Virus record (IMG/VR): IMGVR_UViG_3300042922_000227
Location: 1-43,197 of that record
Direction: 5' to 3' (one strand)
Length of the DNA stretch: 43,197 bases
DNA from: a virus
The notes beneath the pieces are model-generated. The model ran no database searches, was not told where the DNA came from, and worked only from the letters and a program-made list of their open reading frames with translations. The first letter of the stretch is position 1; each line of letters begins with the position of its first letter. Of the stretch, positions 1 to 43,197 are shown in pieces. The position numbers were made by a program, and so were the translations under genes.

Positions 1-127
1 CGATCTGGTGCAGCCGGTCGAACTCGTCCGCGTACAGCGCACGGTTCGACCCGTCCGGCATCGTGATGCCGAAGTCGATTGCGTTGCCGTGCAGCACCTC
101 GTCATGCCGCGACGTGAACGGTGCGGC
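1..127. repeat. terminal direct repeat, left copy
   Basis: Bases 1-127 are identical to 43071-43197. A repeat of exactly 127 bases is what a de Bruijn assembler with k=127 leaves at the ends of a circular contig, and the endolysin frame reads through the join without a break. It therefore marks a closed circle and is probably not a biological terminal redundancy. Confidence 0.95.
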
Positions 128-358
128 GACCACCACACCGAGCGCAGCCCGGTTGTTCCACAGGTACGACTGCCGCCACCGCGAGCGCATGCCCTCGTTG
201 ACCGACAGGGAACCCGACCGGCCCTTCGACCGCAGGTACGCGTTGAAGTCGATGATCGTGGACAGCACCTGCAGAGCGATCCGCTCCGACATGACGTACT
301 GCTCCACGCCGCGGAGATCCCCGAACGAGGACTTCCGCACGCTGAACTTGGCGGCCAT
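1..358 (-). CDS. M15 peptidase endolysin, N-terminal part (gene split by contig ends)
   Basis: This is the 5' part of an 816-bp gene (271 aa) that continues at 43070 and ends at 42613 once the circle is closed. The ATG at 358 begins MAAKFSVRKSSFGDL. Residues about 45-140 form an M15 (VanY/D-Ala-D-Ala carboxypeptidase-like) zinc peptidase domain: SVNEGMRS, the metal motif H90-G-N-A-I-D95, and the W-H-x-E motif (EPWHHEF, about 135-140), which lies beyond base 1. The family cleaves peptidoglycan stem or cross-link peptides; here it should release progeny. It follows the minor tail gene and precedes the holin, as expected of a lysis cassette. The usual M15 signature is H-x-x-G-x-A-x-D, so the shorter H-G-x-A-x-D spacing is slightly unusual. 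Endolysin is the best call because of the holin context. Confidence 0.9.
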   Translation of the reverse strand, partial: MAAKFSVRKSSFGDLRGVEQYVMSERIALQVLSTIIDFNAYLRSKGRSGSLSVNEGMRSRWRQSYLWNNRAALGVVVAAPFTSRHDEVLHGNAIDFGITMPDGSNRALYADEFDRLHQI

Positions 359-421
359 GACGGCCCCCTTCCATGACGAAAGGCCACCCCGAACGGGATG
401 GCCTGGAAGATGAGTGGTGGG

Positions 422-1420
422 TTAGAACGAGACGACGCCGATCTGGACGCCGCTGGTCCGGATCGTGTCCGAGTCCTGATCGGCGTCGAGGAACACCCGC
501 AGCACGTTCGCACCGCCCTTCGTCCTCGCGATCCCGGACACGGAGAAGAAGATCCCCGCGCCACCCCGGATCCGGGACAGGCGGCACGACGACGGGTGGA
601 GGACGTTCTCGTCGTTCAGGACCACCGACAGCAGCCCCGACGCATTGTTCTGGTGCGCACCCACCGCCGTACCCGTCACGGTGATGAACACCAGCCGGTC
701 GGCATCGGTGGAGAACGACTCACCAGCGATGCGGACCCGCCCTGAAGCGGGGGTGACGTCCGTCTCGACGTTGTCGTCCGCGGAAGGCAGCGCGTCGATC
801 GACTGCGCACGACGCCACTGCGGCGAAGACGCCGTACCCGACGACCGGTACGCGAAGTCCACGTCGACGCAGTACGCCTCCGTGCCGCGGAGGAACAGCA
901 GGGGGCTCATCTCCATGAGCGCGGCCTTCGAGTCCACCTGGATCGACGGGCGGATCGACGGCAGCGGAGAGAACAGGGTGGACGCGGCGAGCGTCTGGCC
1001 GGCGCCGCGGCTGAACTGGTGCAGCGTCAGGAACTCCTGCGTGCCGGACAGGGGTACCTCGGGACCCTTCAGCACGACGAGCTTGACCGGCAGGTCCACC
1101 GTCGGGTCGAATGCGGGGTCGGACGCCTTCCGCACCGCAGGGTTGTACAACAGCCCGACGTAGTAGCGAGTCGGGGAAGACACCGCCGGCACCGGGAGCG
1201 TGATGTCCGCGTCCATCTGGTGCCCGTACCCGTTCACCAGGGCGCGCGCGAAGCCGGACGTCGTGGACTTCCGGATCGTCACGGTGTCGTTCGTGTTCAC
1301 GGTGATGCGGTACGGGGAGCCCCAGTCGTCGAGGATGCCGTTCCCAACAGCACCCACCGTCTGCGCCCACGCACCGTCCGTCAGCTTCTGATCGACGATC
1401 GGGAACGAGGTCTCCGTCAT
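422..1420 (-). CDS. minor tail protein (putative)
   Basis: A 332-aa protein with an ATG start and a good upstream AAGGAGA. No enzymatic motif is visible. It is rich in Ser, Thr and Val, with beta-strand-like alternation (for example the DTVTIRKSTTSGFARALVNG segment near residues 45-65), typical of actinophage minor tail or receptor-binding proteins. It lies directly after the Gp37-like tail protein and before the endolysin, the usual place for the last baseplate/tail-tip gene. The structural role is inferred from position and composition. Whether it binds the host receptor cannot be told from the sequence. Confidence 0.65.
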   Translation of the reverse strand: MTETSFPIVDQKLTDGAWAQTVGAVGNGILDDWGSPYRITVNTNDTVTIRKSTTSGFARALVNGYGHQMDADITLPVPAVSSPTRYYVGLLYNPAVRKASDPAFDPTVDLPVKLVVLKGPEVPLSGTQEFLTLHQFSRGAGQTLAASTLFSPLPSIRPSIQVDSKAALMEMSPLLFLRGTEAYCVDVDFAYRSSGTASSPQWRRAQSIDALPSADDNVETDVTPASGRVRIAGESFSTDADRLVFITVTGTAVGAHQNNASGLLSVVLNDENVLHPSSCRLSRIRGGAGIFFSVSGIARTKGGANVLRVFLDADQDSDTIRTSGVQIGVVSF

Positions 1421-1432
1421 GATGGTCTCCTT

Positions 1433-2593
1433 CTAGATCGCCTGCAGCAGCCGGACGCTCTTCAGCGCCTTCGCCACACGTGTGTTCGTCTTCGTCGTCC
1501 ACGCCGAGGAGTCCCTAGACCCGACTACCGCGGACACGGTCTCCGTCGGAGAACCTTCCTGCGCCTGCACTGTTGTCGTCACCTCACGGACCAGGTTCGA
1601 CAGGTCGAGACCGTCGATGAAGACACCGACCTTGTCGCCGACGAACCAGTCACGCCGGTACCAGACGTCCGGGGAGTCCGTGATCGTGAACGACACTGAC
1701 ACCGGGGAGTCCCCGTCCGACAGTGCATCGTCGCCTGCATCGGCGAGCTCCGCCGCGACGGTGGTCTGCCGCTGGTCGATGAGCTGTTCGACCTTCGCAC
1801 CCCACACCGCTTCAGCAGCGGTCGAGACACGCTCCGCGAACAGCCGCTGCTGGCCCTGACCGCCGCCCGCGACGATCGCGTCGGTGACGGTGGGGCGGGT
1901 CAGCGTGTACGACCAGTCCTCGCCGATGATCCCGCCGGTGAAGTCCCGCGTCGACCCGAACCGGACGTTCGCGGTGCGGTCGGTGATCGGACGCACCGTG
2001 AACTGCAGGTAGGGGGCGTCGTCCTCGCCCTGCAAGATGTCGACGTGCAGCTTCCCGGACTCCGCGATGTCCGCGACGGTTGAACCGAGGAGGTCGAGCC
2101 TGCCCTTGATGGACACGTTCCGCCCACGCCCCAACGTCGCCGGCAACCGCAGCCGGGGTACGCGCCGTTCCGCTCGAGCGGCGTCCCCGGCGTTGAACCG
2201 GACGTAGCTGAGGAGCACCGACTCGGCAGGGCCGGACCGGTTGTCGTACGCGGCCGGTTGCGACGTGATCGGGGACGACGGGTCGGGGAACAGGATCCGG
2301 TCGTTGAGGACGTCGAGGTCCGACACCCCCGACACGGTCGACACGGTCGCACCGCGTTGAATGCTCGTGATCGGCCCCGACATGACCAGCTGGTCGCCGC
2401 GGGTGAGGATCACCCCGTTCCCGGGCGTCAGCAGCCCCGCCAGTCCCTCGTTGCGGGCGGTGACGGACCAGGTGCCCGGGTCGGTGCCGGTGACGTTGTG
2501 CCGCTCCACGACGGTCAGCAAGGACCAGAACTTCACGGGGTCGTAGGAGCGACGGAGGTTCTTGTCCCGCGGCTGGATCATCCACTGCGGCAT
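1433..2593 (-). CDS. tail protein, siphovirus ReqiPepy6 Gp37-like
   Basis: 386 aa, ATG start with GGGAGG seven bases upstream. The N-terminus (FWSLLTVVERHNVTGTDPGTW) and the following stretch on operator-like statements of measured values (GVILTRGDQLVMSGPI) match the layout of the Gp37-like tail protein family, which is found after the distal tail protein in many actinophages and is thought to form the tail-tip hub (Tal position). The C-terminal part (about 270-340) has the beta-rich sequence typical of the family. It sits 13 bases after the Dit-like gene. The family call is from recalled pattern, not from a search, and hub function is inferred from gene order. Confidence 0.75.
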   Translation of the reverse strand: MPQWMIQPRDKNLRRSYDPVKFWSLLTVVERHNVTGTDPGTWSVTARNEGLAGLLTPGNGVILTRGDQLVMSGPITSIQRGATVSTVSGVSDLDVLNDRILFPDPSSPITSQPAAYDNRSGPAESVLLSYVRFNAGDAARAERRVPRLRLPATLGRGRNVSIKGRLDLLGSTVADIAESGKLHVDILQGEDDAPYLQFTVRPITDRTANVRFGSTRDFTGGIIGEDWSYTLTRPTVTDAIVAGGGQGQQRLFAERVSTAAEAVWGAKVEQLIDQRQTTVAAELADAGDDALSDGDSPVSVSFTITDSPDVWYRRDWFVGDKVGVFIDGLDLSNLVREVTTTVQAQEGSPTETVSAVVGSRDSSAWTTKTNTRVAKALKSVRLLQAI

Positions 2594-2606
2594 GCGACCT
2601 CCCAGA

Positions 2607-3662
2607 TCAAAACGCTGCGAGCCAGCGCTCGAGCCATCGGACGGTCATCGACGTGTCCGCCCCAGCCGAACCGAGCTGCACGTTCACACTGTTCATCCCC
2701 GGCCGGAGCGGAGCGAACGTCGAAGTCGGGGAGATGTACGGCCACGCCACCTGCCCGCCAAGACGAGCAGACCGGCGCCGAGGATCCGTGATCAGCACCA
2801 GTTCCTGGCCGTCAGCGACCGACGACGTCATCACCATGTTCGTCCCCGGGAAGCTGAGCTCCGCGATCGTCGCGGGACCATCGACGAAGACTTCCACCCA
2901 CGCCGGCACATCACCCTGCACCGCCATCTGCATGCCGTTACCGATCGTCACCGAAGCGGAAATCGACCGCGGCCACACGTTGTCGTCGGTGGAGGAGAGG
3001 AACACTTCCCCGTCGGCGATGCCGTACGTGAACGACGTGTACTCCCGGGCGTGGAAGAACGGATCCACCGCGAGGAGCGTCAGCCCGAAGTTCTCGAACC
3101 GCGCCCCGCCAGCAGACCCACCATGCTCACCCGTCCACCCGTCCTTGTAGACGACGTCGAGGAGCCGTTCACCGTTCAGGGACGACACCCCAAGGCGGAA
3201 GGTGCCCGTGTCGCCCAGGTTCACCAGGTCCCACATCGGGGCGATCAGCCCGCGGAGCTCCGTCAGCTTCCCCATGAACTCCGCATGGGACGTGTCGGAA
3301 GCGAACTTCAACGGCAGGAACACTTCCCGTTCGTCGACGTTCACCTCCTGCAACGACGACCCCGGCATGCCGGGGGTCTTGATCGTCACCACGTCCAGCG
3401 GGGGCAACTGCAGACCAGTCGCCCCCGCCTTCAGGATCCGGTCCACGTCAACGTTCAACGGGACCACGAGGGACCCGTCCATCGACTCGAGCCAGATCCG
3501 GCGTGTGTCTTCCCGCACGATGACGGGCGGAGTGGTGGGGAAGTCGGGCCCGGTGGGGCCGTTCCCGTCGAGGGTGTCGACGAACTCGTCCGCCGGCCCA
3601 CCACCATCGATCGTGTCGGTGATGGTGAGCGACGGTGAGCCGCCGCTGATCAGTGTCGCCAC
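2607..3662 (-). CDS. distal tail protein (Dit-like)
   Basis: 351 aa, GTG start chosen because GGAGGA lies six bases upstream. It comes immediately after the tape measure gene, the fixed place of Dit in siphoviruses. The first about 45 residues are a Gly/Pro/Asp-rich leader with a repeated DTIDGGGPADEF/DTLDGNGPTGPDF motif. The rest resembles the Dit family: an N-terminal region with the motif around VDEREVFLPLKF, then a galectin-like beta-rich C-terminal half ending in SMTVRWLERWLAAF. Dit hexamers join tail tube to tip. The duplicated DT(I/L)DG-G leader is not part of the usual domain. Confidence 0.75.
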   Translation of the reverse strand: MATLISGGSPSLTITDTIDGGGPADEFVDTLDGNGPTGPDFPTTPPVIVREDTRRIWLESMDGSLVVPLNVDVDRILKAGATGLQLPPLDVVTIKTPGMPGSSLQEVNVDEREVFLPLKFASDTSHAEFMGKLTELRGLIAPMWDLVNLGDTGTFRLGVSSLNGERLLDVVYKDGWTGEHGGSAGGARFENFGLTLLAVDPFFHAREYTSFTYGIADGEVFLSSTDDNVWPRSISASVTIGNGMQMAVQGDVPAWVEVFVDGPATIAELSFPGTNMVMTSSVADGQELVLITDPRRRSARLGGQVAWPYISPTSTFAPLRPGMNSVNVQLGSAGADTSMTVRWLERWLAAF

Positions 3663-3674
3663 AGAGTCCTCCGA

Positions 3675-6600
3675 TCAGCGGCCGCCGGCCATAACTTCCT
3701 TCTTGTGCACCCACGACTCGAACTCGCGGACAGCGCCACGGTCCGGGTTGTGGAACACAGGTGCGTACGTGTTCCCGCCGCCACCGCTCTCGGTCGATAC
3801 GATCTCCCGCAGCGTCTGCATCGGCAGCGCCACCTCCGGATCGCGGAGGTTGTTCTGCACCAGAGACAGCCCCTGCGGCAGCACACCGCCCTTGTCGTAC
3901 AAGGTGGGCGTCAACCCGCCGACGATGCCACCAGCGGCCATACCGCCAGCAGCCTTGCCGCCCTTGTACTCGAAGTGCCACGGCTCACGCTGCGCGAAGG
4001 ACAGTCCCGTCGGGTACCAGCCGAAGCGAGGACCGTTCGCACGCATCCACGCCTGCGAGCCGCCACCAACGTCAGCAGCGAGCCCGTACCCGTGGACCGA
4101 CGTGCCAGGCGTCGCCGCGAGGTTCCCGCGGCCAGCCCGGTACGCGGAGTACCGCATCTGCTGGTTCGCGAGATCCCGGTACCCCTCCGTCAGCGACAGG
4201 CCACCACCGAACGCCCGCTGCATCGCCTCCCACGCGACCGCAGCAGCCTTCCGGAGGTATCCGCCGATCGGGCCGACACCAGGACCGCCGGTGAACCCGG
4301 ACACCTTCGACAGCGCCGACTTCGGCAGCTGCCCGTTCTTCCCGTTCCCGCCGAAGTTCCCGAGCCCGTCAGCGGCGCCACCCATCGCCTTCAACGCGGA
4401 CACTGCCCCGTCGAGAAGCTTCGTGCCCATGCCGCCAGCGACGTCGACCATCCGTCCGGCGCCCGGGATCCCACCGATGGCGGACTTCACGAGCTTGCCG
4501 AGGGTCCCCATCGGGTCCGAGACGACCTGCGCTGCGGTCTCCGCAGCGTTCTTCGTCCAGTCCCAAGCAGTCCCAGCGGCACCCTTGGTCCAGTTCCAGG
4601 CAGCCTTCGCACCGGACAGAAGCCCGTTGCCGTTGCCGCCATCCGAGCCGGAGCTCTTCTTGACGACGCCACCCTTCGCATACCCGGTCATCTTCCGCAC
4701 CGCCGAAGCGCCACCGGAGTTGCCGGCAGCGTTCAACGCATGCACAGTCGACGGACCGAGACCGCGAACCACCTCGGGGACGAGGACACCCTCACCACGT
4801 CGCATCGGCGTCATCACGTCGTCACGCTTCGCCGCCTGGTACCCCGGGATCACACCACCTCGAGCGAACCCGGACGGCAGATCGATCGTGCTGATCTTCT
4901 TCTTGACCCCGAACGCCTGCGCCACGTCGTTGAACGGTGTGATCAGCGACTTGTTGATGACCGTCTCAACGACGAACTTGATCGGTGCCTTCGCGGCGGT
5001 CTTGACAGCCTCCCACGCTCTTGCGATGCCGTTCTTCATGACGTTGAAGGCAGCGGGGATCGTTGTCTTCGCGACAGTTGTGAGCTTGTCGAAGACGGGC
5101 TTCAGCCAGTCCCACACCGTCTTAATCGCCGTCTTGATGCCGTCCCACGCTGGCTTGATCGCATTGCGGTACAGCCACAGGAACACGGGCCCGAGCACGT
5201 TCTTCACGATGAACACCGCGGCGGTGAAGATCGGCTTCGCGTAGAAGTTCCACCACGCGGAGATGATCGTCCCGATCGCGGCGAACACAGGCTTGATGAT
5301 CGTGTTGTACAGCCACGAGAACACGGCGCCGAGGGTGTACCGGACGACCGCGACGATCGTGGAGACGATCACCGAGAACGTGTTCCAGAACCAGGTTGCG
5401 ACTGCAGCGATACCGCGAAAGACCGGCCCGAAGATGTTCCTCCACAGCCAGACCGCGACCGTCGCGACGGCCTGGGCGCCCATCTTGATGCCCGCCCAGA
5501 TGGCGTCGATACCGGTCTTGAACCAGCCGATGTTCTTGTATGCCCAGATCACACCGGCGACGAGGAGGCCGATCGCGGTGATGATGAGCCCGATCGGGTT
5601 CATCCGCAACGCGAGGTTGAACGCCTTCTGCGCGCCGACTGCGAGCCACGTCGCGAACGTCCACGCCTTCTGCGCGGCAGCCACGAGGCGCAGCTGGCTT
5701 GCCCACATCGCGAAGCCGCCAGCAGCTAGGATCTTCTGCTGCAGGATCCACGCCTTGTACGCGACGACGAGCCCGCCGATCGCCGCCGCCAGGAGCACCA
5801 CGCCGACCTTGTTGGCGCGCATGAACCCGGTGACACCGACCAGCGCCGGCCCGATGACGTTCGCGAGGAGGAACGCAGCAGCACGGAACGCTCCGACGAA
5901 CGCACCCGCCACGATCGCCGCTGTCGGCCCGAGCGCTGCAGCTAGGTTCTTCACCGACGGCACCAGACTCGTCGTGACGAACGACGCGATGTCGCGGAAC
6001 GCCCCCATGATCACCGTGCGTGCCGCCTGCACCCCCGACACGACTGCTGGGTCGATCCCAGAGATCGGTGCGGACACCTTCCCGGTGAACGCCAGCTTCC
6101 CGAGCCCACCAGCGATGTCCAGGAACGACTGCACCTTGTCGCCGGCACCGTTCAAGCTGCCAGCGATCCCGTTGACCGCCGCCTCGAGCGCGGGGGACAC
6201 GGTCTGGTAGATGCCGAGCGCGACGTCTTCAAGCTGCGACTGCAGCTTGTCCATCGCACCGCCGAGACCCTTCATCTTCGACTGCGCGACTGCAGCGGCA
6301 CCACCGGTGCGGCTGACGGACTTGCCCATCTTGTCGAAGGCGGGCGCACCGGAAGCCGCAAGGGACGTCACAGCGGCCAGGGGTTCACGTCCGAACGCGA
6401 GGACCGCCTGCGACGCGAAGTCCTCCTGCGTCATCGTCCGCCGCGCCTCCGACAGCGACTCAATGACGGCGCGGAGACCAACGAACTTGCCCTGCTGGTC
6501 GAACACCGACAGGTTCAGCGCATCGACGGCCTTCTGCGCCTGCTTCGACGGCCGCGCAAGAGACGCGAGCATCCCGCGGAGCGCGGTACCGGCCGTGTCG

Positions 6601-8012
6601 CCCTTCAGACCGTTGTTGGCGAGGATGCCGACAGCCGCAGCGGTGTCCGCAAGGTTGATGCCCATGGTCCGGGCGACGGGACCGACGTACTTCATCGACA
6701 GGGCAATGTCGTCGACACCACCCGCGGCAGCGTTGGCGGTGTTCGCGAGGACATCCGCGACCATCGCCGCGTCCTTCGCCTTCAGGCCGAACTGGTTTAA
6801 CGCGTTCGCCTGAATCTCAGCTGCGCGCGCACCGTCGACCTGCGCCGCAGCAGCGAGAGTGATGGTGCCCTTCGCGGCGTCCATCGCCTCGTTGGCGGTC
6901 AGACCGCCCTTCGCGAGTTCGAGCATCACCGCAGCGGCGTCCTTGCCGGACGTCGCGGGGAGCGTCAGGTCGGAACCCAGCTCACGCGCCTTGATGCCGA
7001 ACTTCGCGAGCTCCGCACCGGACGTGTTCGTCACAGCGCCGAGTTCGTTCATGGTCGCCGTGTACTCGTTGCCGAGCTTGATGACCTGCCCAGCGCCGAT
7101 GATCGCGCCGAACCCGGCAGCCATCCCCGCCAGCGGCTTCAACGTCGACAGAGCACTAGCCGCGACGTTCTTCGCGCCAACAGCGACCTTCCCCAAACCA
7201 GAGGACAGAGGCGCGCCAGCCGCAGCGAGACGGCCGAACCGGCTGTTCATCAGTGCGGTCTGCTTCGCAGACTGCGCCTGAGCGTCGCCAAGCTGAGTGG
7301 TGATGGTTTTCTGCTCGGTGAACGCAGCCTTCAGCTGGTCCTCGACAGCGACTACCTTCAGTCCCGTCGTCTCGTGACGACCTCGGGCGATCGCGAGCTG
7401 CTGTTCGGCCTGCAGAACCGCAGCGGAGTTCACCGATCCGAGCTTCCGAGCCTGCGCGAGGCCGGCTTCCGCGGCCTGCAGCCCCTGCGCAGCGACTTTC
7501 TGCTGCCCCTGCGCGAGCTTCAACGCCTGTTCGGCCTTCACTGCCTGAGCGGCAGCAGCCTTCCCGGACCCGGCGCGTGCTGCAGCGAGGCGCGCCTCAG
7601 CACCCTCAACTGCAACGGTCGATGCCTGCTGCTTCGACTGCGCAGCGATGACCGACTGCTCGGAGCGGACGAGTGCCTGTGCTGCGGCAGAGTTCTTCGT
7701 TGTCCGTGCCGCAGCGAGACGAGCCTCCGCCGCCTGGACACCGACAGCGGCGGCCTTCTCCTCCGAACGCGCCTTCGCGATCGCGACCTTCTCGGCCTGC
7801 ACGACCTTCGCGGCACGCTTCGACGCGACCTCGAGCTCTGACACGAGCGTCTTCGCGGCGGACGTGGAACCGCCAGCCGCGACACCATTGGAGAACTGCC
7901 GGCCAGCAGACAGGCCCGCAACTTTCGCCGCGGTGCCTGCCTGCTTCGACATAGTCGACGCGAACTTCGACATCGAGGGCAGGACATCGAGCCATACAGC
8001 GGAACCGGCCAC
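3675..8012 (-). CDS. tape measure protein with C-terminal M15 peptidase domain
   Basis: 1445 aa and the longest gene. The GTG at 8012 is preferred (MAGSAVWLDVLPSM, GGAG six bases upstream) over an in-frame TTG at 8024 that overlaps this ribosome-binding site. Residues about 60-230 are an Ala-rich coiled coil in which AEARLAAAR-type blocks recur exactly 43 residues apart (95, 138, 181). Residues about 290-620 match the TP901-type tape measure core. The middle is hydrophobic, with several membrane-like segments and repeated W-L-(W/Y)-x-N-x-x-(K/G)-P motifs. Near residues 1265-1349 lies an M15 peptidase signature: SVHGYGLAAD (1305-1314) and EPWHFEY (1343-1349). The protein sets tail length; the peptidase probably opens the cell wall during DNA entry. 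Confidence 0.95.
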   Translation of the reverse strand: MAGSAVWLDVLPSMSKFASTMSKQAGTAAKVAGLSAGRQFSNGVAAGGSTSAAKTLVSELEVASKRAAKVVQAEKVAIAKARSEEKAAAVGVQAAEARLAAARTTKNSAAAQALVRSEQSVIAAQSKQQASTVAVEGAEARLAAARAGSGKAAAAQAVKAEQALKLAQGQQKVAAQGLQAAEAGLAQARKLGSVNSAAVLQAEQQLAIARGRHETTGLKVVAVEDQLKAAFTEQKTITTQLGDAQAQSAKQTALMNSRFGRLAAAGAPLSSGLGKVAVGAKNVAASALSTLKPLAGMAAGFGAIIGAGQVIKLGNEYTATMNELGAVTNTSGAELAKFGIKARELGSDLTLPATSGKDAAAVMLELAKGGLTANEAMDAAKGTITLAAAAQVDGARAAEIQANALNQFGLKAKDAAMVADVLANTANAAAGGVDDIALSMKYVGPVARTMGINLADTAAAVGILANNGLKGDTAGTALRGMLASLARPSKQAQKAVDALNLSVFDQQGKFVGLRAVIESLSEARRTMTQEDFASQAVLAFGREPLAAVTSLAASGAPAFDKMGKSVSRTGGAAAVAQSKMKGLGGAMDKLQSQLEDVALGIYQTVSPALEAAVNGIAGSLNGAGDKVQSFLDIAGGLGKLAFTGKVSAPISGIDPAVVSGVQAARTVIMGAFRDIASFVTTSLVPSVKNLAAALGPTAAIVAGAFVGAFRAAAFLLANVIGPALVGVTGFMRANKVGVVLLAAAIGGLVVAYKAWILQQKILAAGGFAMWASQLRLVAAAQKAWTFATWLAVGAQKAFNLALRMNPIGLIITAIGLLVAGVIWAYKNIGWFKTGIDAIWAGIKMGAQAVATVAVWLWRNIFGPVFRGIAAVATWFWNTFSVIVSTIVAVVRYTLGAVFSWLYNTIIKPVFAAIGTIISAWWNFYAKPIFTAAVFIVKNVLGPVFLWLYRNAIKPAWDGIKTAIKTVWDWLKPVFDKLTTVAKTTIPAAFNVMKNGIARAWEAVKTAAKAPIKFVVETVINKSLITPFNDVAQAFGVKKKISTIDLPSGFARGGVIPGYQAAKRDDVMTPMRRGEGVLVPEVVRGLGPSTVHALNAAGNSGGASAVRKMTGYAKGGVVKKSSGSDGGNGNGLLSGAKAAWNWTKGAAGTAWDWTKNAAETAAQVVSDPMGTLGKLVKSAIGGIPGAGRMVDVAGGMGTKLLDGAVSALKAMGGAADGLGNFGGNGKNGQLPKSALSKVSGFTGGPGVGPIGGYLRKAAAVAWEAMQRAFGGGLSLTEGYRDLANQQMRYSAYRAGRGNLAATPGTSVHGYGLAADVGGGSQAWMRANGPRFGWYPTGLSFAQREPWHFEYKGGKAAGGMAAGGIVGGLTPTLYDKGGVLPQGLSLVQNNLRDPEVALPMQTLREIVSTESGGGGNTYAPVFHNPDRGAVREFESWVHKKEVMAGGR

Positions 8013-8027
8013 GAGGCACTCCAATGT

Positions 8028-8848
8028 CTAGTTGTTCGCGAACCAGCCGTCGGCGACTTCCTGCATCTCCACGAGCTGCCGCTCGTCGAGTTCCTGTTCC
8101 GCCGCGTCCCGCACGTCACGCCCATCAAGAGGCGACGGCAGGTAGTCGGGTTTCTTCGGCCGCTTCTCACCCGCGAGGAACGCCTCGATCAGCGCCAACT
8201 GGGCGCGCAGCACCGAGTTCGTGTCGCGGCTGATCCAGTCGCCGTCCGCCCAGTCGTTCTCGCGCACGGCACGGTGGAACGCCGAATCGGGGGGTAGAGC
8301 CTCGACCAGGCCACGCAACTGCCATACCGAGATGCGGCCGCGGAGGAACTCACGCAGCACATCCCGGCCGCCGTACGTGGCCTGCAACGCTGCATCGCCG
8401 GAACGGAGGTGGTCCCCGAACAGCTGCAGCATCGCCTCGGTGCGGACCTGCACAGCGACGGGGTGCGTTGCTGGCAGGTCCGCGATCTCGAGGTCGAACT
8501 CGTCGAGGTCTACCCCCGTCAGTTTCCCTGCGAGTCCTTCAGGTCCTGACCGACCGCGATCATGACGAGGTTGATGCCTTCATCGGTCCCGCCGGCAGCG
8601 ATGAACCGTTCGTACTGCTCGTCGCCGAGGAGGATGCGGCCCTGCGCGGAGTCGTCCTCGTCGTCGGCGCCCTTCAGCGCCTTCTTCGTGTCGTTGTCGT
8701 AGAAGTACGGGTGGGGCAGGTAGAACGCCTCGCCACCCTCTTCCACGAAGATCTCGATGGTGTCGCCACCGACGGACTCCTCGACCTTCCGCCGAGCGGC
8801 GGCGAGGGTGTACGACGTGCGACGGTTCTTGTCAGCCTTGCTGGTCAT
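8028..8848 (-). CDS. tail assembly chaperone, long -1 frameshift product (GT-like)
   Basis: The short chaperone frame ends at TGA 8519-8521. A canonical slippery heptamer GGGAAAC (plus-strand 8522-8528) lies in the right register just before it. After a -1 slip the reading frame continues as KLTGVDLDEFDLEIADLPA and joins the downstream frame that ends at 8028. This reproduces the lambda G/GT arrangement found before nearly all siphovirus tape measure genes. The extension carries about 165 residues, including VEALPPDSAFHRAVRENDW, with an acidic C-terminus. These chaperones coat the tape measure during tail assembly. The frame, heptamer and position are seen directly; frameshifting itself is inferred. 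Confidence 0.88.
8519..8848 (-). CDS. tail assembly chaperone, short form (G-like)
   Basis: 109 aa, ATG start with AGGAGA upstream. The sequence is acidic with a YLPHPYFYDNDTKKALKGADDED segment and ends QDLKDSQGN at the stop within the slippery region. Position between the tail tube and the tape measure genes, size and the overlapping -1 frame identify it as the unshifted chaperone. It would be made in excess over the long form. Confidence 0.85.
   Translation of the reverse strand: MTSKADKNRRTSYTLAAARRKVEESVGGDTIEIFVEEGGEAFYLPHPYFYDNDTKKALKGADDEDDSAQGRILLGDEQYERFIAAGGTDEGINLVMIAVGQDLKDSQGN
8522..8528 (-). promoter_or_regulatory. programmed -1 ribosomal frameshift site GGGAAAC
   Basis: On the minus strand the text reads CAG GGA AAC TGA in the zero frame, so the heptamer G-GGA-AAC (X XXY YYZ) abuts the stop codon. 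The -1 frame is open on both sides and joins the downstream chaperone frame. Confidence 0.9.
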
Positions 8849-8891
8849 GCGGGTCTCCTAGTGAGCTTGGTGAGCTCGTGAGCAGGGGTAA

Positions 8892-8933
8892 CAGGTGGCG
8901 GCGGCGCAGCTCACCAAACGACGCCGCCACCTG
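8892..8933 (-). terminator. hairpin between tail tube and tail chaperone genes
   Basis: Arms of 12 bp, CAGGTGGCGGCG (8892-8903) and CGCCGCCACCTG (8922-8933), with an 18-nt loop in a 101-bp gap just after the abundant tail tube gene. There is no clear U-tract. It may partly terminate transcription or protect the upstream mRNA, a common arrangement that lets tube protein exceed downstream products. Confidence 0.6.
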
Positions 8934-8949
8934 GTCTTGGGGGGAAGGG

Positions 8950-9579
8950 TCAGCCGCCGGAGACGACGACGCCGGTCGCGGCGGTCTGCGCCTCCGTGTA
9001 CGACTTCCCGATCACCGGGTCGCGGTAGATCGTGAACGTCCGGTTCACTTCCTCGACGTCGGAGTTGTTGATCGCTCGGTCGTCCATGTCGGTGACCTTG
9101 ATCCGGTACGCCGCCTCGACGCGGTACACAGCTCCGTCACCGACGCCGTCCTGCGCGAGCGTGATCGCCCGGTAGTAGGCGTCACCGGAGTCGGGGTCCT
9201 CGTCGAAGATCCACGCCGCGTTCTTGTCCGACGGCCACTCCGACACGGGCTTGCCGTAGGCCAGCGCCTTGGTCCACCCGTTCGTCTCACCGAACGCCAC
9301 CTGGAAGGTGTGCGACTTCGACGTGTTGTCGGACCGGACCGGCTCGAGGTCCTGCAGCATGTTCGTCTCGTCGACCGACAGGTCGTACGAGTGCGAGATG
9401 CCGTCGGTCGTGATGAACCCCATGTTCTTGTAGCCGGTGGGGAGCGCGATCGGCTTCCCATCGGTACCGAAGAACGCCTCGGGGACGTCGGCGGAGTAGT
9501 CCGCGATGGCGAGGATGACCCTGCGCCACTTGTGGATGTTGCGGTTGTCGTTGACCATCTGGTCGACCACGTCAGGCAT
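8950..9579 (-). CDS. major tail (tube) protein
   Basis: 209 aa. Start ATG at 9579 (MPDVVDQMVNDNRNIHKWR) with AAGGAGA upstream; the frame is open further upstream but that part overlaps the next gene. The sequence has the beta-rich pattern of tail tube proteins, with GFITTDGISHSYDLSVDETN, a central SHTFQVAFGETNGWTKAL and a terminal VNRTFTIYRDPVIGKSY. Location between the tail-terminator-like gene and the frameshifted chaperones is the fixed position of the major tail protein. It should polymerise into the tail tube. Confidence 0.85.
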   Translation of the reverse strand: MPDVVDQMVNDNRNIHKWRRVILAIADYSADVPEAFFGTDGKPIALPTGYKNMGFITTDGISHSYDLSVDETNMLQDLEPVRSDNTSKSHTFQVAFGETNGWTKALAYGKPVSEWPSDKNAAWIFDEDPDSGDAYYRAITLAQDGVGDGAVYRVEAAYRIKVTDMDDRAINNSDVEEVNRTFTIYRDPVIGKSYTEAQTAATGVVVSGG

Positions 9580-9650
9580 GCGTTCTCCTTGAACGACAAA
9601 GCCGCCCGACGTGCGGACGGCTGAATGGATGATGGGTGTTGGTGAGCGGC

Positions 9651-10019
9651 CTATTGGGGGCGCGCGTCGAGCTCGTACGTGCCGACAGCACGACGCAGCG
9701 CCGTGTTCGAGTACGCGACGTTCCCGAACGAGTCGGACTCGCGGACCTGGTCGAACAGGTTGCAGAGGACCATCGCGACTTCGACTTTCTGGACGAGGTC
9801 CCACACGGCGCCGCGGGTCTTCGCGAACACCGTCAGATCGACGTGGAACGTCTTCTCGTAGTCGCGGCCGAACCCGCCAGGGATCCGCTCCACGACGATG
9901 ATGGGAGCCACGGTCTCGAGGTTCGACGGGGTCTCCGTGTACGTCGCAGCGCCCGTCTCCTGCTTCAAGTAGGCGAGGAGCACCTTCTCGACGTTGGGCC
10001 ACACCCCGTACACGTTCAT
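9651..10019 (-). CDS. tail terminator / tail completion protein (putative)
   Basis: 122 aa, ATG start. The pattern MNVYGVWPNVEKVLLAYLK ... VAPIIVVERIPGG ... FHVDLTVFAK resembles the minor tail protein family (gpU-like/HK97 gp11-like) that caps the tail tube at its head-proximal end. It overlaps the HK97 gp10-like gene by 4 bp and comes just before the tube gene, as expected. A short imperfect GC hairpin (9601-9621) follows before the tube gene. Function is by family resemblance and order. Confidence 0.7.
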   Translation of the reverse strand: MNVYGVWPNVEKVLLAYLKQETGAATYTETPSNLETVAPIIVVERIPGGFGRDYEKTFHVDLTVFAKTRGAVWDLVQKVEVAMVLCNLFDQVRESDSFGNVAYSNTALRRAVGTYELDARPQ

Positions 10020-10327
10020 GCGCCCATCGCTCTCCGCAGGATCGCCTGCTTCGACACACCCACGTCGCCGTGCTCCACCTGGGTCGCATCAGCAGACGTC
10101 GCGATCACACGAGCGAACGGACGCTTGTACCCGCCGTTTGCCTTCGTGCCAGGACGGGTGCCCTCCTCGACGCGGAGCGAGTCACCGAACTGCTTCGCAC
10201 CAGCCGAGTACGCCAGCCGTTGCGCGCGCGGCAGGATCCGGTCCGCTTTGTCCCGCATCGCCTTCCGCACCGCAGGGTTCCGGACCGCCTGATCGATGAT
10301 CCCCCGGCCGATGACGACCTTCGGCAT
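10016..10327 (-). CDS. HK97 gp10-like head-tail connector / neck protein
   Basis: 103 aa. The sequence has the gp10-like layout: a basic helix (NPAVRKAMRDKADRILPRAQ), then SAGAKQFGDSLRVEEG and KRPFARVIATSADATQVEHG, ending in a helix KQAILRRAMGA. Members of this family join the connector to the tail terminator. It overlaps its upstream neighbour's stop (TGATG) and its downstream neighbour by 4 bp, so it is translationally coupled. Confidence 0.8.
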   Translation of the reverse strand: MPKVVIGRGIIDQAVRNPAVRKAMRDKADRILPRAQRLAYSAGAKQFGDSLRVEEGTRPGTKANGGYKRPFARVIATSADATQVEHGDVGVSKQAILRRAMGA

Positions 10328-10554
10328 CAGCTCGCGTACTCGAAGTCCGCGATGACCGCCAGCTTCTCCGGCTTCGTCTTAGCCCCCGTGAGGTCGATGC
10401 CGCGCTTGTCAGCCCACGCGTCGATCTCCGCGACCGTCCACACCTCCGACGGAACCGTCTCCACCACCGGAGTGTGCTTCGGCTCCACCAACCCCAGACG
10501 CACCGCATCCTCGAGCCGGTACTCGTTGCCGTTCACGCTGATCTTGTCCGACAT
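10327..10554 (-). CDS. small connector-region protein, paralogue of 11356-11541
   Basis: 75 aa. The first 25 residues (MSDKISVNGNEYRLEDAVRLGLV) match those of the small gene at 11356-11541. The second half (VWTVAEIDAWADKRGIDLTGAKTKPEKLAVIADF) has the helix-extended-helix look of SAP/HeH-like domains found in phage head-completion genes (W-x(2)-A-E-x-D-x-W-A-D-x(3)-I-D-L-x-G-x(2)-T-K-x-E-K). It lies in the head-tail connector cluster. A structural or assembly role is inferred; nothing enzymatic is visible. Confidence 0.7.
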   Translation of the reverse strand: MSDKISVNGNEYRLEDAVRLGLVEPKHTPVVETVPSEVWTVAEIDAWADKRGIDLTGAKTKPEKLAVIADFEYAS

Positions 10555-10557
10555 CCG

Positions 10558-10890
10558 TCAGCCCTTCGTCTCGGTAATCACGAACTCCGTGTGCGGGAGC
10601 ACGTTCCAGTACGTCTGCGGCCGGCCATCGACGTAGTACGCCTGACCGCGCCAGATGACCGTGTCCGCGGACTGGATCCAGTCCTGCGGTTCACGGGTCG
10701 ACACCATCCACCGTGAGGTGACGATGTCGTTCTGCCCGAGAGATTCCTTCGTCCCCACGGGCTGCACGTTGCAGCCACCGATGACCTGGTCAACGACGGT
10801 GTCCGTGGGGACACCGTCCTCGTCGGGCTCACCCTCGGTGGTGCGCCGCACGGTGACCGTGTCGCGGTGCAGCAGGTTCGAGAGGATCAC
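10558..10890 (-). CDS. head-tail connector (stopper-like)
   Basis: 110 aa, GTG start overlapping the upstream stop (GTGA). The pattern LLHRDTVTVRRTTEGEPDEDGVPTD followed by GGCNVQPVGTKES and RGQAYYVDGRPQTYWNVLPHTEFVITE is typical of phage head-tail stopper/joining proteins (HK97 gp7/SPP1 gp16 type), small beta-barrels that close the portal channel. Position between the adaptor and gp10-like genes agrees. Confidence 0.75.
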   Translation of the reverse strand: MILSNLLHRDTVTVRRTTEGEPDEDGVPTDTVVDQVIGGCNVQPVGTKESLGQNDIVTSRWMVSTREPQDWIQSADTVIWRGQAYYVDGRPQTYWNVLPHTEFVITETKG

Positions 10891-11435
10891 CAGTGGTCAC
10901 CGCCGATGCGGTACCGGGCGACCGCTCGAGCCCACTGCGACGTCGTCCCGACAGTCGCAGCCGCCGCCATCGCCACCTGCTCTTGCCCCGACGTGAACTG
11001 CGACAGCCACGGCGACGCTTCGGAGATCGACGCAGCCTGGTCGAGGACCACTTCCTGCACGTCTCCCGGGATGTCGGCGAAGCCGTGCGTGTACACGACC
11101 TCGATCGACCGCCACACGTCGGGGAACCGTGCGGGGAGGCGGAGCAGACCAGCAGCCGACCACTCAGGGTCAAGCACTGTCTGCCCCGCCACCGTCAGAC
11201 TCGCGACAGACACGACCGGCCACACCGGAAGGCGGAGCACCCGGGCCCCCGCCCCGTCGAGAACGATCGTGTCGTCCTCGACGAGGCTGATGGGGTTCCG
11301 GGTCTGACCGCGGAACCGCTCCGACGCCATCCGCAGCGCCAGGGCGATCCCCGGGTCACTCGCCGGTTTGCCGAGCCTTGCCCCGAGATCGGCTGGATCG
11401 GCCAGCGGGGGCAGCGTCGTCTCCTGCAGAGTCAC
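10887..11435 (-). CDS. head-tail adaptor (gp6-like connector)
   Basis: 182 aa. GTG at 11435 (MTLQETTLPPLAD) is preferred to the GTG at 11453 because AGGAGGC lies eight bases upstream of it. It shows the helical connector pattern of phage gp6/Ad1-like proteins (LALRMASERFRGQTRNPI, LPVWPVVSVASLTVAG, YTHGFADIPGDVQEVVLDQAAS). The GYxxIPxDV-like motif VYTHGFADIPGDVQ is characteristic. It should form the ring below the portal. It follows the capsid gene and a small ORF with which it overlaps by 80 bp. Confidence 0.8.
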   Translation of the reverse strand: MTLQETTLPPLADPADLGARLGKPASDPGIALALRMASERFRGQTRNPISLVEDDTIVLDGAGARVLRLPVWPVVSVASLTVAGQTVLDPEWSAAGLLRLPARFPDVWRSIEVVYTHGFADIPGDVQEVVLDQAASISEASPWLSQFTSGQEQVAMAAAATVGTTSQWARAVARYRIGGDHW

Positions 11436-11541
11436 GTCCTGCCTCCTCCACACCGCGTGCCTTGTTGTGCACCAGACCGAGACGGTTCGCGTCTTCGATC
11501 CGATACCGGATCCCGTTGATGACGACCATCCCGTCCGTCAT
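11356..11541 (-). CDS. small protein with ING-x(2)-YR-x-EDA-x-RLGLV motif
   Basis: 61 aa, ATG start overlapping the capsid stop codon by 4 bp (ATGA). The first half, MVVINGIRYRIEDANRLGLV, is a clear relative of the N-terminus of the 75-aa gene at 10327-10554. The second half is polar and basic (SSRSRGKARQTGE) and lies out of frame over the start of the adaptor gene. It resembles the short proteins often found between capsid and connector genes in actinophages. Function unknown. Confidence 0.65.
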   Translation of the reverse strand: MTDGMVVINGIRYRIEDANRLGLVHNKARGVEEAGRDSAGDDAAPAGRSSRSRGKARQTGE

Positions 11542-12815
11542 CAGCCGGCCGCCACCGTGCCGAGCTCGACGAGGGCGAGGTGCGCCGGCTTGTAGATGAC
11601 CTGCGCGGCACGCAGCTCCGCACGCACGTACACGAGGTTGCGTCGTGCGTAGTCGGCGTGCTGGTTGAACGCGACCACGGACAGCGCCTCACGCTCGAGG
11701 ACGTTGATCGTCGACAGGTCACCGACGAGCGCGGTGCCCTCCGGGATCGCCTGCGCGGTCACGTAGGGACGGCCCCACAGAGTGCGGGGACCAGCACCGA
11801 ACGGACCGTTGCCGTAGAAGCGCTGGTTCCCGTCCTGCATGAGATCCAGCACCTCAGCGTCGGCCGGGTTGAGGACGATGCCGGTGACCTGTGCTCCGAC
11901 CTCGTCGAGGGCGGTGAGCGCCTTGCGGATCGACACGGGGATCTTGACCGGGTCGGTGCCAGCAGCAGCGATCTGCTGGATGCCGGTCGTGTTCAGGATG
12001 CCCGTGGGCTGGCCTGCAGCACCCGTGCCGTTGAGGAGGTAGTTCTCGATCACGGCCCGGATGTTGTACGCGAGCTGCCCGTTCAGGTACGACGCGAACG
12101 CTCCCGCGTCGGCGAGGAGCTCGTTCGTGACGGTGTAGCCGTCGGCGTAGGTGAACACCTTGCCGGTGGCGATCGCCGTCGACAGGTCGGACAGGGGCTT
12201 CAGAGCAGACGCGGGGTCCGTCGGCAGGATCTCGTCCTTGACGATGCCCGCATTGCGGAGCACCGAAGTGATCTGCACGTAGTCAAAGCTGTTGCCGGTG
12301 ATCGACCCGGTCGAGATCAGGTCGAGCAGCGTCAGGGGACGCTGGTACGTCAGGTCCACCTGCGGCAGACGCGTGGGAAGCAGCTGCCCGACGGCGACTG
12401 ACAGGGGGTTCGGGTCCGCCTTCAGACCGCGACCCTTCGCCCCGACGGTGACCTTCGGCAGCTGGATCAGCGAACCCTCACCGAACCCACCCGGGTTCGA
12501 CTTGATGAGCTGCTGGTACGGCGCCGACTCCGTGTAAGCCTCGCCGAACGACTTGAAGCCCTCGGACTGCTCCTCGGCCGGCTTCGGCTCCTCGTCGGAC
12601 TTCGCCGGCGACGTCGACGCGAGGAGCGTCTTCATGTTCGACTGCGCGTCGTCCGCTGCCTTCACCTGCACGGTGAGCTCGTCGGCCTGCGACTTCAGCT
12701 CACCGATCTTCGTGATCTCGTCCGCCGTGAACTCACGGTCCTCGGACTTCGCCAGATCGGCGATGCTCTTCGCTTCGGCCAGGACGGCCGCGAGCTTCTC
12801 TCGGAGCGTCTTCAT
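11541..12815 (-). CDS. major capsid protein (HK97 fold)
   Basis: 424 aa, ATG start overlapping the protease stop. Residues 1-75 are a charged coiled-coil delta/scaffold domain (MKTLREKLAAVLAEAK, EITKIGELKSQADELT). The rest shows HK97-family features: LPTRLPQVDLTYQRPLTLLDL, the E-loop/spine helix area with a Gly/Asn/Tyr segment VIENYLLNGTGAAGQPTGI, and the terminal GRPYVTAQAIPEGTALVGD ... VYVRAELRAAQ. The upstream gene is a U35/S78-type protease that should remove the delta domain. It forms the capsid shell. The call is firm. Confidence 0.95.
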   Translation of the reverse strand: MKTLREKLAAVLAEAKSIADLAKSEDREFTADEITKIGELKSQADELTVQVKAADDAQSNMKTLLASTSPAKSDEEPKPAEEQSEGFKSFGEAYTESAPYQQLIKSNPGGFGEGSLIQLPKVTVGAKGRGLKADPNPLSVAVGQLLPTRLPQVDLTYQRPLTLLDLISTGSITGNSFDYVQITSVLRNAGIVKDEILPTDPASALKPLSDLSTAIATGKVFTYADGYTVTNELLADAGAFASYLNGQLAYNIRAVIENYLLNGTGAAGQPTGILNTTGIQQIAAAGTDPVKIPVSIRKALTALDEVGAQVTGIVLNPADAEVLDLMQDGNQRFYGNGPFGAGPRTLWGRPYVTAQAIPEGTALVGDLSTINVLEREALSVVAFNQHADYARRNLVYVRAELRAAQVIYKPAHLALVELGTVAAG

Positions 12816-13540
12816 CGTTCCTCCATCAGGATCAGTTCTGCTGCGGTCGCCCAGGCCGCCACTTGGGCATGAGTAAGGCCCGCCGATTTCGACGGGCCTG
12901 ACGGTTCCCCATCCTGGGGAGGTGAGCTTTCCGGCGGGGCGCCGGAAGATTCGGTCGGGTCGGGCGGAACATCAACGTTGGGTGTCGGCTCCACCTCCCG
13001 AGGGTCGGCGGCAAGTTCCTCACGCACGATGCGGCGGATGTCCTCGTCGGACTTCGTCCCGAGCAGCTGCGTATCGGGGTTCATGCCCTTGAGCGTGGGC
13101 CCGAATTCGATCAGGTTCAGCTTCCGGAGCTCGAAGAACTCGTCCTCGTCCTGAGTGACGTAGCCACCATCGACGACGTCGTACCCGAAGGAGAACTCCT
13201 TCACCCGGCGTTGCTTCAGCAGCTTGTACGTCTGCAGCGCCGTCGGGTTCTCGAGGTCCAGCTGCGCGGTCACGAGGAGCCCGTCAGCGGTCTCCGCAGC
13301 CGACAGGCTCCACCCGATGTGCGCGAACGGATCCGACCACTGGTGCGACCAGATCGCGGGGATCGCGTCACCCGACGCCGCCCAGTCGCGCAGCGACTCA
13401 GCGAACGCACCCGGGACGATGACGTCTCCGCCGTGGTCTTTGTTGCCGAACACTGCGACGAGCGCTGTGAACTGACCATCGCCGAGACCGTCAGCGGTAC
13501 CGACGGCCTTCACGTTGGCGTTGAAGCTCTTCGTCTTCAT
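12812..13540 (-). CDS. prohead protease, HK97 S78 family
   Basis: 242 aa, ATG with GGAGG seven bases upstream. The S78/HK97-type protease core is at about 20-170: FGNKDHGGDVIVPGAF, a catalytic His in IWSHQWSDPFAHIG (about 64-77) and the Ser in VKEFSFGYDV (about 115-124). Residues after 175 form a Pro/Ser/Glu-rich tail (EPTPNVDVPPDPTESSG), absent from minimal proteases. It cleaves the scaffold part of the capsid protein during maturation. It overlaps portal and capsid genes by 4 bp on either side. Confidence 0.9.
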   Translation of the reverse strand: MKTKSFNANVKAVGTADGLGDGQFTALVAVFGNKDHGGDVIVPGAFAESLRDWAASGDAIPAIWSHQWSDPFAHIGWSLSAAETADGLLVTAQLDLENPTALQTYKLLKQRRVKEFSFGYDVVDGGYVTQDEDEFFELRKLNLIEFGPTLKGMNPDTQLLGTKSDEDIRRIVREELAADPREVEPTPNVDVPPDPTESSGAPPESSPPQDGEPSGPSKSAGLTHAQVAAWATAAELILMEER

Positions 13541-14907
13541 GCGCTTGCCTCCAACTGCCCGGTCGCCCAGAGCACTTCCATCGCCTGCTTCGGATCCAGC
13601 CCCTTACTGCGGAGCAGGTCGTACGCCTTCGCAACCTCCGGCGACGCATCACCCGGGGACGCCTGCGGGCCACCACCACGGACCACGTTCAGCGGTGTGA
13701 TGATGTCGTCGCCGCCCTCGATCGCCGGCCGGTTGTCCATCGCCCGGGCCTCGTTGATCGTCAGCCACGGACCGCCAGTCGCGGTCGACATGATCGCCGC
13801 GGACTCCTCGAACGACCCACGCAGCTTCGCGCCCAGGTCGAACTCGACGTACAGCGACTCGTCGCCACCGTTGAGGAGCGGAGTGATGTGCGCGTTGAAC
13901 GCCTGCTCGAACTGCACGAAGTGCGGGCCCAGAGCATCGCGGTACAGCGACTGCCGGAACGCCTCCATGTTGGAGTAGTTCCCCTGCCGTGACCCGATCA
14001 TCTCCGGAGGGATGTGGTACGCCGAAGCAACCTCGATGTCAGTGAGGGTGCGCCCCTCGACCTCCTGCATGTCCTTCGGCGAGAAGATGTCGACCTTCTT
14101 GACGTCCGCACCGATCGGCAGGACAGGCATCTTGCCCTCACTGCCGCCACCGTCGGACCAGTTCGACATCTCCGCCTCGAGGCGACGCATCGCCGAACCG
14201 TCGAGCGATTCGACACCGTCCACGGGCTGCTGCGTGACAACAGCCGGGAACCGGGCGCCCTTCTTCCAGATCGACCGCCGGTACTTCACCGACTCCGTGT
14301 ACTCGTCGAGGATGTGCCGCAACGTCTCGATCGGGGGAGTGCCGTTCCCGGACCCGTACCCACGGTCGAAGAACAGCCCGTCGAGGCTGATGTGCTTCGG
14401 CTTCCCGTCACCCACGTACAAGTCGACCCCGTCAACGAGCGACGTGCCCGTGAACGTGAACCGCCACGACTGCGCCGGCCAGTGCTGCAGCACCACGCCA
14501 GCCCGCGAGTCCGCGGACGGCACCAGCTGCGCCATGAACCGGTCGTAGACCAGGAAGTCGCACAACAGGGTGTGCCAGAACCGGTACTGGGTCAGGTGCT
14601 TCTGCGGCTCCCGGATGAGCTCCGCGAGGGGCCCATCCGTGACCCGCTTCCGGTCAGTGTCCCCGTCACGGCGGTACACCTTCATCGGAGTCGACGCGAT
14701 CTTCGTCGCGATGAAGTCGACGACCTTCCGAACCGACGGCTGCGACTGCCAGATCGAGTACGCCGACTGCGCGTAGTCCGTCAGCGGCATCCCCGGGTCA
14801 GCGACGATCGACCGGCCGTCGTACCGCCACGGCGTCCCCAGCGACGGGAACTCCGCGAGGATCTGCCCGTTCGACTGATCCGACGACTTCTTGAAGAACA
14901 GGCTCAC
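13537..14907 (-). CDS. portal protein (HK97 type)
   Basis: 456 aa. GTG at 14907 (MSLFFKKSSDQSNG) is chosen because GGAGGATGAC precedes it; an in-frame TTG at 14919 would hide that site. Family features are SAYSIWQSQPSVRKVVDFIATKIAS near residue 50, LAELIREPQKHLTQYRFWHTLL, and EVASAYHIPPEMIGSRQGNYSNMEAFRQ near 290-325. Portal dodecamers form the DNA channel at one capsid vertex and the docking site for terminase. It follows a 46-aa membrane ORF, with the GTGA overlap between them. Confidence 0.93.
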   Translation of the reverse strand: MSLFFKKSSDQSNGQILAEFPSLGTPWRYDGRSIVADPGMPLTDYAQSAYSIWQSQPSVRKVVDFIATKIASTPMKVYRRDGDTDRKRVTDGPLAELIREPQKHLTQYRFWHTLLCDFLVYDRFMAQLVPSADSRAGVVLQHWPAQSWRFTFTGTSLVDGVDLYVGDGKPKHISLDGLFFDRGYGSGNGTPPIETLRHILDEYTESVKYRRSIWKKGARFPAVVTQQPVDGVESLDGSAMRRLEAEMSNWSDGGGSEGKMPVLPIGADVKKVDIFSPKDMQEVEGRTLTDIEVASAYHIPPEMIGSRQGNYSNMEAFRQSLYRDALGPHFVQFEQAFNAHITPLLNGGDESLYVEFDLGAKLRGSFEESAAIMSTATGGPWLTINEARAMDNRPAIEGGDDIITPLNVVRGGGPQASPGDASPEVAKAYDLLRSKGLDPKQAMEVLWATGQLEASA

Positions 14908-15044
14908 GTCATCCTCCAAGCGATCAGGAACAGGGCCACACCCGCAACGACGAGCGCCGCCGGCCAGTACACGGCCGCGACACCCGCAGTGATGAGCAGC
15001 ACCCCGAGGATCTCGAGGAGGATCACGACAGCTGCACGAGTCAT
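14904..15044 (-). CDS. 46-aa two-helix membrane protein
   Basis: A short gene between terminase and portal. Its ATG at 15044 overlaps the terminase stop by one base (TGATG) and its TGA overlaps the portal GTG (GTGA), so it fits the operon exactly. The protein is almost wholly hydrophobic: MTRAAVVILLEILGVLLITA, then VAAVYWPAALVVAGVALFL, ending IAWRMT. Two transmembrane helices or a hairpin are likely. Similar tiny membrane ORFs occur at this site in other actinophages. Its role is unknown. Confidence 0.75.
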   Translation of the reverse strand: MTRAAVVILLEILGVLLITAGVAAVYWPAALVVAGVALFLIAWRMT

Positions 15045-16792
15045 CACGCCACCTCCGAGGTGCCGAACACGCTCGCGTCCGGATCGTTGTACGGGTTCTT
15101 CTTCTTCGGCTTCGTCACCAACGCCTCAGACAGTGCGTTCACCGTCGCAGCGACACCGTCGATCTTGTCCATCGAGTGCGCCTTGTTCGGCTTCACGTTC
15201 CCGTTCGCGTCGATGTCCACCGACAGGTTGTCGACGTTCCACCGCAGCACCGGGTTCCCGCCCGTCCGGAACAGGGGCTTCTCCTCGCTGCCAGTCAGCA
15301 GCAGACGCTGCAGCTCCTTCAGCGGAGGCGACAGGCGCCGGAAGTCCTGGTACACACGCACCAAGTTCTTCACCCCGGAGTCCTGCAGGCTGTTGACCAT
15401 CTGCGTCGAGTTCCACGGGTCGAAGCCGATCGACACGACATCGAACTGGTCGAGATCCGCTTGGATCTGCGCCTGCACGAACGCGTAGTCCGTGACGTTC
15501 CCTGGAGTGGTCCGCAGGAACCCCTGCCGAACCCACGCCGACGCGTTGCCAGCGGTGCGCTTGTTCAACGCGTCCAGGGAGCCTTCCGGAATCCAGAACC
15601 GGGCGAGGACGTCGTACCCGTTCCCATCCGGGAACAGCAGCACCCAAGCGGTGAGGTCCGACGCGGACGCGAGGTCCCAACCGCCGAACGCCTTCCGCCC
15701 GGCGAGCTTCGCCTCGTCCACCTTGCCCGCGTTCCGGTCCCACGAGTCGAGAGTCAGGAAGCGTGCCTCCTGCTTCGTCCGGATCCCGAGATGCAGACGC
15801 AGGAAGTCGCCGAGCTCCGCGGGGGAGTTTTTCGCCTTCAACGCTGCCGCCTCGAGGTACTTCCGTGACGGGCTGATCCCGTACCCGGGGTTCGCCTTCC
15901 GCTGCGTCTCCGGAGCGAACGGATCGTCCGTCTCCTCGGCACCCCAGATCACCCCGTAGTACGACGGATCCGTGAGCGTCCCCGCGGCAAGCTTCTCGAC
16001 GTACAGCCGCGTCTCGTCGTAGATCGTCCCCGACTTCGACGCGTCCGGCGTCGTGATCCGGATGCCGAGCGGCTGCGTACGCGAACCACGCCCAGTCTCG
16101 AGCGTCCGGACCAGGTCCGGCGTCTTGTGGACGTGCAGCTCATCGACGATGAAGCAGTGCAAGTTCGCACCGTGCTGCGCATCAGCAGCCGACGAGATGA
16201 CCTCGATGTACGACCCCGACTTCGGGTGCACGATCCGCTTCTGGTGCGCCTTGAACCGACCAGCAAGAGCCGGCGTCTTCTCCACCAACTGCTTGATCGG
16301 CCCGAACACGAACCCCGCCTGACGCTCCGTCGAAGCGGCCGTCACAACCTGACCGCCCGACTCGCCATCAGCGCCGGTCATGTAGACGGCGATGCCACCT
16401 GCGAGAGTCGACTTCCCGTTCTTGCGGGGAACGTCGACCATCACGTCACGGATGATCCGCACCATCGCGAGCGCGTCCTCGTCCCACTGCACCCACCCGA
16501 ACACCGGCGCGATCACGTACGCGATCTGCCACGGGTCAGGATCCAGCGGCTTACCCGCCCACTTCCCCTGCGTGTGCCGCAACAGGTGGAACGTCTTCAG
16601 CACCTTGTCGACCCGCTCCGGGTCGAACTGTGCACCCTCCACCTCACGGGGCTCAGGCGTCTTGAACTTCGGCGGGATCTCCGGCAACGGGTAGCCGCGG
16701 TCCTGCAAGTACCAGGCAACCTCCGGAGACAGCTTCAGCCGCTCGAGCGTCGCCTCGTCCAGTGCGTCAGAACGGGTTGTCGTCTTCCCCAT
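15044..16792 (-). CDS. terL: terminase large subunit
   Basis: 582 aa. The N-terminal ATPase has Walker A at about 121-129 (VPRKNGKST) and Walker B at 213-220 (CFIVDELH), followed by the coupling motif region ITTPDAS. The C-terminal RNase H-like nuclease has acidic motifs in GGWDLASASDLT, SIGFDPWNS and MDKIDGVAA. It has the P27/phage_Term_1 (HK97-like) architecture. It cuts concatemeric DNA and pumps it through the portal. The start overlaps the end of the small subunit gene by 26 bp. Confidence 0.97.
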   Translation of the reverse strand: MGKTTTRSDALDEATLERLKLSPEVAWYLQDRGYPLPEIPPKFKTPEPREVEGAQFDPERVDKVLKTFHLLRHTQGKWAGKPLDPDPWQIAYVIAPVFGWVQWDEDALAMVRIIRDVMVDVPRKNGKSTLAGGIAVYMTGADGESGGQVVTAASTERQAGFVFGPIKQLVEKTPALAGRFKAHQKRIVHPKSGSYIEVISSAADAQHGANLHCFIVDELHVHKTPDLVRTLETGRGSRTQPLGIRITTPDASKSGTIYDETRLYVEKLAAGTLTDPSYYGVIWGAEETDDPFAPETQRKANPGYGISPSRKYLEAAALKAKNSPAELGDFLRLHLGIRTKQEARFLTLDSWDRNAGKVDEAKLAGRKAFGGWDLASASDLTAWVLLFPDGNGYDVLARFWIPEGSLDALNKRTAGNASAWVRQGFLRTTPGNVTDYAFVQAQIQADLDQFDVVSIGFDPWNSTQMVNSLQDSGVKNLVRVYQDFRRLSPPLKELQRLLLTGSEEKPLFRTGGNPVLRWNVDNLSVDIDANGNVKPNKAHSMDKIDGVAATVNALSEALVTKPKKKNPYNDPDASVFGTSEVA

Positions 16793-17219
16793 CGTCGGAC
16801 TCCTTCGCCAAGCTCTGCTCCGAGCTCGGCGTCAGTCCAAACTCCCGTGCCAGCAGCTGCAGCCGATGCCCCGCATTCCGCCTGATTGCAACCGCCGGAT
16901 GCGGGATCTCACCCTGCTTCGCCTCGATCGTCAACGACCCATGCGACTGCAGAGCCAACGTCGCAGCCTTGAACTCCGACCACGTCTCGCAGTACGTCGC
17001 CAGAACCGCCCGATCCTCCGCCTTCACGATGTCGAGACGGGTGAGTTCCGGAACCACACGGTTCCACTCAGCGACCGCCTCATCCGACAACCACTCAGGA
17101 GCCGACGGAGGCACACGCTTGAACGCCGGAGCATCCACAACCTTCCGACCACCACTGTCACGACCATTCCCACGGCCCTCAACGAGCCTGAGGGCGGCCG
17201 GCTTCGCAGCACGAGGCAT
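16767..17219 (-). CDS. terS: terminase small subunit, P27 family
   Basis: 150 aa, ATG with GGGGG upstream. The P27-family pattern is clear: a basic Gly/Arg N-terminus (LRLVEGRGNGRDSGGRK), APAFKRVPPSAPEWLSDEAVAEWNRVVPEL, and a helical middle LDIVKAEDRAVLATYCETWSEFKAA. It ends in an acidic tail (SDDGEDDNPF). It should recognise the packaging site that probably lies in the 182 bp just upstream. Confidence 0.9.
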   Translation of the reverse strand: MPRAAKPAALRLVEGRGNGRDSGGRKVVDAPAFKRVPPSAPEWLSDEAVAEWNRVVPELTRLDIVKAEDRAVLATYCETWSEFKAATLALQSHGSLTIEAKQGEIPHPAVAIRRNAGHRLQLLAREFGLTPSSEQSLAKESDDGEDDNPF

Positions 17220-17401
17220 CCGGACCCCCTAGTCGTCGAAGTGAGACGCGAAACACGGGGCCACCGGCGGGCGCTCTTATCCGCGGATTACGCATGATCT
17301 GAACGCCCCTACCCCCGGGTAGACACTCCGCACACCGTCTCTCGGTCACTCCGTCGTCTGGACTGCACGTGTTGTAGCTCACTGTCAGGTGGCTGCGCCC
17401 G
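17220..17401. other. 182-bp gene-free region next to terminase: candidate cos/pac site
   Basis: No gene is supported between the small terminase start and the HNH gene end. It holds two short palindromes, TCCGCGGA near 17279-17286 and CTACCC-CC-GGGTAG at 17309-17322, in an otherwise mixed sequence. In HK97-like phages with an HNH gene beside the terminase, the cos site lies here. The overhang cannot be read from a circularised assembly. Confidence 0.4.
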
Positions 17402-17812
17402 CTACGGCAGTTGGTTCCAGAGTTGAGAGGCGAGGGTTTCGGTGTTGCGGTCTTGGTGTCTCAGGGTGGTGAGGCGTTGGGCCCGTTTGAGGGCTGCTTG
17501 TCTGGTCTTGTGGTCGTGGTGTGGGTTGCAGAGTGGCTGCCAGTTGGCGTGGTCCCACATGGCGCCGCTGTCGGCGAGCTCTACGATGTGGTCGACGACG
17601 GTTGCTGGTCCGTCGCAGACTCGGCATCGTGGGTTGGTGCGGAGGTACTGGGTGGACTCGGTCCGCCACCGTGCGGTGTTGCGTCCGTCGCCTGGGATGA
17701 CCCGGTGTGCGCCGGACTTCCGCTTGCGTTGGTGTTCAGCGCATCGGCCACGGTTGGTGGCGAGTTCGTCGCAGTCGAGGGCTGAGCAGCGCATGGGTGC
17801 GCGGGTGGGCAT
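17402..17812 (-). CDS. HNH endonuclease next to terminase
   Basis: 136 aa, ATG overlapping the upstream stop by one base. Two Cys pairs lie at the N-terminus (CSALDCDELATNRGRCAEH) and the HNH core is CRVCDGPATVVDHIVELADSGAMWDHANWQPLCNPHHDHKT, with H, N and H at VVDH, HANW and NPHHDHK. HNH proteins beside terminase genes in HK97-like phages (HK97 gp74 type) are needed for cos cleavage by the terminase. The same role is likely here given the position 182 bp before terS. Confidence 0.9.
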   Translation of the reverse strand: MPTRAPMRCSALDCDELATNRGRCAEHQRKRKSGAHRVIPGDGRNTARWRTESTQYLRTNPRCRVCDGPATVVDHIVELADSGAMWDHANWQPLCNPHHDHKTRQAALKRAQRLTTLRHQDRNTETLASQLWNQLP

Positions 17813-17940
17813 CAGTCCCGGTCCTCTACGACGTCAGACATGACCTGGTTGATCTCGGCCACTGTCTGGGGGTGCGGGGTGAGTGGTTCCGGCCACCGGT
17901 TGGTACGCGTTCGGTGGCTGCTGATGTCGTCTTCAGGCAT
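17812..17940 (-). CDS. hypothetical 42-aa protein
   Basis: A short frame from ATG 17940 to TGA 17812 that overlaps the HNH start by one base. The sequence (MPEDDISSHRTRTNRWPEPL, ending VAEINQVMSDVVEDRD) is acidic and helical at the C-terminus. No strong ribosome-binding site is visible. Coupling to the HNH gene is the main support. Function unknown. Confidence 0.45.
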   Translation of the reverse strand: MPEDDISSHRTRTNRWPEPLTPHPQTVAEINQVMSDVVEDRD

Positions 17941-17969
17941 GTGTCGTACTCAGTCGACGGGGATGAGCA

Positions 17970-18452
17970 TTAGTTCTGGGAGTGGGTGAATAGCTCGGAT
18001 CGTTTGGCGGCCGCGACGGTAGATGCCTCTTCAGCCGTACCGAAGAAGCCCAGGTGGGTGTTCACGCCGTTGTGGACGATGTAAGCGCGCCACCGACCGT
18101 TCTTGCGCTGCTCCACTCCCCGGATACCTGTTCTGCTGTCAGAACGAGCATGGGCAAGGTTCTCGCCGTTCTGCTTCCGAGTGGCAAGCCACAGATGCTC
18201 GGGGTTCACGCACCCACGGTTGTGGCAACGGTGGTCGATCATGAGCCCATCGGGAATGGTGCCGTGCGCGATCGTCCATGAGATGCGATGGGCCAGACGT
18301 GCGGCGCCCTTGAAGAAGAACAAGCCGTATCCAGTCGGCTGCTTTGCGGAGGTCCACTCCCAGCATCCGTTCTCAACCTGGTTCACCTTCGCTAGAAAGC
18401 GCACTCGGTCGCGTTCGCTGAGTTCGGGTAGCTGAGTCGTTGAGACCGTCAC
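17970..18452 (-). CDS. HNH-AP2 homing endonuclease
   Basis: 160 aa from GTG 18452; the start is uncertain because the ribosome-binding site is weak. Residues about 25-85 form an HNH_3-type nuclease (GCWEWTSAKQPTGYGLFFFK, HRISWTIAHGTIPDGLMIDHRCHNRGCVNPEHL). Residues about 105-155 form an AP2/ERF DNA-binding domain (GIRGVEQRKNGRWRAYIVHN, HLGFFGTAEEASTVAAAKR). This pairing is typical of homing endonucleases in phages. It is a mobile, selfish-type gene inserted among small late genes. Confidence 0.85.
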   Translation of the reverse strand: MTVSTTQLPELSERDRVRFLAKVNQVENGCWEWTSAKQPTGYGLFFFKGAARLAHRISWTIAHGTIPDGLMIDHRCHNRGCVNPEHLWLATRKQNGENLAHARSDSRTGIRGVEQRKNGRWRAYIVHNGVNTHLGFFGTAEEASTVAAAKRSELFTHSQN

Positions 18453-18460
18453 AGCACACC

Positions 18461-18673
18461 TCAATCCACGGCGATGCCGAGGTTCCGAATTGCATCGACG
18501 AAGTCGTCTTCGTACATGCGGAGCGGCCATGCTTCGCGTACTTGCTCTTCGCTGAGGTGCACGTCCGCGTGGCCCGTGTTTGTTGCGATGCGCTCGAGCT
18601 GAGCTTCGATGCCGGCGAGCAGGTTCAGCTTCGCGGCCCGGTACTCGCCGAGGCTGAGGTCACCCGCGGTCAT
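18461..18673 (-). CDS. hypothetical 70-aa protein
   Basis: ATG at 18673 overlaps the upstream gene by 14 bp. Helical and acidic: LSLGEYRAAKLNLLAGIEAQLERIATNTGHADVHLSEEQ. No known domain recognised. It is part of a run of four tightly packed small genes (19388 to 18461). Confidence 0.6.
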   Translation of the reverse strand: MTAGDLSLGEYRAAKLNLLAGIEAQLERIATNTGHADVHLSEEQVREAWPLRMYEDDFVDAIRNLGIAVD

Positions 18674-18974
18674 CGTCGTTCGCCTTCGAGTCCCGCACGA
18701 CGAAGATGCGCCACCCGAGCCCACCGAAGGCAAGGAGCCTTGGGGTCTCGAGCAGTGCGTCGCGCAGGCGGTTCGCTGCCTTCTCGTAGGTGGTGCCGTC
18801 AGGCTTCGGGCCGAACGGGTTGATCCGGTCCTTCGCGAGCTTCACTCGCTGGAACAGGAGCGCTTCGTGCGTCTTCACCCAGGCACGCCGGGCACCAACG
18901 AGCAGCCAGAAGCCGAGACCGCCGACGACCGCCGCGACGGGGAGCACCAGCACGCCAGCCCAGAACTCGCTCAT
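18660..18974 (-). CDS. membrane protein, 104 aa
   Basis: The ATG at 18974 overlaps the upstream stop by 4 bp. One transmembrane helix at about 5-27 (WAGVLVLPVAAVVGGLGFWLLVG) is followed by a basic cytoplasmic part with WVKTHEALLFQRVKLAKDRI. A second weakly hydrophobic segment lies near RLLAFGGLGWRIFVV. Function unknown. Confidence 0.65.
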   Translation of the reverse strand: MSEFWAGVLVLPVAAVVGGLGFWLLVGARRAWVKTHEALLFQRVKLAKDRINPFGPKPDGTTYEKAANRLRDALLETPRLLAFGGLGWRIFVVRDSKANDDDRG

Positions 18975-19177
18975 GCCTTCACCGGTTCAGGGTCGCCGTA
19001 CGTGGTGGTCTTGACCACCGTGGCGAGGGTCACGTCGGGTTCGAGCATCGCTGCGCGCATGTTCGACTCGATGCGGTGGAGCTCGTTGACCGCTTCCGAC
19101 TGGTCGACGACGTACGAGCTGATCGCTTTCCCGCCACGAGCGACGGTGAACACGATCTCCTTGATGGGGTCAGGCAC
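18971..19177 (-). CDS. hypothetical 68-aa protein
   Basis: GTG at 19177 is chosen because GAGGAGGT lies about six bases upstream. The sequence starts MPDPIKEIVFTVARGGKAIS and continues SYVVDQSEAVNELHRIESN. No family recognised. Its strong ribosome-binding site suggests good expression. Confidence 0.6.
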   Translation of the reverse strand: MPDPIKEIVFTVARGGKAISSYVVDQSEAVNELHRIESNMRAAMLEPDVTLATVVKTTTYGDPEPVKA

Positions 19178-19388
19178 GGTTACCTCCTCGGTCGAGCCAC
19201 GGCTCGAAGGTGAAGCCGATCGTGCGCTGCCAGCTGGTGTCGCGCTCGTAGAAGCCGCTCGTGTCGTGGAACTCACCGCCGCCGCCGAAACGGCTGACGG
19301 CGGTCGTGACGATGGGGGCGAGCTTGCGCTCGGTCCTGCGAGTATCCGCTCGGGCCTGCTGGCGTTGCAGCATGCGTGATGCTCGCAT
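19170..19388 (-). CDS. hypothetical basic protein at head of late operon
   Basis: 72 aa from ATG 19388 (GGAGG five bases upstream); longer starts at 19409 or 19418 are possible. Rich in Arg and Gln at the N-terminus (MRASRMLQRQQARADTRRTERK), then SRFGGGGEFHDTSGFYERDT. It is the first gene of the leftward block that leads into the late genes. Function unknown. Confidence 0.5.
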   Translation of the reverse strand: MRASRMLQRQQARADTRRTERKLAPIVTTAVSRFGGGGEFHDTSGFYERDTSWQRTIGFTFEPWLDRGGNRA

Positions 19389-19760
19389 CGTCGCCTCCAT
19401 GTGTGCCATGTACGTCAAGTAGTCGACCGCTCACGGCTGAGTTCCGCGCGCCACAGCGGGTTACTCAGGGTCACGGTCTTGAAGGGGTCCTCGTGCTCGC
19501 GCCGCGATCGTTAGGTTCGCTGTGCGGCCGGTGTCGCCCTGACGTGACAGGTCGGGGCCGGCGGCTAGGTGCGGTGCTGATGCGTGTCGGCGGGCACGAG
19601 GAAGTGTTGGGGGCGGTTCATTTCCGGTTCTCATGGGTCGCTGAGCCGCCAAGCTCGCCCTCGTGCCTTTACCGCGGCAGTTGACGTCGGGCACTCACCG
19701 GACCCGTAGTGGCTTTGTTGACGCGGGTAGCCTCCGCGGGTGGGTCACCACCACCATGTC

Positions 19761-19788
19761 GTCGGAGCCAACCCGAAGTGGCTCCGAC
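19761..19788. terminator. hairpin, first of a tandem pair
   Basis: Perfect 10-bp arms GTCGGAGCCA and TGGCTCCGAC around an 8-nt loop. No U-tract on either side, as is common in actinobacteria. Confidence 0.6.
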
Positions 19789-19812
19789 AGCCCATCCCAG
19801 GGCGGTACATGA

Positions 19813-19846
19813 GAGAAGCCCCGACCGGTGATGATCGGGGCTTCTC
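19813..19846. terminator. terminator hairpin between early and late operons
   Basis: Perfect 12-bp arms GAGAAGCCCCGA and TCGGGGCTTCTC with a 10-nt loop. It sits 95 bp beyond the last early gene in the minus direction. Confidence 0.8.
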
Positions 19847-19872
19847 CGGACAGACTCGTCCGACGTACCTCA

Positions 19873-19881
19873 ATTATGCCA
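19873..19881 (-). promoter_or_regulatory. possible extended -10 promoter ahead of tandem hairpins
   Basis: The minus strand reads TGGCATAAT, an extended -10 (TGn plus a 5/6 match to TATAAT), with no good -35. Transcription would start near 19866, just before the hairpins, so any transcript would be short unless read-through occurs. Confidence 0.35.
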
Positions 19882-19941
19882 CATGAAACAGCACTTCGGA
19901 CGTGTTGTAGGGCATGGTTCGGCCAGCGTGTCGCCGTGGTT

Positions 19942-20616
19942 CTACGTGGCTGTCAGCTCCTCCGCTTTCTCCGTGAGTTCGTCTCCGAGTTCCGCGACCG
20001 CTTCGAACCCGACCCACTCTGTGGCGGAGCCGATGATCTCCGGGCATGCCCTGCACGTTGCGCGGGGGCGGATGGGTTGCCCGTCGACCTTGCGGTACTC
20101 GACGACGATCGGCCACCGGAACACTTCGCCGTTCTGGTCGATCCAGAACTCGGACCGGCAGACGGGGCACTGGGTGCGGATCTCGAGCCGTTTCGGTGGT
20201 TCCAGTTGGGTGCGGATGACACGCACCCACCGGCGCAGTTCGGTCGTGTACCAGCCGATGTCGGCGGGTTCGTGGCAGCGGGCGTTGAAGGTGACGTACC
20301 AGCGGCGCAGGGACCCTTGCACGTCGTCCTTCGCCCAGTTGGCGCCCCAGTTGCAGCACCAGCCGCGGACCGCTTCGCTGATCCGCCCCCACTCGGCGAG
20401 GGCTTCGGACTTCACCATGTTCCGTTCCCGGGCGGCGACGGACTTCGACCCGCCGTCGTTGCCCGCTGACGGGGTGATCGACGCGTACAGCTGGTCGAGC
20501 AGGGACGGGTGCTGCACGGAGTGGATGCCGATGTACGTACCATCGTCAGCCGTCTGCGTGATGTGCTCCGTGGACGGCTTCGTGAGGACATCCACCACGT
20601 CGAGGAGATCAGTCAT
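19942..20616 (-). CDS. zinc-ribbon protein, last early gene
   Basis: 224 aa, ATG overlapping the upstream stop by 4 bp. The C-terminal half carries CPVCRSEFWIDQNGEVFRWP and, 40 residues later, CRACPE, a two-CxxC zinc ribbon. The N-terminal half is helical with many Trp (GWCCNWGANWAKDDVQGSLRRW). Similar proteins occur at the end of early operons in actinophages, without a known role. DNA or RNA binding is a guess from the ribbon. Confidence 0.7.
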   Translation of the reverse strand: MTDLLDVVDVLTKPSTEHITQTADDGTYIGIHSVQHPSLLDQLYASITPSAGNDGGSKSVAARERNMVKSEALAEWGRISEAVRGWCCNWGANWAKDDVQGSLRRWYVTFNARCHEPADIGWYTTELRRWVRVIRTQLEPPKRLEIRTQCPVCRSEFWIDQNGEVFRWPIVVEYRKVDGQPIRPRATCRACPEIIGSATEWVGFEAVAELGDELTEKAEELTAT

Positions 20617-21182
20617 GCAGCACCTCCGAGGTTCATCCTCTGCGCAGCCTGCGCAAGTGCCTGGTCCGTTGACGCCAGCCGCAGTGTCGTCTTCGTGACC
20701 GCGCGAGCGAACGTCGCCTGCTGGTGTCGGCCGAACGGTTCCGGCTCACGACGTACGGGCTGCTTCACGGCGCGGAGCGAACCGCCAGACGCGACCATGA
20801 GCCCCCATCCGTCGGGGAGGTCGTCGCGGACGATCGACTTGTCCGACACGACGAGCCACCAGAAGTCGCAGAACCTCGCGAACGCTTCGGCCTTCTCGGG
20901 CTCACGGAGCTCGGTGAGCCAGTCGGAGCGGGACACCTTGACCTCGTGCCCGTGCAGCAGCGGTCCGGTGGCAGTGTCTCCGTAACCACCGGGCCAGAGG
21001 TCGAGCGACATGTAATCGCAGATGCGGCGGGTGTCGAACCCCGCGGTGAGCTTCACGTGCTCGGCGCGGGCGTACCGGAAGCCGTTGCCGTTGAACGATC
21101 CGTACCGCACGTTGAGACGGTCGAGCATGGTCCGCTCGGTGTGCTTCGTGGGTTCATCCCACAGGCGCTCGCTCTCGCCCAT
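20613..21182 (-). CDS. MmcB-like PD-(D/E)XK nuclease-fold protein
   Basis: 189 aa. The pattern LLHGHEVKVSRSDWLTELREPEK, then FARFCDFWWLVVSDKSIVRDDLPDGWGLMV is shared by MmcB-like/restriction-endonuclease-like proteins. E-V-K is the catalytic E-x-K, with D in SLDLWPGGYG a candidate upstream acid. It overlaps the SSB stop codon. In bacteria MmcB takes part in DNA damage tolerance; here a role in phage DNA processing is inferred from its place beside SSB. Confidence 0.75.
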   Translation of the reverse strand: MGESERLWDEPTKHTERTMLDRLNVRYGSFNGNGFRYARAEHVKLTAGFDTRRICDYMSLDLWPGGYGDTATGPLLHGHEVKVSRSDWLTELREPEKAEAFARFCDFWWLVVSDKSIVRDDLPDGWGLMVASGGSLRAVKQPVRREPEPFGRHQQATFARAVTKTTLRLASTDQALAQAAQRMNLGGAA

Positions 21183-21640
21183 CAGAATGGGGTCCCGTCG
21201 TTGAACCCGTCACCGGGTGCGGACCAGACGTCGTTGCCCTGCTGACCGGCTCCCTGCTGCTGGGTCGGTGACCATGCACCGCTCTGCTGCCCTCCCTGCT
21301 GTCCCGTCTTCGACCGGCGATCGTCGATGCCGATCGTCGGGTTGCGAAGGACCACCGTCGCGCCGGCACCGTTCTTGCCCTCGTAGACCTGCACCTCCGG
21401 GTCACCCGAGATCGTCACGTAGGTGCCCTTCTGGACGCGGCGGGCGTAGTACTCGGCGTCCTGGTCCCAGAACGTCGCCTCCGCCCACGTCACCTGACCG
21501 ACGTTCTCGTACCCACCGCCCTCCTGCTTCTTCGACCAGGAGTGCGCCACCCGGATCGACAGCACCTTCTTCCCCGTCTGCGTCTGGTTCTGGCGAGGCT
21601 CAACAGCCCAGCCCTCGACGGTCATCGTTGCGTTGCTCAT
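21182..21640 (-). CDS. ssb: single-stranded DNA-binding protein
   Basis: 152 aa from ATG 21640; an in-frame extension to 21844 lies within the next gene and is not used. The OB fold covers residues 1-110: TMTVEGWAVEPRQNQTQTGK, VLSIRVAHSW, VTWAEATFWDQDAEYYARRV and KGTYVTISGDPEVQVYEG. A Gln/Gly-rich flexible tail (QQGGQQSGAWSPTQQQ) ends in the DGFNDGTPF acidic tip that recruits partner proteins. It belongs to the replication/recombination module. Confidence 0.92.
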   Translation of the reverse strand: MSNATMTVEGWAVEPRQNQTQTGKKVLSIRVAHSWSKKQEGGGYENVGQVTWAEATFWDQDAEYYARRVQKGTYVTISGDPEVQVYEGKNGAGATVVLRNPTIGIDDRRSKTGQQGGQQSGAWSPTQQQGAGQQGNDVWSAPGDGFNDGTPF

Positions 21641-22140
21641 GCTGCTGCCTCTCGTTTGCGAGCTAGACGCTCGCGGTATTCGAACTTGCGGATGCGCTTG
21701 CACGCGCGGCAGCATCGATTGCCGCGGTACAGGTAGGTGTTCTCTTCGGTGAACGCATGCCCCCGAAGGCAGTGCGTCTTGCTCGCCATCGGGTTGTTGC
21801 CGTCGCGGAGACGGTCCTGCATGTTCTCGGCTCGCGTACCCCACCGAAGGTTGCTGAGGCGGTTGTCGTCACGGCGGGTGTTTCCGTGCAACGCCTCCTG
21901 GCCCTCCGAACGAGGACCAACGAACGCGTTGAGCACAAGCCGGTGGATGTAGAACGCCTGACGCTTGTTGTCACGGTTGAGCTCAACTCGGACGTAGCCA
22001 CCGCGAACGCGGAGCGGGGTGAGCACGTGTCCTGCTGGGTACTTGCCACCTGGCGTTGTTCGTCGGACCCGGCCGAGTTCGCTGACCTCGTACTTGTCTT
22101 CCCACCCAACGACGGCTAGCCAGCGTTCTGTAGACTGCAT
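21637..22140 (-). CDS. NUMOD4-HNH homing endonuclease
   Basis: 167 aa from ATG 22140 with GGAGG upstream. Residues 5-40 are a NUMOD4 motif (RWLAVVGWEDKYEVSELGRVRR). An HNH_3 core follows (about 60-105: YIHRLVLNAFVGPRSEGQEA, HGNTRRDDNRLSNLRWGT). The tail is a zinc motif: CLRGHAFTEENTYLYRGNRC then CRACKRIRKFEYRERL. It lies between the helicase and SSB genes, behind a structured RNA-like hairpin, as a mobile element inserted into the replication operon. Confidence 0.9.
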   Translation of the reverse strand: MQSTERWLAVVGWEDKYEVSELGRVRRTTPGGKYPAGHVLTPLRVRGGYVRVELNRDNKRQAFYIHRLVLNAFVGPRSEGQEALHGNTRRDDNRLSNLRWGTRAENMQDRLRDGNNPMASKTHCLRGHAFTEENTYLYRGNRCCRACKRIRKFEYRERLARKREAAA

Positions 22141-22178
22141 TGCAGCCCTCCGATCGAATTGCACTCGATTTAGGGTTA

Positions 22179-22214
22179 GGCCCCGGCGGATGTTCCACCA
22201 TCCGGTTTGGGGCC
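22179..22214 (-). terminator. nested hairpin between helicase and HNH gene
   Basis: GGCCCC (22179-22184) pairs with GGGGCC (22209-22214) and inside it CGGATG (22187-22192) pairs with CATCCG (22199-22204). It follows the helicase stop by 10 bp and may end or attenuate transcription, or be a remnant of the HNH gene's arrival. Confidence 0.5.
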
Positions 22215-22223
22215 GTCTCCATT

Positions 22224-23399
22224 TTAGACCACTATTGGCTCCCATGGCCATTGTTCACCTCGTTTCATCTTCTTAGGCCAGTTTCTCTCGTCGCGGTCCC
22301 CACGCCACTTTTGAATGTCGACGTATCCGACCATTTCGGGATCGGGGCGCAAGCCGAATCCGAACTCGGGCCACCCCAGCAGGGCAGCCGACCCGCGTGG
22401 GCGAAGGTCTCGCTCCCCGAGTGAAGACGCCGCTTTTCCTGCGTGTGCCTCCATGACTAGCGCGATATCGCGTTCTCGCAAGCTGTCGAGTGCGACAATC
22501 AGTGGAGCCGCATCGTCGTCATTGTTGATGGCTTTGCTTACCAATTTGTAAAGCGGACCGATGAACAACACATCGGGCTTGTGCCGGTCGATGAGGCGGT
22601 GGATCTCCGACAGGTGCGACCCGCGGGTGATGTCGATGCGGTTCCCGGCGACGATGTTGATCGCCAACGCCGGATCCACCACGCCGACCTCGCGGGCCCG
22701 CCGGGTGGACCAGCGGACCGCCCGACGCCACTGCCGTTCCGTGTTCTCCGCATCAACCACCAGCACCTTCACCGGGTCGATCGGTTCGAACGTCGTCGGA
22801 TGGATCCCAGCAGCCGCGAGAACAGCCAACTGCCGGACGAACGTTGTCTTCCCCGAACCCTCCGGCCCGGTCACGATCAGCCGGTCCTTCCGCTCGAGCA
22901 GACCCGGGATCACCCAGTCGTACGCATCCGACCCGGACAGGATCTCCGCCAGCGTCTTCGTCTGCAGCATCCCCGTGCTGTGACCATCCACGAGGGTCTG
23001 CAGCCGGTTCAGCGCAGCCGATGCAGCATCCATCGGGTCGGCGCCGGCCGCGAGGTCTTCCTGCATCGTGTTCGCCACGTTCCGGGACTCACGTCGCACC
23101 GCATCCGCACGGACACCCTGCGCGTACTCCGGAGCAGCGAACGCGTACACCGACGGGTCAGCCCACTGGAACGGCTCCGTGTCGAGCCCACGAACACCCC
23201 AGCCTGCAAGAGCCGTGTCCACGATGGCTGCGTCGACCGCGTCACCCCGGCTGAGACGTTCCACGATCCCGTCGAACACCACCCCGAGACGAGCGTCCGA
23301 GAAGTCCACCGACCCGACCATCCCGTGCACACGACCCACCTGCAGCGGGTCACGAATCAGCGCGCCGAGGAGGTTCCGCTCGACCTGCGTGCCGGTCAT
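22224..23399 (-). CDS. DnaB/RepA-like replicative helicase
   Basis: 391 aa from ATG 23399 (MTGTQVERNLLGALI), which overlaps the upstream stop by 4 bp; an ATG at 23411 is the alternative. The N-terminus is DnaB-N-like (helical, ERNLLGALIRDPLQVGRVHG). The ATPase has Walker A VTGPEGSGKTTF (about 175-186), a Walker B-like VLVVDAENTERQW, and VLFIGPLYKLVSKA. The AAA_25/RepA-type hexameric helicase fits best. It unwinds DNA at the phage replication fork. The upstream gene is the likely origin-binding initiator/loader. Confidence 0.88.
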   Translation of the reverse strand: MTGTQVERNLLGALIRDPLQVGRVHGMVGSVDFSDARLGVVFDGIVERLSRGDAVDAAIVDTALAGWGVRGLDTEPFQWADPSVYAFAAPEYAQGVRADAVRRESRNVANTMQEDLAAGADPMDAASAALNRLQTLVDGHSTGMLQTKTLAEILSGSDAYDWVIPGLLERKDRLIVTGPEGSGKTTFVRQLAVLAAAGIHPTTFEPIDPVKVLVVDAENTERQWRRAVRWSTRRAREVGVVDPALAINIVAGNRIDITRGSHLSEIHRLIDRHKPDVLFIGPLYKLVSKAINNDDDAAPLIVALDSLRERDIALVMEAHAGKAASSLGERDLRPRGSAALLGWPEFGFGLRPDPEMVGYVDIQKWRGDRDERNWPKKMKRGEQWPWEPIVV

Positions 23400-24151
23400 G
23401 CGTTCATCCATGCGTCAGGGTTCGGACGATTCTGCGGCCGGCCTACCGTTCCAGGGAGCTCGTCAGTCCAACGGTCCTTGTTCAGCCATGCGCCGAGAGC
23501 GGGAACGAACTGTCGCTCGGTCGTCGCCGCGTACGCGTCCCCGAACCGGATGATCGCTGCCTTGAGATCCTCGATCGGGAGCCGCTTCGTCGCCTTCTTG
23601 AAGCGGTCGAACGCGTCCTTCCGCTCGACCTTCTTCGGCCAGTGCGACCATGCCTCCTCGAAGGGCTCTTCAAGGCTTGGGATGACGAGATTCGTCACCG
23701 CAGGTGATGACTCAATCCCAGATTCAACCCAACCCAACCCAGGGGTGAGCTCCTCCGGAATCCTTCCTGCATCCTTCATGCGTGATGCATGAAGCCCTCG
23801 TCGAACCGCGCGAGGGTCGTCGAACGCCGGCAAGACATCCTTCGTGGGGTGCGGCGGCTTCTGGTGCTCAGTCCAGTGCACAGCGGCGATGTAGTCAGTG
23901 CCGTCGACCGTGTAACGCGCGACCACCCCGGCCGACTCGAGCTCCGACAGCCACCCGTCGATCGTCTCCGCCGTGATGTCAGGGTCGAGCGGAAAACAGT
24001 CAGCCTTCACGAGCAGCGGGTTGTCCTTACCCTTGCCGTGGTCGTCGAGGTAGCCCCACAGGAGCACCCAGAAGTAGCGCACTGGGATCGGCCACGACGC
24101 GACCTTCTCCGAGACGCGGAGCTCGTGCTTGAGCATCCTGGTCTTAGCCAT
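23396..24151 (-). CDS. replication initiation protein (winged-helix, DnaD-like)
   Basis: 251 aa. The N-terminal 100 residues (LKHELRVSEKVASWPIPVRYF, WVLLWGYLDDHGKGKDN, DITAETIDGWLSELESAGVV) form the winged-helix domain of phage replication initiators. The C-terminal part has a DnaD-like helical segment (FEEAWSHWPKKVERKDAFDR, FGDAYAATTERQFVPALGAWLNK). Directly upstream of a helicase gene this pair is the standard initiator-plus-helicase arrangement. An origin may lie within this gene; no iterons were noticed. Confidence 0.75.
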   Translation of the reverse strand: MAKTRMLKHELRVSEKVASWPIPVRYFWVLLWGYLDDHGKGKDNPLLVKADCFPLDPDITAETIDGWLSELESAGVVARYTVDGTDYIAAVHWTEHQKPPHPTKDVLPAFDDPRAVRRGLHASRMKDAGRIPEELTPGLGWVESGIESSPAVTNLVIPSLEEPFEEAWSHWPKKVERKDAFDRFKKATKRLPIEDLKAAIIRFGDAYAATTERQFVPALGAWLNKDRWTDELPGTVGRPQNRPNPDAWMNA

Positions 24152-24803
24152 GTTCGCCGCACTCCCTCTTCTGCGCGTCGATGCCCTGCTGGTACCCGCG
24201 TCGCCACTCGGACATGCCGTACTCCTCGACCTGGTGGTCGCTGTAGACAGGTCCGCTGTTCGTGGCTGCGGGGTAGCGCAGGTTGTAGTCGTCGATCTGG
24301 CGCCAGACGACGCCAGCGAAGTACCGGAACTTGTCTCGGAACGGCACGTCGCGGTTCGATGCCGCGGTCGATACGGCGTACTCGAGCGCGGACTGAGGCA
24401 CGGTCATTGACCACCATGTGCGGATCGAGCGTTCCCAGTCGTGGGGTAGCCGGTTCGAGCCGATGGATTCGTCCCACGTCAGGTGGAACTCGTCGCAGTA
24501 GTCAGCCATCGCGCGCAAGTCGGCGTCCATGTGCGCTGCGCGGTTCGCGTTTGCGAGGACGTACTCGGCAGAGCGTTCAGCGACAGCCGCGACGAGTGGA
24601 CTGTCGGGGCTGATGGATGGCTTGCCAAAGTGGCAGTCCTTGCATGCGGCCACGAGGTTGTCGGGCTTGTCGGATCCTCCGAGCGCGACCGGGATGACGT
24701 GGTCGACGTGCAGAGTGACGTCAGGCGCTTTCTCGCCGCAGTACTGGCAGGTGTGCTTGTCCCGCCGCAGCACCTCGAACCGGGTGCGCTTGCTGACCGC
24801 CAT
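24144..24803 (-). CDS. HNH endonuclease with long C-terminal domain
   Basis: 219 aa from ATG 24803 with GAGGAGG upstream. The N-terminal 55 residues are an HNH core: VLRRDKHTCQYCGEKAPDVTLHVDH, VIPVALGGSDKPDNLVAACKDC, then H. The remaining 150 residues, with several Trp and DADLRAMADYCDEFHLTWDE, are shared by similar phage HNH proteins and may bind DNA. It overlaps the initiator gene by 8 bp. Its role could be restriction, homing or DNA repair. Confidence 0.88.
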   Translation of the reverse strand: MAVSKRTRFEVLRRDKHTCQYCGEKAPDVTLHVDHVIPVALGGSDKPDNLVAACKDCHFGKPSISPDSPLVAAVAERSAEYVLANANRAAHMDADLRAMADYCDEFHLTWDESIGSNRLPHDWERSIRTWWSMTVPQSALEYAVSTAASNRDVPFRDKFRYFAGVVWRQIDDYNLRYPAATNSGPVYSDHQVEEYGMSEWRRGYQQGIDAQKRECGEHG

Positions 24804-24966
24804 GTGACACCTCCTCTTCCTTCTCTGCCATCGCGACGCCGTCGGCGATGGCTTGCTTGATGTCCTCTTCGGGAAGTCCGTGCTCACGTGCGAGGACGAC
24901 GAACCGGTGCACGTCACGGCCGACCATGTGCAGGTGCGTGACCGCTGCCTGCTGCCTGCCGTTCAT
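24721..24966 (-). CDS. hypothetical 81-aa protein overlapping the HNH gene
   Basis: ATG 24966 overlaps the upstream stop by 4 bp. The helical N-terminal two thirds (AVTHLHMVGRDVHRFVVLAR, EHGLPEEDIKQAIADGVAMA) look like real protein. The last 27 residues lie over the HNH gene in another frame. Function unknown. Confidence 0.5.
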   Translation of the reverse strand: MNGRQQAAVTHLHMVGRDVHRFVVLAREHGLPEEDIKQAIADGVAMAEKEEEVSHGGQQAHPVRGAAAGQAHLPVLRRESA

Positions 24967-25361
24967 GCGGGGACCTTCGTGATCCCGAGGTCGAACAGGC
25001 GCTGCTTCGCGTCCTCGGTGCGGACCGGCGCCCACTCCTGCTTCACGTTCTCCGTGAACAGCACCCACCGCTTCGAACCCGACGGCGACGGAACGAGGAT
25101 CGGAACTTCCTCGGACTCCTCCACCCACGACGGGATCGCGTAGCCGGTGGCCCGGGCTTCGTCGCCCTTGCTGTGGACGTGCTCGTGGCAGTGGAGGCAC
25201 AGGGCGACGAGGTTCGACATGACGTGTCGGCCTCCTCGGGATCGGAACTTCCGGTGGTGGAGGTGCAGGGGCGCGTACGCCAGAGTTCCGCACCGTTCGC
25301 ACTTGTTGCCGGCCCTCGAGAGCACGATGTTCCTGACCGCGGTCGGGATGCCGGCGCTCAT
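24963..25361 (-). CDS. HNH endonuclease
   Basis: 132 aa, ATG overlapping the methyltransferase stop by 4 bp. The HNH core is RNIVLSRAGNKCERCGTLAY, APLHLHHRKFRSRGGRHVMS, NLVALCLHCHEHVH with H, N and H in their usual places and two CxxC pairs for zinc. The C-terminal half (WVLFTENVKQEWAPVRTEDAKQRLFDLG) is unassigned. Neighbour of a cytosine methyltransferase, so a restriction partner is possible but unproven. Confidence 0.88.
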   Translation of the reverse strand: MSAGIPTAVRNIVLSRAGNKCERCGTLAYAPLHLHHRKFRSRGGRHVMSNLVALCLHCHEHVHSKGDEARATGYAIPSWVEESEEVPILVPSPSGSKRWVLFTENVKQEWAPVRTEDAKQRLFDLGITKVPA

Positions 25362-26332
25362 GCCGCGACCGCTTCTGTCGTTTGAACCGATCCAGCCAGC
25401 GCCGCGGTGATGATGGCCTGGCCGAAGAGGGGTGGGACGGCGTTGCCGATCTGCAGGAACCGCTTCCCCTGGGTGCCGTGGAACGGGAACCCGTCGGGGT
25501 AGGTCTGCAGCCGGGCGGCCTCGTCAGCGGTAAGCCGGAGCGAGGTCTTCGACTGCTCCCCGTGGAAGTGGTGCTCTCGGGCGGTGATGCGAGGGTCGCC
25601 GGCGACGGTGGTCGCGGGCATGCCCTTCCACCGCCAGGCTGCGATCTCCGGGCGGAGTTCGCCGAGCGCTTCGGACATGCTCACCCAGGGGAGGACGCCC
25701 CGGTCGCGCCGTCCGGGCTGCAGCGGGTAGTACCGCGAGTGCGACGGAACCGGGAGCGCAGCCGCGATGCCGTCACGTCTCGCCACGAGCACCGCCCGCC
25801 GCCTCGTCTGCGGCACCCCGTACTGCTCCGTACTCAGGACCCCGGTCACGACCGAGTAGCCGAGCGCCCGCATCTGCATCGCGACCGCCTCCCACACCGG
25901 CAGCACCGCAGGCACCTGCTCGAGCACCACGTGCATCGGACCCGAGTGCGCCACGTACGCCAGCGGAGACAGCACCAACGCCGTCCGATCATCGAGACCA
26001 AAGGCGCTCGCCGCATCTCGGAGGGCGGTGCCCTTCTGTGCCCACGCGCCGGTCTGGATCAGCGACAGGACATCGTCGAGCGCCTTCCTGCCCGAACCTT
26101 TCCCCGCGACGCTGAACGTCTGGCACGGCGGCGACGCGATGAGGAGGTCGTGGCCGGGGATGATGGCTGGGTCGGCGAGCCCGTCCCAGACGTCGTGGTA
26201 GGCGGTGTGCATCCCAGCTGCGTCGCGCGAGGCCACGGCCTCGGGCATCAGCTCCACGCCGTGCTCGAGGATGCCGAGGCGCTGGCAGGCGACGCCCCAG
26301 CCGGTGCCAGCGAACAGGTCGAGGGTGATCAT
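25358..26332 (-). CDS. DNA cytosine-5 methyltransferase
   Basis: 324 aa. Motif I is DLFAGTGW (5-12), motif IV SPPCQTFS with the nucleophile Cys70, motif VI EQV (138-140) in place of the usual ENV, motif VIII QTRRRAVLVA, and motif X QIGNAVPP near the C-terminus. It transfers a methyl group from S-adenosylmethionine to cytosine. The target site cannot be read from sequence. In phages it protects DNA from host restriction. The EQV variant keeps the key Glu. An HNH gene lies directly downstream. Confidence 0.93.
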   Translation of the reverse strand: MITLDLFAGTGWGVACQRLGILEHGVELMPEAVASRDAAGMHTAYHDVWDGLADPAIIPGHDLLIASPPCQTFSVAGKGSGRKALDDVLSLIQTGAWAQKGTALRDAASAFGLDDRTALVLSPLAYVAHSGPMHVVLEQVPAVLPVWEAVAMQMRALGYSVVTGVLSTEQYGVPQTRRRAVLVARRDGIAAALPVPSHSRYYPLQPGRRDRGVLPWVSMSEALGELRPEIAAWRWKGMPATTVAGDPRITAREHHFHGEQSKTSLRLTADEAARLQTYPDGFPFHGTQGKRFLQIGNAVPPLFGQAIITAALAGSVQTTEAVAA

Positions 26333-26673
26333 GAGTCGTCACCCATCGCGAGAGGCTGACCGCCAACGGCGCGTGCGGCGGGGATGCCCATGCGTGCGCG
26401 GCGTGCTCCGATGGCGCCGCGTGTCTGTCCGAGTTCGCGGGCAATTTCCCCGTCGGTTGCGCCTTCACTGTTGCGCCGGCGGATGATGGCGTCGCGTTCT
26501 TCGCGGGTCACTCGTGCGGGCGTGGTGGTGGGTGCTTCGGGGATGACCTTGATGACGAGTGCGCGGAGCAGGGTGGACACTTCGGTGCCCTGCTTGGTTG
26601 CTTCCCGGTTGAGGGTCTTGAAGCGGTGGCGGGGGATGTGCACGAGGACGGGAACGTCGAAGTCGTCGGTCAT
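26329..26673 (-). CDS. hypothetical protein with RHH-like and HTH regions
   Basis: 114 aa. The N-terminus VPVLVHIPRHRFKTLNREATKQGTEVSTLL has the strand-helix-helix look of a ribbon-helix-helix domain. The C-terminal part (RRRNSEGATDGEIARELGQT, RGAIGARRARMGI) looks like a homeodomain-like helix-turn-helix. DNA binding is therefore likely. It overlaps both flanking methyltransferase genes by 4 bp and could control them. Confidence 0.65.
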   Translation of the reverse strand: MTDDFDVPVLVHIPRHRFKTLNREATKQGTEVSTLLRALVIKVIPEAPTTTPARVTREERDAIIRRRNSEGATDGEIARELGQTRGAIGARRARMGIPAARAVGGQPLAMGDDS

Positions 26674-27176
26674 GATGCGACCGCCGTCCGCTGGTCGATG
26701 AAGTGCCCTGCGATGCCGCAGTTTCGGAGCAGCTCGACGTCCTCATCTCCGTAGGCGAGCAAGACGCTTGGAGCGCCGCTGTTCGCGACCGGCGCCGTCA
26801 GGTCTGGCTTCAGAAAGGTCAGACGACCACGGATGAAGAGGAGCGCGTCGGCGTGAGGCCAGACGTGGTCCTGGAACGCAGCGGTGTCGGTGCGCGCGAA
26901 GATGAGAGCTGTGCCGTGGCCGTGGCGTGCCATGCGTTCGAGCCACACGCCCATGACTGCGCCGTAGGGCGGATTCATCCACACACGGCCGTTCCAGGGG
27001 AGCGACAGTCCGTCGCCGTGCGTCTCTGGCGTGTAGACCTCGTCGGCGGTCGACCAGCCGGGCGCTCCGCAGGGGTCGAGGTCGAAGTGGCCAAGAGCGT
27101 CGAGCACCCAACGTGGGGTGAGCCACCGCTCGGTCTCCTTGGTGGTCGCAGGCAGGTTCATCAGCTTCCCGCCCAT
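26670..27176 (-). CDS. DNA N6-adenine methyltransferase, phage type
   Basis: 168 aa from ATG 27176, overlapping the RusA stop by one base; ATG 27161 is possible. The signature of the phage Dam-like family is plain: ERWLTPRWVLDALGHFDLDP, CG near 36-37, GLSLPWNGRVWMNPPYGAVM with NPPY at 68-71, then ALIFARTDTAAFQDHVW and LLFIRGRLTFLKPD. It methylates adenine, probably to block restriction. It is the second methyltransferase in the operon. Confidence 0.92.
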   Translation of the reverse strand: MGGKLMNLPATTKETERWLTPRWVLDALGHFDLDPCGAPGWSTADEVYTPETHGDGLSLPWNGRVWMNPPYGAVMGVWLERMARHGHGTALIFARTDTAAFQDHVWPHADALLFIRGRLTFLKPDLTAPVANSGAPSVLLAYGDEDVELLRNCGIAGHFIDQRTAVAS

Positions 27177-27571
27177 CAGGCACCTGCCGCGGTGAAGACG
27201 TCGATCTCGGTGCGGGGGTTGTCGGCGTCGTGGTGCTTGCTGATGATCAGCGACACGATCTGGGAGTCGTCGGCCCACGCGAGCCCGTTGAGGGCGTCGA
27301 GACAGAGCTTCCCGAGATTGTCGGCGTCGACTCGGCGGTTGTCGTTGCGGAAGAACCGCAGACGGACGTTGAGCTTCCCCGTGACGGGGGTCTCGATGGT
27401 GTGGCGGACACCGAGGGCGCGGTGGAACTCGGCGGCGATGCCGGCTTCCGCAGAGATGGTGCGCTTCGGGGTGAAGGTGCGGCCCTTCCCGAAGCGGGGC
27501 CTGCCCTTCGGGATGGGTTGGCCGGGGATCGTGAGTTTCAGGATCCGGTACGTGCCAGAGTTGTCGAACAC
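27176..27571 (-). CDS. RusA-like Holliday junction resolvase
   Basis: 131 aa from GTG 27571, behind GGAAGAGA. RusA features: TIPGQPIPKGRPRFGKGRTF at the N-terminus and the acidic motif RRVDADNLGKLCLDALNGLA plus WADDSQI, with Asp residues that bind the metal. It resolves branched recombination or replication intermediates so DNA can be packaged. It is part of the Sak4/exonuclease/RusA recombination set. Confidence 0.9.
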   Translation of the reverse strand: MFDNSGTYRILKLTIPGQPIPKGRPRFGKGRTFTPKRTISAEAGIAAEFHRALGVRHTIETPVTGKLNVRLRFFRNDNRRVDADNLGKLCLDALNGLAWADDSQIVSLIISKHHDADNPRTEIDVFTAAGA

Positions 27572-27613
27572 GCTGGTCTCTCTTCCTGGAATGGAGGGGT
27601 TGCGAGGGTGGAA

Positions 27614-27645
27614 GGGGCGGCGGATGTTGGCGCATCTGCCGCCCC
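27614..27645 (-). terminator. hairpin between Sak4-like and RusA genes
   Basis: Thirteen-bp arms GGGGCGGCGGATG (27614-27626) and CATCTGCCGCCCC (27633-27645), with one G-U type mismatch and a 6-nt loop. It lies in the 82-bp gap and may attenuate early transcription. Confidence 0.7.
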
Positions 27646-27653
27646 GGTTCAGG

Positions 27654-28589
27654 TCAGGCGTCTCGGTAAGCGGAGCGGATGACGGTGAGGACGTTGTCGG
27701 ACGCGTGCGCGGCTTTCGCTGCGGCGCCGAGTGCGGCGATCGCGTCCTTGTCGCCTTGCGCGTCGTTGAGCTCGGCGAGCCAGTCGCGGCCGGACTCGTC
27801 GGGTTCCTGCGTCTCCTCGACGACGGGGGTGGCGTACGCGGACCGGCCGGTCTCGACATCAGCAAGGCCGAGGGCCCGCCAGAACGCGTCCATCGTGAAG
27901 TTCGGCCAGTCCTTCGGCTCGTCGAGCTGCAGCCGCACCGACCGCACCTTCGAGAGCGTGTACTGGCCGCGGACGGGCATGTGGATGACGGCGTCGACGT
28001 CGTAGGGGAGGCCCTTCTCGGCTTTCACCTTCCACACCTTGTCGCCGGTCGGTACCGTGCGTCCTGTGCGTGGGTCCTTGCCCATCGCGGCGACCTCTTC
28101 GTACCGGGCGGTGATGATCGCCGGCCCGTCGTGGAGGCGGAGGACGTCGATGATGTCCCGCCAGTGGGCCTTGTGCTTGTTCCAGATGTCGACGCCGATC
28201 GTGGAGTCACCACCCCGGTTGCCCTTGCGTGCGGCACGCTGGTTCGCGTCGACCTGGGCGTTCTCGCTGATCGTGTCCCACACCTTCGTGCCGGAGTCGA
28301 CGACGATCAGGGTGGGCTTGTCGCCCTTCGGTTCCGCGGCTGCTTCGTGGATGATCTTCCGGAGGCCGGTGATGGTGCCGTCGTACTCGACGATGTCGAA
28401 GTCGGCGCCGGGGATGAGCGCGTACTCGTCTGGGTCCTGCTCGCCGTGACCGACCCAGAGGGTGCGGCCGACGAGCTCTGATGCTGATGCCTGAGCGGCG
28501 AGGAACGACTTCCCTGCACCTTCGCCGCCTGCAGCGAGGAGCAGCGGCCATGAGGGCTTGCCGGTGGGCTTCCTGGTTGCAATGGTCAC
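27654..28589 (-). CDS. Sak4/RecA-like AAA ATPase
   Basis: 311 aa. Walker A is AAGGEGAGKSF (about 19-29), Walker B TLIVVDSGTKVWD near 95-105, followed by a motif like that of phage RecA-like single-strand annealing/ATPase proteins (AIITARYEEVAAMGKDPRTG). The C-terminal tail is acidic and Ala-rich. Sak4-type proteins load on single-stranded DNA, often with SSB, in phage homologous recombination. A PD-(D/E)XK exonuclease gene two genes upstream is the likely partner. DnaB-like function is less likely because a helicase gene is present elsewhere. Confidence 0.85.
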   Translation of the reverse strand: MTIATRKPTGKPSWPLLLAAGGEGAGKSFLAAQASASELVGRTLWVGHGEQDPDEYALIPGADFDIVEYDGTITGLRKIIHEAAAEPKGDKPTLIVVDSGTKVWDTISENAQVDANQRAARKGNRGGDSTIGVDIWNKHKAHWRDIIDVLRLHDGPAIITARYEEVAAMGKDPRTGRTVPTGDKVWKVKAEKGLPYDVDAVIHMPVRGQYTLSKVRSVRLQLDEPKDWPNFTMDAFWRALGLADVETGRSAYATPVVEETQEPDESGRDWLAELNDAQGDKDAIAALGAAAKAAHASDNVLTVIRSAYRDA

Positions 28590-28789
28590 GATCGCGCTCC
28601 CATCACGTCGAGAATGGTCTCCGCAAGCGCGCGGGCGTAGTTGCCGTGCATCACACTGCCGGTGCCATTGCGATCGTTCTGCAGGTGTACCGCGTCTTCA
28701 AACCCGGGCCACTCATAGGGGTACGTCACCTCGACATAGTCGAGGGGGGCGGGCAGCCGAACGGCGCGCTCCTTGGTCTGCTCGGTCAT
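28586..28789 (-). CDS. hypothetical 67-aa protein
   Basis: ATG 28789 overlaps the exonuclease stop and its own stop overlaps the ATPase start, both by 4 bp. The sequence LPAPLDYVEVTYPYEWPGFE, HLQNDRNGTGSVMHGNY has no family I recognise. It lies between exonuclease and annealing-type ATPase. Confidence 0.65.
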   Translation of the reverse strand: MTEQTKERAVRLPAPLDYVEVTYPYEWPGFEDAVHLQNDRNGTGSVMHGNYARALAETILDVMGARS

Positions 28790-29625
28790 GCGATGGATCC
28801 TTCTTGGAACATGAGCCACGTCGGCGGCTGCAGCGGGTCGGGGTTGATGGGGTAGCCGGGGAACTCGTCAGCGGCGACGCAGGCGGCGTACGTCTCGAGG
28901 GCGCGCCTGCCCTTCGCTGCGGCGATCTCCGCGAACTCGGGTGCGAGGGAGTACACGCCGACGAGGTACGGGGGTTCGACTTCCGCGACGACGAACTTCA
29001 TCGGGAGGGTGAAGTCACCGGTGACGAGTCCGTACTGGTGCAGGTACCACCACTCCTGCACGTGATAGCCGAAGTTCGCGACGGTGCGGGCGAACTCCTC
29101 GGGTGCGGCGCCCTTCGCCGAGGTCTTCAGGTCCACGGCGGTCGGGTCGGTTGCGGTGAAGTCCGGCAGGTAGTCGAACCGGGCGCGCATCTCGACGCCG
29201 GTCTCCGGGTCGGTGGCGAACACGGACGCTTCCGCGTTCCCCGGCTGCTCGAACAGTGCCCGGGCGATCGGGTGGGCGAGGACCGCTTCGGTCATGTCGT
29301 CGACCTGCTGCGCGACTGCAGCCTTCACCGGGGTGTTGCCGGCGGCACGCTGTTCCTCGATCCACTCCTTCGCAGCCTTGGTGGAGGCGGCGCCGTTCGA
29401 CGCGAGGAGACCGTCGGGGATAGCGACGGTTGGTGCACCGGTGCCGAGCACCTTGGAGTGGACGGCGGTGCCGAGGTCGAATTCCTTCTTCGGCGGCTGC
29501 GGGTGGTCGCGGTCCCACTTGTAGCGGGCTGGGGAGTCGAGGAGCTTGCGGGCTTGGGTGGAGGACAGCTCGGGGCGGGAGTGGTAGGCGCTCTCCTCGA
29601 GGTCCAGCAGAATCTGGTTCACCAT
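28786..29625 (-). CDS. PD-(D/E)XK exonuclease (RecE/lambda exo-like)
   Basis: 279 aa from ATG 29625 with GAAGGAGA upstream; a much longer open frame upstream is ignored. It has the layout of phage PDDEXK exonucleases: YHSRPELSSTQARKLLDSPA, LGTAVHSKVLG, MRARFDYLPDFTATDPTAVD and then LKTSAKGA (D-L-K-T is the catalytic D-x-K), followed by YHVQEWWYLHQYG. It should resect double-stranded ends so the Sak4-like protein can act on single strands. Confidence 0.85.
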   Translation of the reverse strand: MVNQILLDLEESAYHSRPELSSTQARKLLDSPARYKWDRDHPQPPKKEFDLGTAVHSKVLGTGAPTVAIPDGLLASNGAASTKAAKEWIEEQRAAGNTPVKAAVAQQVDDMTEAVLAHPIARALFEQPGNAEASVFATDPETGVEMRARFDYLPDFTATDPTAVDLKTSAKGAAPEEFARTVANFGYHVQEWWYLHQYGLVTGDFTLPMKFVVAEVEPPYLVGVYSLAPEFAEIAAAKGRRALETYAACVAADEFPGYPINPDPLQPPTWLMFQEGSIA

Positions 29626-29732
29626 GTGCGCATCTCCTTCTTCCACTGGCGGAGCATGAGCCACCGGCTGAACGGTCCGGGGAGGGTGGCCCACTCGGAC
29701 GGGTCGGAACGGTCCCAGCCGACGGGGATCAT
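29619..29732 (-). CDS. hypothetical 37-aa protein
   Basis: ATG 29732 overlaps the upstream stop by 4 bp and the stop lies 7 bp into the exonuclease gene. The peptide (MIPVGWDRSDPSEWATLPGP, then FSRWLMLRQWKKEMRTW) is Trp-rich and basic at its end. The gene fits the coupled operon, but no function can be given. Confidence 0.5.
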   Translation of the reverse strand: MIPVGWDRSDPSEWATLPGPFSRWLMLRQWKKEMRTW

Positions 29733-30133
29733 GACCAGTCCCCGCTCTCGATGCGGGCGAGCTTGTCCACCGCGGCGCGAGCACGCTCCTGCTCGTAGGC
29801 ACGGACCTTCTCGCGGCTCAACGTGACGAGTTCTCGCCAGTTCTCGGCGCGGTTCTCGTTCCAGGCGTCCACCAGACCTTGCAGGTGCTTCCGCTCGGCA
29901 GACACCCCGCGGTTGCTGTCGATGTGGATGGATGCGAGCGGGACGTGGCTGGTGTACGTCGTACCGTCGTCGCGGCTGGCGGTGACCTTGACGTCCGCGA
30001 CGATGCTTCCCCCCTGGGCGAAGACGTTCGCCCAGGTGATGACGGTGGCTTCCGGGGCCGCTTCGGGGTCACACTTCGCGAGGGTGAACATGTTGCCGCC
30101 CGTGAGGTTGGTCGGCCAGGGCTTCCGAGTCAT
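29729..30133 (-). CDS. hypothetical 134-aa protein
   Basis: ATG 30133 overlaps the upstream stop by 4 bp. It has a beta-rich middle (ATVITWANVFAQGGSIVADVKVTASRDDGTTY is split by strands) and a charged helical C-terminus (ERKHLQGLVDAWNENRAENW, VRAYEQERARAAVDKLARI). No enzyme motif. Early gene of unknown role. Confidence 0.65.
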   Translation of the reverse strand: MTRKPWPTNLTGGNMFTLAKCDPEAAPEATVITWANVFAQGGSIVADVKVTASRDDGTTYTSHVPLASIHIDSNRGVSAERKHLQGLVDAWNENRAENWRELVTLSREKVRAYEQERARAAVDKLARIESGDWS

Positions 30134-30459
30134 CGCTGCACCCCGACTCGTTCGGTGAGGTCGCCGGCGGTCTTCGCCCACCAGACGTCGTGTTCGTGGC
30201 TGCCGACGGGGTGGGGGTTCTTCAGCAGGTCGCCGTTGTACGCGGCGATCAGGTTCGCGGTGCGCTGCTCTTCCAGCTGCGCGAGGGCGATGTGTGCGGA
30301 TGCGACGGCGGCGACGGCCTGCGGGTCGCGGGCGTAGACGGCGGTGTACTCGGCGTTGTCGAACGCGCCGATCGCATCGGTGTCGAGGAACCCGAGCAGC
30401 CTGCGTGCTTCTGCGGTGTGCTCTTCGGCCGCCTGCGGCCTTCTCGTGGTGGTGTTCAT
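30130..30459 (-). CDS. hypothetical 109-aa helical protein
   Basis: ATG 30459 with GGGGAGA upstream. Mostly helical and Ala-rich (EARRLLGFLDTDAIGAFDNA, AAVASAHIALAQLEEQRTAN). No known domain recognised. It shares 4 bp with its downstream neighbour. Confidence 0.65.
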   Translation of the reverse strand: MNTTTRRPQAAEEHTAEARRLLGFLDTDAIGAFDNAEYTAVYARDPQAVAAVASAHIALAQLEEQRTANLIAAYNGDLLKNPHPVGSHEHDVWWAKTAGDLTERVGVQR

Positions 30460-30487
30460 GGCGTGTCTCCCCGGGATGGGTGCGACG

Positions 30488-30613
30488 TCAGTCGCAGGAG
30501 TCGGTTTGGTCGGGTTCGGCGGCGCGGGCGATGGCCTTGCCGAAGAAGTCATCGTCGATGTCGGATGCGAACCAGCAGTCGTCGCACCCGCAGAGGACGC
30601 CGTGGGCGGTCAC
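30488..30613 (-). CDS. 41-aa Cys-rich protein
   Basis: GTG 30613 overlaps the upstream stop (GTGA). The peptide starts MTAHGVLCGCDDCWFASDID and has C-x-C-x-x-C plus a final Cys, so it may bind zinc. Very acidic (ASDIDDDFFGKAIARAAEPD). A putative gene supported by coupling. Function unknown. Confidence 0.5.
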   Translation of the reverse strand: MTAHGVLCGCDDCWFASDIDDDFFGKAIARAAEPDQTDSCD

Positions 30614-30846
30614 GGGAGCGCCGTAACGACGAGGTCGTCGAATGTGTGAGCCATGTCGAGCGACGTAGTGGGATCACCGGTCGTGACGTTGTTCCAACCG
30701 ACGTCGAGCCGCTCGAGCAGTTCGATCCGCGCGGTGCCGTCGGTGTCGACCTTTGCCGCGGCCATGAACGTGCCCGGCTTGGTGTTCTCGAGCATCACCG
30801 TCAGCAGCGTCGTGTCCAGGTTGACGACCTGGTGCACGGCGGTCAT
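30610..30846 (-). CDS. hypothetical 78-aa protein
   Basis: ATG 30846 overlaps the upstream gene by 4 bp. The sequence (VVNLDTTLLTVMLENTKPGT, VDTDGTARIELLERLDVGWN) looks beta-rich. No family recognised. Confidence 0.6.
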   Translation of the reverse strand: MTAVHQVVNLDTTLLTVMLENTKPGTFMAAAKVDTDGTARIELLERLDVGWNNVTTGDPTTSLDMAHTFDDLVVTALP

Positions 30847-31013
30847 GCGGCCACCCCCAGCATCGCGAGGACGTCAGCGGGATCGCCCGGGCAGGTGGCG
30901 AGGACGAGCGTGCGTGCCTTCGCCTTCTCCTGGTCGGTGAGCACGAACTCGGGTCGCGGGTCCACGGAGGACAGGTCGGTGGGGCCGGTGAAACCGGTCA
31001 TCGTGGGGCTCAT
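30843..31013 (-). CDS. hypothetical 56-aa protein
   Basis: ATG 31013 overlaps the upstream stop by 4 bp. The sequence MSPTMTGFTGPTDLSSVDPR, FVLTDQEKAKARTLVLATCP, DPADVLAMLGVAA is helical in its second half. No known domain recognised. Confidence 0.6.
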   Translation of the reverse strand: MSPTMTGFTGPTDLSSVDPRPEFVLTDQEKAKARTLVLATCPGDPADVLAMLGVAA

Positions 31014-31183
31014 CGGTTCACCCCAGGTGCGTTCACGACGGCGTGGACTCGGAGGATCGCGGCGACGAACAGGACGACGACAGCCCACACGAGGACAGGC
31101 CACAGGAGCGACACGGTCGGAACTCCGGACGCGAACACGGCGGCGACGAACGACAGGTACAGGAGGACGGCAGCGGTCTTCAC
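31010..31183 (-). CDS. 57-aa two-helix membrane protein
   Basis: GTG 31183 overlaps the upstream stop. Two transmembrane helices are clear: AVLLYLSFVAAVFASGV and LLWPVLVWAVVVLFVAAILRV. Early-expressed membrane proteins of this size may act in superinfection exclusion, but nothing here shows that. Confidence 0.65.
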   Translation of the reverse strand: MKTAAVLLYLSFVAAVFASGVPTVSLLWPVLVWAVVVLFVAAILRVHAVVNAPGVNR

Positions 31184-31290
31184 AGCGCACCCCCGCAAGC
31201 GATGCCGACAGCGGCGACGACGAGCGTGACACCGACCAGGGTGAGGAAGGCGCCGATGATGCGGTTCTCGAACCGCTCCTGCCGGGTCAC
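31180..31290 (-). CDS. 36-aa single-helix membrane protein
   Basis: GTG 31290 overlaps the stop of the HTH gene upstream (GTGA) and its stop overlaps the next GTG (GTGA). The peptide MTRQERFENRIIGAFLTLVG is followed by VTLVVAAVGIACGGAL, one transmembrane helix. It forms a pair with the next membrane gene. Confidence 0.6.
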   Translation of the reverse strand: MTRQERFENRIIGAFLTLVGVTLVVAAVGIACGGAL

Positions 31291-31493
31291 GAGACGGGCC
31301 TCTCCGACGGGAGGGACGCGAGCCAACGCTCACCCTCAGCCTTCGTGATGAGCGGCTTCATCTTCGCCGGGTACGACGCGACGAGGTCGCCGGCGCTGAT
31401 CGCTTCGCGGACGGTCGTGACCGAGAGGTCAACGGCCTTCGCGAAGTTGGGGATGGAGTACGCGAGCTTGTCGAGTACGGGGGTGTCGCTCAT
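31287..31493 (-). CDS. excisionase-like HTH protein
   Basis: 68 aa. The sequence LAYSIPNFAKAVDLSVTTVREAISAG, DLVASYPAKMKPLITKAEGERWL matches the MerR/HTH_17 excisionase-type domain: a helix-turn-helix, a turn and a beta hairpin that reads the DNA, then a final helix. As second gene of the early operon it is a good candidate for Xis, directing integrase to excise the prophage, or for a transcription regulator. Confidence 0.75.
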   Translation of the reverse strand: MSDTPVLDKLAYSIPNFAKAVDLSVTTVREAISAGDLVASYPAKMKPLITKAEGERWLASLPSERPVS

Positions 31494-31702
31494 GCTGCGG
31501 CTCCCATCAGTTCGTGGTGGGGCTGGCCGAGGGCGATCGCAATGCGGTCGAAGTGGTCGAGGTCGAAGGGGGCGTTGCCGTCGAGCTCGTCGGTGAGCAG
31601 GGTTACGGTGATGCCTGTGGCGGCTGCGAGGTCAGCGTCGGTGCGGTTCATCGACCGCAGCGACTGCCTGATCCTCCTGCCGGGGATGGTGGTGTGCGTC
31701 AT
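31490..31702 (-). CDS. Cro-like HTH regulator, first gene of early operon
   Basis: 70 aa from ATG 31702; the in-frame Mets at 31723 and upstream lie in the promoter. The XRE/Cro fold is IRQSLRSMNRTDADLAAATG, ITVTLLTDELDGNAPFDLDH, FDRIAIALG. The gene diverges from the repressor, and its ATG lies 7 bases after a -10 box, so its mRNA would be leaderless. It should oppose the repressor in the lysis-lysogeny decision. Confidence 0.8.
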   Translation of the reverse strand: MTHTTIPGRRIRQSLRSMNRTDADLAAATGITVTLLTDELDGNAPFDLDHFDRIAIALGQPHHELMGAAA

Positions 31703-31709
31703 AAGTGCA

Positions 31710-31738
31710 ACCATACGCGTCACTAGTGACGTGTGCAA
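31710..31738 (-). promoter_or_regulatory. early leftward promoter with operator in its spacer
   Basis: On the minus strand: -35 TTGCAC (31733-31738), a 17-bp spacer, -10 TATGGT (31710-31715). The predicted start is at or next to the A of the Cro-like ATG (31702), giving a leaderless transcript. Confidence 0.75.
31718..31731. promoter_or_regulatory. palindromic operator
   Basis: CGTCACTAGTGACG is a perfect 14-bp palindrome inside the promoter spacer. A copy at 35549-35562 matches it at 13 of 15 positions when the next T is included. It is the best candidate for the repressor/Cro binding site. Confidence 0.75.
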
Positions 31739-31783
31739 GCACGCACGGACGTGTTTCGTATCCTTTTGGCCGCATTACGCTGC

Positions 31784-31789
31784 TACTGT
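31784..31789 (+). promoter_or_regulatory. -10 box of leaderless repressor promoter
   Basis: TACTGT (TAnnnT) ends six bases before GTG 31796, so transcription would begin at the start codon. The -35 is poor (TCCTTT near 31761). The overlapping GTGACG (31788-31793) equals an operator half-site. Confidence 0.5.
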
Positions 31790-31795
31790 GACGGA

Positions 31796-31801
31796 GTGCA
31801 A
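31796..31801 (+). promoter_or_regulatory. start codon of repressor without ribosome-binding site
   Basis: No Shine-Dalgarno sequence precedes GTG 31796; the only purines upstream are ACGGA. This decides for leaderless translation over the upstream in-frame start at 31733, which lies beyond the promoter. Confidence 0.45.
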
Positions 31802-32191
31802 GCAGACGACGAGAAGCAGATCAGCGCCCTGAACCGTGCCATGGCAGCGGTCCTCCGCGGAGCCATCGCATCCGAGGGGATCAGCCAGAAGCAGCTGGCA
31901 GCGAAGACGGGGTACTCCCTCGCGACGATCCAACGCAACCTCGCCGGCGAACGGAAGTTCAACATCGACCAGGTCGAGAAAATCGCCGCCGCCCTCAACA
32001 TGTCCGCACCGGACCTGATGAGCCGCGCAGTCGAGTGGCGCTCAACACGAATGTCAGAGGCTGCCCCCGACAATGTGACCCAGCTGCAGCCCCGGAAGCG
32101 CGTCGAAGACATGACCGTGGAAGAGATCGAGCAGCTGAAGCATGCGGCCACCGTCGACCCTGAGATGGATGAGCCGGAACAGTTCGACTAA
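31796..32191 (+). CDS. immunity repressor, XRE/HTH_3 family
   Basis: 131 aa. Residues about 12-75 form the HTH_3 fold: LRGAIASEGISQKQLAAKTG, YSLATIQRNLAGERKFNIDQ, VEKIAAALNMSAPDLM. The C-terminal half is acidic and polar (LQPRKRVEDMTVEEIEQLKH) with no protease or RecA-cleavable domain. It diverges from the Cro-like gene and is followed by an ImmA-like gene. It should hold the early leftward promoter shut in the lysogen. The start is chosen because the -10 box lies just before GTG 31796. Confidence 0.85.
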   Translation: MQADDEKQISALNRAMAAVLRGAIASEGISQKQLAAKTGYSLATIQRNLAGERKFNIDQVEKIAAALNMSAPDLMSRAVEWRSTRMSEAAPDNVTQLQPRKRVEDMTVEEIEQLKHAATVDPEMDEPEQFD

Positions 32192-32210
32192 CCACCGGCC
32201 TGGGGGCACC

Positions 32211-32573
32211 TTGTACGACCCGTACCAACACGCGGAAGAGCTCAGCATTCAGGTGCTGCACCGTCCGCTCCGCACAGCACACGAGATGTGGCTGCCGGAC
32301 CACAACATCATCGTCGTGAAGTCCGGCCTGCGAAGGATCCACGACCGGTCAGCGCTCGCCCACGGCATCGCACACGCGGCGCTCGGGCATCCGGACGACC
32401 GGCCGAAGCATGAGGTGCAGGCGGACCGGTATGCGGCTGAGCGCCTGATCGATGAGGACCAGGCGCTCGCGCTGTGCCGGTGGACGCAGGACCCGGCAAG
32501 GATCGCCGCGGAGCTGGGTGTGTCAGGGCGACTCTGGCGGGTGTGGGCGAACACACACCGGCAGGTCGCCTAG
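32211..32573 (+). CDS. ImmA/IrrE-like protein with degenerate HExxH
   Basis: 120 aa from TTG 32211 (GGGGG upstream); ATG 32169 would overlap the repressor end. It has the phage ImmA layout: YDPYQHAEELSIQVLHRPLR, HEMWLPDHNIIVVKSGLRRI, then LAHGIAHAALGH, KHEVQADRYAAERLI. The HExxH zinc motif reads H51-G-I-A-H55: both His are kept and the catalytic Glu is Gly. ImmA-type peptidases cleave or unlock phage repressors. Loss of the Glu suggests a non-catalytic binding role. The gene is co-oriented with the repressor. Confidence 0.85.
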   Translation: MYDPYQHAEELSIQVLHRPLRTAHEMWLPDHNIIVVKSGLRRIHDRSALAHGIAHAALGHPDDRPKHEVQADRYAAERLIDEDQALALCRWTQDPARIAAELGVSGRLWRVWANTHRQVA

Positions 32574-32755
32574 TTGTTTGCTCCCTGCTGGGTCAGGCGC
32601 GCCATCCACTTGGCCTTCTGCTTCTCGTCCAGCCCGACTCCTGCCACGAGCGGGTCGCGGCCGGACATGACGAGCTGCAACGCCGCCTCGTAGGTCATCA
32701 CGTGGCCGTTCGCTTCGATGGTCTGCGTGCTGTCGTTGAAGTTCGCGAGGGTCAT
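32570..32755 (-). CDS. hypothetical 61-aa protein after integrase
   Basis: ATG 32755 overlaps the integrase stop by 4 bp. The sequence (MTLANFNDSTQTIEANGHVM, YEAALQLVMSGRDPLVAGVG, LDEKQKAKWMARL) is small and helical. Its stop overlaps that of the convergent ImmA-like gene: both use the CTAG at 32570-32573. Function unknown. Confidence 0.6.
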   Translation of the reverse strand: MTLANFNDSTQTIEANGHVMTYEAALQLVMSGRDPLVAGVGLDEKQKAKWMARLTQQGANN

Positions 32756-34068
32756 GCTGCTTCTCCTTCGTCCGTGGTTCCAAGGGTACGGTCCGACCGT
32801 GTCAACGGCAGGTACGCGGCCCGGAGCGCGTCGCGCAGAGTCTCCCGGTTCTGCCGACCGCGGTAGTGACGCGACACCACGAGGCTCGAGTGCCCGACGA
32901 TGTCCATGATCGTGACCTCGTCGACCCCTGCCGCGTAGAGAAGATCCACGGTCGTGTTGCGAGCGGTGCGGAGCTGCACATCACTGACGCCTGCACGGGT
33001 GAGCACACCGTGCCAGTACGCGTTGTCGGTGGACGGGTCGATCGGTGACCCGTCAAGCACGAGGCCGTCTTTCGTCCGCTTCGGGTCCGAGGTCCACAGC
33101 AGACCGTGCGGGTTCAGTTCCGACGCAGCCGTCTCCACCCGCCGTTCGATGATGGACCGGAGCGGGTCAACGAGAGGGATGATCCGCCATCCCGCTTCGG
33201 ATTTTGGACGGGACAACCACAGCCCGCCCTCGAGGTGCCGGTACTCCCGGTCCTCGGGCGCGTTCAAGTACCGTTCCGGGCACTTTGCTCCCTGCTTCTC
33301 ACCACAGTGCGGTTCCCACGGCTTCGCCGGGTTGCAGCCGTGCGACCACGAGAACCGCTTCAACTGCCACGACAGGTCGAGTTCATCCGTGACGCGGTCC
33401 AGTTCGAGGCCGATGACCTCACCCTGGCGGGCGCCGGCGAGGAGCGCGGTCGCGACGCGGGAACCTAGACGTTCATGCTGCACCGTCTCGAGGACCCGGA
33501 TGCCATCGTCAACGTCAAGGCGGGGGAGTTGCACCTTCTTCTTCTTCGGTTGGTCAACGAGGGTGGCGACGTTCCGGCTGACGCGTCCGTCGCGCATGGC
33601 GTCGCGGAGTGCGAGGGACAGCACCCGGTGCGCCTGCTGCGCGGAAGCACCACCGAGTCCCTTCTCACGGATTGCCTGCTCCACCTTCCGTACATGCTGC
33701 GGGGTCAGCTTGTCGAGGCGGGTCTTCCCGATCGCCGGCACGATGTACTGCTCAATGCTGGTCCGGTACGACGCGATCGTCTTCGGGGCGATCTTCTTCG
33801 AGTGGATGTGCGCGAACCAGTACCGGATCCACGACGTGAGCGTCTGCGACGCGGTCGGCATGTCCCCGATGTCGGCGAGGTCTTTCTGCAGCCGCTTCAA
33901 CTCCGCGACGACGACGGCTTTCGACTTGTTGCGGACGAACTTCCGGCGCCGCTTCCCCGTCGTGGACGGCAGCTCGAGGACCGCCTGCCAGTACTTCAAT
34001 GGCTTGGTCGGGTCCTTCGGGACACGGAACAGGGCGCCCTCACCAGCACCACGCTGAATCGCACCCAT
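32752..34068 (-). CDS. int: tyrosine integrase
   Basis: 438 aa. Residues 5-60 form an arm-binding domain, 70-165 the SAM-like core-binding domain, 175-420 the catalytic domain. Active site: R214 (AGARQGE), K289 (RPKSEAGWR), R370, H393 (GHSS) and Y402 (SRHYRGR). The HxxR box reads L-R367-T-A-R370-N-T, so the usual His is Arg. A Cys/His cluster (HGCNPAKPWEPHCGEKQGAK, then C) at 243-263 is found in related actinophage integrases and may bind zinc. It recombines attP with the tRNA-Lys gene. ATG overlaps the upstream stop by one base. Confidence 0.93.
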   Translation of the reverse strand: MGAIQRGAGEGALFRVPKDPTKPLKYWQAVLELPSTTGKRRRKFVRNKSKAVVVAELKRLQKDLADIGDMPTASQTLTSWIRYWFAHIHSKKIAPKTIASYRTSIEQYIVPAIGKTRLDKLTPQHVRKVEQAIREKGLGGASAQQAHRVLSLALRDAMRDGRVSRNVATLVDQPKKKKVQLPRLDVDDGIRVLETVQHERLGSRVATALLAGARQGEVIGLELDRVTDELDLSWQLKRFSWSHGCNPAKPWEPHCGEKQGAKCPERYLNAPEDREYRHLEGGLWLSRPKSEAGWRIIPLVDPLRSIIERRVETAASELNPHGLLWTSDPKRTKDGLVLDGSPIDPSTDNAYWHGVLTRAGVSDVQLRTARNTTVDLLYAAGVDEVTIMDIVGHSSLVVSRHYRGRQNRETLRDALRAAYLPLTRSDRTLGTTDEGEAA

Positions 34069-34211
34069 CAGGTCTCCTCTGCGGGCTCAGGCTGCTCCCA
34101 CTCACGCGGCGACCACTCGGTCCAGTGGATACGGCCATCGGTCTGGTCGGTCGCGAACCGGTCCCCGCAGTTGATACAGCGCCAGGGACGCTTGCGCTTC
34201 CCGCCACTCAT
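34068..34211 (-). CDS. 47-aa basic protein with CxxC
   Basis: ATG 34211 to TGA 34068, overlapping the integrase start (TGATG). The sequence MSGGKRKRPWRCINCGDRFA, TDQTDGRIHWTEWSPREWEQ has one CxxC and a basic N-terminus. It may be a small zinc protein. Translational coupling to integrase is the main evidence. Confidence 0.6.
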   Translation of the reverse strand: MSGGKRKRPWRCINCGDRFATDQTDGRIHWTEWSPREWEQPEPAEET

Positions 34212-34591
34212 CGGTCGGCCCCCTTCTGGAGCAGGGCGAACACGGCGTCGGTGATGCCCTGTACGCGGCGGGTGGCCTGCACGGAATGGGCAGTCTCGTT
34301 GCCGGTCCGCAGTTCGGCAGCGATGGCCTCCGCGATCTGCTCGCGCGTCGGCAGGGACGGGTGCTCGACCGGCACAGGGGTGCGCCGCAGTTCGTCGAGA
34401 GCATCCGAATCGCGCTCCATTTGGGAACGGGCGTCGGCGATCGGCACCGGGCGCTCGATGCGCATCAATGGGTCTGGGTAAGGCCCGTCGCTCTTGATCG
34501 AGGTGTACCGATCCTCTGGCGCGACGTCATGCCACGACGGGTTGTCGCCGTTGTCCCTGTCCGCGATCACGCGGTAATCCTGGCCGGTCAT
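34208..34591 (-). CDS. hypothetical 127-aa protein
   Basis: ATG 34591 overlaps the upstream stop by 4 bp. The N-terminal half is polar (YRVIADRDNGDNPSWHDVAP), the C-terminal half helical (SQMERDSDALDELRRTPVPV, REQIAEAIAAELRTGNETAH). No family recognised. It is part of the operon that ends with integrase. Confidence 0.6.
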   Translation of the reverse strand: MTGQDYRVIADRDNGDNPSWHDVAPEDRYTSIKSDGPYPDPLMRIERPVPIADARSQMERDSDALDELRRTPVPVEHPSLPTREQIAEAIAAELRTGNETAHSVQATRRVQGITDAVFALLQKGADR

Positions 34592-34776
34592 GCTCGTCCC
34601 GCCTTCTGGTCTCGCTCGTACTGGACTGCTCGCCCGTAGTTGACGAGGAAGTCGAGCTCGGTGTCGTCGATGCCGTTGCGGCTTGCCCGGTACACCGTCG
34701 CTTCCAGCAGGGGAAGGCTGTTGCCGGCGTTCAATGCCGACAGGTCTTTCGTCTGCTGCTCCGTGAGTCGTGTCAT
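34588..34776 (-). CDS. hypothetical 62-aa protein
   Basis: ATG 34776 with a strong AAGGAGG upstream. The sequence MTRLTEQQTKDLSALNAGNS, LLEATVYRASRNGIDDTELD, FLVNYGRAVQYERDQK is helical. No family recognised. First gene after the 34918-34945 hairpin. Confidence 0.6.
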   Translation of the reverse strand: MTRLTEQQTKDLSALNAGNSLPLLEATVYRASRNGIDDTELDFLVNYGRAVQYERDQKAGRA

Positions 34777-34917
34777 GTCGTCCTCCTTCTTGGGCCGCAG
34801 CCCTGTCCTGTCCTCCTGTCGTGTGCAATCCAGACTCGACAGGTGGGTCTCCTACGTCGGTGGTTGGTCGTACTGTCCACTTCTGTTCCCTTCGGTGCTT
34901 TCTTCACTGGTGGGGCG

Positions 34918-34945
34918 GGGCTGATCCGTGAGCGCGGGTCAGCCC
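34918..34945 (-). terminator. hairpin after the 34946-35320 gene
   Basis: Arms GGGCTGA (34918-34924) and TCAGCCC (34939-34945) with a 14-nt loop directly after the stop codon. A weak or partial terminator. Confidence 0.5.
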
Positions 34946-35320
34946 TTATTCGTTGGGCATCAGAGCATGGCGCTGGACCGCGTGGTCCCAACGGACGTTG
35001 AGGCCCAGGATGTTGACGCAGGTGTCGCAGACGGGGAGGTCGTCCCCTGCTTGGAGCAGCACCTTGCGGTGCTGGCCGCTGCTGGTTTCAGCAACCGGCA
35101 GATTCTCTGCATGGTCGGCGCTGGTACGAGAGACAGAGAAGTTGCTCTTGTCCAGTAGGCCGTCGAGGATTCGGAGCGTGCGCTCCGAGAACTGGTCCCG
35201 CTTCACGAGCTCTTCCTGCGCGGCGTAGACCGCGGCGTTCCAGCCAGACACGTACGCCTCCCGGGGTGACCCGATGCCTGCAGTGTCGGTTCGGTTCCAG
35301 GTGTCGAGTGCTTCGCTCAT
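34946..35320 (-). CDS. hypothetical 124-aa protein
   Basis: ATG 35320 with GGAGGAG upstream. The N-terminal half is helical with Trp (EAYVSGWNAAVYAAQEELVK). The C-terminal part has a CDTCVNI pair and HALMPNE, perhaps a half zinc site. It is the first gene left of attP. Function unknown. Confidence 0.6.
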   Translation of the reverse strand: MSEALDTWNRTDTAGIGSPREAYVSGWNAAVYAAQEELVKRDQFSERTLRILDGLLDKSNFSVSRTSADHAENLPVAETSSGQHRKVLLQAGDDLPVCDTCVNILGLNVRWDHAVQRHALMPNE

Positions 35321-35519
35321 GTTCTCCTCCTGCGGTGGTGCAAGTTGGTTCTTTCTGGTAGTGGCGACGCGTCAGCTTCGGGTGAAGACGCGGCGTGTGC
35401 GCTGGGGTGCTGGCGGCAGGTTTCGTGCCGCTGCGGTCTCCTGCGGGCGTGTTCGTGGTGCATCCGCCTCGTGTATCCATTGGTTTGTGACCGTACGGGG
35501 TCGTGCGATCACATTGGAC

Positions 35520-35548
35520 ACGCTACACGTCCGAAAGGCAGTCCGCAA
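35520..35548 (-). promoter_or_regulatory. possible leftward promoter beside attP
   Basis: On the minus strand: -35 TTGCGG (35543-35548), 17-bp spacer, -10 TAGCGT (35520-35525). It abuts the second operator and would drive the 35320-to-integrase genes. Confidence 0.4.
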
Positions 35549-35562
35549 CGTCAGAAGTGACG
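35549..35562. promoter_or_regulatory. second operator copy
   Basis: CGTCAGAAGTGACG, with flanks AA...TT that extend the dyad to 18 bp, 7 bp from the tRNA half at attP. It matches the 31718-31731 operator closely. Confidence 0.65.
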
Positions 35563-35569
35563 TTCACCA

Positions 35570-35616
35570 ACTGACTCTTAATCAGTGGGTTCTCGGTTCG
35601 AGTCCGAGGGGGTGCA
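35570..35616 (+). other. attP: 3' half of a tRNA-Lys(CTT) gene
   Basis: The sequence folds as the 3' part of a tRNA: anticodon stem ACTGA/TCAGT around loop CTCTTAA (anticodon CTT, 35577-35579), variable loop GGGTT, T-arm CTCGG-TTCGAGT-CCGAG (35592-35608), acceptor strand GGGGTGC and discriminator A35616, with no encoded CCA. No D-arm or 5' acceptor strand (GCACCCC) is present, so this is not a working tRNA gene. It is the identity region that lets the integrase target a host tRNA-Lys gene and rebuild it. Confidence 0.9.
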
Positions 35617-35620
35617 CGGC

Positions 35621-35675
35621 AAAGGCCCGATCAGTGTATCCCCGGTAGCATCCCCCGGGTTCTGATCGGGCCTTT
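35621..35675 (+). terminator. terminator just after the tRNA half
   Basis: Fourteen-bp arms AAAGGCCCGATCAG (35621-35634) and CTGATCGGGCCTTT (35662-35675), loop 27 nt, ending in TTT. It starts 4 nt after the tRNA end, so it would end the rebuilt tRNA transcript in the lysogen. Confidence 0.8.
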
Positions 35676-35739
35676 CGTGTACCCCCTGACCCTTCACCGG
35701 GACGCGACACGCCCGCCCGTCGTTCGGCCACGGACTTCG

Positions 35740-36153
35740 TCACGCAGCTCGCGACTGCCACCTGCGGTTCGAGTTCTCGCTGCGCGTGACGACTTCCAGG
35801 TGCGTCGGGTTCACGCATGACGTGTTCCGGCACAGGTGGTCGAGGGTCATGTCCTCGGACACTGGGCCTCGGCTGGCCTCGTACGAGAACCGATGCGCCA
35901 GGTACTGCTCGCCGCGGTACATGAGCCGTCCGTACCCCTTTGGGTCGCGCGCCCCGCCCCATGCCCAGCAGCCGGTCTCAGTGACGTCTATGCGGGCTGC
36001 GATGACCTCGGCGGGTGCCAGGTTCCGCAGTTGCTGCCGTTGCCCGCTCAGCGCCTTCTGACGGGCTGCCTCGCGCTTGTAGTGCGGCTTGCACCACCCG
36101 CGTGCGTAGTGCTTCCGCGAGCATCCGTCGGCGGTACAGGTTCGATCGCTCAT
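35740..36153 (-). CDS. HNH endonuclease beside attP
   Basis: 137 aa from ATG 36153 with AAGGAGA upstream. The N-terminus has a Cys/His motif (CTADGCSRKHYARGWCKPHY) common to phage HNH proteins. The HNH_3 core is TGCWAWGGARDPKGYGRLMY, HRFSYEASRGPVSEDMTLDH, LCRNTSCVNPTHLEVV. It reads opposite to the rightward small-gene operon that begins at 36239. Its position between attP and that operon fits a mobile insertion. Confidence 0.88.
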   Translation of the reverse strand: MSDRTCTADGCSRKHYARGWCKPHYKREAARQKALSGQRQQLRNLAPAEVIAARIDVTETGCWAWGGARDPKGYGRLMYRGEQYLAHRFSYEASRGPVSEDMTLDHLCRNTSCVNPTHLEVVTRSENSNRRWQSRAA

Positions 36154-36170
36154 TCTTGGTCTCCTTTGTG

Positions 36171-36214
36171 TTGCGTTTCCGCTACACAAAAGAGTACGCT
36201 GAAGGTAGCGAAAC
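36171..36214 (+). promoter_or_regulatory. promoter and inverted repeat of rightward operon
   Basis: -35 TTGCGT (36171-36176), 18-bp spacer, -10 TACGCT (36195-36200). Overlapping it are arms GTTTC-C-GCTAC (36175-36185) and GTAGCGAAAC (36205-36214), possibly a binding site for the HTH protein encoded next. Confidence 0.5.
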
Positions 36215-36238
36215 AGCCACACATAGGAGGCCCGTACG

Positions 36239-36454
36239 ATGACAACCGTGAGTCCGAAGCTCAGCAGCCCACCCACGCCCACCATGCGGCGCCGGCTCGT
36301 CGATGCTGGGGAAGCGGCCCGGAAGGCCGACGCCGAACTCCGAGCGAGCGTGATCGACGCAATCGACGCGGGCGTCAGCGTCCGTGAGATCGCGGCCCTC
36401 ACCGACATCAGCACCAACACAGTGCAGCGATGGAAGCGCGAGGCCCAGCGATGA
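36239..36454 (+). CDS. HTH protein, first gene of rightward operon
   Basis: 71 aa, ATG with GGAGG upstream. The C-terminal half is a homeodomain-like helix-turn-helix: IDAIDAGVSVREIAALTDIS, TNTVQRWKREAQR. The N-terminus is Pro/Ser-rich, then a helix EAARKADAELRASV. It is probably a DNA-binding regulator of this small operon, perhaps acting at the inverted repeat upstream. Confidence 0.75.
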   Translation: MTTVSPKLSSPPTPTMRRRLVDAGEAARKADAELRASVIDAIDAGVSVREIAALTDISTNTVQRWKREAQR

Positions 36455-36621
36455 CCGACCCCACTCCGCAGGAGATGCGGGAACTGACCGCGAAGGAGAT
36501 CCGGCAGGAGGACGTGTTCGCGCACATCCTCGAACTGCGGTCGGCGCTTCGGTCTGCGGCCGATCAGATCGAGGCGCGCGACACTTTCGCTGCCCTGCGA
36601 GACAACGGTGGCATCCGATGA
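36451..36621 (+). CDS. hypothetical 56-aa helical protein
   Basis: ATG overlaps the upstream stop by 4 bp. Sequence MTDPTPQEMRELTAKEIRQE, ELRSALRSAADQIEARDTFA. It shares the A-L-R-(S/T)-A-A-D-Q-(I/L)-E-A motif with the gene at 36618-37004. Confidence 0.6.
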   Translation: MTDPTPQEMRELTAKEIRQEDVFAHILELRSALRSAADQIEARDTFAALRDNGGIR

Positions 36622-37004
36622 CCCCGGAGCAGATGCGCGCGCTGGCGCTGGATGCGGCCATGGCTGCGGAGAACGCAGATCGCCGCGCCCAGACCGGTCA
36701 CGCTCTTCGCTACCGGAAGATGGCCGCAGCTCTCCGCACCGCCGCCGATCAGCTTGAAGCGGTGCAGCGTCCGGCAAATCTTACGATCGCCGAGCTCGAT
36801 ACACAGCCGGGGGGAACCGTAGTGGTTGGCCCGGATGGGTTGATCTGGGAACGGAGCGAGGTCGGCTTCTCCGTTGATGGTCGACTGGCGTGGTTCCCGC
36901 TTGAACATGAAGTCGGCTCGAGCTCGCATGAAGTCGGGCACGGGGCACGCGTCATCCTCACCGCCGACACCGCACCCCAGGAGCACCGTAATGGGGTTCG
37001 GTGA
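36618..37004 (+). CDS. hypothetical 128-aa protein
   Basis: ATG overlaps the upstream stop by 4 bp. The N-terminal third is helical (MTPEQMRALALDAAMAAENA, MAAALRTAADQLEAVQRP). The rest looks beta-rich (GGTVVVGPDGLIWERSEVGF, VDGRLAWFPLEHEVG). A fusion of the helical motif of the previous gene to another small domain is plausible. Function unknown. Confidence 0.6.
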   Translation: MTPEQMRALALDAAMAAENADRRAQTGHALRYRKMAAALRTAADQLEAVQRPANLTIAELDTQPGGTVVVGPDGLIWERSEVGFSVDGRLAWFPLEHEVGSSSHEVGHGARVILTADTAPQEHRNGVR

Positions 37005-37098
37005 GCGGTGCGCAAGTTGTGGGCATTGGCTACGGGATCACAAGGATCACCCTCGTCACATCGGGTGCTGGTGCGGATGCTGGAAGGACAAGCAATGA
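36991..37098 (+). CDS. 35-aa Cys/His-rich protein
   Basis: ATG 36991 behind AGGAG, overlapping the previous gene by 14 bp. The sequence holds CASCGHWLRDHKDHPRHIGC and then WCGCWK: at least four Cys and several His, so a small zinc knuckle is likely. It is too short for most gene finders. Confidence 0.6.
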   Translation: MGFGERCASCGHWLRDHKDHPRHIGCWCGCWKDKQ

Positions 37099-37355
37099 CT
37101 GACCCGGTGGACACGGACGCGCTGCGGGAAACGGCACAGGTCGCGGCGGAAGTCGCGGACGCGGGCGAACTTGGTTGGCGGGCGCTGGCTGACAGTTCTG
37201 ACGCGCTGAATGCCGCCGCTGACGAGTTGGACCGGCTGCGGGCTGTAATCGAGAACGCGCCGCACGCGCTCGACTGCGAAAGCCGAAGCCACGACTTCCT
37301 CGGCCACGAGCAAGAGCCTGGTGACTGCACCTGCTGGAAGGCGGACGCGTTGTGA
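37095..37355 (+). CDS. hypothetical 86-aa protein with Cys/His tail
   Basis: ATG overlaps the upstream stop by 4 bp. The N-terminal two thirds are helical (LRETAQVAAEVADAGELGWR, SSDALNAAADELDRLRAVIE). The tail HALDCESRSHDFLGHEQEPG, DCTCWKADAL has Cys and His that could bind metal. Helical part echoes the AADQ(L/I)E motif of its neighbours. Confidence 0.6.
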   Translation: MTDPVDTDALRETAQVAAEVADAGELGWRALADSSDALNAAADELDRLRAVIENAPHALDCESRSHDFLGHEQEPGDCTCWKADAL

Positions 37356-37462
37356 GCGGGTGGCAGCAGGATTCGACACGCCTGCGTTTGGCACTGACTC
37401 GACTTGCCGTGATCGTCTACTACCGGCCGCTGGGGCGGCTCTGGCGGAAGTTCCGACGCTAG
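37352..37462 (+). CDS. 36-aa basic peptide
   Basis: GTG 37352 overlaps the upstream stop (GTGA). The peptide (MSGWQQDSTRLRLALTRLAV, IVYYRPLGRLWRKFRR) is basic and amphipathic, perhaps membrane-binding. Coupling and a good end before the next gene support it weakly. Confidence 0.4.
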   Translation: MSGWQQDSTRLRLALTRLAVIVYYRPLGRLWRKFRR

Positions 37463-37477
37463 GGGACACTGTTCCTC

Positions 37478-37894
37478 ATGGGGTTCAAGGAGTGGTTGGC
37501 AGGAGCGGACGAGCGGGCAGTGAAAGCGTCAGCCCGTCTCGACGAGATCAACCGGCGTCAGCGGGAGTCGGGGAAGTTCGCCGGCGTCTACCTCACAGAC
37601 GGGATGATCGGCTGGACCGACCAGGGCCACGCCCGCCGCGAACCTGTCGTGGGAGCTCGAGCGGAAGTCGTGGTCGGCGCCGACGCGCAACGCCGCATCA
37701 CAGCGACCCGCATCGTCCTCACCGGCGTGTTCGCGCTTGCGTTCCGGAAGCAGAAGGGCACCGGGTTCCTGACGATCGAGAACGACACGTACTACCTGGG
37801 CGTGCCGTTCCCGATCAAGGATGAGCGGGATGCTCGAGCGTTCGCGGCGAAGGTGAACGCTGCAGCACGGATCGGCTTAACTTCGGCGGAATGA
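37478..37894 (+). CDS. hypothetical 138-aa protein, PH-like fold possible
   Basis: ATG 37478. The N-terminal 45 residues are helical and charged (MGFKEWLAGADERAVKASAR). The rest alternates strands ending in a helix (EPVVGARAEVVVGADAQRRI, TATRIVLTGVFALAFRKQKG, TGFLTIENDTYYLGVPFPIK, ARAFAAKVNAAARIG), a pattern like PH-type domains in actinobacterial and phage proteins. Seen from the sequence only; no function assigned. Confidence 0.65.
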   Translation: MGFKEWLAGADERAVKASARLDEINRRQRESGKFAGVYLTDGMIGWTDQGHARREPVVGARAEVVVGADAQRRITATRIVLTGVFALAFRKQKGTGFLTIENDTYYLGVPFPIKDERDARAFAAKVNAAARIGLTSAE

Positions 37895-37936
37895 AGCCCA
37901 CAGCTTCATGTCGGCGGGTGGAGGGACACTTCCCGC

Positions 37937-38209
37937 ATGCAGTACCAGTGGTCCCCACCGATCCACCCCGACCCGCCCGAGGACCAGCCGGAAGGCATCG
38001 ACGGCGTCGAATGGTCCGAAGCGGTCGACCACGCCCCCGTCTGGGTTGACGTCGTCTTCTCCCGCAGCGGCCGTCAACGAGTCCCCGGGTTCGTCCAAGC
38101 CGACGCAGGCGACCGCCTGTACGTGCAACTCGTGTTCATGGGGTTCGTCCACCACCTGTGGGTCCCACGCTCGAGCGCAACCGTCCGGCAGCTGAAACCA
38201 CGCCGTTGA
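37937..38209 (+). CDS. hypothetical 90-aa protein
   Basis: ATG 37937. Rich in Pro, Asp and Trp at the N-terminus (MQYQWSPPIHPDPPEDQPEG), then beta-like (APVWVDVVFSRSGRQRVPGF, RLYVQLVFMGFVHHLWVP). Last gene before the terminator at 38221. Such proteins are common in lysogeny regions of actinophages; role unknown. Confidence 0.6.
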   Translation: MQYQWSPPIHPDPPEDQPEGIDGVEWSEAVDHAPVWVDVVFSRSGRQRVPGFVQADAGDRLYVQLVFMGFVHHLWVPRSSATVRQLKPRR

Positions 38210-38220
38210 ACGCAGAAACA

Positions 38221-38249
38221 CGCCCCACCCCCGAGTAGGGAGTGGGGCG
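38221..38249 (+). terminator. terminator ending the rightward small-gene operon
   Basis: Arms CGCCCCAC (38221-38228) and GTGGGGCG (38242-38249) around a 13-nt loop, 11 bp after the last stop codon. Confidence 0.65.
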
Positions 38250-38265
38250 CATCCTGAGAGTCACT

Positions 38266-38271
38266 TACGAT
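38266..38271 (+). promoter_or_regulatory. -10 box of the SGNH moron
   Basis: TACGAT lies nine bases before ATG 38281, so the transcript would start at or one or two bases before the codon. No -35 is recognised. Confidence 0.4.
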
Positions 38272-38280
38272 CGGATCATC

Positions 38281-39072
38281 ATGGGGAACTTCATCAGCTG
38301 GTTTGAACGCAGCTACAAGGGCATCATCATCGTGCTCGTCGCGATCATGGCGATCACGCTCGTCGTCCTCGCGATGCAGCAGGTCAACGCGTCGAAGCCA
38401 GCGGCCGGCGCCGAGCCTGGACCCGTCCCGACGTTCACCAGCAAGGCGAGCATCGACCCGCTGCAACTCCCCAAGAACCCGCAGGTGCTCGTGATCGGAG
38501 ACTCGTACGCACAAGGAACCGGAGCGAGCTCCGACGCCGCGCGCTGGACGACCCTGCTTGCCGAGGACCAGGGTTGGGACGCGAAGGTCGACGGAATCGG
38601 CGGTACCGGATTCACCTGGGGTGGAGGCGATGACGGCAAGGACAGCAACCAGTTCTCCACGCGCATCGCTGCGCACGCGAAGGACAAGAACATCGCCCCT
38701 GCCCTCGTCATCCTCGAGGGCGGTCAGAACGATTACCGCGCCGACGCTTCCGATTTGGTTGCCGCCGTGAAGGAGGACGTTCAGGCAGTTCGCGCTGCAT
38801 GGCCGGACGCCGAAGTCATCGTCATCGGCCCTGCCGCACCGGAGCCCCTTGCCACGGAAATCGAACGGATGGACACCAGCGTCGAAGCTGGTGCACGCGC
38901 AGCGGACGCATACTCCATCAACCCACGCGCCACGAAGTGGTTCAACGACGAGAACAGCGCCCAGTTCAACTTCGACGGGGCACACGTCAACGACGGCGGA
39001 CACAAGCTGATCGCCGCGAAGGTCGGCGAAGCGCTCGACCAGTTCACAGTTGGCGCGGACCCCACGTTCTGA
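38281..39072 (+). CDS. membrane-anchored SGNH hydrolase (moron)
   Basis: 263 aa from ATG 38281; an in-frame start at 38242 lies in the terminator and is rejected. A transmembrane anchor is at 14-33 (KGIIIVLVAIMAITLVVLAM), then a Pro/Ala linker, then an SGNH/GDSL hydrolase: block I VIGDSYAQG with Ser75, GGQND (block III-like), and a final FDGAHVNDGGHK with the catalytic D-x-x-H. It should be an ester hydrolase facing the cell exterior, possibly removing acetyl groups from wall or surface polymers. Its own promoter and flanking terminators mark it as an independently expressed gene. Confidence 0.88.
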   Translation: MGNFISWFERSYKGIIIVLVAIMAITLVVLAMQQVNASKPAAGAEPGPVPTFTSKASIDPLQLPKNPQVLVIGDSYAQGTGASSDAARWTTLLAEDQGWDAKVDGIGGTGFTWGGGDDGKDSNQFSTRIAAHAKDKNIAPALVILEGGQNDYRADASDLVAAVKEDVQAVRAAWPDAEVIVIGPAAPEPLATEIERMDTSVEAGARAADAYSINPRATKWFNDENSAQFNFDGAHVNDGGHKLIAAKVGEALDQFTVGADPTF

Positions 39073-39082
39073 CCAAATGGTC

Positions 39083-39119
39083 AACGGGGCCTCCGAACTT
39101 CGAGTTCGGAGGCCCCGTT
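39083..39119. terminator. bidirectional terminator between convergent SGNH genes
   Basis: A perfect hairpin with 17-bp arms AACGGGGCCTCCGAACT (39083-39099) and AGTTCGGAGGCCCCGTT (39103-39119) and the loop TCG. It serves both the moron and the late operon. Confidence 0.9.
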
Positions 39120-39126
39120 GTGTTGG

Positions 39127-40701
39127 TCAAGCGGAGATGATCGCCGCGTCTCCGGCGTAGGTCCAGCCCTCAGTGTCCGTGACGGTGAAGTCGTGGTTCA
39201 CGAGAGTCGCCCCGCTGCCATCGAGGATCGTGATGCGCTTCAGCTTGCTGCCCGCCACTGCCGGGTAGGCACTGGTTGCACCGACCCGCAGCAGAGCAGT
39301 CGAGTTTCCACTGAGCGCATTCGTCGTGGAACGTCCGGTGGTGGTCGTGCCACGCTGCGTCCAAGTCGCCCCGCTGTTGGTGGACGTGTAGAACGCCATC
39401 GTGCCGGCAGCCCGGTTGATGTCCAGACGCAGGCTGATGACGCCGTTCGCCGGGGCGATGGGTGTCGACTGCTCCCCAACTGGACCGTTGGCATCCTGCA
39501 TGAAGAGCGTCCCGTCGGACGCCAGCAGGAACTGCCAGTTCCCACTCCCCGACTGCCAACGAGAGGCCAGCGCGCGGTAACCACTGGCTGCCGTGACGGA
39601 AGGGATCGTCATGTCGATCAGCCGCACCGACAACGCATCGGCGCCCTGCAGTGCCGAGTTCGGCGCGACGGACGCCACAGATGTGGTGCTCGGCAGCGAC
39701 AGGATCAGGTTCACTCCGGGGACCGCTCGCGCAGGGATGCGGTTCGTCGAAGCCGCAGCCACGAAGCCGCGTTCGATCAGAAGCTCCGCCAGCCGGCGCG
39801 CGATGACGCGCTGACCTGCGGCGTTGTAGTGCGGGTCGTTCGACGCGCGCCGCAGGGAGGTGGGCACGATTCCGGCGGCAATGTCGGTGTTGTCCTGAGC
39901 CGTCGGGGTGATGCCCTCGTCCGTGAGACCGTTGGTGATGACGTACGCAGCCATGTCGAAGAACTGATCCGGGAACGCCGTCTTCAGGGCGGCGTTGGCT
40001 GCCTTGTACGGTGTCGGGTCCCCGCCACTGGATCCGGTGGACATGCCGAGAACCACGAACCGGCCGGGGTTCTCGAGGTACGCCGACATGGTCGTCACGT
40101 CCTTGACCTGTTCGCCGCCGTTGAACCCACCCATGTACACCTGGACAGCGTTGCGCCAGGCAGCCGATGCGATGTCGCGGACGACGGCACCGCTTGCCGG
40201 CACTGCGACGGGCTGCGGGGAGGAACCCGCTGCTGCGGTGACGCGTGCCATGGTCCAGGCATTGTTGACGTGGTACAGGTTGACGGGGACGCCCAGGAAG
40301 GACACGTTCAGGAACGTGCCGATGTTCCCCTTGGTCGTCGCTGCGGGGCTGTACCCGGACGTGTACGACTCGGCGAGGGTGACCGCGAACTCGCTGGTGT
40401 CAATCGGGATGACTCCGCCTGGCACCGTGAACTTCGGCGCGAGGCCGCCCTGGCGGACTGCGATGTCGCTGGTGCGCTCGCCCGGAGTCGACGGGTTGAA
40501 AAGCGCCAGCCCGAGGTAGTCAGCAACGAGGCTGCCGTACGGGGCGTAGCCACCCTGCGTCAGAGCGGACATGGAGTCACCGAACACGGCGAGCCGTGTC
40601 GTTGTGGTGCGGATCCCGAGTGCCGTGCGGAGCGCGTCGATGGCGCTCTTCGGGGGCAGCTTGGTGGTCGCGTCGAACGCGAGGAACGGGGGGATAGCCA
40701 C
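39127..40701 (-). CDS. tail SGNH hydrolase with C-terminal LamG-like domain
   Basis: 524 aa. Residues about 35-310 form an SGNH hydrolase: block I LAVFGDSMSA (Ser43), a central QVYMGGFNGGEQ (N in block III) and ASNDPHYNAAGQ near 290, where the Asp/His pair reads D-P-H instead of the usual D-x-x-H. Residues about 330-524 are beta-rich, like concanavalin/LamG carbohydrate-binding domains (WQSGSGNWQFLLASDGTLFM, TMAFYTSTNSGATWTQRGTT). It comes last in the late operon. It is probably a tail fibre or depolymerase that esterase-cleaves a surface glycan. Confidence 0.85.
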   Translation of the reverse strand: MAIPPFLAFDATTKLPPKSAIDALRTALGIRTTTTRLAVFGDSMSALTQGGYAPYGSLVADYLGLALFNPSTPGERTSDIAVRQGGLAPKFTVPGGVIPIDTSEFAVTLAESYTSGYSPAATTKGNIGTFLNVSFLGVPVNLYHVNNAWTMARVTAAAGSSPQPVAVPASGAVVRDIASAAWRNAVQVYMGGFNGGEQVKDVTTMSAYLENPGRFVVLGMSTGSSGGDPTPYKAANAALKTAFPDQFFDMAAYVITNGLTDEGITPTAQDNTDIAAGIVPTSLRRASNDPHYNAAGQRVIARRLAELLIERGFVAAASTNRIPARAVPGVNLILSLPSTTSVASVAPNSALQGADALSVRLIDMTIPSVTAASGYRALASRWQSGSGNWQFLLASDGTLFMQDANGPVGEQSTPIAPANGVISLRLDINRAAGTMAFYTSTNSGATWTQRGTTTTGRSTTNALSGNSTALLRVGATSAYPAVAGSKLKRITILDGSGATLVNHDFTVTDTEGWTYAGDAAIISA

Positions 40702-40716
40702 GGGTTGACCTCCTGG

Positions 40717-41115
40717 TCAGTTCGACGAGTACGCGCCAGTGTTGGCGTCGTAGGCGATGTTGGAACCGGCGGGCGCCGAGTAGGTGCCGGTGGCCGAGTC
40801 GTAGGCGAGCGGTGCCGATCCGCCGCCACCTCCGCCACTGTTCGCAATGACCTCAGCCAGCGCGGCGCCTTCGAGAGTGGCGGGGTTAGCAAGGTTCGCG
40901 GCGAGCTGCGAGCGGACCAGGGCGGGCAGCTCCCCGTCACCGGTAGCCGTCAGGTGGATCGGGAGTTCCGCCCACAGGCTGAACCCGTCACCGATCTTCG
41001 TCACCCGCGACGTGTCGTCATACCCCCACTCACCCGGCTCAAGCGGACGAGCACTGTCCGCCCAGGACTCCGCGTTCCCGCGCCGCACCACGATCGTTGC
41101 GTACTGCGTTGCCAT
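40717..41115 (-). CDS. tail-fibre-like protein with Tyr/Gly repeats
   Basis: 132 aa. The N-terminus (ATIVVRRGNAESWADSARPL, EPGEWGYDDTSRVTKIGDGF, SLWAELP) resembles the major tropism determinant/hyaluronidase N-terminal domain that joins fibres to the baseplate. The C-terminus holds a Gly stretch and two copies of a YD-(S/A)-(A/N)-TG-(T/A)-YS motif. The protein probably bridges tail tip and the SGNH tail protein encoded next. Confidence 0.75.
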   Translation of the reverse strand: MATQYATIVVRRGNAESWADSARPLEPGEWGYDDTSRVTKIGDGFSLWAELPIHLTATGDGELPALVRSQLAANLANPATLEGAALAEVIANSGGGGGGSAPLAYDSATGTYSAPAGSNIAYDANTGAYSSN

Positions 41116-41160
41116 GCTGGCCTCTCTCCGATGTCACGGCCCTACGGCCTGGAACTGGTG

Positions 41161-41742
41161 TCACGCCTCGTTGCGGTGCGACTTGATGTCCGTCACCACG
41201 GACCGCGGATACGTGAGCTCGAGGATTTCCTGCTGCGCTTGCAACAGCTCATCCCGCTTCTCGTCGATCTGCTGCTGCAGCTGCTCCTGCTCCTGCTGCA
41301 ACCGGTCACGTTCCTGCGTGATCGCGGTGATGATGTCCTGCTGCGACTCCGCCGACCGCTGCAACGTGTCGATCGTGTCCGTCAACCGCCCCACCGTGGA
41401 CTGCAGACTCACGACCTGCGCCTGCGAGATGTCCAGCAGCTTCTGCACCGTCTGCACCGCGGACTCCTTCGCGGACCGTTCCTCCGCCGCGGCTTCCTTG
41501 TACCGGGCGACGATGTCGTTGCTCTCGTCCGCCGTGTTCTTCCGCTCCTGGATGCGAGCGTTCCGCCGGTTGTTCAACCACGCCACCAGGGCGGAGATCG
41601 CAGCCGCGAGGACAGTGGCGGAGATCAGCACGGATGCGATCTGCCCCACCGGGACCACCGACGCGGGATCCACTGAAGGTCCAGGTGTCGGGGACGGGCG
41701 TGTGGCAACCCAGTGCAGCACCACACCCCACCGCTCGGTCAC
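41161..41742 (-). CDS. membrane-anchored coiled-coil protein (possible spanin)
   Basis: 193 aa, ATG overlapping the upstream stop by 4 bp. A transmembrane helix lies at about 33-55 (IASVLISATVLAAAISALVAWL), then a long coiled coil (KLLDISQAQVVSLQSTVGRL, TDTIDTLQRSAESQQDIITA, ITQERDRLQQEQEQLQQQID, EKRDELLQAQQEILELTY). This layout resembles spanins or phage membrane coiled-coil proteins. Gram-positive hosts need no spanin, so another function at the envelope is possible. Confidence 0.65.
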   Translation of the reverse strand: MTERWGVVLHWVATRPSPTPGPSVDPASVVPVGQIASVLISATVLAAAISALVAWLNNRRNARIQERKNTADESNDIVARYKEAAAEERSAKESAVQTVQKLLDISQAQVVSLQSTVGRLTDTIDTLQRSAESQQDIITAITQERDRLQQEQEQLQQQIDEKRDELLQAQQEILELTYPRSVVTDIKSHRNEA

Positions 41743-42179
41743 TCGGTGCGCTCCGAAGGCAGCGGGGTCTCCTTCGCCTCAGCGACACGGCGCGACAGCA
41801 CCCGGTACCGCTTCCACAGCCACCACGCCGGCCACAGACCGAGCAGCACCAGGTGAGACCGTTGCGTCGTCCCCGTCAGGGACAGGTCCACAACGGTCTG
41901 CACCAGCTGGAAGACGGCGTACCCGACAGGCTGCACGACCATCAGGGACACCCCCAACCGTTCGAGGGTGAGGTGATCGTTCCGGAGCATCCCAGCGATC
42001 GCGAGCGCAGCCCCGACCAAACCGAGGCACGCGACGAGGATCACCGTGCCCCGGTAGAACAGCGACGAGAGCGGGTCGGGGGTGAAGACAACGAACCACG
42101 TGGTCCACGCCGCACCCCACGCGTACACGACGAGGTAGTCCCGGTTCTCCGGGACCATCCGTCTCAGGATCCGCAGCAT
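41739..42179 (-). CDS. four-helix membrane protein in lysis cassette
   Basis: 146 aa from ATG 42179. Four hydrophobic helices: YLVVYAWGAAWTTWFVVF, FYRGTVILVACLGLVGAALA, LMVVQPVGYAVFQLVQTVV, HLVLLGLWPAWWLWKRY. It lies after the holin. It could be a second holin-like or regulatory protein. No family recognised. Confidence 0.7.
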   Translation of the reverse strand: MLRILRRMVPENRDYLVVYAWGAAWTTWFVVFTPDPLSSLFYRGTVILVACLGLVGAALAIAGMLRNDHLTLERLGVSLMVVQPVGYAVFQLVQTVVDLSLTGTTQRSHLVLLGLWPAWWLWKRYRVLSRRVAEAKETPLPSERTE

Positions 42180-42205
42180 GCGGCCCCCTTTCCTGAAGCC
42201 ACCGG

Positions 42206-42616
42206 TCAGACGGTGGGGTCGCCCTGCTCGGTTCGGATGTCCGTCTGCGACGGCGCGAACTGCGCCGGCTGCAGCTCCTGCGACTTCGCAGCCGCCGTCT
42301 CCACCGCCACCGCCTTCGGCACCGAACCGAGGCCGATCAGCGTCAGCAGCTCGTTGACCTTCGGGATCGCCATGATCTTCGTAAGCGCAGCCGACACCGC
42401 AGCGAGCGTCGCCACCGCACCCGTCAGCCACGCCAGGACCGGACCCGGGACGACGTCCGCGATGGCCTCGAGCACCTGCGGCGCCACGACCACGACGACA
42501 GTGAGCACCGTGGCGGCGCCGATGACGACCTGCACGACGGTGCGAAGGACACGCTTCGACTGGAACCAGATTGTCTGCACGTCGATCTTCCCGATAGCCT
42601 CGTGCTCGCCGCTCAC
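42206..42616 (-). CDS. holin
   Basis: 136 aa, GTG start overlapping the endolysin stop (GTGA). Two transmembrane helices are clear: RTVVQVVIGAATVLTVVVVV near 25-45 and VLAWLTGAVATLAAVSAALT near 60-80, with a short loop between. The C-terminus is polar and charged. Size, topology and place next to the endolysin fit a class II-type actinophage holin that forms membrane lesions at the lysis time. Confidence 0.85.
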   Translation of the reverse strand: MSGEHEAIGKIDVQTIWFQSKRVLRTVVQVVIGAATVLTVVVVVAPQVLEAIADVVPGPVLAWLTGAVATLAAVSAALTKIMAIPKVNELLTLIGLGSVPKAVAVETAAAKSQELQPAQFAPSQTDIRTEQGDPTV

Positions 42617-43197
42617 GCTGCGTCCTCCTCAGCCAGAGCCGCCTTCACAGCCGACTCGAACTTCGCCGACACCGCGACACCCAGGGAGTCCCGACGGTCA
42701 CGGCAGTCCTGGATCAGACCGGACACCTGCGCCGAGGACAGCTCCTGGAACAGGCTGGTGTCGCCGGGGATCGCGTTGGAGTACGTGATCGCGCGGGACG
42801 AGGACACGGCGGTGAACGACAGCTCACCGATCGCGTACTTCTTCTGCGTCTTCTTGGACGTGACGTAGAGCATGTCTGCCTCGACTTTCGGAGTGGGTGG
42901 CTTGACGGGTGCCGGCGCTTTCACCGGCGGATTGGGGGCTGCGGACGGCTTCGCGGCGAGGCGAGCTCGAGCGTCCGGGTACGGGGGAACCGCTTCGGCA
43001 CGGGTCGCGAACTCGTGGTGCCACGGCTCGTTGAAGTAGCGGCCGGTCCACGTGCCGCCGCGGCCCTCGACGATCTGGTGCAGCCGGTCGAACTCGTCCG
43101 CGTACAGCGCACGGTTCGACCCGTCCGGCATCGTGATGCCGAAGTCGATTGCGTTGCCGTGCAGCACCTCGTCATGCCGCGACGTGAACGGTGCGGC
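42613..43197 (-). CDS. M15 peptidase endolysin, C-terminal part
   Basis: This is the 3' part of the gene whose start lies at 358, joined through the contig repeat. Starting from a codon inside the repeat, it carries the metal motif HGNAIDFG, the W-H-x-E motif EPWHHEF, then a Pro/Ala linker (KPSAAPNPPVKAPAPVKPPT) and a C-terminal domain of about 85 residues (ADMLYVTSKKTQKKYAIGEL). The last part may bind the cell wall. The GTG-initiated frame usually called here is an artefact of the cut. Confidence 0.9.
   Translation of the reverse strand, partial: AAPFTSRHDEVLHGNAIDFGITMPDGSNRALYADEFDRLHQIVEGRGGTWTGRYFNEPWHHEFATRAEAVPPYPDARARLAAKPSAAPNPPVKAPAPVKPPTPKVEADMLYVTSKKTQKKYAIGELSFTAVSSSRAITYSNAIPGDTSLFQELSSAQVSGLIQDCRDRRDSLGVAVSAKFESAVKAALAEEDAA
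43071..43197. repeat. terminal direct repeat, right copy
   Basis: Identical to bases 1-127. See the left copy: it shows that the contig is circular and was cut inside the endolysin gene. Confidence 0.95.

Follow-up and report, generated by a model that had tools for sequence, protein, structure and literature searches.

The divergent repressor and cro-like genes described here probably form the switch by which a temperate phage chooses between lysis and lysogeny; both mRNAs would be leaderless and the repressor would silence the early promoter P_cro by binding two operators, O1 and O2. About 30 relatives keep the same layout of predicted leaderless starts and an operator inside the early promoter, while the letters of the binding site change. 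What is new is the predicted second operator copy, present in most of them, exactly 21 bp from the first and straddling the cro start codon. The window, meaning the whole stretch of DNA that was analysed, is a viral record (43,197 bases, 66% GC) with portal, terminase, tape-measure and integrase genes. At the DNA level it matches Arthrobacter, Curtobacterium and Microbacterium phages weakly, and we infer a temperate phage of a high-GC Gram-positive bacterium. The right end of the record also holds GDSL lipase/acylhydrolase-like and HNH endonuclease-like genes (38242-39072 and 35740-36777, respectively). The features of the switch and its surroundings, in window positions, are:

31287 to 31493, minus strand: excisionase-like gene, 3' of cro (PHROG 66 excisionase, E 2e-4)
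31490 to 31702, minus strand: cro-like gene, 70 aa, ATG at 31702, predicted leaderless (PHROG 4583/2328 transcriptional repressor, E 1.7e-6/9.4e-6)
31697 to 31710, no strand assigned: O2, predicted second operator copy, TTGCACTTATGACG on the minus strand (9/14 to O1; 21-bp direct repeat)
31710 to 31715, minus strand: P_cro -10, TATGGT, 7 nt (TGCACTT) from the cro ATG (31702-31700)
31718 to 31731, no strand assigned: O1, predicted operator palindrome CGTCACTAGTGACG (P_cro spacer; family dyad profile; recognition-helix covariation)
31733 to 31738, minus strand: P_cro -35, TTGCAC (from sequence; a -35 starting with TTG at a spacer of 16-18 in 22/28 family members)
31784 to 31789, plus strand: P_rep -10, TACTGT, 6 nt (GACGGA) before the repressor GTG at 31796-31798, with no recognisable -35
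31788 to 31793, plus strand: GTGACG, possible half operator, overlapping TACTGT by 2 bp (close relatives only)
31796 to 32191, plus strand: repressor gene, 131 aa, GTG start, predicted leaderless (HTH_3, E 1e-8; AlphaFold)
32211 to 32573, plus strand: ImmA/IrrE-like gene, TTG start with GGGGG just upstream (Peptidase_M78, E 1.4e-7)
32752 to 34068, minus strand: tyrosine integrase (PHROG 1, E 1e-50)

As in a cI/cro-type switch, an HTH repressor gene diverges from a Cro-like gene and the pair adjoins integrase and excisionase genes. The AlphaFold model of the Cro-like protein is a five-helix Cro/C1 fold (pLDDT 83), matching SinR, C proteins and 434 Cro in the PDB with TM scores of about 0.75-0.82, though with Foldseek E-values of only about 0.01. 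The model of the repressor is confident for the HTH (residues 11-87) and of low confidence for the conserved tail (88-131), its nearest solved folds being ClgR and C proteins. The ImmA-like protein reads HGIAH where metallopeptidases have HExxH, a motif kept in 40 of 53 members; in the other 13, including the window and its close relatives, the catalytic Glu is replaced by Gly, and these members apparently fall in several separate groups. With Gly at this position, cleavage of the repressor by the window protein is doubtful, and the retained HGxxH protein may act without cleavage.

The first-pass annotation had read TTGCAC-17-TATGGT on the minus strand with a palindrome in the spacer, which proved correct to the base when the coordinates were rechecked: the 17-bp spacer of P_cro is ACGTCACTAGTGACGCG, and within it lies a perfect 14-bp palindrome with an imperfect extension to 20 bp. 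The exact word CGTCACTAGTGACG occurs once in the window. Perfect 14-bp palindromes are not rare in the whole window (3 observed, 5.2 expected from composition), though the chance of one within a given 17-bp spacer is about 5e-4. Since a lone palindrome is weak evidence, we gathered relatives of the switch, using the neighbouring ImmA-like protein as the query, which gave 51 related loci; the repressor as query found few loci in IMG/VR together with a single phage GenBank record (MT835599), and two scans of bacterial genome contigs gave no relatives. Most of the loci come from metagenomic or prophage records, and they share ancestry. Nearly all carry an HTH repressor frame upstream of the ImmA-like gene and most a small divergent cro-like frame, and in 28 of 30 non-redundant switches the cro and repressor start codons stand 90-95 bp apart.

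Across these 30 non-redundant loci, the sole peak of mean self-complementarity is a dyad centred 9.5 bp before the cro -10. The mean number of pairs at this centre is 4.03 of 7, compared to 1.78±0.21 when the spacer bases are shuffled (the highest mean in 20,000 shuffles being 2.67), and 15 of the 30 loci have at least 5 pairs where 0.4 would be expected; the spacer dyads of L037, L038, L046 and L058 are weak. The predicted operator overlaps the early lytic promoter, the O1 dyad having a constant position within the P_cro spacer in the family, and the idea of an operator within the spacer gains support from its conservation among tens of divergent relatives. The letters of the dyad vary between loci, for instance CGTCACTAGTGACG in the window, CGTCCGAACGGACA in L013, TGCCCGTGTGGGCA in L005, ACTCCGAACGGAGT in L020 and ACCCGGATCCGGGT in L059, and operators are swapped intact among relatives (GTCCGAACGGAC in L013, and those just given for L005 and L059). 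L032 (2518-2612) carries the dyad of the window (CGTCACTAGTGAC) although its repressor is only 29% identical; the window phage and L032 are predicted from this match to be a homoimmune pair. Compared to L013, the DNA of the window is 46-73% identical across cro, operator and HTH, rising sharply to 80-95% from position 32041, which places a mosaic junction within the repressor gene, at the passage from HTH to tail. This jump in identity suggests that the part conferring specificity has been exchanged against a constant tail and ImmA.

The distance between operators correlates with that between repressor recognition helices at r=0.51, compared to r=0.33 for Cro, and the correlation with the repressor tail (r=0.21) falls to a partial value of 0.016 with the HTH controlled. 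Shared ancestry of the loci means that these correlations are support rather than proof, the permutation tests dealing well with the relation of O1 to O2 and less well with that of operator to protein. One could argue that the Cro-like protein, or a host factor, is the main occupant of O1 and that the repressor acts elsewhere, as Cro and repressor both have Cro/C1 folds and both match PHROG 4583, and Cro does covary with the operator to some degree. We think this quite unlikely: the recognition helix of the repressor correlates better, its HTH also has the larger partial correlation with the operator (0.25 vs 0.13 for Cro), and the P_cro spacer is where one would expect lytic genes to be silenced, as in mycobacteriophage BPs (PMC4557955). 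The assignment of the repressor rather than Cro to O1 is thus favoured, on statistical grounds only.

An operator-like copy at 31697-31710 had been missed in the earlier reading of the sequence. This candidate, O2, lies 21 bp from O1 and spans the cro ATG and codon 2 (ACG); in the window it matches O1 at only 9/14 positions, and a match of 9/14 or better is found at 0.3% of random places. We compared the dyad of each locus to all positions of its switch, with the dyads of the other loci as control. At a spacing of 21, the locus's own dyad matches at 7.7 of 14 positions compared to 5.3 for swapped dyads (z=7.85), while neighbouring spacings are negative and every other spacing from 8 to 35 is at or below 1.4. 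Most relatives carry the second copy at this distance. Some of its letters are fixed by the start codon and the -10, and swapped operators already match the O2 site at 5.3-5.8 of 14 positions, so that the likeness to O1 could in principle come from promoter and start-codon constraints common to the family, with O2 being no binding site at all. Such shared constraints cancel when the locus's own O1 is pitted against the O1 of other loci, and the signal is confined to spacing 21, is present in both halves of the site and in the part lying wholly inside codons 2-3 alone (z=3.7), and persists with 12 very dissimilar operators (z=5.3), all of which makes this explanation an unlikely one. We therefore keep O2 as a predicted operator; 21 bp corresponds to two helical turns, which suggests two dimers on one face of the DNA. 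The proposal of a single dyad able to block early transcription is sound for O1 and needs amending for the family, which uses at least two phased sites.

The prediction that both regulators are made from leaderless messages rests on the spacing of promoters to start codons. A TA-like box about 10 bp before the start codon is a signature of leaderless genes, which make up more than 20% of genes in Actinobacteria (PMC3160421). All candidate start codons were counted, which avoids selection bias in the choice of starts. On this count 34 of 40 loci have TAnnnT 6-7 nt before a repressor start and 32 of 40 have it before a cro start, with any other gap found in at most 3 of the 40. In other frames of the window, only 3 of 1041 candidate starts have TAnnnT at a gap of 6-7. 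The cro-side signature is absent in several relatives (e.g. L030, L048, L061, L060), and in L030, L031 and L048 cro apparently has a Shine-Dalgarno leader, meaning that the leaderless state is not universal beside this ImmA family. An apparent Shine-Dalgarno sequence in a few relatives such as L030 and L048 would fit messages that have leaders, with starts further upstream and the TAnnnT boxes incidental or secondary. For the window this is very unlikely, as the 6-7 nt spacing is held on both sides in most of the 40 loci with almost no background elsewhere, and no Shine-Dalgarno sequence was found before either the cro or the repressor start. The suggestion in the first-pass annotation that both regulators are leaderless is accordingly strengthened, as a prediction, by promoter spacing conserved in tens of relatives and a window control near zero: the cro and repressor mRNAs are predicted to start at or next to their start codons.

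On the repressor side of the switch, it was confirmed at the coordinates given above that TACTGT ends 6 nt before the repressor GTG and overlaps GTGACG. The hexamers at the -35 position, for spacers of 16, 17 and 18, are CCTTTT, TCCTTT and ATCCTT, and the -35 score of P_rep (2.36) is at the shuffled level (2.32) compared to 3.75 for P_cro; TTG is found at -35 in 1 of 28 loci for P_rep and 22 of 28 for P_cro. P_rep may thus be intrinsically weak, or assisted by a bound regulator. The reading of GTGACG as a half-site holds up among close relatives, in that L012 and L017 keep it, L011 nearly does and L013 has a counterpart matching its own operator, and fails as a feature of the family. In BPs, the second site, ORep, overlaps the Prep start and resembles the operator in one half only (PMC4557955), and a functional half operator giving negative autoregulation in the same manner is conceivable here, at somewhat less than even chances. 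Own-operator matches elsewhere in the intergenic region are also better than swapped ones (9.0 vs 8.0 of 14). Against this, L014 and L032 lack the half-site, and in the family-wide test of own against swapped half-sites no position near P_rep passes, the only signal being a marginal one some 30 bp before the start of the repressor gene. Lack of conservation across the family leaves autorepression through GTGACG weakly supported, and the same test led us to reject a P_rep half-site as a family rule. Many loci do have extra own-operator-like sites upstream, at variable positions, and a fixed operator near P_rep was also rejected, only the test allowing any position being significant.

We also considered operators elsewhere in the genome. 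Near-matches to O1 with at most 2 mismatches number 9 in the window compared to 8.7 expected, and dispersed operators or stoperators were rejected, as such matches are no commoner than in shuffles. Only one sequence resembling an att site was seen, at 35582-35617, which is 3.4 kb from the repressor; it is a partial, tRNA-like 3' half. This sequence, TCAGTGGGTTCTCGGTTCGAGTCCGAGGGGGTGCAC, resembles the 3' half of a tRNA gene with a CTT anticodon by eye, though ARAGORN calls none; it is a likely attachment site and a putative attP. About 20 bp before it (within 35547-35617) is AACGTCA-GAAG-TGACGTT. The second-best match to O1 in the window, CGTCAGAAGTGACG at 35549, lies beside the att-like sequence. 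G001 and G004 have it in identical form, although the operator of G004 differs (CCTCACTTCTGAGG). As it does not follow the operator of G004, we rejected it as an operator, and it is probably an integration-related repeat.

Taken together, the predicted promoters P_cro (TTGCAC-17-TATGGT) and P_rep (-10 only) would diverge across 93 bp, each giving a transcript that starts at or next to the start codon, so that both regulators would be made from leaderless mRNA. The repressor HTH would bind O1, inside the P_cro spacer, and also the weaker copy O2, 21 bp off, over the cro +1 and start codon; the pair of dimers, probably cooperating on one face of the DNA, would exclude RNA polymerase from P_cro. 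P_rep would be weak or assisted, with Cro and repressor probably modulating it from sites that are less conserved. Relatives would change specificity through joint replacement of HTH and operators, the geometry of the promoters staying fixed. As cro would be leaderless, O2 would run into codon 2, leaving the operator partly written in coding sequence. A transcriptional operator would here constrain a protein sequence because there is no 5' leader.

A broader reading, which we hold to be slightly better than evenly supported, is that these loci represent a widespread and apparently undescribed class of switch. Leaderless transcription would force a cooperative operator pair into the first cro codons, and with O2 straddling the start at exactly 21 bp, immunity specificity would co-determine residue 2 of Cro (M-T with GTCAC-type sites, M-D with GTCCG/TCG-type and M-E with CTCC-type). 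HTH, O1, O2 and the cro start would then be exchanged as a unit, the promoter frame itself being frozen. The switch is compact enough that its operator, 14 bp in the P_cro spacer, can be read from the sequence alone, giving predictions of which prophages cross-protect, and the dyad shared by the window phage and L032 offers a direct test of homoimmunity. For the study of HTH specificity, the family also provides a natural set of about 20 matched repressor-operator pairs that share a promoter frame.

Parts of this arrangement are already known, namely an operator in the PR spacer (BPs), doubly leaderless cI and cro (PY54), and leaderless transcripts with paired operators (C proteins); the open-licence literature searched gave no example of them combined in a layout that is fixed over tens of loci and has an operator at 21 bp on the start codon. 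In phage lambda, three phased operators overlap PR, PRM is weak and cro has a leader. The lambda cI mRNA is leaderless (PMC8138138). The window resembles OR in its divergent repressor and Cro, predicted leaderless repressor message, predicted phased operators overlapping the early promoter and a repressor promoter that may be weak, and differs in that its second operator covers a cro start codon predicted to be leaderless.

The C proteins C.Esp1396I and C.Csp231I have leaderless transcripts, and their promoter carries palindromic operators as a pair, OL and OR (PMC4824078). They are small autoregulators of the Cro/C1 fold, among the nearest to the repressor, yet they lack a divergent Cro and a role in immunity, and their sites lie upstream of their own gene. 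The context here is a phage immunity region rather than a restriction-modification operon under its own autoregulator. In ImmR/ImmA of ICEBs1-type elements, an HTH repressor is likewise followed by an ImmA/IrrE-type M78 gene; the window protein belongs to the same M78 fold family, with HGIAH in place of HExxH. In the Yersinia telomere phage PY54, the cI and cro mRNAs both begin at the AUG by RACE (PMC4488713), a direct precedent for the doubly leaderless switch that we predict from conserved promoter spacing. PY54 is, however, enterobacterial, and the one site bound by its Cro is a 16-bp palindrome beside cI, outside the cro promoter and up to 40 bp away.

The closest arrangement is that of BPs, with its gp33 repressor and the promoters PR and Prep, where a 12-bp palindromic operator (CGACATATGTCG) lies between the -35 and -10 of PR (PMC4557955); in the text searched we found no statement on whether BPs transcripts are leaderless. 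Both phages have divergent repressor and cro-like genes and a palindrome in the same place of the early promoter. BPs has its attP within the repressor gene and five bound regions across the genome, with composite half-sites (PMC4557955), whereas in the window the att-like sequence lies outside the repressor gene, dispersed operators are absent, and a predicted, phased second copy of the operator covers the cro start codon.

Follow-up and report, generated by a model that had tools for sequence, protein, structure and literature searches.

A candidate immunity operator at the predicted integrase promoter within the attachment region of a tRNA-integrated phage

Results

Genes and features at the locus

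The stretch of DNA analysed here, which we call the window, is a virus record of 43,197 bases with a G+C content of 66%. The phage seems to be linked to Curtobacterium as its host genus. Four contigs encode an integrase that is 85-93% identical to that of the window, and the host flanks of two of these four are matched at 97-98% by Curtobacterium genomes. Searches with exact integrase peptides in genome contigs returned no match, and neither did a search of 66 host-genus genomes with the Cro-like protein. The genes relevant here (Table 1) are arranged with the Cro-like and excisionase-like genes reading leftward, the XRE repressor and an ImmA/IrrE-type protease reading rightward, and a tyrosine integrase again reading leftward. 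Upstream of the integrase there are three small genes, followed by a tRNA-like segment and the gene of an HNH endonuclease.

Table 1. Positions of the immunity, integrase and attachment features in the window.
Feature	Position	Strand	Basis or remark
Excisionase-like winged HTH protein, second lytic-operon gene	31287..31493	-	phrog_66 excisionase, E 2e-4
Cro-like HTH protein, first lytic-operon gene	31490..31702	-	phrog_4583/2328; relatives
Leftward lytic promoter TTGCAC-17-TATGGT	31710..31738	-
Switch operator GCGTCACTAGTGACGT	31717..31732		In spacer of leftward lytic promoter; same position in five phages
Immunity repressor (XRE/HTH_3)	31796..32191	+	PF01381, phrog_4583
ImmA/IrrE-type (M78) metalloprotease	32211..32573	+	PF06114
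Tyrosine integrase	32752..34068	-	phrog_1, PF00589
Three small genes between promoter and integrase, function unassigned	34208-34594, 34588-34776, 34946-35320	-
Two probable Int arm-type sites GTGYATCC, P arm	35458..35478 (35458, 35471)	+	Repeats conserved in relatives
-10 element TAGCGT, integrase-operon promoter (predicted)	35520..35525	-	TA[GC]CGT, spacing 17, four phages
O2, weaker operator-like inverted repeat in promoter spacer	35527..35542		Centre 21 bp from that of O1
-35 element TTGCGG, integrase-operon promoter (predicted)	35543..35548	-	TTGCGR in four phages
O1, 16-bp palindrome ACGTCA-GAAG-TGACGT, candidate immunity-type operator	35548..35563		Centre at about -42 of the integrase-operon promoter
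attP core, identical to 3' part of host tRNA-Lys(CTT)	35568..35617	+	attL/attR of two prophages
Anticodon loop CTCTTAA flanked by ACTGA/TCAGT, probable 7-bp strand-exchange region	35575..35581	+	Exact overlap is an inference
Probable Int arm-type sites, P' arm	35634..35684 (35634, 35677; weaker 35647)	+	Inside terminator-like hairpin

In the lysis/lysogeny switch the operator forms the spacer of the lytic promoter. The same arrangement, TTGNAC-17-TANNNT with the operator as the spacer, occurs in the window and in the related phages L003, L004, L005 and L006, with half-sites ACGTCA/GCGTCA in the window and L006, ACCTCA twice in L003, ACGTCA/ACCGCA in L004 and ACGTCC/GTGTCC in L005. The ATG of the Cro-like gene lies about 7 nt past the -10 element in the window, and its mRNA is likely to be leaderless. 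The starts of both the Cro-like gene (31702) and the repressor gene (31796) apparently stand at the 5' end of their transcripts, and the -10 elements are conserved in relatives.

A site matching the switch operator lies beside the attachment site

An earlier note on this DNA had paired CGTCAGAAGTGACGT (35549-35563) with CGTCACTAGTGACGT of the switch (31718-31732) as near-identical operator copies. Both are present, and no other CGTCA-N4-TGACG site occurs in the 43,197 bases. A scan with the switch 15-mer, allowing up to two mismatches, likewise returned no further site in the window, where 100 dinucleotide-preserving shuffles gave a mean of 0.15 sites and a largest count of 2; the many random copies that the note had named as telling against its proposal were not found. 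Relaxing the CGTCA-N4-TGACG pattern by one base produced 9 matches against 4.9 by chance, a number reached in 10 of 100 shuffles. Since such matches are not clearly commoner than chance, there is no sign of a dispersed operator array. The third-best operator-like site of the window (ACGTCAGACATGACCT, 17831-17846) is distant from both switch and attachment site and is probably a chance occurrence. When the whole collection was scanned with GTCA-N4-TGACGTTGCG, 119 matches were obtained, almost all of them unrelated.

The full palindrome (O1) is an inverted repeat of the form 6-N4-6. It is adjacent to the tRNA segment, as the earlier note held; however, the palindrome measures 16 bp rather than 15, and the identity with tRNA-Lys begins only 4 bp away (at 35568), the 7 bp given previously corresponding roughly to the anticodon stem. 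A half-site model trained on switch operators alone, with which all positions were scored, placed O1 first in the window, L003, L004 and L006, ahead even of the switch operator, and the rank held when each phage's own switch operator was omitted from the model. None of 40 simulated sequences of 43 kb (third-order Markov) attained the score of O1. The palindrome is unchanged in L003 and L006 and differs by one base in L004. In its dyad symmetry and its match to the phage's own switch operator, O1 has the character of an immunity operator of the repressor/Cro type, and such inverted repeats would fit an XRE dimer better than direct repeats would.

The predicted integrase promoter and a second site

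The promoter-like sequence TTGCGG-17-TAGCGT, which the earlier note had read as directed toward the integrase, is indeed present on the minus strand. In the window, L003, L004 and L006, the four close phages (group 1) within which conservation was assessed for this lineage, O1 is followed on that strand by TTGCGR-17-TA[GC]CGT at constant spacing. The -35 element and the palindrome overlap by one base, and the centre of O1 falls about 42 bp upstream of the predicted start of the integrase operon. Both the -35 and the -10 element match the consensus poorly, and a strict sigma-70 consensus scan called neither this promoter nor that of the switch.

The spacer of the predicted promoter contains O2, whose left and right half-sites are ACTGCC/ACGTCC in the window, ACGGCC/ACGTCC in L003, GCGGCA/ACGTCA in L004 and ACGGCT/ACGTCT in L006. 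By inspection of these four sequences, position 6 appears to change jointly on both sides, a pattern that is suggestive only. In the switch-only model O2 ranks third in L004 and fifth in L003. A 45-aa frame (35512-35372), which begins with GTG in a leaderless-like position after the integrase promoter, was considered and rejected as a gene. It remains open in relatives; the changes within it are concentrated in the first and second codon positions, and this avoidance of third positions points to conserved DNA rather than protein.

The attachment site

Searching with the core pattern showed that two contigs carry it twice and a third carries it once. In both two-copy contigs, the tRNA-Lys(CTT) gene is completed by one core, beyond which phage DNA begins (attL); the second core comes after the phage P arm and leads into host sequence (attR). 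The attP core is thus confirmed by the attL and attR junctions of two related prophages in Curtobacterium. In the window and in L130, attP is undivided. Position 35600 is the site of a G/A difference that, in the L131/L069 prophage, travels with the P' arm; this places the crossover 5' of it, and strand exchange most likely takes place in the anticodon loop. The same tRNA-Lys(CTT) is used by two integrase lineages whose proteins are 51% identical (L283 on the one hand, L129 and L131 on the other).

Conserved GTGYATCC repeats, two in the P arm and two or three in the P' arm, are probable Int arm sites. O1 lies between those of the P arm and the core, as does the predicted integrase promoter, which is thus situated within the att region of a tRNA-integrated phage. 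As an arm-type site itself O1 was ruled out, the GTGYATCC motif being absent from it; a Xis- or Apl-like site is unlikely, O1 being an inverted rather than a direct repeat. Directly after the tRNA core, the P' arm (35610-35686) forms a strong hairpin with a T-rich end that also carries its probable arm-type sites, and after integration this hairpin would take over from the terminator of the host tRNA-Lys.

Operator-like sites at switch and attachment region in other lineages

Four phages of a second group (L268, L269, L270 and L279) have integrases that are 66-70% identical at the DNA level, and use a different tRNA. Their integrase promoters read TTGC[AG][AG]-18-TATCGT and contain [TC]GTCA-N4-TGNC inside the spacer. 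Sites of the TTGTCAGATGTGGCAA type are found at the switches of L268, L270 and L279, and L270 has AAGTCAGAAGTGACGG within the spacer of its lytic promoter. Under a model built from the switches of L268 and L270, the att site took the top rank among 13,986 positions in the held-out L269 and the second rank in the held-out L279. In this group about 33 bp separate the operator from the core, compared with 4 bp in the window lineage, which indicates that the operator keeps its position with respect to the promoter and not to the core.

The third group is represented by L283, from another Microbacteriaceae genus, which has the same tRNA-Lys target as the window, an integrase 51% identical in protein sequence, and an unrelated operator. 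Here a 13-mer (CATTTGGTTCCAT) is common to the switch and the att region. Of the five TTTGG-N2-CCA sites in the 16-kb locus, three belong to the att region and the other two to the switch; all have the same orientation (regions L283:5353-5428 and L283:7644-7683). Of all observations, we regard this sharing as speaking most clearly for an att copy that is part of the immunity circuit, although a dual regulator resembling Apl would leave the same trace.

The correspondence between switch and att operators is uneven. They change in step in L283 and broadly so in L270, but not in L003 or L269, whose switch sites no longer match their att sites. In L003 one base per half differs (ACCTCA-N4-TGAGGT at the switch, ACGTCA-N4-TGACGT at att). 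Its repressor and Cro-like proteins are only 46-52% identical to those of the window, whereas the att region shares 96% DNA identity. This pairing of strongly diverged immunity genes (L003:758-1608) with an almost unchanged att/integrase operon (L003:4150-5700) has the look of a natural module swap. The operator mismatch may accordingly reflect a recent exchange of the immunity module, tolerance on the part of the repressor, or some other binding protein. A plain comparison of the best 14-mer between att and switch was unusual in six of nine loci (the window, L003, L004, L006, L270 and L283) and not in the remaining L268, L269 and L279. Among phages with more distant integrases (L271, L272, L273, L284 and L288) word comparison revealed no clear shared site; since most of these switches are unmapped, this absence is weak evidence.

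Discussion

From the observed sequences, positions, conservation and prophage junctions, we infer the identity of the binding protein, the function of the promoter and the sign of control. It is likely, in our judgement, that the immunity repressor, or else its Cro-like partner, controls both the lytic and the integrase promoter through matching operators, such that Xis and Int become available at the same time. Together with the weaker O2, O1 would be the immunity-circuit operator of the leftward integrase operon, set between the P-arm Int sites and the core. The XRE-type regulator would close the lytic promoter from within its -35/-10 spacer and would also control the integrase promoter, while the Cro-like protein might compete with it for the operators. 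In a lysogen both promoters would be held closed. Once the repressor is removed, a step for which the ImmA-type protease is the probable agent, the lytic operon, including its excisionase-like gene, and the integrase operon would open together, making Xis and Int simultaneously available for excision. The earlier suggestion that one regulator could serve both the lytic genes and the integrase operon thus appears well supported, the same arrangement being found in relatives and in lineages with other operators.

The sign of control at O1 is more likely to be repression than activation, although a centre near -42 would allow either. Bacteriophage lambda CI, bound at PRM, recruits RNA polymerase. 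By analogy, the repressor at O1 could recruit polymerase so that integrase is made while lysogeny is being established, with O2, 21 bp further downstream in the spacer, shutting the promoter at higher repressor levels. The poor -35 and -10 elements would suit a promoter of this kind. Nevertheless, the only operator of the second lineage lies in the spacer, which is a repressing place, and nothing in the window repressor indicates an ability to activate; we therefore regard activation as improbable.

The earlier note had also considered that O1 might sit within the integration nucleoprotein complex. Its role could then be mainly architectural, a bound Cro-like, Xis-like or repressor protein shaping or blocking that complex in the manner of Apl of phage 186 and Cox of P2 at attP, with any effect on the promoter being secondary. 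The location of O1, with the P-arm sites on one side and the core 4 bp away on the other, is compatible with this, and a Cro-like protein that binds both switch and attP is established in phage 186 (PMC7498355). However, the sites of recombination directionality factors (RDFs) are direct repeats one turn apart and not inverted ones, a separate excisionase-like gene is present, and the distance to the core varies between lineages while the place at the promoter is kept. With the probable Int arm sites elsewhere, the proposal finds no support of its own, and an architectural role seems unlikely to us. Less probable still is that the likeness of O1 to the switch operator is fortuitous or inherited, its binding partner being an unrelated protein of host or phage origin that belongs with the integrase module. 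L003 and L269 do retain the att site though their switch operators differ, but O1 is the best-scoring site in four genomes under a model that was not trained on it, and the different operator of L283 is present at both switch and att.

Repression at matching operators would resolve a difficulty of regulation. Where integrase is transcribed from a promoter of its own within att, it is not obvious how Int and excisionase come to coincide at induction; a copy of the immunity operator at that promoter is a simple answer. If it is true, a phage infecting an immune lysogen would be unable to make integrase. A broader proposition would be that there is a class of Microbacteriaceae phages in which attP holds a cognate operator, the bound repressor both silencing the integrase operon and blocking the excision complex, the operator pair co-evolving, and immunity thereby gating integration. 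In this full form we think it unlikely.

The earlier note had stated that no standard model places an immunity operator in an attP arm. For repressor operators this is close to right in the literature compared, but a Cro-like regulator acting at both switch and attP is classical. The Apl protein of phage 186 and the Cox protein of P2 are Cro-like regulators that are also excisionases, with sites at both places that consist of direct repeats 10-11 bp apart (PMC7498355). The window resembles these systems in that a single phage regulator would have sites at both switch and attP. In contrast to Apl and Cox, which are themselves the RDF, the excisionase-like gene is separate here, and the sites are inverted repeats in common with the switch operator; O1 lacks the direct repeats one helical turn apart that characterise Apl and Cox sites at attP and switch.

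Other systems share single elements of the arrangement. In mycobacteriophage BPs, the early lytic promoter has a short palindromic gp33 operator between its -10 and -35 elements, and further copies stand at other phage promoters (PMC4557955), much as proposed for the window. However, attP of BPs lies inside the repressor gene, its integrase is read from Prep together with the repressor, and its other operators (O6, O27, O55 and O61) are at other genes; in the window attP and the repressor gene are about 3.4 kb apart. The Stl repressor of SaPIbov1 similarly acts as a master repressor that holds down both xis and int, but no site for it was found directly upstream of int, and its mechanism there is described by the authors as 'elusive' (PMC4936726). 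Integrase promoters that overlap att are common. Such a promoter in KplE1 (IntS/TorI) is a target of repression by Int and the RDF, and the study concludes that the transcription of int and that of the RDF are uncoupled (PMC2951348). The window is like KplE1 and P4 in that the integrase would be read from its own, predicted promoter embedded in a tRNA att region, whereas a common immunity-type operator would re-couple the transcription of int and RDF. What would be new within the literature compared is the location of the cognate palindrome in the att region, where it accompanies the integrase promoter; this arrangement appears in three lineages.
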